NCBI GenBank assembly: GCA_016212185.1 | Contig: JACRGX010000075.1 | Coordinates: 1 to 32,531, forward strand | Origin: Nitrospirota bacterium | GTDB taxonomy: Bacteria > Nitrospirota > Thermodesulfovibrionia > UBA6902 > DSMQ01 | Direction: 5' to 3' | DNA length: 32,531 nt | In this document: positions 1 through 32,531 of the stretch, piece by piece | How the letters are laid out: the number at the start of each line of letters is the position of its first letter | Numbering within the stretch: position 1 is the first letter of the stretch | The notes under the pieces: generated by a model | What the model was told of the DNA's origin: nothing | The model's input: the letters and a program-made list of their open reading frames with translations, nothing else | Databases searched by the model: none | Translations under genes and position numbers: made by a program

Positions 1-10
1 AGAACATACG

Positions 11-24
11 TGTAACATATTACA
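11..24. promoter_or_regulatory. TGTAA-N4-TTACA palindrome upstream of the PEP-CTERM gene
   Basis: The 14-bp sequence TGTAACATATTACA has perfect 5-bp arms. It belongs to the same class as the palindromes at 4290-4307, 4423-4436 and 4490-4503 upstream of the diguanylate cyclase gene. A shared transcription factor is inferred; no regulator gene can be assigned. The rest of 1-227 is AT-rich and I see no convincing promoter or gene in it. Confidence 0.4.
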
Positions 25-227
25 ATTTTAGCCCTAATGAGCTGTCATTCAAGGCCTCTTGTTATAAAATATTTTTACATGCTAATCTTAATTATTTGCA
101 ATTATTACTTACTATTAGCCAGCTTAAATTGCCTTCAAAACCAATCAACAAACAATTTTTACACTCTTTAGCATACATTTTGCACCAACTAATACTGAAA
201 TAAAAAAATACAAAGGGGGAATTAATC

Positions 228-893
228 ATGGTACCGCGTAAAAAAATATTAAACAGTCTCACACATAGAAGTGCCAGGTATTTAGTATTAGTTATCGCCA
301 TGTTTTTTGTTTGCGGGGCAAAAGCAACATATGCTGATACGCTTTTAAGCAACAGTTATGCATATGCTTTCGGCAGTAACCCTAATGCCATTATCATTGA
401 CGTAGATATCTTTGATAATTACTTAGGGGACTACAGTATGTATTACTGGCAATATACTGTAACAAACAATTCCTATAACCCCAGCCCGGGGATTACAAAC
501 GGCTTCTCAGGCTTTTTGCTTGAATTACCTATCTTAATTCCTGAGCTTGCAAATATGTCAGCGCCGAATGCTAATTGGGACTATAATTGCTGTGCAGGCA
601 ATAGGGTGGAATATGCTGTAGAATGGGACATTAAGCCCCTTGACGGCAATGGCATACTGCCGGAACAGCAGGGAGTCTTCGGCTTTACAACAACACCGCG
701 CACATGGACCAACAGCGACGGCTGGTTTCATACATGGAAAGGAGAGCTACAAGTAGATAGGATATCCTTTACCGGAGGCCCCGAAATCCCTAACGCAGTT
801 GCTCCTGAACCTATAAGCTCCATTCTCTTTCTTAGCGGCGGGTCATTTTTAGCCGGCAGAAATTATCTCAGAAAAAAAAGAAAAAACAGCTAA
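228..893 (+). CDS. Secreted PEP-CTERM sorting-domain protein
   Basis: This 221-residue protein begins with a signal peptide (basic residues 4-17, hydrophobic core about 18-30, likely cleavage near the AKA or TYA at 31-36). It ends in a PEP-CTERM tripartite signal: Pro-Glu-Pro at 193-195, a short hydrophobic helix at about 196-210 and a basic RKKRK tail. In this family an exosortase removes the tail at the membrane and the protein is exported to the surface or into exopolysaccharide. The middle (40-185), rich in Tyr, Trp and Asn, matches no domain I can name. The start is supported by a purine-rich AAAGGGGGA at 212-220. A strong terminator follows at once, so the gene is probably monocistronic. 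No exosortase is visible in this window. The PEP-CTERM call is firm; the function of the body is unknown. Confidence 0.88.
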   Translation: MVPRKKILNSLTHRSARYLVLVIAMFFVCGAKATYADTLLSNSYAYAFGSNPNAIIIDVDIFDNYLGDYSMYYWQYTVTNNSYNPSPGITNGFSGFLLELPILIPELANMSAPNANWDYNCCAGNRVEYAVEWDIKPLDGNGILPEQQGVFGFTTTPRTWTNSDGWFHTWKGELQVDRISFTGGPEIPNAVAPEPISSILFLSGGSFLAGRNYLRKKRKNS

Positions 894-910
894 AAATTTG
901 CATAATTAGC

Positions 911-959
911 AGAGCAAAAAAAGGGGGCTTGGAATAACCAAGCCCCCTTTTTTTGCTCT
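911..959 (+). terminator. Rho-independent terminator, perfect 22-bp stem
   Basis: Arms at 911-932 and 938-959 are perfect inverted repeats around a 5-nt loop (AATAA). The GC-rich core GGGGGCTTGG is flanked by A7 on the left and T7 on the right, so the hairpin could terminate transcription from either direction. It lies 18 bp after the PEP-CTERM stop codon. Confidence 0.92.
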
Positions 960-1043
960 GCATTAAGCTCTATTGCAATATTACCGTTAATCCTTTAAGA
1001 TAATTCTGTAGTTAAAAAAACCTTTTTCTATTAATCTATTGCT

Positions 1044-1535
1044 ATGCGCAACATTATCATTGGCCTTTCTATTTTATTTTATATATTATCAGGCATTATC
1101 ACATTTAAGGCATTAGTAATCCCCGCCGGCCGCGCCAATGTACCTGCAAATAAGACAAGGGTTTTGGCTGTGCTTGGAGACGGGGCGTTTTCTTCGGGGC
1201 AGTTTATCATTGACGAACGTCTTATAACTGCCGTTAAAAATACGGTGTCTGAAATTTCGGCATCCCCTGATTACCGTGTAATTATAGAGGGACATACTGA
1301 CAACAGGCCTATCAGGTCATCTGCCGTAATGAGATACTCTGATAATATGGAATTATCATTTCTCAGGGCAAAGATTGTTGCCTCTATATTAGTTAAATAC
1401 GACATACCGGTTGAGCGTATCTCTGTAATCGGTTACGGCGACGCCAGACCGATAGCCTCCAATGATACTGCTGAAGGCAGGGTCAAAAACAGGAGAGTTG
1501 AGATAAAACTTATCCCTAAGGACAAGGGGTTTTGA
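1044..1535 (+). CDS. OmpA-family peptidoglycan-binding protein with N-terminal membrane anchor
   Basis: This 163-residue protein has one hydrophobic segment (about residues 3-25, no clear cleavage site, so a signal anchor or uncleaved signal) and a C-terminal OmpA/MotB-like domain (about 60-157). The domain shows the signature VIIEGHTDNRP, then the LSFLRAKIVASIL helix, the ISVIGYGDARP strand and the NRRVEIKL ending. These domains bind peptidoglycan non-covalently. It lacks the beta-barrel of classical OmpA. The ATPase gene downstream begins only 6 bp after its stop, so the two are probably cotranscribed and may form an envelope complex in which this protein provides the cell-wall anchor (inference). 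I see no strong Shine-Dalgarno before the ATG. Confidence 0.85.
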   Translation: MRNIIIGLSILFYILSGIITFKALVIPAGRANVPANKTRVLAVLGDGAFSSGQFIIDERLITAVKNTVSEISASPDYRVIIEGHTDNRPIRSSAVMRYSDNMELSFLRAKIVASILVKYDIPVERISVIGYGDARPIASNDTAEGRVKNRRVEIKLIPKDKGF

Positions 1536-1541
1536 AATATT

Positions 1542-2702
1542 ATGTACACTAACCACTTCGGTCTTAACATGCTTCCCTTTGAAAATGTGCCTGATCCGGC
1601 CTTCTTTTTTGACCAGGGCGATCATGCCCGCATCCGCTCAAGGATAACAGACTCCTTGAAAGCAGGCAGGGGGTTGATAGTGGTGACAGGGCCTATCGGG
1701 TCAGGCAAGACAACCATAAGTCAAAAAATAATTTCTGATTTTTCCAACACTATAAAACTTATATGGATGGCTGAGCCGCCGGCAAACAGCCTGGATCTTT
1801 TTCTGTTTATTGCCCAGGGGCTTGGTCTAAAACCTCAGGTCTCCGAGAGGGTATTTATTCTGAGAGATATTAAGGATGCCCTCTTAAAAATCAATTCTGA
1901 AGGCAGTAAATGCCTGCTTATAATAGATGAATCTCATCTGATGTCGGATGATACGCTCAACGGCATACGGCTGCTGAACAATCTTGAAGAGGGCGCAATT
2001 AAACTTATTCAGATACTTCTGCTTGGCCAGGAAGAATTGATGAAGACAATCAACAAGCCTGAGATGGAGCCCTTTAAACAGCGCATTGCAGCCCTGGAAA
2101 TCATGGGGAAGATGAGTCCGGACAGGATACGTGAATATATCCTGCACCGTATTCGGACAGCAGGAGGACAGCCTTCTATATTTTCAGACACAGGATGGGA
2201 GGCATTAGTTTTAGCCTTTGGTCCAGGGAACACTCCGCGTGTAATCAATTTATTATGCGACAAATCTCTCAGCCTGACCTTTGAGAAAGGAAAACCGGCA
2301 GTAGACCTGGATGATATTTACGAGGCTGCCGGAGAAATGGGGCTGCAGAAAGAAGTCTTTCATTACAAGATGACACTCAGGCGAAACGAAATGAAAAAGC
2401 AAGCTATAACCGCAATTGAAAAAGATCCCATTAGAGAAGCTGAAGCAATTCAACATTCATCAGGCAAAGAGCCTGATGCAGCCGGTATCCATATACACAT
2501 ACAACCGGAAACTTTTCAGCCGGTTCAGACAAAACCTGTAATCAATTCTCCTGCGTCCGGGGCAACTGAAAAAGGATTAAAAACGCCTGTAGTTTTATTT
2601 TTGTTTTCTGTTGCAGCGCTCATCCTGAGTTTGTTTTTCTACTGCTGGCGGACCGGCTCTCTTGAACCGGCAGCCTGCTTCAGCAAATTAATTGGTTTTT
2701 GA
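1542..2702 (+). CDS. ExeA/GspA-type AAA ATPase with C-terminal membrane anchor (copy 1)
   Basis: This 386-residue ATPase opens with the ExeA/GspA-type start (FGLNMLPFENVPDPAFFF). It carries Walker A GPIGSGKTT at 50-58, Walker B CLLIIDESH at 124-132 and a sensor-like strand ILLLGQEEL at about 158-166. A linker of about 80 residues leads to one hydrophobic helix at about 349-368 and a short tail. ExeA proteins energise secretin insertion across peptidoglycan. The related XrtA-associated ATPase family occurs in exosortase/exopolysaccharide loci, which fits the PEP-CTERM gene nearby. The tail lacks the peptidoglycan-binding domain of Aeromonas ExeA; the OmpA-domain protein encoded just upstream could supply that function (inference). 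It is a close paralogue of the next gene. Confidence 0.85.
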   Translation: MYTNHFGLNMLPFENVPDPAFFFDQGDHARIRSRITDSLKAGRGLIVVTGPIGSGKTTISQKIISDFSNTIKLIWMAEPPANSLDLFLFIAQGLGLKPQVSERVFILRDIKDALLKINSEGSKCLLIIDESHLMSDDTLNGIRLLNNLEEGAIKLIQILLLGQEELMKTINKPEMEPFKQRIAALEIMGKMSPDRIREYILHRIRTAGGQPSIFSDTGWEALVLAFGPGNTPRVINLLCDKSLSLTFEKGKPAVDLDDIYEAAGEMGLQKEVFHYKMTLRRNEMKKQAITAIEKDPIREAEAIQHSSGKEPDAAGIHIHIQPETFQPVQTKPVINSPASGATEKGLKTPVVLFLFSVAALILSLFFYCWRTGSLEPAACFSKLIGF

Positions 2703-2780
2703 TTGAAAATAATATATGTTTAGATAGAGTTACAGATTAAGGTAAAGCTTATTTCTGACGATAAGGAGAATTAAGATAAT

Positions 2781-3953
2781 ATGTACACCAGGCATTTCGG
2801 TCTCAAAACACTTCCTTTTGAAAACGTGCCTGATCCGGCTTTCTTTTTTGATCAGGGCGATTATGCCAAAGTCCGCAGCCGGATAACAGATTCTTTAAAT
2901 GCAGGCAGAGGTTTAATCGTAGTGACAGGGCCTATCGGGTCCGGCAAGACAACCCTTAGTCAAATGATAAAATCCGATATTCCTTCTAATATAAAACTTA
3001 TATGGATGGCGCTGCCGCCCGGGAGCAGCACAGATCTTTTTATTTTTATTGCCAGTGAGCTTGAGCTGAAGCCCTCAACATCTGAGATGGTCTTTCTTTT
3101 AAGGGATATTAAGAATGCCCTCTTAAAAATCAATTCCGACGGCAGTAAATGCCTGCTCATAATAGATGAATCTCATCTGATGCCGGATGAAACACTTAAC
3201 GGCATCCGGCTGCTGAACAATCTTGAAGAGGGTGCAATCAAACTTATCCAGATACTTCTGCTTGGACAGGAAGAATTGATGGAAATAATCAACAGACCTA
3301 AGATGGAGTCTTTCAAACAGCGCATTGCAACTCTGGAAAATATAGGGAAGTTGGATTCCGACAGGCTGCGTAAGTATATCTCGCACCGCATTCACGTGGC
3401 AGGAGGACAGTCCTCCATATTTTCAGATACAGGATGGGAGGCCTTAAGTTTAGCTTTTGGTTCTGAAGGCACACCCCGCGTAATCAATTCCTTATGCGAC
3501 AGATCCCTCAACTTCGCATTTGAAAGAGAACAACAAACGGCAGATGTTCATAACGTCTATAAAGCTGCACAGGGAATGGGATTAAGCAATGAAATCTTTC
3601 ATTATGTAGTTGAGCTTAAAAACAGGGAGAGGGAGAGAAAGAAACAAGCAATATCTGACCTGGGAGCTAATTCTGTATTAGAGCCGGCAACTTCCATTCA
3701 TACGGTGAGCAGGGAATCAGACGGAACAGATATGGAGCATAAGGACATACCGTCAGTGCCGTTACAGTCAGCATGGAAGGAAGATGAAATCAGCCTTGCT
3801 ACCTCTAATATTGAACAAAAAAATCTGAAAATACCGCTGTTATTACTCCTGCTGTTCATAATAGCGCTCATTTTAAGTCTCTTTTTATACTGCCGGATAT
3901 TTGACTCTTCTGATCCAACTGCATGCTTTAATAAATTCATAGGGTTTGAGTAA
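2781..3953 (+). CDS. ExeA/GspA-type AAA ATPase with C-terminal membrane anchor (copy 2)
   Basis: This 390-residue tandem paralogue of the preceding gene is very similar through the N-terminal ATPase half, including at nucleotide level around Walker A (GPIGSGKTT), Walker B (CLLIIDESH) and the ILLLGQEEL strand. It diverges in the linker, which is charged and rich in Glu/Lys/Arg near 285-300. A C-terminal transmembrane helix and short tail are kept at about 353-375. An AAGGAGA Shine-Dalgarno precedes the ATG. The 78-bp gap to copy 1 suggests one transcript. With both nucleotide-binding sites intact, a hetero-oligomeric ATPase or two specialised motors are possible; neither can be shown from sequence. 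Confidence 0.85.
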   Translation: MYTRHFGLKTLPFENVPDPAFFFDQGDYAKVRSRITDSLNAGRGLIVVTGPIGSGKTTLSQMIKSDIPSNIKLIWMALPPGSSTDLFIFIASELELKPSTSEMVFLLRDIKNALLKINSDGSKCLLIIDESHLMPDETLNGIRLLNNLEEGAIKLIQILLLGQEELMEIINRPKMESFKQRIATLENIGKLDSDRLRKYISHRIHVAGGQSSIFSDTGWEALSLAFGSEGTPRVINSLCDRSLNFAFEREQQTADVHNVYKAAQGMGLSNEIFHYVVELKNRERERKKQAISDLGANSVLEPATSIHTVSRESDGTDMEHKDIPSVPLQSAWKEDEISLATSNIEQKNLKIPLLLLLLFIIALILSLFLYCRIFDSSDPTACFNKFIGFE

Positions 3954-4029
3954 AAAATATTTCTTTTTCTAACCTGAGCCGGATCTTTTATATTGGAATG
4001 CCTGATGAAAATAGATGGAAGGGAACTAG

Positions 4030-4260
4030 TTGAAGAGCAAGTTCATCTATAATAAAGTCATATGTATCGCCCCACTTAGATTACAGGACAGAATTTATAT
4101 TGTAAAAGCAAAAGAAGACCCTGCGGTAAGTAACATCGCAGCAAAAATGAGCAGTGTCAAAATTATAAATGATATTTTTTTAAGCATAACCCTTTCTCCT
4201 CTCATCTTTTTTTATATATCATTAACTTCTTATCTATGTATAATGCAAATCTCATGCTAA
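4030..4260 (+). CDS. Doubtful small ORF, TTG start
   Basis: This is an open frame of 76 codons starting at TTG. The product would have a basic N-terminal half and a hydrophobic C-terminal segment (about residues 48-74) that could span the membrane. No good Shine-Dalgarno or family resemblance is visible and the region is AT-rich, so it may be noncoding. It is listed because it is the only sizeable frame in the 721-bp gap between the second ATPase and the diguanylate cyclase. Confidence 0.15.
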   Translation: MKSKFIYNKVICIAPLRLQDRIYIVKAKEDPAVSNIAAKMSSVKIINDIFLSITLSPLIFFYISLTSYLCIMQISC

Positions 4261-4289
4261 AAAACATTTTTAGTTTCTATCAATAAACT

Positions 4290-4307
4290 TGTAAAGTTAA
4301 GTTTACA
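4290..4307. promoter_or_regulatory. TGTAAA-N6-TTTACA palindrome
   Basis: TGTAAAGTTAAGTTTACA has perfect 6-bp arms around 6 nt. It is the most distal of the TGTAA/TTACA sites upstream of the diguanylate cyclase gene. Regulator unknown. Confidence 0.4.
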
Positions 4308-4397
4308 TTTATAACACTATAATTTTAAGACGCTTCCCCTATTCCTAATTTAAAACATTTAGAATCAATACGTTTAGGAAAATTGCTGAATAAACGA

Positions 4398-4503
4398 TTA
4401 TATGTGTCTTGGTTTACATAAATGTAACCTGTTACATATGTGTTACTTTACATAGGCGTAAACTATGACATATGTGTTACTTTGTATGATGTAAACTTTT
4501 ACA
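4398..4503. promoter_or_regulatory. Tandem array of TTTACAT/TGTAAC half-sites (likely operator region)
   Basis: Three imperfect direct repeats of about 33-35 bp lie end to end (about 4398-4432, 4433-4467, 4468-4500), each starting near ATATGTGT and ending near TGTAA(A/C)CT. Embedded are overlapping perfect-arm palindromes: TTACATAAATGTAA at 4413-4426, TGTAACCTGTTACA at 4423-4436 and TGTAAACTTTTACA at 4490-4503. Clustered, regularly spaced half-sites are the usual look of a cooperative operator. The array lies 170-280 bp upstream of the diguanylate cyclase start. Regulator identity is unknown. Confidence 0.5.
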
Positions 4504-4542
4504 ACATTTAGTATTTCTCTTGTTGCGCATAATATTAATATT

Positions 4543-4601
4543 GCCCTCATGGGGATGGTGAATCTCTTAAAGGATATGTCGTCAGCGTTTATGTGGAGGG
4601 C
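4543..4601 (+). ncRNA. Possible structured leader RNA upstream of the diguanylate cyclase
   Basis: A closing stem GCCCTC (4543-4548) / GAGGGC (4596-4601) encloses an inner hairpin GGGAT-GGTGA-ATCTC (4552-4566) and about 30 further bases. A-rich sequence and AT-rich DNA follow, then the gene at 4675. The arrangement looks like a compact folded RNA or cis-regulatory leader. It matches neither the class I nor the class II cyclic-di-GMP riboswitch motifs I know. Structure is seen; function is speculation. Confidence 0.25.
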
Positions 4602-4674
4602 AAAAAATGATATAATTATTGTATGTTTTAAATATTAACTGATGGTCCTTAATTGACAGGGGTCTGAAAATTAC

Positions 4675-5868
4675 ATGGACTGGAATATAATTTTAGAAAT
4701 ATTGCCCGATTTGCTGCCATGGCTTTTATTGCTATCCTTTACCTGCCTCATTGCTTTTTTATTTTACTTGTGGGGTAAACAGACAGGAGTTTCCAAAGGC
4801 AAGGAACAAATAAGCAAAAAAACCCGGCTCATAGAGTCCCAGAGGGACAAGCTTCAGAGCGAACTGACTGCCGTCAACCTGAAACTTGAGCAGTATATTA
4901 ATTTTCTTGTAAGGATTCCTGATGCGGTGAAAAACATAAACTCCGCTCTTTCATTTGACGAGCTGGTCACATCAACAATCAGGCTGACAAAAGAGATGAT
5001 TGACACAAACGCAGTGGAAATTTATATCAAAGACCTGAAAAGCGGCAACCTGAAGCTGGTCGCGGCTTTCGGCACAAACCGGGGGCAATCAATTGAGTTA
5101 AAGCCCGGTGAGGATGTAGTGGGCAATGCGGCTGAACTGCTGATATTAGTTTCAAGAGACTCCCTGAAACCGAGCAGGAATACTGCAGCCGACAAGTTCA
5201 TTGAAATGGCCGCGCCCATTGCCTTCAGAGGAAGCCTCATCGGGGTCATCGGCATCGGAAAGATTAAGAGGCGCATGGAAAACGAAAAACGGCTTCTGTC
5301 CATGATAGCCGACCTTTTTGCAGTGGCATACAGAAACCTTGAGTCCCTTGACAGCGTCAAGGAGGAGGCTATAACAGACGCCCTGACCGGGCTCTTCAAC
5401 CGGCGATACTTCTTTGAAGCGGCTCACAGTGAACTACGGAAAACAGAGAGCTACAACTCCACTCTCTCGGTATTCATCTTTGACATTGATAATTTCAAGC
5501 ATTACAATGACACAAACGGCCATCCGCAAGGCGATATCCTGCTGAAGGAGCTGGCGCTCCTGGTTAAAAAAAATTCCCGCTCTACAAACATAGTTGCCCG
5601 TTACGGCGGCGAAGAATTCATAGTACTGCTGAAGGACAACGATAAGAACGGCGTCATGACCTATGCCGAAAATATCAGAAAAATGATTGAGACTCATCCT
5701 TTCCAGCACCGGGAAAAACAGCCTCTCGGCTTTGTTTCCATCAGCGGAGGAGTAGTCGCTTACCCAGTTGACGGAGATACCATAGAAAAACTTATCAAAA
5801 ACGCTGACAGCGCTCTCTATTCCGCAAAAGAATCCGGCAGAAACCGTGTGATTGCATACCAGTCATAA
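4675..5868 (+). CDS. Membrane-anchored GAF-GGDEF diguanylate cyclase
   Basis: This 397-residue protein has one N-terminal transmembrane helix (about 13-34), a basic and coiled-coil linker (about 35-75), a GAF-like sensory domain (about 85-225) and a GGDEF domain (about 230-397). The active site is GGEEF at 311-315, preceded by the metal-binding strand FIFDIDNFK and the NGHPQGD loop, so it should make cyclic di-GMP from two GTP. The usual inhibitory I-site RxxD has Asn in place of Asp (R302-S-T-N305), which may weaken product inhibition. There is no EAL or HD-GYP domain. The nearby pilB/pilT/pilC genes and surface-protein genes are the sort of functions c-di-GMP controls (inference). A large palindrome-rich region lies upstream. 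Confidence 0.92.
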   Translation: MDWNIILEILPDLLPWLLLLSFTCLIAFLFYLWGKQTGVSKGKEQISKKTRLIESQRDKLQSELTAVNLKLEQYINFLVRIPDAVKNINSALSFDELVTSTIRLTKEMIDTNAVEIYIKDLKSGNLKLVAAFGTNRGQSIELKPGEDVVGNAAELLILVSRDSLKPSRNTAADKFIEMAAPIAFRGSLIGVIGIGKIKRRMENEKRLLSMIADLFAVAYRNLESLDSVKEEAITDALTGLFNRRYFFEAAHSELRKTESYNSTLSVFIFDIDNFKHYNDTNGHPQGDILLKELALLVKKNSRSTNIVARYGGEEFIVLLKDNDKNGVMTYAENIRKMIETHPFQHREKQPLGFVSISGGVVAYPVDGDTIEKLIKNADSALYSAKESGRNRVIAYQS

Positions 5869-5913
5869 AAAACCGTTCTTGCCTTAACACTAAAAAATCC
5901 TTTAAACTTAAAT

Positions 5914-5925
5914 TTGGCAGACGCG
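5914..5925 (+). pseudogene. tRNA-Leu D-arm fragment
   Basis: TTGGCAGACGCG is identical to the D-arm segment of the intact tRNA-Leu at 5977-5988, with similar bases before it, but has no tRNA continuation. It is probably a remnant of a second tRNA-Leu gene. It could be chance reuse of a short sequence, but 12 identical bases 63 bp from the real copy make descent more likely. Confidence 0.4.
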
Positions 5926-5944
5926 TCCCGAATTATAATAATAT

Positions 5945-6055
5945 ATTAAGTTGACTTGTATGGGCGAGTGGCGGAATTGGCAGACGCGCTGGACTTAGGA
6001 TCCAGTGGGCAACCGTGGAGGTTCAAGTCCTCTCTCGCCCATTTGTCAACTTAAT
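5945..6055. repeat. 11-bp perfect inverted repeat flanking the tRNA gene
   Basis: ATTAAGTTGAC (5945-5955) and GTCAACTTAAT (6045-6055) are exact reverse complements that bracket tRNA-Leu with spacings of 6 and 3 nt. In the precursor they would extend the acceptor stem. A TATAAT at 5934-5939 would start transcription close to the left arm. Other explanations are the ends of an inserted segment or a processing signal. Confidence 0.5.
5962..6041 (+). tRNA. tRNA-Leu (anticodon TAG)
   Basis: The cloverleaf is complete. Acceptor GGGCGAG (5962-5968) pairs with CTCGCCC (6034-6040), followed by discriminator A6041. The D-arm contains the AATTGGCAGACGCG typical of tRNA-Leu. Anticodon stem CTGGA/TCCAG closes the loop CTTAGGA with anticodon TAG at 5996-5998, and there is a long class II variable arm. 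The T-arm is GGAGG-TTCAAGT-CCTCT. CCA is not encoded. It decodes CUA and, by wobble, other CUN codons. Confidence 0.97.
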
Positions 6056-6065
6056 TTGGAATATC

Positions 6066-6108
6066 GGGATGGGTAACCGTGGGGGTTCAACTCCCCCCTC
6101 TCGCACCA
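6066..6108 (+). pseudogene. 3' half of a second tRNA-Leu, with encoded CCA
   Basis: From about 6070 the sequence matches a tRNA-Leu 3' half: the GGGTAACCGT variable-arm segment, T-arm GGGGG-TTCAACT-CCCCC (6081-6097), acceptor strand CTCTCGC (6098-6104), discriminator A and an encoded CCA (6106-6108). The matching 5' half is absent: the expected GCGAGAG does not occur upstream. It differs from the intact neighbour in T-arm and acceptor, so it derives from a different isoacceptor, not a simple duplication. Confidence 0.75.
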
Positions 6109-6123
6109 AACAAGAAGTTAAGA

Positions 6124-6137
6124 GCCTGCCGGCAGGC
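6124..6137. repeat. GC-rich 14-bp perfect palindrome
   Basis: GCCTGCCGGCAGGC is its own reverse complement and sits among AGTTAAGAG-like word repeats (6114-6158). A related CTGCCT...AGGCAG palindrome occurs at 21723-21741, so this may be a small dispersed repeat. Confidence 0.5.
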
Positions 6138-6156
6138 AGGTTATGAGTTAAGAGTT

Positions 6157-6180
6157 ATCCCGACACTTCGGGATCATTTT
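6157..6180 (+). terminator. Likely terminator after the tRNA region
   Basis: A 7-bp stem ATCCCGA (6157-6163) / TCGGGAT (6168-6174) with loop CACT is followed by CATTTTTAATTT. The U-run is short and preceded by CA, so it is moderate in strength. It would end the tRNA transcript before pilB. Confidence 0.5.
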
Positions 6181-6226
6181 TAATTTCTAACTTTTTCGGA
6201 AAGGAAATATTTCTCAAGGAAAAGTG

Positions 6227-6255
6227 TTGACTTTTAACTGTATTTTAGCTAAATT
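6227..6255 (+). promoter_or_regulatory. Sigma-70-like promoter directly in front of pilB
   Basis: TTGACT (6227-6232), a 17-bp spacer, then TAAATT (6250-6255). Transcription would start within about a base of the pilB ATG at 6263, giving a leaderless mRNA. No Shine-Dalgarno is present, which agrees with this. Confidence 0.5.
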
Positions 6256-6262
6256 TTAAGTC

Positions 6263-7975
6263 ATGGCTGCAAAAATCGGGCAGTTGCTAAAAAGCAACAA
6301 CCTCATCACTGAGGGTCAGCTTGCAAGCGCCCTTGAAATGCAAAAAAAAGAAGGCGGCCGTCTCGGCTCCATCCTTGTCAAACTCGGCTATGTAAATGAA
6401 GACAAGCTGGTGTCATTTCTGAGCAAACAGTTTGGCGTGCCTGCCATAAGCCTGTCTGATTACACAGTTAACGCTTCTGTTACAAAATTCATACCTGCCG
6501 ATATCGCGGAGAAATATCAGGTATTCCCGCTTGCACGAAACGGCTCCACGCTTACCGTTGCAATGGTAGACCCTTCAAACGTCTATGCAATAGACGATAT
6601 AAAGTTTGTGACCGGCTACAATGTCGTTCCTGCCATTGCCGCAGAGTCCGCCATAATGGAGGCGCTCGGCAAATATTACGGTAAGACCGCCGCGACCGAC
6701 GCTTTCCAGACAACAATGGACTCCCTGAAAAAAACAGAAACCGACCTGCTGGAATTCGTTCAGGAAGAAGAAGAAAAAATTGACGTAGGCGAACTGAAAG
6801 AGGCAATTGAGGAAGCCCCTGTGGTAAAACTTGCCAACCTCATTTTAGGCGAGGCAATAGCAAGGAGGGCCAGCGACATTCATATTGAACCTTACGAAAA
6901 AAGTCTGCGGGTCCGTTACAGGATTGACGGCGTGCTTTATGATATTATACAGCCGCCTTTAAAATTGCGGGCGGCGCTTTCTTCCCGTCTTAAGATTATG
7001 TCTGAGCTTGATATAGCGGAAAGACGGCTTCCGCAGGACGGCAGGATAAAACTAAGGACAAAAGACAAGGAGGTGGACCTCCGTGTGTCAACCCTTCCTA
7101 CCCTGTTCGGTGAAAAAATCGTCATGAGAATCCTTGATAAAAGCATTCTGGTCCTGGACCTTACAAAGCTCGGGTTTGAGGAAAAGGCAATGCTGGATTT
7201 TAAGGATGCAATAAGCCGACCGTACGGAATGGTGCTGGTAACGGGACCTACCGGCAGCGGAAAGACAACAACACTTTATTCAGCTTTAAATACGGTAAAT
7301 ACAATTGATGTTAACATTATGACTGCCGAGGACCCTGTTGAATACAACCTTGCAGGCATAAATCAGGTGCATGTCAGGGAGGATGTGGGACTTACATTTG
7401 CCGCTGCCCTCAGGTCTTTTCTGAGGCAGGACCCTGATATAATAATGGTCGGTGAAATCAGGGATTTTGAAACGGCTGAAATCGCCGTCAAGGCGGCTCT
7501 CACCGGGCATCTTGTCCTGAGCACCCTTCATACAAACGATGCTCCTGGCACAATATCAAGGCTGTTGAACATGGGCATTGAACCATTTTTAGTTTCGGCG
7601 TCTGTCATTCTGATACTCGCCCAGAGACTTGCGAGAAAAATCTGCAAGGAGTGCAAAGAGGAAGAAAAATTCAGCGTGACTGCCCTTGTCAGCGCCGGTT
7701 TTACAGAAGAGGAAGCAAAGACTATAAAATGTTTCAAGGGCAAGGGCTGCACGGCATGCAACAACACCGGATATAAAGGCAGAGTGGCGCTTTATGAGGT
7801 AATGCCTATTAAGGATGAACTGAAGGAATTAATTCTCAGCGGCGCATCAGCCGCGGAAATAAAACATACTGCCATAAAAGCAGGGATGAAAACCCTGCGC
7901 GCAAGCGGCCTGACAAAAATCAAAGAAGGCGTGACGACTTTAGAAGAGGTTCTGAGGGTGACGGTTGGAGATTAA
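6263..7975 (+). CDS. pilB: Type IV pilus assembly ATPase PilB (GspE family)
   Basis: This is a full-length 570-residue hexameric extension ATPase that powers pilin polymerisation at the inner membrane. The N-terminal MshEN/T2SSE_N domain (about 1-150, starting KIGQLLKSNNLITEGQL) is of the type that can bind c-di-GMP in some members. The catalytic half has the Asp box ASDIHIEPYEK (203-213), Walker A GPTGSGKTT (328-336), Walker B IIMVGEIRD (393-401) and His box TGHLVLSTLHTND (414-426). Zinc-site cysteines C461/C464 and C496/C499 are present. The start is fixed by the conserved N-terminus although no Shine-Dalgarno is visible. It heads a pilB-pilT-pilC series; with no GspD/G or pilin nearby, PilB is preferred over GspE because of PilT next to it. 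Confidence 0.93.
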   Translation: MAAKIGQLLKSNNLITEGQLASALEMQKKEGGRLGSILVKLGYVNEDKLVSFLSKQFGVPAISLSDYTVNASVTKFIPADIAEKYQVFPLARNGSTLTVAMVDPSNVYAIDDIKFVTGYNVVPAIAAESAIMEALGKYYGKTAATDAFQTTMDSLKKTETDLLEFVQEEEEKIDVGELKEAIEEAPVVKLANLILGEAIARRASDIHIEPYEKSLRVRYRIDGVLYDIIQPPLKLRAALSSRLKIMSELDIAERRLPQDGRIKLRTKDKEVDLRVSTLPTLFGEKIVMRILDKSILVLDLTKLGFEEKAMLDFKDAISRPYGMVLVTGPTGSGKTTTLYSALNTVNTIDVNIMTAEDPVEYNLAGINQVHVREDVGLTFAAALRSFLRQDPDIIMVGEIRDFETAEIAVKAALTGHLVLSTLHTNDAPGTISRLLNMGIEPFLVSASVILILAQRLARKICKECKEEEKFSVTALVSAGFTEEEAKTIKCFKGKGCTACNNTGYKGRVALYEVMPIKDELKELILSGASAAEIKHTAIKAGMKTLRASGLTKIKEGVTTLEEVLRVTVGD

Positions 7976-8070
7976 ATTTTGCAATTCGTAATAGGTGTTT
8001 AGTTGAAGAAATATTTTTATACTTATTACGCATGACACATTACTGATTACGGTTTTTAAAGGAGTGAATT

Positions 8071-9153
8071 GTGGCGACATTATATGACTTACTAAAAATT
8101 ATGATTGAAAAAAATGCCTCAGACCTTCACATAAGCACAGGCTCGCCTCCGAGGATACGCATTGACGGAAAACTTGTAGCGCTTGATGAGCCTCCCCTTA
8201 TGCCTGCTGATACAAAGGCGCTATGTTACAGCATCCTCATGGATTCGCAAAAACACAAATTTGAGGAGACTAACGAGCTGGACCTGTCTTTTGGCATTAA
8301 GGGCTTAAGCAGATTCAGGGCAAATATGTTTATGCAGAGAGGGGCGGTTGCAGGCACATTCAGAACCATCCCTTTTAATATTAAACCTCTTAGGGAATTA
8401 GGTCTTCCCGATACAATTATAGAACTTACCAGAAAACCGAGGGGGCTTATTTTAGTCACAGGGCCCACAGGCTGCGGCAAATCAACCACCCTTGCGGCCA
8501 TAATTGACAAAATCAACAATGAGCGCAGCGAACACATCATCACAATAGAAGACCCGATAGAATATCTGCATTCGCATAAAAAATGCCTTATAAACCAGAG
8601 AGAAGTCACTTCTGATACCGAATCTTTTAAATCCGCGCTTAAATATATCCTGAGGCAGGACCCTGATGTAGTCCTGATTGGCGAGATGAGGGACCTTGAG
8701 ACAATCATGGCGGCGCTGACAGTTTCAGAAACAGGACATCTTACATTTGCAACGCTTCATACTAACAGCGCTGTTCAGACGATAAACCGTATCATAGACG
8801 TCTTTCCGCCGCACCAGCAGGAGCAGGTAAGGGTGCAGTTATCATTCGTGCTTGAGGCAATTATATCCCAACAGCTTCTCCCTAAAAAAGCCGGCGGCAG
8901 GGTGCTGGCAGTAGAAGTAATGATACCCAACCCTGCAATAAGAAATCTCATAAGAGAGGATAAAATCCACCAGATATATGCTATGATGCAGACAGGACAG
9001 ACAAAGTTCGGAATGCAGACCATGAACCAGTCCTTATTTGAATTATACAACAGCGGGATTATTACATATGATGACGCGTTAAGCAAGTCGCCTGTGCCGG
9101 ACGAACTTCTTACTATGATACAACGCGCCGCTGCCACGGAGAAAAGGAGATAA
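8071..9153 (+). CDS. pilT: Twitching motility retraction ATPase PilT
   Basis: This 360-residue PilT starts at GTG behind AAAGGAGTG. The N-terminal PAS-like domain includes NASDLHISTGSPP (15-27). Then come Walker A GPTGCGKST (131-139), an Asp box around TIEDPIEY, Walker B VVLIGEMRD (200-208), the His box TGHLTFATLHTN (221-232) and the PilT-diagnostic AIRNLIRE (289-296). Length and motifs are standard. It depolymerises the pilus to drive retraction. The 95 bp separating it from pilB contain TTAC-rich word repeats but no clear terminator, and pilC starts 2 bp after its stop, so pilT-pilC are translationally close and probably one transcript. Confidence 0.95.
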   Translation: MATLYDLLKIMIEKNASDLHISTGSPPRIRIDGKLVALDEPPLMPADTKALCYSILMDSQKHKFEETNELDLSFGIKGLSRFRANMFMQRGAVAGTFRTIPFNIKPLRELGLPDTIIELTRKPRGLILVTGPTGCGKSTTLAAIIDKINNERSEHIITIEDPIEYLHSHKKCLINQREVTSDTESFKSALKYILRQDPDVVLIGEMRDLETIMAALTVSETGHLTFATLHTNSAVQTINRIIDVFPPHQQEQVRVQLSFVLEAIISQQLLPKKAGGRVLAVEVMIPNPAIRNLIREDKIHQIYAMMQTGQTKFGMQTMNQSLFELYNSGIITYDDALSKSPVPDELLTMIQRAAATEKRR

Positions 9154-9155
9154 TA

Positions 9156-10364
9156 ATGCCGACAGTATTCCGATGGACAGGAAGGACGGCAAAGGGCACA
9201 ATCCAGAAGGGCGAATTTACAGCAAACAGCAAAGAAGAAGTCACCGCTTATTTAAGAAGGCAAAGCATAATACCAACCGATATCAGTCCGAAACCAAAGG
9301 CTTTGTTTAAGTTAGCGCCCGGGGGGAAGGTAACGGACAAAGATATTGTTGTCTTTACACGGCAATTCGCTACAATGATTGATGCAGGACTTCCCCTTGT
9401 GCAGGCGCTGGATATCCTTTCAAAACAGACTGGAAACAAGACCCTTGCAAAGACGCTCGGCGAAGTAAAAGCTGATGTGGAAGGCGGCTCTACATACGCC
9501 GACGCCCTGAGAAAACATCCGAGGATATTTTCTGAACTTTATGCGAATATGATAGCCGCTGGTGAAACAGGCGGCATCCTTGACACCATCTTAGGCAAAC
9601 TCGCCACATATATTGAAAAGAGCATGAAACTTAAAAAACGGGTCAAGGGCGCCATGATGTATCCGTCTTTTGTTATCTTTGCGGCAGTCGGTGTCGTTGC
9701 CGTCATAATGGTATTTGTCGTACCTACCTTTGCAAAGATGTTTACACAGATGGGGGGGATACTGCCGCTCCCAACAAGGATAGTAATTGGCATAAGTCAT
9801 TTTCTCGGCGGCATAGGCGGCGCGATAATGCTTGCCGGCATTATCGCTTTTTCAGTTTTTATAGTACAATTCCGGCGGACTGCAACAGGCAAAAAAACCA
9901 TTGATACGTTACTGCTCAAAGTCCCTATAATCGGAGTGCTTCTTCAAAAGGTTGCAATTGCAAAATTCACAAGCACCCTTGGAACCCTTGTGGCAAGCGG
10001 CGTGCCTATCCTTGAAGGACTTGACATAACCGCAAGGACGGCAGGCAATGTGGTCGTTGAAAAGTCAGTACTTGAGGTAAAGCAGGCTGTCTCCGAGGGT
10101 AAAACCCTTGCCGAACCTCTGTCTAAGTTAAAGATATTCCCGCCGATGGTAACGCAGATGATTGCCGTCGGAGAATCAACAGGCGCGGTTGAAACAATGC
10201 TCAGCAAAATTGCAGAATTTTATGACGAAGAAGTGGACACTGCGGTTGCAAGCCTGACTTCACTGCTGGAGCCTATGCTTATAGTCTTCCTCGGCACTAC
10301 CGTCGGGTTTATAGTTGTTGCCATGTACCTGCCGATATTTAAACTGATAACGCTGGTGAAATAA
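9156..10364 (+). CDS. pilC: Type IV pilus inner-membrane platform protein PilC (GspF family)
   Basis: This 402-residue polytopic platform protein has two homologous GspF cytoplasmic domains (about 60-190 and 265-390), each followed by a membrane segment, with hydrophobic helices near 170-195, 220-245 and 375-398. Signature stretches include FTRQFATMIDAGLPLVQAL in the first domain and FTSTLGTLVASGVPILEGL in the second. It links the PilB/PilT motors to the growing pilus. The start follows AAAAGGAGA directly after pilT. No PilD peptidase, PilM-Q or pilin genes are in the window, so the rest of the machine lies elsewhere. Confidence 0.94.
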   Translation: MPTVFRWTGRTAKGTIQKGEFTANSKEEVTAYLRRQSIIPTDISPKPKALFKLAPGGKVTDKDIVVFTRQFATMIDAGLPLVQALDILSKQTGNKTLAKTLGEVKADVEGGSTYADALRKHPRIFSELYANMIAAGETGGILDTILGKLATYIEKSMKLKKRVKGAMMYPSFVIFAAVGVVAVIMVFVVPTFAKMFTQMGGILPLPTRIVIGISHFLGGIGGAIMLAGIIAFSVFIVQFRRTATGKKTIDTLLLKVPIIGVLLQKVAIAKFTSTLGTLVASGVPILEGLDITARTAGNVVVEKSVLEVKQAVSEGKTLAEPLSKLKIFPPMVTQMIAVGESTGAVETMLSKIAEFYDEEVDTAVASLTSLLEPMLIVFLGTTVGFIVVAMYLPIFKLITLVK

Positions 10365-10365
10365 G

Positions 10366-10457
10366 ATTGTTCAAGATTGAATTAATTGAACGCTTGAACT
10401 ATTTAAACGATTTGAACGCCTTTGTCTCGTTGAACTATTTAAATAATCTTCAACAAT
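10366..10457. repeat. TTGAAC word-repeat spacer with imperfect inverted ends
   Basis: This spacer between the converging pilC and fdhD genes repeats TTGAAC at short intervals, including an exact 14-bp direct repeat TTGAACTATTTAAA at 10394-10407 and 10430-10443. Its ends are inverted copies: ATTGTTCAAGATT (10366-10378) against AATCTTCAACAAT (10445-10457), one mismatch in 13. It may work as a weak bidirectional terminator, but no U-run follows. Confidence 0.55.
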
Positions 10458-10471
10458 ACTGTTCGTTTGAA

Positions 10472-11245
10472 CTAAGTCGTTATCCTTTCAGGATTGCTGT
10501 AGATATTAAACCTCTGCCCCCTTAAGAAACCTATCATCGTAATCTTAAATTCTTTTGCTGTTTCCACTGCCCTGTCAGTCGGGGCGGCGCGGCTCACAAG
10601 CACCGACACCTGCGCCTTTATGGCTTTAAGCACAATTTCAGAGGAGAGCCTGCCGCTTAAAAGCAGGATTTTGTCCTGCATCGGAATGTTTTCCAAAAAA
10701 GCATAGCCGATTATCTTGTCAACGGCATTATGTCTTCCGATATCTTCTGTGAATATAATTATTTCCTGCTCACTGCAAAGCGCGGCGCTGTGGACTCCGC
10801 CGGTCGCATTAAAAAGCTCTGACTTCTTCTGAAATTCTCTATAAAGCCCGAGAATAGCATTTGCGCTGACCCTCAGTCCGGATTGAATCAGAGGCAGTTT
10901 TTCATCGGAAATAAAGATTATCCCCTTGGCGCATCCTGAAGTAATGGTTGCTATTGCATCAGGCGCCTCAACCGGCAGATGGACCTCTATTTCATCATCT
11001 TTCCAAAATATCTCAATCCTCTCAGAGCACCAGCTCCGCTGCGTACCGTTTTTAAGCAGCCCCTCTGACAAAGCAAAACCCACGATAAGCTCCTTGACCA
11101 TCGTAGGCGTGCAAAGCAGGCTCAGGATTTCTTTGCCGTTTGAAAATATCCTCAGCTTTTTTTCAGACGCAACGCTGTCAGTTTTATCCGAAAACGCCCC
11201 TTCGCGGTATTCAATGATATTTAGCTTTGCAAAAGGATTCATCAC
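10472..11245 (-). CDS. fdhD: FdhD, sulfurtransferase/Mo-cofactor chaperone for formate dehydrogenase
   Basis: This 257-residue FdhD hands sulfur from IscS to the molybdenum cofactor of formate dehydrogenases. Recognisable segments are [18 protein letters not shown] (46-63), the Cys loop TSGCAKG (102-108), [10 protein letters not shown] (147-156), [14 protein letters not shown] (168-181) and SGRLSSEIV (197-205). E. coli FdhD has two cysteines in its loop (CxxC, 121/124); here only C105 remains, as far as I can align it. The start overlaps the uvrB stop by 4 bp, so translation is probably coupled to uvrB, an unusual pairing. No formate dehydrogenase gene is in the window. Confidence 0.92.
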
Positions 11246-13257
11246 ACCTTCACCCCCAGTTCAATCTGTTTGTTTTTAATCGCCTTTATTTTATCCCTTA
11301 TCCCGGCAGCCTTTTCAAATTCCAGATTTTTTGCCGCCTGCTTCATGTCCTCTTCAAGTTTTTTGACTGCTGATTCATCCCCGTACTCAACCTTTTCTTC
11401 TGCAACTACAGGCACTGTCCAATAATCAGCCTCGTATATTGAACTCAGGATATTGATTATTTCCTTTTTAATTGATTTAGGGGTTATTTTATATTTTTTA
11501 TTATATTCCTCCTGAACCCTGCGCCGCCTGTTTGTCTCATCAATGGCGGTCCTCATTGAACCGGTAATCGTATCAGCATAAAATATAACTTTTCCGTTTA
11601 CATTTCTTGCAGCCCTGCCTATGGTCTGGATGAGCGACCGGGCCGACCGCAGAAAACCTTCCTTATCCGCATCAAGTATAGCAACAAGCGAGACCTCGGG
11701 AAGGTCCAACCCCTCTCTTAAAAGATTTACTCCGACAAGCACATCAAACCTGCCGAGCCTCAGGTCTCTTAGAATCTCAACCCTCTCAATTGTATCAATG
11801 TCCGAATGAAGATAGCGCGCCTTTATCCCTAATTCATGATAATGCTCCGTGAGGTCTTCAGCCATCTTTTTTGTCAGCGTAGTCACCAGAACCCTTTCCC
11901 CGCATTTGGTCCGCTCCCTTATTTCTCCGAGCAGGTCGTCAACCTGCCCCTTTACATGCTTTAACTCTATCTCAGGGTCTGTCAACCCCGTGGGTCTGAC
12001 TATCTGCTCAATCACCCTGCGGTCTGATTTTTTAATTTCATACACGGCAGGTGTTGCAGACACATAGATTGCCTTATTTGCCCTGCGTTCAAATTCATCA
12101 AATTTCAGGGGACGGTTGTCAAGCGCCGATGGAAGCCTGAATCCGAAATCTATAAGCGTCTGCTTCCTGGCCCTGTCGCCCTGATACATGCCTCCTATCT
12201 GCGGAACCGTTGCATGCGATTCATCTATCACCACAAGAAAATCTTCAGAAAAATAATCCATCAGGCAAAACGGAGGCTCGCCCGGAAGCCTTCCGCTTAA
12301 GTGCCTTGAATAATTTTCTATCCCGTGGCAGTATCCGAACTCTTTGAGCATTTCCATGTCAAACCTTGTCCTCTGCTCTATCCTCTGCGCCTCAACCTCT
12401 CTGCGCTGTCCAAGAAAAAAATCAATCCTTTCATTCATCTCTTTGTTTATTGCGGCAAACGCCCTTTCAATCCTCGGCTTCGGCGTAATCCAGTGGCTGT
12501 TGGGATATAATGCAATCTTTTCAATGCGCCGCAGGACATTGCCTGTCAGCGAATCAAATTCAGATAACCGGTCAATATTATCGCCAAAAAATTCAATCCT
12601 CACCGCATTCTCACCTGAAAAAGACGGGAACACCTCAACTATGTCGCCCCTGACCCTGAAAGACCCCCTTTTAAAGTCCTCGCTGCGTTCATAGAGCATG
12701 TCAACAAGCTTTCTTAAAACTGCATCCCTCTCCGTGCGCATGCCCTCCTCCATGAAGAGATGCATATCAAGGTAATCCTGAGGCGAGCCGATGCCGTAAA
12801 TGCACGAAACAGAGGCAACAACAATAGTATCAGTCCTCTCAAGCACGGCTCTCGTTGCCGCATGCCGCATGCGGTCTATGTCGTCATTAATCATTGCGTC
12901 TTTGTCAATGTAGGTATCGGTTGACGGTATGTACGCCTCGGGCTGGTAATAATCGTAGTAACTCACAAAATATTCCACCGCATTCTCAGGGAAAAATGCC
13001 TTGAATTCACCGTAAAGCTGTGCGGCAAGAGTCTTGTTGTGGGCAATAACAAGCGCGGGCTTGTTTATATTTGCAATGACATTGGCAATTGTGAATGTCT
13101 TGCCTGAGCCTGTCACGCCGAGCAAGACCTGATGCTTCAGCCCTTTTTGAAGGCCCTCTGTGAGCGCATCTATCGCCTTCGGCTGGTCGCCCTTCGGCTT
13201 GAAGCCTGAGATAAGCTTAAACCTGCCGGCGGTCTTCAATCTTGGAGCAGACATCAT
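11242..13257 (-). CDS. uvrB: UvrB, excinuclease ABC subunit B
   Basis: This full-length 671-residue (E. coli 673) damage-verification helicase belongs to nucleotide excision repair. It shows Walker A GVTGSGKT (47-54), the beta-hairpin [12 protein letters not shown] (100-111) that wedges between DNA strands, the DEAD-type VVIDESH, a late helicase motif QTIGRAARN, and a C-terminal UVR domain ([18 protein letters not shown]) that contacts UvrC. uvrA and uvrC are not in the window. The gene begins with ATGATG and has no Shine-Dalgarno; a TATAAT lies 6 nt upstream. fdhD follows with a 4-bp overlap. Confidence 0.97.
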
Positions 13258-13263
13258 ATTGAT

Positions 13264-13269
13264 ATTATA
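13264..13269 (-). promoter_or_regulatory. -10 element directly upstream of uvrB
   Basis: On the minus strand a perfect TATAAT is followed by six bases and the uvrB ATG, which would put the transcription start at or next to the start codon. The -35 at 17-bp spacing is poor. No LexA-type box was recognised. Confidence 0.45.
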
Positions 13270-13408
13270 CCTTTAAAGCGCCGGCTCTTCTCCAAAAACC
13301 GGCAGTTGGTCAAATATTCCCGCGATGTGACTGTAATCACTTATATTAAAATCCACCGGGCAGTAAAATACAATCAACTGTACTGCTGATGTATTTGGAG
13401 GTGATGTC

Positions 13409-13555
13409 ATGGATATGAAGAGCCAAGAAAAGTTAGGGAATCTAAAAAATATTTACTGCAAACTAATTGCTTCTTTCAGAGAAAAGAGACTAAAAGAACA
13501 AAAGGCCCTGATTCAGATAAAGATGATGTCAGGCTGCATTAAAAGGATTAAATAA
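13409..13555 (+). CDS. Small basic protein of unknown function (48 aa)
   Basis: This open frame of 48 codons has an almost ideal ribosome-binding site: GGAGGT at 13397-13402, 6 nt before ATG. The product starts MDMKSQEKLGNLKNIYCKL and ends in SGCIKRIK. It is strongly basic, probably helical, with two cysteines (17, 43) and no signal peptide or membrane span. No family is recognised. It lies between the divergent uvrB and the ceramide-type cluster. A Fur/Zn-binding or ribosome-associated role would be guesswork. The site makes translation likely; comparative data would decide. Confidence 0.55.
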   Translation: MDMKSQEKLGNLKNIYCKLIASFREKRLKEQKALIQIKMMSGCIKRIK

Positions 13556-13616
13556 AAATAAAATTCTGCATTATATCTCTATAAAAATATCTTAATCCTC
13601 CGGTTTGTCCAGATGC

Positions 13617-13645
13617 TTGACATTAAGCGGATGTCTGTTTATTCT
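13617..13645 (+). promoter_or_regulatory. Sigma-70-like promoter upstream of the epimerase gene
   Basis: A perfect TTGACA (13617-13622) is followed by a 17-bp spacer and TATTCT (13640-13645). Transcription would start near 13652, leaving a leader of about 180 nt that contains the hairpin-rich repeat at 13717-13829. Confidence 0.5.
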
Positions 13646-13716
13646 AAATCAATAAAAACGGCAGGCAGGTTAATACCGGTTAAGCGGCAATCTTAATCCT
13701 ATTTTAATGCCGTTGT

Positions 13717-13829
13717 AAATGGATAGCGAGCGTATCCCCCATGGTCTTGCCACGGGGTTCGCGAGCGAATGTAATAAAAAGAAATTCCTTACATTAGCTT
13801 CCCTGCGGTTTCGTCCCAGGGAAGATCAA
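13717..13829. repeat. Hairpin-rich dispersed repeat, long copy
   Basis: The first 41 bp (13717-13757) match 16002-16042 at 35 of 41 positions, all six differences being transitions. The last 13 bp (13817-13829) match 16038-16050 at 12 of 13, so the other copy looks internally deleted. Three hairpins are visible: CCCCATGG-TCTTG-CCACGGGG (one mismatch), TTCGC-GA-GCGAA (13758-13769), and CTTCCCTG (13798-13805) / CAGGGAAG (13817-13824). It forms the leader of the epimerase gene, and reading the frame upstream to 13719 would mistake it for a protein N-terminus. Confidence 0.65.
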
Positions 13830-13835
13830 TATTGC

Positions 13836-14810
13836 ATGAAAGTCCTCATCACAGGAGCATCGGGCTTTATAGGCAGCCACCTTGTAGAAAGCCTTTTAAG
13901 CGACGGCTGTGAGGTGTCCTGCCTTGTTAGGAAGGTCTCCGCACACAAATGGCTTGAAGGGCCCAGTGTACAGCTCATATACGGAGACTGCTCTGATAAA
14001 GAGTCTTTGAAGAATCTGCGGGATTTTGAATATGTATTCCATCTGTCAGGACTGACCAAGTCTAATTGCAAAGAGGATTTCTACACTGTAAATACAAAAG
14101 CCACTGAAAATATCATAGACACTGTTGTTAAAAATAACCCCCGCATTAAACGCTTTGTATATGTGAGCAGTCTTTCCGCCTTTGGACCCAATCTTAACGG
14201 TAAACCTGTCAGCGAAGACCGCAGTCCCCGCCCTGTATCAGATTATGGTAAAAGCAAACTGCTCGGAGAGGCAGCCGTGCTCAAATATAAGGATATAATT
14301 CCGGTTTCAATACTGAGGCCCACTGCTGTTTACGGGCCCAGGGACAGTGAAATGTTTTTATTGTTTAAACTTGTGAATACAGGATTTTTGCCTTACTGGG
14401 GAGAAACCCGGATCTCATTAGTCTACATAGAAGACCTGATAAGAGCCCTGATACTTACAGCAGAAAAAGAGGAGGCAATCGGGGAAACCTTCTGTATCTC
14501 AGACGGCATGACATATTCTAATGTGGAAATTATAGATGAAATAGCATCAGCGCTGCAGAAAGCAAGGGTGATAAAATTAAGACTGCCAAAGACAATCCTG
14601 CCTGTTATCGGAGCTATTGGGGACGGCTTGAGTAAAATCACAAATAGGATTACAATGATTAACAGGGACAAGCTTAAGGAACTTATGCACACAGACTGGC
14701 GGTGCGATATTTCAAATGCAAAGAACAAACTCGGCTTTACGCCGAAAGTCGGAATAAAAGAAGGGATAAAATGGACGGCAGACTGGTACAAAATTCACAG
14801 GTGGCTTTAA
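13836..14810 (+). CDS. NAD(P)-dependent epimerase/reductase, candidate ceramide reductase (CerR-like)
   Basis: This 324-residue extended SDR has the Rossmann motif GASGFIG (7-13), the FHLSGLT region (68-74), SSLSAFGP (111-118) with the catalytic Ser, YGKSK (Tyr137, Lys141), and RPTAVYGPRD (161-170). The start at 13836 is chosen because MKVLITGASGFIG is the family N-terminus; an upstream in-frame ATG at 13719 lies in a dispersed repeat. An AGGGAAG 11 nt upstream may serve as ribosome-binding site. The next gene, Spt-like, overlaps its 3' end by 40 bp, so the two are coupled. In Caulobacter an SDR of this type (CerR) reduces the 3-keto group in ceramide synthesis. Substrate assignment rests on context; a sugar-nucleotide epimerase is the alternative. 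Confidence 0.75.
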   Translation: MKVLITGASGFIGSHLVESLLSDGCEVSCLVRKVSAHKWLEGPSVQLIYGDCSDKESLKNLRDFEYVFHLSGLTKSNCKEDFYTVNTKATENIIDTVVKNNPRIKRFVYVSSLSAFGPNLNGKPVSEDRSPRPVSDYGKSKLLGEAAVLKYKDIIPVSILRPTAVYGPRDSEMFLLFKLVNTGFLPYWGETRISLVYIEDLIRALILTAEKEEAIGETFCISDGMTYSNVEIIDEIASALQKARVIKLRLPKTILPVIGAIGDGLSKITNRITMINRDKLKELMHTDWRCDISNAKNKLGFTPKVGIKEGIKWTADWYKIHRWL

Positions 14811-16003
14811 ACAACCATAAGGAAACTGACATTTTTGAAAAATGCCATAAGTTTACCACTGCAAAAGAAGTCATGGATGCAGGGGTTTATCCTTATTTCC
14901 GAGTCTTGGAAAGCGCCCAGGACCCGGAGGTAATTGTTGACGGCAGAAGGATGATAATGATCGGCTCAAATAATTACCTCGGGCTTACAAATCATCCGAA
15001 GGTAAAGGAAGCTGCAATAGATGCCGTCAGAAAATACGGAAGCGGCTGTGCGGGGTCAAGATTTTTAAGCGGAACCCTTGACATACATGTAGCGCTTGAG
15101 AAGAAACTTACACTATTTATGCGCAAAGAGGCTTCCCTGATTTTTTCAACTGGATTTCAGACCAATCTCGGCGTAATAGCCTCACTCGTCGGCAAGGACG
15201 ACATAGCGCTGATAGATAAAATGAACCACGCCAGCATAATTGACGGCTGCAGGCTCTCATTCGGGGAGATAAAAAAATACAGGCATAACGACATGGAGGA
15301 CCTTGAAAGACTCCTCCAGCAGTACAATGATAAGGCAAAGCTGATAATTGTTGACGGAGTCTTCAGCATGGAAGGCGATATAGTAAATCTGCCGGATGTC
15401 GTAAGGCTTGCAAAAAAATACGGCGCCCGGGTAATGGTTGACGACGCACACGGCATCGGTGTTTTAGGCAGGACCGGACGCGGGACAGCGGAGCATTTCG
15501 GCTTGGAAGATGAGGTGGATTTGATTATGGGCACGTATTCCAAGTCCCTTGCATCCATCGGCGGATTCATAGCCGGCTCAAAAGAGATTATTCATTACAT
15601 CAAACACATTGCAAGGTCGTTTATTTTCAGCGCAAGCCCCCCGCCTGCCTCAGTGGCTTCGGTAAGCGCCGCAATAGACATAATTGAGGCAGAGCCCGTA
15701 CACAGGGAAAGACTGTGGCATAACACAAACAAGATGCTGAAAGGTTTCAGGGCGCTCGGTTTTGACACTGGAACAAGCGAGACTCCGATTATACCGGTCA
15801 TTGTCGGCGATGACATGAAGGCCTTTACAATGGCGAGGCTTCTGCATGACAGAGGCGTTTTTGCCAATGTTGCAGTAAGTCCTGCCGTGCCGAACGGCAA
15901 GGCGCTGATACGGACCAGCTATATGGCAACACATACTGATGAACAGCTTGAGAAAGTGCTCAAGGAATTTGAGGCAGTAGGAAAAATTTTAAATATAATT
16001 TAA
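14771..16003 (+). CDS. spt: Serine palmitoyltransferase-like alpha-oxoamine synthase
   Basis: This 410-residue PLP fold-type I enzyme condenses an amino acid with an acyl-thioester. It shows AGVYPYFR (37-44), IGSNNYLGLTNHP (64-76), GSGCAGSRFLSGT (90-102), His153 in MNHAS, VDDAHGIG (223-230) and the Schiff-base Lys258 in TYSKSLASIGGF. The YPYFR segment and the following GSNNYLGLT with an N-terminal extension are typical of bacterial serine palmitoyltransferases, while BioF/Kbl proteins usually lack it. The start at 14771 has AGAAGGG 5 nt upstream; a longer frame opens at 14702 without such a site. The reductase-like gene before it and the GNAT-like gene after it fit the ceramide pathway. No acyl carrier protein gene is nearby. 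Confidence 0.78.
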   Translation: MDGRLVQNSQVALNNHKETDIFEKCHKFTTAKEVMDAGVYPYFRVLESAQDPEVIVDGRRMIMIGSNNYLGLTNHPKVKEAAIDAVRKYGSGCAGSRFLSGTLDIHVALEKKLTLFMRKEASLIFSTGFQTNLGVIASLVGKDDIALIDKMNHASIIDGCRLSFGEIKKYRHNDMEDLERLLQQYNDKAKLIIVDGVFSMEGDIVNLPDVVRLAKKYGARVMVDDAHGIGVLGRTGRGTAEHFGLEDEVDLIMGTYSKSLASIGGFIAGSKEIIHYIKHIARSFIFSASPPPASVASVSAAIDIIEAEPVHRERLWHNTNKMLKGFRALGFDTGTSETPIIPVIVGDDMKAFTMARLLHDRGVFANVAVSPAVPNGKALIRTSYMATHTDEQLEKVLKEFEAVGKILNII

Positions 16004-16050
16004 ATGAATAGCAAACGTATTCCCCGTGGTCTTGCCACAGGGAAGATTAA
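16002..16050. repeat. Hairpin-rich dispersed repeat, short copy
   Basis: This is the second copy of the element at 13717-13829. It starts within the spt stop codon and joins the 41-bp left part directly to the right-end CAGGGAAG sequence. The hairpin CCCCGTGG-TCTTG-CCACAGGG is kept with a mismatch at a different pair from the first copy. It lies in the 113-bp spacer before the acyltransferase gene. Confidence 0.6.
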
Positions 16051-16116
16051 ATTAAAAAAGAAAAATGTATAATTACAAACGCTCTTTTTTAATAAAAATA
16101 TTTTCACTTATATAAC

Positions 16117-17223
16117 TTGATTGAGATATTACCCGCTGACAACAAAAAAACTTTTAAGGAATTCCTGGAATTTCCTTACAACCTATATTCCAATAGTTCC
16201 TGCTGGGTCCCGCCGCTTTTAAATGATGTAAAAAATCAGTTTTCCCCGAAAAATCCCTTTCTAAAACACGCTGAGGTCGCCCCTTTCATTGCAAGGGTTA
16301 AAGGAAAGACCACTGGCAGGATAGCTGCGGTTTATAACGAGGCTCATATAAATTTTCATGGAGAAAATGCAGGGTTTTTCGGATTCTTTGACTGCATAAG
16401 GAACAGCCAAGTTGCAGGCGCGCTGATTGACAGGGCAGCCGAGTGGCACAAGAAAAAGGGCATGGAAATATTGCGCGGCCCTTTTAATTTTTCAACCAAT
16501 GAAGAATGCGGACTGCTGATTGACGGATATGAGAGCCCGCCGAAACTCATGATGCCTTATAATTTTCCATACTACCGGGCGCTGTTTGAGGACTGCGGAT
16601 TTGCAAAGGCAAAAGACTTTTTTGCCTATACCCTTGAGGTCCCGGAAAGGCTTCCTGAAAAAATTTACAGGGTTGCAGGCATTATTGAAAAAAATAAAAT
16701 AACGGTCAGGCCGATAAACTTAAAATCCTTTGACAAAGAGATGGCCGTCTTTAAAAACATCTACAACTCCGCATGGGAAAAAAACTGGGGATTTTTGCCG
16801 ATGACAGATGAAGAAATTGAGCACATGGCTAAAAAATTAAAGCCCCTGATTGTCCCGGAACTTGCATTAATCGCCGAATGTAAAGGTGAGGCCGTAGGCT
16901 TTATGATGCTTTTGCCTGATTTTAATTATGTCCTGAAAAAACTCAACGGCAGGCTCTCCGCCCTTGGAATTCTAAAAGCCCTGTGGCACTCAAAAAAAAT
17001 AAAAGATTTAAGGCTCCTGCTTCTCGGGATAAAAGAAGGCTTTAGAAGACAGGGTGTTGATGCGTTTTTGCTGATTGAAGGGCTTAAGGCCGTCAGGGAA
17101 AAGGGATATAAGAAAGTAGAATTCTCATGGATTTTAGAGGACAATTATCCTGTGCAGAAGATGGTGGAGATGGTGGACGGCAGGCTGTATAAAACATACA
17201 GGATTTATGAGAAAAGGATTTAG
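16117..17223 (+). CDS. GNAT-fold N-acyltransferase, candidate bacterial ceramide synthase (bCerS-like)
   Basis: This 368-residue protein is of the GNAT-like family with EFPYNLYSNSSCWVPPLLND (18-37), AGFFGFFD (85-92), RGPFNFSTNEECGLL (120-134) and MMPYNFPYYRALFEDCGF (145-162). A second GNAT-like half around 190-365 carries IKEGFRRQGVDA. Caulobacter ceramide synthase bCerS is a GNAT-type acyltransferase encoded near spt and cerR; length and neighbours here agree, so N-acylation of the sphingoid base is the best guess. I could not align the two directly. The start codon is TTG with no clear Shine-Dalgarno, and the first in-frame ATG lies far inside, so TTG is accepted. Endonuclease Q starts 3 bp after its stop. 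Confidence 0.6.
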   Translation: MIEILPADNKKTFKEFLEFPYNLYSNSSCWVPPLLNDVKNQFSPKNPFLKHAEVAPFIARVKGKTTGRIAAVYNEAHINFHGENAGFFGFFDCIRNSQVAGALIDRAAEWHKKKGMEILRGPFNFSTNEECGLLIDGYESPPKLMMPYNFPYYRALFEDCGFAKAKDFFAYTLEVPERLPEKIYRVAGIIEKNKITVRPINLKSFDKEMAVFKNIYNSAWEKNWGFLPMTDEEIEHMAKKLKPLIVPELALIAECKGEAVGFMMLLPDFNYVLKKLNGRLSALGILKALWHSKKIKDLRLLLLGIKEGFRRQGVDAFLLIEGLKAVREKGYKKVEFSWILEDNYPVQKMVEMVDGRLYKTYRIYEKRI

Positions 17224-17226
17224 GAT

Positions 17227-18495
17227 ATGAAAATTATTGCTGACCTTCATGTCCATTCAGGCTTTAGCCGCGCAACGAGCAAAGACATGAACGTTGCGGC
17301 TATGGCTTTGTGGGCAAAGAAAAAAGGAATAAACCTTTTGGGCACAGGCGATTTTACCCATCCTGTTCATTTTAAAAATCTGCAAAAAATACTTAAGCCT
17401 GCAGACAATGGTTTTTACACAACGCCGTCAGAACCCTCGGTATTCTTCATGCCCACGGCTGAGATAAGCAGTATTTATTCGCAGGGCAGAAAGGTAAGAA
17501 GGATACATAATATAATCATGGCGCCAAGCCTTGAGATTGCGGAAAAAATAAACAATACGCTTGGGAAAAGAGGAAACCTATTATCTGACGGCAGGCCCAT
17601 ACTCGGCACACCTGCAAAGGATTTACTGAAAATAGTCATGGATATCTCTGAAGACTGTCTCTTTGTCCCGGCCCACGCATGGACCCCGTGGTTTTCTGTT
17701 TTTGGAAGCAAGTCGGGATTTGATTCAATAGAGGAATGTTTCGGTGAATATTCAAAATACATCTATGCTATTGAGACCGGCCTGTCTTCTGACCCGGAAA
17801 TGAACTGGCGGTTGTCAGCCCTTGATAAAATAACCTTAATATCCAACTCAGACGCCCATTCACCCGGCAAACTCGGACGCGAGGCAAATGTCTTTGAATG
17901 CAAAATGGACTACCACGAAATCATTGATGCTATCAGGAAAAAAGACAAGACCCGTTTTCTTTACACATTAGAGTTCTTCCCTGAAGAAGGCAAATATCAC
18001 TATGACGGACACAGGTTGTGCAATATATTATTCTCCCCGGCTGAGTCTAAAAGACACAACAATATCTGCCCGGTATGCAAAAAACCGCTTACGGTCGGGG
18101 TGATGAACAGGGTTGATGAACTTGCCGACAGGCAGGAGGGCTTTGTACATCCAAATGCAATCCCGTCCGTGCATATGGTGCCGCTTGAGGAAATTATATC
18201 AGAAGCGCTGGATATCGGAGTTAATACCGCCAGAGTTAAACGGGAGTATGAAAAACTCGTCAGCTTATATCCTGAATTAACAATCCTGATGGACCTTCCT
18301 GATGATGAATTATTTAAAATTGCAGGCAATAAAACAGCCGAAGGAATTATTAAGGTGCGTGCAGGAGATATAAATATCGTTCCGGGTTATGACGGTGTTT
18401 ACGGAGAGATAACTATTTTTTCCAAAAAAGCCGCGGCCTCAAAGAAACCCGGCGAAAAGCCGGCAGTAGCGCTTAGACAGGGAATTTTGTTTTAA
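17227..18495 (+). CDS. Endonuclease Q-family PHP-domain nuclease
   Basis: This 422-residue protein has an N-terminal PHP metal-dependent phosphoesterase fold: DLHVHSGFSRATS (6-18; His8, His10), GTGDFTHP (39-46), RRIHN (91-95), VPAHAWTPWF (147-156) and SNSDAHSPGKLGREAN (206-221). A small Cys cluster follows (C265, C281, C284) and then a C-terminal domain. This is the layout of endonuclease Q, known from Thermococcales and some methanogens and bacteria, which nicks DNA 5' to uracil, hypoxanthine, xanthine and abasic sites. Length fits the archaeal proteins (about 424). It starts 3 bp after the acyltransferase stop, so it shares that transcript although its function is unrelated. Confidence 0.82.
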   Translation: MKIIADLHVHSGFSRATSKDMNVAAMALWAKKKGINLLGTGDFTHPVHFKNLQKILKPADNGFYTTPSEPSVFFMPTAEISSIYSQGRKVRRIHNIIMAPSLEIAEKINNTLGKRGNLLSDGRPILGTPAKDLLKIVMDISEDCLFVPAHAWTPWFSVFGSKSGFDSIEECFGEYSKYIYAIETGLSSDPEMNWRLSALDKITLISNSDAHSPGKLGREANVFECKMDYHEIIDAIRKKDKTRFLYTLEFFPEEGKYHYDGHRLCNILFSPAESKRHNNICPVCKKPLTVGVMNRVDELADRQEGFVHPNAIPSVHMVPLEEIISEALDIGVNTARVKREYEKLVSLYPELTILMDLPDDELFKIAGNKTAEGIIKVRAGDINIVPGYDGVYGEITIFSKKAAASKKPGEKPAVALRQGILF

Positions 18496-18545
18496 ATAAT
18501 ATTTTATTTCCCCTCAGCTTTCAGCTCTCAGCTTATGACTTTTGT

Positions 18546-21302
18546 TTATAGCCCTGTCACATTATAATTCCCGCTGGTTATAGTCTGCGAAGCCGCGCTG
18601 TAATAAAGCGTTCCGTCGGGTTTGCGTATTTCCAGCCCCACAGCATCAGTGCTTCCATCAGTTATTGTTGCAGTAAAAGTGCATCCTGAAATAGTTTCTG
18701 TCATACTGTTTGTCACCTTTGATACTGTTCCTAATCCGGTGAGTGCTGCAGCGCCTCCTGATACAGTGATTCCGGAGATTGACACGCTTGTAAAATAAAT
18801 CCTCGTGCGGGTGTAGTAATATTTGAGATAGCCTGTTTCAAGAGATGTTGCATTTACATTTGTGGACAAGCTCGCCCTGAATAACGGCGTCGGATAGTTG
18901 AAGCCGTTTCCTGAAACCGAAGTTACAGGTGTTGCCGGATTACAGTCGTCATCAATGCCGTTGTTTGGTATTTCCGCCGCCCCCGGATTAACAGCAGGGT
19001 TGCTGTCATCGCAATCCTGATTAAAAGGATAGCCGTCGCCATCCGCGTCATTCACAGAAAGATTCATATCTATCTTTAGAACAAAGGCGTCATAAGACCC
19101 GCCGTTAAAGGCAGTGTCATTAGCGCCGGCGGTCACAGGAAAACTACCTGAATATGTATATCCGGCGGCAAACAAATTGCCTGACGGAGCTATTGCAATG
19201 CTATTAGTGTAATCATCACTTGCACCGCCGATAAAGGTTGATGCCGTAAGATTTGAAAGGCTGCTGTCAAGCCTTGATATGAAGGCATCGGAAGAGCCGT
19301 TAAAAGTTGAATCATAAGCGCCGGCGGTCACAGGAAAATTATTTGAAAATGTATTCCCCGCAATGTATATGTTGTCTGACTGGTCTATAACAAGCGTAGT
19401 GGCATAATCGTTGCTCCATCCGCCCAAATAAGTGGATGCCATAAGATTTGAAAGGCTGCTGTCAAGCCTTGATACAAAAACATCCATATTACCGTTAAGC
19501 TCGGACGAATAAGCGCTTGGGGTTACAGGAAAATTATTTGAATTAGTATTTCCTGCAATAAACACACTGTCTGCTGAGTCTATTGCAAGCGCTTTTGCAT
19601 AATCAAAACTTATCCCTCCGACAAAGGTGGATGCAAGCAGGCTCGTGAGATTGCTGTTCAGCCTTGACACAAAGGCATCGGAAGAGCCGTTAAAGGTTGT
19701 ATCATAAGCGCCTGCCGTGACCGGATAATTGCCTGAGTTTGTATGCCCGGCTGCCAATACACTGCCTGATATGTTATCCAGCACAAAAGATTCAAGAAAA
19801 TCTGCGTACGTACCGCCGATAAAGGTTGATGCAAGTAAAGTTGAAAGGTCAGCGCTGAGTCTTGAAATAAAGACATCGTAAGAGCCGTTAAAAGTAGCGT
19901 CGTACGCGCCGGAAGTCACAGGAAAATTATTTGAAAATGTATATCCGGCCACAAATAAATTGCCGGATGGGTCTATTTTTATTGTCTTGGCATAATCATC
20001 ACTCCAGCCTCCGATAAAAGTTGATGCAAGCAGCGTTGAAAGGTCAGGACTGAGTTTTGAAACAAAGGCATCATAAGAACTATTAAAGGTAGTGTCGTAC
20101 GCGCCTGCCGTAACCGGATAATTGTATGAATACGTCTGGCCGGAGATATATACATTGCCTGAAGAATCTATCGTAATGCTTTCTGCGTTATCATATGACC
20201 ATCCTCCGATAAAAGTTGATGAAAGGAGGTTTGAAAGGTTGCTGTCAAACTTTGAAACAATAACATCCGTATAGCCGTTAAAGCCGGCGTCATACGTACT
20301 GGAAGTCAATGCATAATTGCTTGAAGAAGTATTGCCCGCGACATATACCGAGCCTGCAGAATCTACCGCAATTGTCCTGATAGTCTCGTTGCCGCTTCCG
20401 CCGATGAATGTTGAGGCTAAAAGCGGGTCAATTATAAGTGGTTTTGTCCTGTCATATGCGCCGACATAAAAACCGTAAATGCGTTCTGCGTTCAGCGTTG
20501 AAAAGACTTCGGAATCACTCCTTGACCCTTGACCCCTGACCCAGTAGTCAACTGCCACCTCCACCCTCTTCCCCTCAATCTCCTGATAGGCAACAGGCTT
20601 TGTGAATTTAACGGTTCCGAGTTTTGTATCAACTTCAAGTTCGCCTTCATTGTTTACCCTGAGCCCCTCTGCGCCTTCTATCTTTAGCTTAATATCATTG
20701 ACATTGCCTTCAGGATAAACCGTAAAAAGCTTCTCAACATTATTTTCATAAGCTTTTAATTCCAACGCTACCCTGTTGTATACCTCTCCAATGCTGATTC
20801 CCTGCCATGACAGGATGCCTGATTTCCAATTATCTTTGTTGCTTCCCACAAGATAATTGACCTTTGCTGCTGATTTATTAAAGCCTCTTATAGTTGTTTT
20901 TTGCGGACATAGGAGGGTCTCTTTCAAGGAAATTGCCCTTGGAAAAGCAGCGTTCGGAATATTTTGTTTTAGTCTTGAGTTCTCAGTTCTAAGTTCTAAG
21001 TTTTCATTTTTAATAAGGCTGTAAACTATCCCTCCTTCATCAGTCACAAATACAGTCCCGGCAAATGTGCCTGCGTAAAACTTCACTGACTCATCATTGA
21101 CCTGCCCCTGATTTTCTATAAAAGGAACCTGGAGTTTTGAAACTTTATTCATTTTTTCCTGCATCTTGTATCCTGCATCCTGCATCTTTTGCGCCTGACC
21201 GTCAGCGGCAGGGATCAGACAGCACAGAAGCTGGAAAAGAAAAACAGCAATTGTCGTTAAATAAACGGGCCGGTTGCCTCTCAGCAGAGATTTCGTAAAC
21301 AT
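18546..21302 (-). CDS. Secreted SBBP-repeat (beta-propeller) protein with MopE-like metal-binding motif
   Basis: This 918-residue protein has a signal peptide (about 1-36). The N-terminal domain (about 58-295), with PFIENQGQVNDESVKFYAG, is found in front of SBBP propellers (DUF7948 type). Seven tandem repeats of 65 residues cover 297-751, each starting STFIGG or similar and containing a FPVT/YPVTAGAYD core and a VSRLD or VSKL end. Next is a calcium-type motif DADGDGYPFNQDCDDSNPAV like the putative metal-binding motif of MopE-like proteins, then about 120 residues of C-terminal beta domain. AAAGGAGG precedes the ATG. Likely exported and surface or extracellular; partner unknown. Three N-terminal spots are encoded by short-word iterations and may be in-frame insertions (20518-20542, 20971-21003, 21157-21190). 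Confidence 0.85.
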   Translation of the reverse strand: MFTKSLLRGNRPVYLTTIAVFLFQLLCCLIPAADGQAQKMQDAGYKMQEKMNKVSKLQVPFIENQGQVNDESVKFYAGTFAGTVFVTDEGGIVYSLIKNENLELRTENSRLKQNIPNAAFPRAISLKETLLCPQKTTIRGFNKSAAKVNYLVGSNKDNWKSGILSWQGISIGEVYNRVALELKAYENNVEKLFTVYPEGNVNDIKLKIEGAEGLRVNNEGELEVDTKLGTVKFTKPVAYQEIEGKRVEVAVDYWVRGQGSRSDSEVFSTLNAERIYGFYVGAYDRTKPLIIDPLLASTFIGGSGNETIRTIAVDSAGSVYVAGNTSSSNYALTSSTYDAGFNGYTDVIVSKFDSNLSNLLSSTFIGGWSYDNAESITIDSSGNVYISGQTYSYNYPVTAGAYDTTFNSSYDAFVSKLSPDLSTLLASTFIGGWSDDYAKTIKIDPSGNLFVAGYTFSNNFPVTSGAYDATFNGSYDVFISRLSADLSTLLASTFIGGTYADFLESFVLDNISGSVLAAGHTNSGNYPVTAGAYDTTFNGSSDAFVSRLNSNLTSLLASTFVGGISFDYAKALAIDSADSVFIAGNTNSNNFPVTPSAYSSELNGNMDVFVSRLDSSLSNLMASTYLGGWSNDYATTLVIDQSDNIYIAGNTFSNNFPVTAGAYDSTFNGSSDAFISRLDSSLSNLTASTFIGGASDDYTNSIAIAPSGNLFAAGYTYSGSFPVTAGANDTAFNGGSYDAFVLKIDMNLSVNDADGDGYPFNQDCDDSNPAVNPGAAEIPNNGIDDDCNPATPVTSVSGNGFNYPTPLFRASLSTNVNATSLETGYLKYYYTRTRIYFTSVSISGITVSGGAAALTGLGTVSKVTNSMTETISGCTFTATITDGSTDAVGLEIRKPDGTLYYSAASQTITSGNYNVTGL
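19050..20414 (-). repeat. Seven tandem 195-bp coding repeats
   Basis: The propeller repeats of the secreted protein are strictly in register: 65 codons each with no indels. Phrases such as those encoding AFVSRL and GAYDTTFNGS recur nearly unchanged. High DNA similarity between units makes copy number liable to change by recombination, and assembly errors are possible here. Confidence 0.9.
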
Positions 21303-21780
21303 ACATGCCTCCTTTCGGGAAGTTGCGTTTACTTATAAAATTTTCAAGTGCGCTGAATGTGAATATTACCCGTGATTCAAAAGAATTACTTATACAATTA
21401 GCATTTCTTATACCAGCACGCCGTAACTAAAAATAAGTAAATATTTTAAATAGTTAGATAGCATCATCCTCTAAATGTCAGCCTTAAAATGTAAATTGTT
21501 TGTCATAGCCTGACATTTTTTGTCACTACAGGCGGGCACTTGTCAAAATCTATGGCACTGCAATGACTGCAGACGACAGAGTTACAGTTGAGTACTTAGT
21601 TGAAATGCAGTGATTATATTTATCTTTACAGACATTGTAATTTATTAATGTCTAATTACAAAGCTCAAATGCCAAATAAAGGTTAGAGTTCAAATGGTGT
21701 TCTGGATTGCCCCCGATCAAGTCTGCCTGTCCGGTAGGCAGGTCTGGCCATGACAAGTGAGGTAGGAGCAGAATATTTTA
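21303..21780. other. 478-bp spacer between the SBBP gene and gatB
   Basis: This spacer must hold the SBBP promoter (minus strand); I see no strong -35/-10 pair. TGTCA words recur near 21478-21545. The gatB-proximal part holds a REP-like element (21701-21760). No open frame or RNA gene is apparent, and a sigma-54 motif was looked for and not found. Confidence 0.5.
21701..21760. repeat. REP-like element carrying an inner palindrome
   Basis: The outer sequence (TCTGGATTGCCC, CCGATCAAGT, later GGCCATGACAAGTG) resembles the TCTGGATTCCC...GGAATGACA intergenic repeats of many Gram-negative genomes. Its middle is occupied by the palindrome CTGCCT-GTCCGGT-AGGCAG (21723-21741), related to the palindrome at 6124-6137. 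It lies just downstream of gatB. Confidence 0.45.
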
Positions 21781-23217
21781 TTATGTGTGTGCTGACAATT
21801 TTTCCCTCAATAATTCATTTACAATCTTCGGATTTGCCTTGCCTTTGGTAATTTTCATTATTTGCCCTACGAAAAATCCCAAAAGTTTTTCATCTCCCGC
21901 CTTAAACCTCTCAAGCTCTTTCTGATTGTTTTTCAATACCTCATCAACAACCTTCCCAATCTCAGATTCATCACTTACCTGAACGAGCCCTTTTTCTTTT
22001 ACTATCACTTCAGCGTCCCTGCCTGTTTTATACATCTCCTCAAAAACCGTCTTAGCAATCTTTCCGCTGATTACTCCGCTGTCAATTAATTTAAGCAGAC
22101 CGGCAAGCTGCGCCGGCTTTAGCGCACATTCTTCAATCTGTTTATTGTCCTCATTAAGGAATCGCATAAGGTCGCCCATTATCCAGTTGCTCACGCCTTT
22201 AGGATCTCCGCCTGATTTCACCGCCTCTTCAAACCATTCAGCAGTTGCCCTTTCGGATGTAAGCAGTCCCGCGTCATGTTCAGGAAGGCCGTATTGGCTT
22301 ATAAATCTTTCCAGCCTTGAATCAGGTAGTTCCACCAGTTGTGTCTTTATCCGCTCAATCCATGAAGGCTCAACCTCAACAGGCACCAGGTCAGGCTCGG
22401 GGAAATACCTGTAGTCGTGCGCCTCTTCCTTTGAACGCATGGACTCAGTAATGCCTTTGTCAGTATTCCACAGCCGCGTCTCCTGAATAATCCTGCCGCC
22501 TTCTTTCAAGACTTTTATCTGACGCTTGATTTCATATTCAAGAGCCTTCTCAATAAATTTAAAGGAATTCATGTTTTTTATCTCTGCCTTGACTCCGAAT
22601 TCCTTTTGTCCGGCGGGCCGCACAGACACATTTGCATCACACCTTAATGAGCCCTGCTCCATGTTGCCGTCGCACACATTGATATATTTCAGGATAGTTC
22701 TTAGCTTTTTCATAAACTCCACAGCTTCCTGAGGATTGCGAATATCAGGCTCGGTGACAATCTCCATCAAAGGCGTGCCGGCCCTGTTTAAGTCAACAAA
22801 GCTGTAATTGCCTGCGCCATCATGGATGTTTTTGCCTGCGTCTTCTTCAAGGTGAATCCGCGTGAGTTTGATTTTTTTTGTACTGCTGTTTTGGGCAATT
22901 TCTACATAGCCTCCTTCGCACAGCGGAAGCTCGTACTGGCTTATCTGATAGCCCTTGGGAAGGTCGGGATAGAAGTAATTTTTCCTCGCAAACCTGCTGT
23001 ATGGCGAAATCGTGCAATTTACGGCAAGCCCTGTCTGTATCACATATTCAATCGCTTTTTTATTCGTTACAGGCAAAACTCCGGGCATGCCGATGCATAC
23101 CGGACAGGTCTGCGTATTGGGCTCAGAGCCGAATTTAGTAGAGCATCCGCAGAACATCTTTGAATCTGTCAGCAATTGCGCATGAATTTCAAGACCTATG
23201 ACAGCTTCGTATTGCAT
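21781..23217 (-). CDS. gatB: Aspartyl/glutamyl-tRNA amidotransferase subunit B
   Basis: This full-length 478-residue GatB is the kinase/transamidase subunit of GatCAB, which converts Glu-tRNA(Gln) or Asp-tRNA(Asn) to the amidated forms. It shows [10 protein letters not shown] (6-15), zinc cysteines C23/C25/C38/C41, [16 protein letters not shown], the [15 protein letters not shown] stretch, a [10 protein letters not shown] segment, and a YqeY-like C-terminal domain ending [19 protein letters not shown] precedes the ATG. gatC and gatA are not adjacent, so subunit genes are split. The presence of the pathway implies no GlnRS and/or AsnRS in this organism (family knowledge, not seen here). Confidence 0.97.
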
Positions 23218-23341
23218 ATAAAAGCTCCTAACAATATATAGAGTGTATCAATTTTAACTACACAACATATTGGGTTAATATCAATATATGAAAATTTACC
23301 TCTTGACAGCTAACAACTATAACGCATAAACTTATATATCT

Positions 23342-23527
23342 ATGGAACGAAAAATAACAGAAAAAGATCTATTGACTAATTTTGAATCTATCTCCGAAGA
23401 ATTAAAAAAATATTCAGCCACAGATCCAAACCTTTCAGAATATGATAAAGAAAAGGAAGGGATAAAAGAAAAAACCCCCTTTTTTATAGTACCTGCTTCT
23501 TTTACGTATATCATTTCGTCCTGTTAG
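23342..23527 (+). CDS. Doubtful 61-residue ORF
   Basis: This frame starts MERKITEKDLLTNFESISEE. The first 45 residues are charged and helix-like (Lys/Glu rich) and the end is hydrophobic. There is no good Shine-Dalgarno and the 3' end runs 4 bp into the opposing gene's stop. It might be the remnant of a longer gene in the low-GC patch. No other gene is seen in the 306 bp between gatB and 23524. Confidence 0.2.
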   Translation: MERKITEKDLLTNFESISEELKKYSATDPNLSEYDKEKEGIKEKTPFFIVPASFTYIISSC

Positions 23528-23886
23528 AAACCCATTGGCATTGCTTGCACATCTATCCCGCCGTTTCTTGAAAGTAAATATTTTGCCAGTCTTTTATTTC
23601 TTGTATACGTTTCAATCCTTACATATATTTCCCAAATCATATTCCAGAATTCACTATGTTTATCTTCTTTCTTAATTTTTAATCCGAAAGCTTCAGCTTC
23701 ATCTGGGCTAATAGACCTACCATGTGTATTTTTGTCACCAACTTCAAGAAATTTATTAACCACTGCATCTATATGTTTTTCGTCTTTATCTTTTAACATG
23801 TTTGCTTTCAACTGTTCTTTAGCAAGATTAACTGTGGCATTAGAGATTTCATCCATTAAATCAAAAATAAATCCTCTTTCAGTCAT
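23524..23886 (-). CDS. Hypothetical protein, 120 aa, low-GC accessory patch
   Basis: The start has GGAGGG 4 nt upstream on the minus strand, so translation is credible. The protein is charged and helical through about 1-50, then has THGRSISPDEAEAFGLKIKK (about 54-73) and an aromatic WNMIWEIYVRIETYT helix. The THGRSIS-EA-GL stretch faintly recalls the C-terminal part of ClpP/SDH-type serine peptidases; if so this is a fragment without the nucleophile domain. It lies 58 bp downstream of the 531-residue gene on the same strand, probably cotranscribed. No confident function. Confidence 0.55.
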   Translation of the reverse strand: MTERGFIFDLMDEISNATVNLAKEQLKANMLKDKDEKHIDAVVNKFLEVGDKNTHGRSISPDEAEAFGLKIKKEDKHSEFWNMIWEIYVRIETYTRNKRLAKYLLSRNGGIDVQAMPMGF

Positions 23887-23944
23887 GATCCCTCCATGAA
23901 AGTTGTTTATACGTTATTTATTCTAAACATTCAAAAACTGTTAT

Positions 23945-25540
23945 TTACTTCCAAAGCAAAAACAATAAGATTACAGCTAATACAAAAATCGTCACAGATA
24001 GTATTTTTTGTCTATTAAAGGAATTTTGTAGTCCGCTAAGTTGATTCTTCAGGAAATCAAGCTCTTCTTTTGTTTTATCCTGTAAAACTGTTAAGTATGC
24101 CGTCACTTGACTGAAAGCATCAGCCAGTGTTGTGTCTTTTCCATCGCTATCAGTTCTTAATTTAGACGATAGCTCAGATAGTTTTTCTTCGAGCCGTTTT
24201 GTTATTTGGGAAGAATCTTCAAAATCCTCTTCGTCAACCCTGTTATCCTCATCAAGCTCATGAATTAGTGGCAAGTATTCCTCTAATTTTTGGGTAGACC
24301 GATTTTGTTCCCATGCTTTAGAGAAACTCATAAATGTTTCCCAAGTATCACCTTCAACAACAGCGTTTCTTAAGAAATTTAGTTCATTTGATGGCAGGTA
24401 ACCTTTTTCTTTTTTCCAAGGGACAGTTTGCTTTGCTAATCGGTATAATCGAAGTTCTCTTAGTTGCTGTCCATTTTCTCCACTTTTTAATGACTTCAAC
24501 TTTTGCTCTAATATTCTTCCGGGCCATTCGGCATCTTCAAATCTTGGACCATTAAATAAAATATCATGCAGTGCATCATGGAGGCAAAGACTAAGATCTT
24601 GTGCATATTTTAAATTATTTAATATTTTATATTTTTCATTTTCTGGTTTTTTGAGTATCTCGGCAAATTCATCGTTGGTTAAGTTAAAATTATATGCAAC
24701 TGCTGCAGAGTTTAAGAAGTCGTCAGTATCAGTTTTTAAGAAGACCTCTTTTCGAAACTTCGTCAATTCAACATCTGAACGATATAAAAGTTCTCGTAAT
24801 TGGCTATTTGTCATATTTTTTAAAACACTATCAGGGATACCAGTGAACAAACCTGCTTCAGGGGGCAAATGCCAAATAAGTATATAAGATATACTTTCGG
24901 GCACTTTTAGTAATAAATTCCAAAGACTTTCAATATCTTTCCCTTGTTGATACTCACCCCAACCATCATAACGAAAGATATCTTCTTTATAGTAATCTTT
25001 AAATTCTGATCTGTTAACATAATCTGCAAGTATTTCAAGCAATTCGTTCTCGGTTACAGCCCCTTTTTCCAGCTCGTGGTCGACGGCATAAGATATTATT
25101 TGAGCTATTTCTTCTCCGCCTCCTCTCAAACTACGAACAGATGCTAATCTTGCCTCTTGGGGCATTTCAAAAAATGCTTTTGAGTCTTTGAATTCATCGC
25201 TAAGGATAAAATCCCATGTGTCTTCTTTTTTACAAAAACGCACCAGCGGGTCAGGATCATTTTCAATAAGTTGGTTAATCTCTTCAGTGGCATACGGATG
25301 AAATTCCTTTGCTGCTAAATAGCGAACATATGGATTAGGGCTTTTGAGAGCAACTGTTAGAAATGTTTTATCAAAGTAATGCCGCCCACTCTTGCGAAGT
25401 TGTTTTATCATATGAAGAAGAATTTGAGTTTCAGTATCAAGCCCTGCCCATGCAGCTATAAGTTTCGCAAAACCACTTGGTGTTGGACTCACTAACTCTC
25501 TAAGGTGAGCAGGCAATTCATTGTTTATTTGTTCATTCAT
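23945..25540 (-). CDS. Hypothetical tail-anchored helical protein, 531 aa
   Basis: A strong AAGGGGG lies just before the ATG. The sequence has no catalytic motif I recognise. Residues about 62-105 (ALKSPNPYVRYLAAKEFHPY, then ENDPDPLVRFCKK) look like HEAT-type repeats. A long alpha-helical middle follows, then an acidic stretch (about 430-450, DEDNRVDEEDFEDSS), a coiled coil (about 455-510) and a single C-terminal transmembrane helix (about 513-530) ending at LLWK. This suggests a membrane-tethered scaffold facing the cytoplasm. Codon usage is more AT-rich than the flanking housekeeping genes, and an IS fragment lies upstream, so horizontal origin is likely. It pairs with the 120-residue gene downstream. 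Confidence 0.65.
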   Translation of the reverse strand: MNEQINNELPAHLRELVSPTPSGFAKLIAAWAGLDTETQILLHMIKQLRKSGRHYFDKTFLTVALKSPNPYVRYLAAKEFHPYATEEINQLIENDPDPLVRFCKKEDTWDFILSDEFKDSKAFFEMPQEARLASVRSLRGGGEEIAQIISYAVDHELEKGAVTENELLEILADYVNRSEFKDYYKEDIFRYDGWGEYQQGKDIESLWNLLLKVPESISYILIWHLPPEAGLFTGIPDSVLKNMTNSQLRELLYRSDVELTKFRKEVFLKTDTDDFLNSAAVAYNFNLTNDEFAEILKKPENEKYKILNNLKYAQDLSLCLHDALHDILFNGPRFEDAEWPGRILEQKLKSLKSGENGQQLRELRLYRLAKQTVPWKKEKGYLPSNELNFLRNAVVEGDTWETFMSFSKAWEQNRSTQKLEEYLPLIHELDEDNRVDEEDFEDSSQITKRLEEKLSELSSKLRTDSDGKDTTLADAFSQVTAYLTVLQDKTKEELDFLKNQLSGLQNSFNRQKILSVTIFVLAVILLFLLWK

Positions 25541-25646
25541 TTTAGCCCCCTTCTCCTGAGAATTACCGTTCCCATATGTTCTTTCTTTGTTTATTGAGAT
25601 TTATATTTTCTTTGCTAATAGTAAAAATTTTTTAGTAAATTTAGGT

Positions 25647-26010
25647 TGATCTTCCCCCGATTTAACGGACACAAAGTTAAGTTAGGCTGCCATAGCCTCC
25701 AGTTCAAATAATACCGGGGATTTATATCCCAGGGCTGAATGTCTCCTCTGACGATTATAGAACATTTCAATATATTCGAAAACACTTTGTATAGCCTCTG
25801 TCCGTGTTTCATACCTGTAATCATACACATGCTCTATCTTCAATGTATGGAAAAAACTCTCAGCAACTGCATTATCATAACAATTTCCCTTCCTGCTCAT
25901 GCTCTGGATAAATCCAAATGCCCCCAGCACTTCCCGAAAATCAGCGCTCGCATACTGCACTCCTCTGTCAGAATGAAATATACAACATGAAACCAGAATA
26001 AGCCGCACTT
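25647..26010 (-). mobile_element. Truncated IS3-family insertion sequence
   Basis: The transposase remnant ends at 25682 and is followed outward by TGATCTTCCCCCGATTTAAC at about 25647, which resembles the TGA...CCCCC terminal repeats of IS3-group elements. The other end is lost: coding similarity stops at about 25985-26008, so most of orfB, all of orfA and the second terminal repeat are missing. The 184 bp beyond (26009-26192) are AT-rich with nothing recognisable. Confidence 0.7.
25682..26008 (-). pseudogene. IS3-family transposase OrfB, C-terminal fragment
   Basis: Recognisable rve/DDE integrase sequence runs from [11 protein letters not shown] (the second catalytic Asp) through [18 protein letters not shown] (the catalytic Glu) to [17 protein letters not shown]. 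The first Asp and about two thirds of OrfB are absent, so it cannot be active. The first 10 codons of the open frame are probably not transposase. Its frame is intact to a natural C-terminus, suggesting fairly recent truncation. Confidence 0.88.
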
Positions 26011-26192
26011 AAAATTTGATAGCCAAGTTTTGTTCTAAAATGATTTATAAGTGCATATATTAATTTTTGATGCTTTGGACTAGGATTTTGCATGAAATTT
26101 TTATTCCTTCAATTTATAAATCTAAAAAAAAACGATAACGTCTTTCCTTTAAAATTTAAAGTTGCCATCTATTCCCTTTTTGCCTGCTGTAA

Positions 26193-26471
26193 TCAGGAAA
26201 TCCTTTTCTCTATCATTTCATAAACTCTTTTCCTGTGAATAATGCCGAGTATCCGGACTTCGCCGTGTGCAATTTTATAAACTACCCTGTAATCTCCAAC
26301 CCTAAGTTTCCAATATCCCTTAAGGGTTTTTCTCAACGGCTCCCCATACTGATGCGGGGCCGCTGTAAGGCGAATTTCTATGGCAGTTTTAATGCGTTTT
26401 TTAATCTTCTCGTCAAGTAAAGGGATGTCAACCGCTTTGACGTCAGGATGATATTTAAGCTCAAAAGGCAA
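26193..26471 (-). CDS. RelE/ParE-family toxin
   Basis: This 92-residue protein has the compact RelE fold pattern: a helix pair (VDIPLLDEKIKKRIKTAIEI) followed by strands RKTLKGYWKLRVGDYRVVYKI and EVRILGIIHRKRVYEMI. RelE members are mRNA interferases at the ribosome, ParE members poison gyrase. Length and the Lys/Arg-rich strands favour RelE/HigB-type, but sequence alone does not decide. Start codon is TTG, 2 bp after the antitoxin stop, with GAGGT upstream inside the antitoxin gene, so translation is coupled. Confidence 0.85.
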   Translation of the reverse strand: MPFELKYHPDVKAVDIPLLDEKIKKRIKTAIEIRLTAAPHQYGEPLRKTLKGYWKLRVGDYRVVYKIAHGEVRILGIIHRKRVYEMIEKRIS

Positions 26472-26473
26472 GG

Positions 26474-26698
26474 CTACCAGACCTCAGTATGTTTCAGCGC
26501 CTTTGTTTTTTTAAGAGATTGTTCCCTTTTTTCAGCAAATGCAGATAATGCTATATCTTCTTCTAATTCCAGAGCTTCTCTAATTAAGTCACGGGCTTTT
26601 AATGAAAGCGATACCTTTTCCCTCTCTGCAAGGTGCTGGACGCTTTTGTAAAGCGGTTTCTCCAAAACCACATTAATTCTTGGATTTTTTGCCGGCAT
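26474..26698 (-). CDS. RHH-type antitoxin
   Basis: This 74-residue protein has an N-terminal ribbon-helix-helix (NPRINVVLEKPLYKSVQHLA, then REKVSLSLKARDLIREAL) that would bind the operator as a dimer, and a charged C-terminal tail that should wrap the toxin. AAGGAGGG precedes the ATG on the minus strand. It is the first gene of the pair; a palindrome at 26715-26732 overlapping the -10 is the probable autoregulatory site. Confidence 0.85.
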   Translation of the reverse strand: MPAKNPRINVVLEKPLYKSVQHLAEREKVSLSLKARDLIREALELEEDIALSAFAEKREQSLKKTKALKHTEVW

Positions 26699-26714
26699 TG
26701 ATATTCCCTCCTTC

Positions 26715-26732
26715 TAAGTAGTGTACCACTTA
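26715..26732 (-). promoter_or_regulatory. Operator palindrome of the toxin-antitoxin operon
   Basis: On the minus strand TAAGTGGTACACTACTTA has 8-bp arms with one mismatch. It abuts a -10-like TTATAA (26730-26735) and lies 17 bp before the antitoxin start, as expected for repression by the antitoxin or its complex. Confidence 0.5.
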
Positions 26733-26774
26733 TAACGCACCGAATCAATATTTTTTATTTCTTCTTCCCGTAGT

Positions 26775-27305
26775 CTAATTCCCTCCAGCAAAAAAACTGA
26801 GCGCCTCTTTTACCTTTTCAATATCAACCCTTGTGTTAAAGCACGGACCAAAGGGTCTTTCATTTATAATGCCTAAAATCGGCAGGGGATACGTATCAAT
26901 AATCCCGCTTGAGAGGTCGCGTTCACAGGCTACGGCGACAATGGCCTCGGGTTTTGTGTCAACGACTATCCTTCTTGCGATAGTGCCTCCGGTAGCGACA
27001 AACAAATTCAGTCCGAGGTCTTTTGCCATCTTTGTAAAATCCTTTATCTCGCATTTGCCGCAGCCTTCGCAGTTATAAACATCGTACGTGATTTTTATCT
27101 TGCACTCGCTTTGCTGGAGGCAGTGGGGCAGAAGCAGAAGCAGCCTCTTTGCAGGTTTTAAGCTGAACTTTCTGACAAGGCTGTTATTCACATCTACCAG
27201 TAATTTTTGAAGCCTGTCTTTTTTAACCCTGAAAATCCAGCCGATAAGCAGCATTGCAGGATAGCCGAGTTTTAAAAACATGCCCCTAATCAACCGCGTA
27301 TTCAT
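26775..27305 (-). CDS. DUF116 family cysteine-rich membrane-associated protein
   Basis: This 176-residue protein begins with a hydrophobic segment (about 10-26) followed by a basic stretch. Residues 60-90 carry C62, C68 and a CEGCGKC cluster (C79, C82, C85), then VATGGTIARRIV and AVACERDL. This is the DUF116 pattern, of unknown function and often next to fmt; the Cys spacing suggests an Fe-S or Zn site (inference). Its start lies 20 bp inside the 3' end of fmt, so it is translationally coupled and last in the isc-def-fmt series. Confidence 0.82.
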   Translation of the reverse strand: MNTRLIRGMFLKLGYPAMLLIGWIFRVKKDRLQKLLVDVNNSLVRKFSLKPAKRLLLLLPHCLQQSECKIKITYDVYNCEGCGKCEIKDFTKMAKDLGLNLFVATGGTIARRIVVDTKPEAIVAVACERDLSSGIIDTYPLPILGIINERPFGPCFNTRVDIEKVKEALSFFAGGN

Positions 27306-28221
27306 AAAACCTCATTCCTTCAGATATTTTTCTTCCCTGTAAAAATGCACTGATTGACATCACCGGCCTTCCTTCGGGCTGAACCTCAAGTATTGACACA
27401 AGTCCTTCTCCTGCTCCAACTGTCAACTCGTTCTGCGCAGCCTTAATTACCAAACCAGACGCTCCGGTGCCGTCTAATGCCGCTGCCTTTAGAATTTTAA
27501 CCCTTTTGCCCCCAAGAAAACTATATGCCCCAGGCCATGGGTTCATACCCCTTATGAAATTGCATAATTCCCTTGCAGGCTTTGACCATAAAATAAGACC
27601 GTTGGTTTTTTTCAGTGTAGGCGCATAGGAGGCATCACCGTATTGCGGCACCGGCTTGATAGCTTTCTGCTCTAAGCCTGCGAGTGTTTTAATTAAAATC
27701 TCAGCGCCGAGCCTTGAAAGTTTATAAGCAAGACTTCCTGCCGTATCATTTTTTTCAATCTCTATCTCTGTCTGAAGCAGGATATGTCCTGTATCCATGC
27801 CCTCATCCATAAGCATCGTGGTTATCCCTGTCGTAGCATCGCCGTTGATAATTGCCCGGCTTATGGGCGCGGCGCCCCTGTATTTAGGAAGCAGTGATGC
27901 ATGAACATTTATGCACCCGCAACGGGGCAGGTGAATAATCTCCGGTGGAAGGATCTGCCCGTATGCAATGACAACAATGACGTCCGGGTTTAACTGCCTT
28001 AACTCTCCAGCGAATGCAGTCTCTTTTACCTTCTGCGGCTGTAATATCATTAGCCCTGTTCTCTGCGCTTCCTGTTTTACAGGGCAGGCAGTCATATGCC
28101 TTCCCCTGCCGCTTTGTTTATCAGGCTGAGTTACAACTGCAAGCACTTCATGCCCTGAATCAAGCAGAGCCTTAAGGGATGGGACAGCAAACTCAGGTGT
28201 GCCAAAAAATATTATACGCAT
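27286..28221 (-). CDS. fmt: Methionyl-tRNA formyltransferase
   Basis: This 311-residue enzyme formylates initiator Met-tRNA using 10-formyl-THF. It opens MRIIFFGTPEFAVPSLKALL. Catalytic residues N105, H107 and D143 correspond to E. coli N106, H108, D144, and the SLLPKYRGAAPI loop is at 109-120. The C-terminal OB-like tRNA-binding domain covers about 205-311. The start was moved to 28221 because the family begins at this Met; the six upstream codons from a TTG at 28239 have no ribosome-binding site. def lies just upstream, the usual pairing. Confidence 0.95.
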   Translation of the reverse strand: MRIIFFGTPEFAVPSLKALLDSGHEVLAVVTQPDKQSGRGRHMTACPVKQEAQRTGLMILQPQKVKETAFAGELRQLNPDVIVVIAYGQILPPEIIHLPRCGCINVHASLLPKYRGAAPISRAIINGDATTGITTMLMDEGMDTGHILLQTEIEIEKNDTAGSLAYKLSRLGAEILIKTLAGLEQKAIKPVPQYGDASYAPTLKKTNGLILWSKPARELCNFIRGMNPWPGAYSFLGGKRVKILKAAALDGTGASGLVIKAAQNELTVGAGEGLVSILEVQPEGRPVMSISAFLQGRKISEGMRFYEYAVD

Positions 28222-28297
28222 TACAATAACGGGCAACAAGTAACAGGCAAGGGGTAATTTAAATATCTCTCGCCGGCAATTTTCAACCTGTTGTCTG

Positions 28298-28807
28298 TCA
28301 CTTACTGCCTGCCGATACCTTTCTGTGGCGTCTTTTAAAAAACTCTCTTTTGATGCGGCCTATCCTGTCAATCAATAATTTGCCGTTCAGGTGATCAATC
28401 TCATGCTGAAGCGCCCTTGATAAAAGCCCGCTGCCTTCCACCTCTACCGGCTTGCCTTTTCTGTCAAGCCCCTTTACCTTCACTTTTTCAGCCCTTTTTA
28501 CGACTGTCGTATAACCGGGCAGGCTCAGGCATCCTTCCTCAACCTCCATCGCTCCTTCCATGGAAACAATCTCCGGGTTTATAAGGACAATCAGGGTAAT
28601 AGCCGCTTCCTTGCTTGAGACGTCAATAACAAGCACCCTTTTTGGTACGCCTACCTGATTGGCGGCAAGACCAACGCCAAAAGCCGCATACATGGTCTCT
28701 ATCATATCGTCAATCAATTTTTGAAGCGCCTCGTCAAACTCTGTAACAGGAGCGGTCTTTTCCTTCAGAATTTTGTCCGGATATGTTTTTATTTCAAGCA
28801 CAGCCAT
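28298..28807 (-). CDS. def: Peptide deformylase
   Basis: This 169-residue metalloenzyme removes the N-formyl group from nascent proteins. Motif I is GVGLAANQVG (44-53), motif II EEGCLSLPG (91-98 region, metal ligand C93), and motif III QHEIDH (134-139, H135/E136/H139). The start at 28807 gives the normal length (E. coli 169); a longer frame to 28885 runs through hairpin-rich intergenic DNA and is rejected. The C-terminal few codons are made of the same CTGTTAC/GGCAGG words as the spacer that follows. Confidence 0.96.
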   Translation of the reverse strand: MAVLEIKTYPDKILKEKTAPVTEFDEALQKLIDDMIETMYAAFGVGLAANQVGVPKRVLVIDVSSKEAAITLIVLINPEIVSMEGAMEVEEGCLSLPGYTTVVKRAEKVKVKGLDRKGKPVEVEGSGLLSRALQHEIDHLNGKLLIDRIGRIKREFFKRRHRKVSAGSK

Positions 28808-28818
28808 AGTATCAATAA

Positions 28819-28937
28819 AAGGGTTCAAGGATTCATGGGTTCTAGTATTTCTTTCATTGCAAAATGCAAAATTAACATTTATCAATTTAAAATGATAATT
28901 GTTAATTGATAATTTTTACTTGAATCTTTGACCCCTT
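28819..28937. repeat. Nested inverted repeats in the iscU-def spacer
   Basis: The outer arms 28819-28835 and 28921-28937 are inverted with 15 of 17 matching (word AAGGGTTCAAGGATTCA). An inner AT-rich pair, TTATCAATTT and AATTGATAA near 28880-28912, could form a second stem. TCAAGGATTC-type words recur. The element may slow or attenuate read-through from iscU into def. Confidence 0.55.
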
Positions 28938-28944
28938 GAATCCT

Positions 28945-29316
28945 TCATTTCCCTTGTTTTTGCCTGTAGTCCTCTATCGCCTTGTGCAGGGCATCGGCGC
29001 CCAGATTAGAGCAATGCATCTTCTGGGGCGGCAGCCCGCCAAGCTCATTGGCAACCGCCTCCTTTGAAATCTTAAGCGCTTCGTCAAGGGTCTTGCCCTT
29101 GACCATTTCAGTCACCATGCTTGACACCGCAATTGCGGCGCCGCAGCCAAAGGTCTTGAATTTGGCATCAGTTATTATATTGTCTTTAACCTTTATAAAA
29201 ATCTTCATCACATCGCCGCATACAGGATTCCCTTCTGTGCCTATGCCGTCTGCGTCAGGCAGTTCACCGACATTCCGCGGATTAGTAAAATGCTCCATTA
29301 CTTTTTCACTGTACAT
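28945..29316 (-). CDS. iscU: Fe-S cluster scaffold IscU/NifU N-terminal type
   Basis: This 123-residue scaffold protein for [2Fe-2S] assembly keeps the three ligand cysteines: C33 in GNPVCGD, C58 in FGCGAAIA and C102 in KMHCSNL, plus the adjacent Asp35. The LPPQKMHC segment corresponds to the E. coli LPPVKxHC chaperone-binding loop. GGAGGG lies upstream and the start overlaps the iscS-like 3' end by 19 bp, so their translation is coupled. hscA/hscB/fdx are absent, as common in anaerobes. Confidence 0.95.
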   Translation of the reverse strand: MYSEKVMEHFTNPRNVGELPDADGIGTEGNPVCGDVMKIFIKVKDNIITDAKFKTFGCGAAIAVSSMVTEMVKGKTLDEALKISKEAVANELGGLPPQKMHCSNLGADALHKAIEDYRQKQGK

Positions 29317-30497
29317 GTTTCGCCCTCCGTTCCCTCCCAGCCTTTTGAATAAGGCGATATTTCCCTTAAGCGGGATATAATCTGGGGGAATGTTTCAATC
29401 AAATAATCTATTTCCAGTTCTTTAGTCTCTTCACCGAGTGTAAATACGACAGAACCCTGCGCAAGATGCGCTGGAATACCCAGTGAAAGAAGCACAGGAG
29501 ATGCCTTTAATGCCTTTGACGAGCAGGCAGAGCCGCTTGCCACATAGATCCCCTTGGCTGAAAGAAGCAGAAGCATGGCCTCGCCTTCAATGTATTCCAC
29601 CACAAAGCTTGCATGCCCCGGGAGCCTCTGTTCAGGATGGCCTGTGAGATAGACATTAGTTATCTTTGATAAAACACTGGAAATGAGTTTATCCCTGAGC
29701 GGTTTAACATGATCTGAGCGTTTGCCCATATCCCTTTTTGCAAGCTCCGCCGCCTTGCCAATGCCTGCAATTGCAGGGACATTCTCAGTGCCGGCGCGCC
29801 GGCCGCCTTCCTGTATACCCCCGTATATCAAAGGGACTATCCGTGTCCCTTCTTTTAAATAAAGCGCCCCTGCACCTTTGGGTCCGTAAAACTGATGCGC
29901 CGTCAGTGAAAGTGCGTCAACGCCGAGCTCACGGACATCTACAGGTATATTGCCTGCTGATGCAACGGCATCTGTATGAAAGATTATATTATTCTTTTTT
30001 GCAATCTTTGCAATTTCGGCAACAGGCTCAATAGTGCCGACTTCCGGGCTTGCATGTATGATGGATATTAAAACAGTTTCCTTGGTTATAGCCCTTTGCA
30101 CAGAATCAGGGTCAACGAGTCCTGATTTGTCAACAGGCAGATAAGTAACTGCAAAGCCTGATTTTTCCAGAAAGCGGGCAGAATTTAAAATGGAATGATG
30201 CTCTGCTTTTGAAACTATGATATGCTTGCCTTTATTCTGAAGGGCAAGGGCTATGCCGCGCAGTGCAAAGTTATTGGACTCCGCCCCGCTTGCGGTGAAT
30301 ATTATCTCATTCGGCTTTGCATTGATAAGTGAAGCAACGCTTCCTCTGGCCCCTTCAATCGCCTCTTTTGCCTTTGCCCCCGGAGGATAGATGCTTAACG
30401 GGTTTCCAAAATCTTCTTTAAGAAAAGGCATCATTGCCTCCAGCACCTCAGGATGCATGGGGTTTGTCGCAACATGGTCCAGGTATATTTTTCCCAT
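29298..30497 (-). CDS. IscS/NifS-like protein lacking the PLP lysine
   Basis: This 399-residue fold-type I protein is clearly in the cysteine-desulfurase family: YLDHVATNPMHPEVLEAM, the FTASGAESNN loop, EHHS (99-102), HTDA (174-177), GGRRAGTENVP and the Cys loop SGSACSSKAL with C325. The segment that should read HK(I/L)YGPKG is HQFYGPKG: codon CAG at 29892-29894 puts Gln202 in place of the Schiff-base Lys. The usual N-N-E of HVNNEIG is S-P-E (150-152), and the Gln after the PLP Asp (E. coli Q183) is Ala179. It may therefore not bind PLP normally. An IscS of Archaeoglobus without this Lys has been described as inactive but able to give a Cys ligand to an IscU cluster; a similar role is inferred. 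Confidence 0.9.
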   Translation of the reverse strand: MGKIYLDHVATNPMHPEVLEAMMPFLKEDFGNPLSIYPPGAKAKEAIEGARGSVASLINAKPNEIIFTASGAESNNFALRGIALALQNKGKHIIVSKAEHHSILNSARFLEKSGFAVTYLPVDKSGLVDPDSVQRAITKETVLISIIHASPEVGTIEPVAEIAKIAKKNNIIFHTDAVASAGNIPVDVRELGVDALSLTAHQFYGPKGAGALYLKEGTRIVPLIYGGIQEGGRRAGTENVPAIAGIGKAAELAKRDMGKRSDHVKPLRDKLISSVLSKITNVYLTGHPEQRLPGHASFVVEYIEGEAMLLLLSAKGIYVASGSACSSKALKASPVLLSLGIPAHLAQGSVVFTLGEETKELEIDYLIETFPQIISRLREISPYSKGWEGTEGETCTVKK

Positions 30498-30499
30498 AA

Positions 30500-30790
30500 T
30501 TACTCCTTTAATTTTTTTACATAGAAACTGTAATAATCCGGTGATTCCAGCACGCCGACAAATTCATTTCCTGTCTTGCCGCACCACGCCGGAATATCCT
30601 CAAGCGCTCCGTCATAGTCAGTAAGTACCGCAAGCACCTGCCCGACCTTAAGCTCTTTTATCCTCTCCTGCAGAGTAAGAAGGTGCATCGGGCACATCAT
30701 ATAAATTATATCTGTTATTGCGTCGGCGGCTATGGGCTTATCAAGAAATTTCAACAATTTTTCATGTCCGGACAGCTCTGCAATTGACAT
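30500..30790 (-). CDS. TusA/SirA-family sulfur-carrier protein
   Basis: This 96-residue protein has the TusA core: MMCPMHLLTLQERIKELKVG (31-50) with the sulfur-accepting Cys33 in a Cys-Pro motif, LAVLTDYDGALEDIPAWCGK (second Cys70) and GVLESPDYYSFYVKK. Classical TusA proteins have CPxP; here it is CPMH. A leader of 20 residues precedes the fold. Members accept persulfide from IscS and pass it on. It sits between iscR and the Lys-less iscS-like gene, 2 bp upstream of the latter, so it may be the real sulfur source or relay for IscU (inference). AAAGGT precedes the ATG. Confidence 0.88.
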   Translation of the reverse strand: MSIAELSGHEKLLKFLDKPIAADAITDIIYMMCPMHLLTLQERIKELKVGQVLAVLTDYDGALEDIPAWCGKTGNEFVGVLESPDYYSFYVKKLKE

Positions 30791-30800
30791 GGTTTACCTT

Positions 30801-31220
30801 TCAGAGTTTGGATTCTTCCTTCATCAGGTCTTTAAGGCTTATGGTCTCAAGAAACCGCTCAATTTTTTCTCCGAGTGATTTCCACAGAAGCCTTGCCACA
30901 CAGCCTTCAACACGGCTGCAGGCGTTTGACTTGGGGTTAAGGCACTGCGTAATTGCAATAGGGCCCTCAAGCGCCTTAAGTATCCTGCTTACACTTATAT
31001 CATTAGGCTTTTTACTAAGGACATATCCGCCGCCAGGCCCCTTCAGACTCTTAATCAGCCCGTCTTTGCGGAGCCTGTTTAATATCTGTTCAAGATACGC
31101 AACAGAAACCCCCTGTTCCTGTGCAATTTCTTTAATTGTTATAGGGCCGTCAGAATAGCTTTTTGCTATTTCAAACATCGCCCTTACGCCGTATTGCCCC
31201 TTTGTAGATAACTTAAGCAT
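30801..31220 (-). CDS. iscR: Rrf2-family Fe-S regulator IscR
   Basis: This 139-residue protein has an N-terminal winged helix (MLKLSTKGQYGVRAMFEIA, ITIKEIAQEQGVSVAYLEQI, then wing GLIKSLKGPGGGYVLSK) and a cluster-binding loop with C93, C101 and C107 (E. coli C92, C98, C104). It senses Fe-S status and should repress its own operon through the site at 31235-31259. It is first of the iscR-tusA-iscS-iscU-def-fmt series. No Shine-Dalgarno is present and the promoter abuts the ATG, implying a leaderless message. Confidence 0.94.
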   Translation of the reverse strand: MLKLSTKGQYGVRAMFEIAKSYSDGPITIKEIAQEQGVSVAYLEQILNRLRKDGLIKSLKGPGGGYVLSKKPNDISVSRILKALEGPIAITQCLNPKSNACSRVEGCVARLLWKSLGEKIERFLETISLKDLMKEESKL

Positions 31221-31226
31221 GAAATT

Positions 31227-31255
31227 AAAATAAAATAGTTTACTAAAATTGTCAA
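31227..31255 (-). promoter_or_regulatory. iscR promoter
   Basis: On the minus strand, a perfect TTGACA (31250-31255), a 17-bp spacer, then TATTTT (31227-31232). Predicted transcription start is about 31220, the first base of iscR. The IscR site covers the -35 and spacer, which is repressive geometry. Confidence 0.7.
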
Positions 31256-31259
31256 GTAT
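31235..31259 (-). promoter_or_regulatory. Type-1 IscR binding site
   Basis: Read on the minus strand, the 25-bp site runs ATACTTGAC, seven bases, AGTAAACTAT (last base pairs with the first half). It agrees with 23 of 25 positions of the E. coli type-1 consensus as I recall it (ATASYYGAC...AGTCRRSTAT), the mismatches being one in the spacer and C to A in AGTC. It overlaps the iscR -35 and ends 6 bp from the -35 of the divergent radical SAM gene. Confidence 0.72.
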
Positions 31260-31265
31260 TTTATT

Positions 31266-31294
31266 TTGACATAATGGCTGTTGTTCTTTATAAT
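31266..31294 (+). promoter_or_regulatory. Perfect-consensus sigma-70 promoter for the radical SAM gene
   Basis: TTGACA (31266-31271), a 17-bp spacer, then TATAAT (31289-31294), exact in both hexamers and spacing. Start of transcription is expected near 31301, giving a leader of about 68 nt before the GTG at 31369. It is divergent from iscR. Confidence 0.82.
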
Positions 31295-31368
31295 GAATTA
31301 ACTGCGTAAAAAGCTGACTTAAGCGCTAAGCCTGTTTGCAGTTTCAAAGTCTTAGAAAAGAGATTTTT

Positions 31369-32531
31369 GTGAAATTACTGCTGATTTCCCTACAATCAAA
31401 TGCCTATGTCGCCGGACTTAAATACATAGGCGCAAATGTGCGCGCAAACGGGCATGACGTGCGAATATTGCTCTTGCCCGGTTATATAGACGGCAGTCTG
31501 CACCCTGCAATGGAGGACTTTATCCGCGATTATAATCCTGACCTGATAGGCGTCAGCCTTATGTCCATTGAATTTTACCCGGCAAAGATACTTACTCATT
31601 TACTGCATGAGAAATTCAGCATCCCCGTGCTCTGGGGGGGCGTGCACGTAGTGCTTACGCCCGATGAATGCATAAAATATGCCGATTATGTATGCTGCGG
31701 TGAAGGCGAAAAGGCTGTTGTCTCAGTGTTGAATCATCTTCGCGACAAAGGCAGGGATATTCCGCCAGAGGTTCCTAATATATGGTCGCGCATTAACGGG
31801 CAAATAATAAAACAGCCGCTAAGCCCCCCGGAGGAGAATCTGGACAGCCTGCCGTATCAGGAATATCTGCCGGAGTATTATTACTGTTTACATAATGACA
31901 GGATATATAATTTCTCCCGGCGCCCGGAACTTTTCCGCAGGTATGCGCTGTACGGCGGCACTTGCCACATGATGATAACAACAAGGGGCTGTCCTTTTTC
32001 CTGCGGATACTGCGCCAATTCCTCACTTGTGTCTGTCTACGGAAAAAAAATCAGGGAAAGGTCTGTTGAAAACTGCCTTGAGGAGTTAAGGGCTGTTAAA
32101 AAAGACCCTTATGTCCTGTATATAAATTTTGAGGATGACTGCTTCCTTGTGCACAGTATGGAATGGCTCAAAAAATTTACCGAAGAATACAAAAAACACA
32201 TAAACCTGCCGTTTATGGTGCGTGCAATACCAACTATGGTTGACATGGAAAAACTGCTTATGCTTAAGAGTGCCGGCTTAAGCTGGATTATTATGGGTGT
32301 TCAGTCAGGAAGCGACCATGTGAATTTTGATATTTATGGAAGGAAAGTACCGTTTGCTGTAGTCAAAAAAGCCGCTGAGCTTGTCTCAAAATCCAGGGCA
32401 GTGCCTTATTATGAAATGATTGTGGACAATCCCTATGAGACAGAGCAGGACATGATTGAAACCATTAATGCTATGTTAATGCTTAAAAAGCCGTATACGA
32501 CTTCGCTGGCGCACCTGACTTTTTTCCCGGG
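31369..32531 (+). CDS. B12-binding-type radical SAM protein (3' end beyond the window)
   Basis: This frame is open from GTG at 31369 to the window end (387 codons, no stop), so it is partial. Residues about 1-140 form a cobalamin-binding-like Rossmann domain (KYIGANVRANGHDVRILLLP, LIGVSLMSIEFYP, VLWGGVHVVLTPDE, CGEGEKAV). The radical SAM core follows with CPFSCGYC (C208, C212, C215), then ERSVENCLEELR, INFEDDCFL and MGVQSGSDHVN. The usual DxHxxG cobalamin lower-ligand motif is not seen, so it may not bind B12 base-off, as in many members of this family. Substrate unknown. Start chosen because MKLLLISLQSNAYVAGL fits the family; AAAAGAG upstream is weak. Confidence 0.88.
   Translation, partial: MKLLLISLQSNAYVAGLKYIGANVRANGHDVRILLLPGYIDGSLHPAMEDFIRDYNPDLIGVSLMSIEFYPAKILTHLLHEKFSIPVLWGGVHVVLTPDECIKYADYVCCGEGEKAVVSVLNHLRDKGRDIPPEVPNIWSRINGQIIKQPLSPPEENLDSLPYQEYLPEYYYCLHNDRIYNFSRRPELFRRYALYGGTCHMMITTRGCPFSCGYCANSSLVSVYGKKIRERSVENCLEELRAVKKDPYVLYINFEDDCFLVHSMEWLKKFTEEYKKHINLPFMVRAIPTMVDMEKLLMLKSAGLSWIIMGVQSGSDHVNFDIYGRKVPFAVVKKAAELVSKSRAVPYYEMIVDNPYETEQDMIETINAMLMLKKPYTTSLAHLTFFP

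Follow-up and report, generated by a model that had tools for sequence, protein, structure and literature searches.

A palindrome array beside a diguanylate cyclase gene of a Nitrospirota bacterium is probably a distal enhancer of a sigma-54 promoter on the opposite strand

What does a dense cluster of TGTAA/TTACA palindromes control when the gene beside it encodes a diguanylate cyclase? A sequence-only reading of the window (the whole 32,531-nucleotide stretch analyzed, contig C75 of genome G000) had placed such an array before the cyclase gene and proposed one regulator linking c-di-GMP production to surface proteins. Four palindromes were recovered at 4290-4307, 4414-4427, 4423-4436 and 4490-4503, and the matching TGTAACATATTACA that had been reported ahead of a PEP-CTERM gene was confirmed at 11-24. 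Positions 4290-4503 hold 8 TGTAA/TTACA half-sites, compared with 0.95 expected from first-order Markov shuffles of the same intergenic DNA and a maximum of 6 among 20,000 such shuffles; the palindromes are genuine and well outside what chance would give. The tandem repeat described for the array has a period of 34 bp, with units at 4413, 4447 and 4481, the third of which is degenerate: on direct comparison units 1 and 2 are identical at 28/34 positions and the third unit at 15-17/34. Within its own genome the intergenic stretch as a whole was found only once, and when this genome and related genomes were searched only the cyclase-proximal 101 bp were matched. Rfam assigned no family, giving a lone sub-threshold mir-466 match on TATGTG-rich DNA which was taken as chance.

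The distal sites belong to a module of three 14-bp boxes, A (TGTAACATRTTACA), B (TGTAAYATAACATA) and C (CGTAATATTTTACA), with 4 bp between A and B and 2 bp between B and C. On the minus strand of the window the innermost box is TGTAAACCAAGACA (4405-4418), followed outwards by TGTAACAGGTTACA (4423-4436; top-scoring copy of the array, 17.75 bits), TGTAAAGTAACACA (4439-4452), a degenerate box CGTAAACTATGACA (4457-4470; no strand assigned) in register with box C of this geometry, and the outermost box TGTAAAAGTTTACA (4490-4503). A proximal 18-bp palindrome, TGTAAACTTAACTTTACA (4290-4307, minus strand), lies apart from these. A composite box model scored the window array (4405-4503) at 25.3 bits on the plus and 24.4 bits on the minus strand, compared with 5.5 bits for the best of 300 shuffled regions. 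As the array reads almost equally well in both orientations, its direction rests on the sigma-54 site and the open reading frame (ORF) associated with it.

The best sigma-54 (-24/-12) match in the window, on either strand, is the predicted promoter TTTAGCATGAGATTTGCA at 4261-4244 of the minus strand, 28 bp from the proximal palindrome. This site still ranked first in the window, with 167(+) second, when the model was trained without it, and scored 20.1 bits with a retrained nine-site model; only 1 in 2000 shuffled intergenic regions reached 18 bits. Both the box and sigma-54 models were trained on sites hand-chosen ahead of PEP-CTERM genes. The typical -24/-12 element has GG and GC; the -24 dinucleotide of the 4261-4244 site is AG, as it is in two intact PEP-CTERM promoters. 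Genome-wide the sigma-54 pattern has 8 matches (1 in the control), two of them inside the window. The distal boxes lie at -157 to -242 from the sigma-54 site, within the range of about 80-300 bp for activator sites of such promoters, compared with -153 to -286 in most other promoters (those on C47 and C101 are nearer), and the distance from site to ATG is 56 nt here and 11-83 elsewhere. An rpoN gene is present (G000:C103, 428 bits, above cut-off), and also in G003. Between the array and the cyclase no acceptable sigma-54 site was found, the best plus-strand site scoring 7.2 bits. Judged from sequence features of this kind, it is likely that the array is a distal enhancer of the minus-strand sigma-54 promoter, that it belongs to a PEP-CTERM regulon, and that its downstream gene has been cut down and the cyclase is not a target.

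Downstream of 4261(-) come AGGAGAAAGGG and then a 30-codon ORF, MLKKISFIILTLLIFAAMLLTAGSSFAFTI* (4095-4187, minus strand), with a Shine-Dalgarno-like stretch, ATGAGAGGAGAAAGGGTT (4188-4205, minus strand), abutting its start codon. By eye the translation reads as a Sec signal peptide, after which the frame closes. The stop lies only 141 bp from the convergent ATPase gene, which leaves no frame for a PEP-CTERM protein of the usual length, and the ORF is probably the 5' remnant of a PEP-CTERM-type gene. With only a signal peptide left of the downstream gene, the promoter module is probably orphaned or in decay. The ORF had no database match and its 30-aa peptide gave nothing meaningful against phages; past the signal peptide no PEP-CTERM or other domain remnants were found, and a plus-strand 76-aa ORF at 4030-4260 was assigned to no family. 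Searches of relatives turned up no homologue of the intergenic stretch, so the ancestral intact gene was not seen, and as the contig is from a draft genome, the apparent truncation could be the product of a misassembly. The promoter might instead be functional, with the ORF encoding a real small secreted peptide or the transcript acting as a regulatory RNA. The well-preserved sigma-54 site, Shine-Dalgarno stretch and start codon would fit this, as would the short ORFs of 50-75 aa at other box-controlled loci (G000:C77, G001:C195, G042:C216 and G044:C48). We nevertheless regard it as unlikely: a signal peptide with about three mature residues is an implausible product, the PEP-CTERM genes having this promoter module are of at least 182 codons, and the 30-codon ORF is not conserved in the relative.

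Genome-wide statements on the 2.33-Mb genome are based on pattern and family searches. The loose motif that had been proposed, TGTAAM-N2-KTTACA, was not enriched across the genome, with 35 sites at up to one mismatch compared with 71 in the reversed control. Exact TGTAA-N4-TTACA sites are few. Three of them, C75:11 (the same as C52:32871), C47:9969 and C101:8803, immediately precede a PEP-CTERM gene each; the remainder are C41:7815, upstream of a gene for a probable multihaem cytochrome, and two array copies. The exact 18-bp form TGTAAA-N6-TTTACA occurs once in G000 (4290-4307) and once in G003 (C189), where a PEP-CTERM gene has its sigma-54 site 25 bp further on, and nowhere else in the three genomes. 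A two-box pattern allowing up to three mismatches gave 13 sites in 61 genomes and a single site in the reversed control: specificity resides in the arrangement of the boxes and not in the loose motif. Seven of the 13 precede PEP-CTERM genes and one is the window array itself; at G000:C77 and G001:C195 the pattern stands before a sigma-54 site and a short ORF, at C61 before an enhancer-binding-protein gene, and in G042 and G044 between an enhancer-binding-protein gene and a short ORF. The full A-4 bp-B-2 bp-C geometry (18/16-bp spacing) was found upstream of PEP-CTERM genes at G003:C189, C32 and C69 and at G000:C24, and the B-C pair at G000:C52/C75 and G001:C80. The module ahead of PEP-CTERM genes consists of distal 14-bp boxes, sometimes the 18-bp TGTAAA-N6-TTTACA box, and a -24/-12 site. 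A common regulator site, as had been proposed, is supported for the PEP-CTERM gene at 228 and for others of this genome and its family, in arrays of cooperative appearance and conserved spacing.

Variant boxes, TGTAACATTGGACA...TGTAACATNACA, accompany strong sigma-54 sites at G000:C77:1370 (L236) and G001:C195:1341 (L229), where the genes that follow are ORFs of 50-75 aa and not PEP-CTERM genes. These loci are a possible second branch of the regulon.

A box directly before a PEP-CTERM gene was found at 11-24 and at several other loci; at the array the corresponding ORF is truncated after its signal peptide. The box at 11-24 (TGTAACATATTACA, plus strand) is followed by the second-best sigma-54 promoter of the window, TTTAGCATACATTTTGCA (167-184, plus strand), and by a 221-aa gene (228-893, plus strand) called as PEP-CTERM by its C-terminal motif, APEPISSILFLSGGSFLAGRNYLRKKRKNS; Pfam and NCBIfam gave no match to it. 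The preceding box of this promoter sits on contig C52, across a 57-bp overlap. In the copy of the promoter in G001, a same-genus relative (Nitrospirae groundwater MAG), the box block is kept and much of the flank has diverged. An exosortase is encoded in the genome (TIGR02602 at G000:C37, 139 bits), along with several TIGR02595 matches above cut-off.

Other features of the window were recorded in passing. Window positions 1-57 are shared with the end of contig C52, an overlap of 57 bp which supplies the missing half of the PEP-CTERM promoter, TGTAACAGAACATACGTGTAACATATTACA. Two tandem paralogous ATPases (1542-2702 and 2781-3953) lie beside an OmpA-domain gene, and both resemble the XrtA/PEP-CTERM-associated family TIGR03015 at well under its cut-off (172 vs 324.5 bits). 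By eye, an ORF at 25682-26008 is like the C-terminal part of an IS3-type transposase integrase domain.

With respect to the regulator, genes for enhancer-binding proteins lie directly beside the boxes at loci of four genomes (G000:C24, G003:C189, G042:C216 and G044:C48). At G000:C24 and G003:C189 a probable sensor kinase gene is followed in turn by the gene for an enhancer-binding protein of response-regulator type (565-566 aa), the boxes and two PEP-CTERM genes; in G042 and G044 the activator gene ends directly before the boxes. The Fis-type helix region is nearly identical among the four activators. For the C24 activator the REC domain was recognized in a search with the TIGR02915 model, and the PAS-like insert and the kinase gene by reading of the sequence. 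No protein of G000, G001 or G003 passed the cut-off of this PrsR model (502.6 bits), the best scoring 446. The regulator is likely to be the response-regulator enhancer-binding protein encoded beside the boxes. At G001:C92 the Fis-type helix region of the activator (L226:2540-4255) is missing its second half, and no boxes remain before the PEP-CTERM gene, as though a single deletion had removed both.

We infer a mechanism in which an enhancer-binding protein of the NtrC family, most likely the PEP-CTERM-adjacent response regulator, would bind cooperatively to the tandem 14-bp boxes, which lie at about -157 to -242 relative to the sigma-54 site. Looping of the DNA would then allow its AAA+ ATPase to remodel RNA polymerase-sigma-54 at 4261-4244(-), and intact copies of the module would drive PEP-CTERM surface proteins, including that of the gene at 228. 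The occurrence of two kinds of site might alternatively reflect two enhancer proteins acting as an AND gate on one sigma-54 promoter, an arrangement we think improbable. The three-box array would in that case be bound by the response-regulator activator and the 18-bp palindrome by another; an example would be the NifA-like GAF-AAA-Fis protein that is encoded beside the PEP-CTERM genes of C47 and has a similar counterpart on G003:C32.

The placement of the array before the diguanylate cyclase gene (GGDEF; 4675-5868, plus strand) was borne out as to position and not as to direction, and the cyclase, a neighbour unsupported as a target, is probably not controlled by it. Activation of the cyclase gene by the array, alone or in addition, with a resulting link between c-di-GMP and surface proteins, was considered very unlikely. 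About 172 bp separate the end of the array from the cyclase start downstream, enhancers are orientation-independent, and a weak sigma-54-like site is present at 4507(+); this site, however, scores 7.2 bits, lacks the -12 GC and is matched by 25.6% of shuffled regions. Nor was the array conserved upstream of cyclase orthologues. In G001 the cyclase is 90% identical and the proximal 101 bp of upstream DNA (4573-4674 of the window, plus strand) are 89% conserved, but a short unrelated spacer stands in place of the region between the ATPase stop and about 4572 and the array is absent, and nine further cyclase relatives likewise have no box array upstream. Of the single regulator that had been proposed, the site common to PEP-CTERM genes was retained; the c-di-GMP link is unsupported, because the sigma-54 promoter is on the other strand and the array is missing in the cyclase relatives. 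A palindrome cluster before a c-di-GMP gene can therefore mislead when the opposite strand is left unread. Also very unlikely are binding of the array by an unrelated regulator (Crp/Fnr, NtcA or TetR type) and membership of the array in a mobile or structural repeat. Several regulator families do recognize palindromes with TGT/ACA arms, but the sites here recur at fixed spacing ahead of sigma-54 promoters and next to sigma-54 activator genes in four genomes, and the stretch has neither a second genomic copy nor an Rfam family beyond the sub-threshold match.

Among known systems, NifA sites have the form TGT-N10-ACA. The upstream activating sequences of NifA and NtrC resemble the present array as tandem TGT...ACA dyads upstream of sigma-54 promoters, while the spacing here is TGT-N8-ACA and TGT-N12-ACA. 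The system also resembles that described by Haft et al. (2006) for PEP-CTERM genes: a 17-nt motif ending in TTTACA, sometimes repeated, sits about 63 nt ahead of a sigma-54 motif upstream of these genes, PrsR is its presumed binder, and the authors found it only in Proteobacteria (PMC1569441). In both this PrsK/PrsR-associated box system and the present one, boxes whose 3' half is TTTACA are repeated upstream of a -24/-12 site in front of PEP-CTERM genes, and the presumed binder is a sigma-54-activating response regulator. The system here, in contrast, is from Nitrospirota and has a 14-bp TGTAAC-N2-GTTACA core in three-site arrays at -150 to -290. Compared with the text description of the Haft box, the 5' half here is TGTAAA or TGTAAC, the lengths are 14 or 18, and the proximal box is 28 bp from the sigma-54 site. 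In Geomonas, TGTCGG-N5-TTTACA was found before a PEP-CTERM sigma-54 promoter; it shares the 3' half with the sites here and not the 5' half. RpoN dependence of a PEP-CTERM gene was shown for pepA of Aquincola tertiaricarbonis, a PEP-CTERM gene whose promoter has a mapped -24/-12 element and a predicted upstream enhancer; that organism differs in being a betaproteobacterium with an intact gene, and the enhancer was not dissected (PMC9850573). A literature search, with most subscription papers outside its coverage, found no such system reported for Nitrospirota. By sequence comparison the Nitrospirota box system is a variant of the known PEP-CTERM/sigma-54 kind, related yet distinct, and a three-site relative occurs in a phylum beyond the Proteobacteria of the 2006 account. 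Given the fixed geometry and an adjacent candidate regulator, a surface-protein regulon becomes predictable from sequence in this mostly uncultured phylum.

A further sigma-54-like element, ATGGCATNNNTTTTGCA, was observed fused to (CAGA)n tandem repeats at 20 sites in 10 of the 61 genomes (0 in the reversed control), including L255 (G000:C11:16136-16164), G000:C2:23111, L253, L254, L256, L258 and L261-L264, among others. These elements are usually followed by an intrinsic-terminator-like hairpin and often by a secreted-protein gene, and the L255 copy lies about 50 bp after a c-di-GMP-I riboswitch. The CAGA-fused element is possibly a sigma-54-driven attenuator leader.
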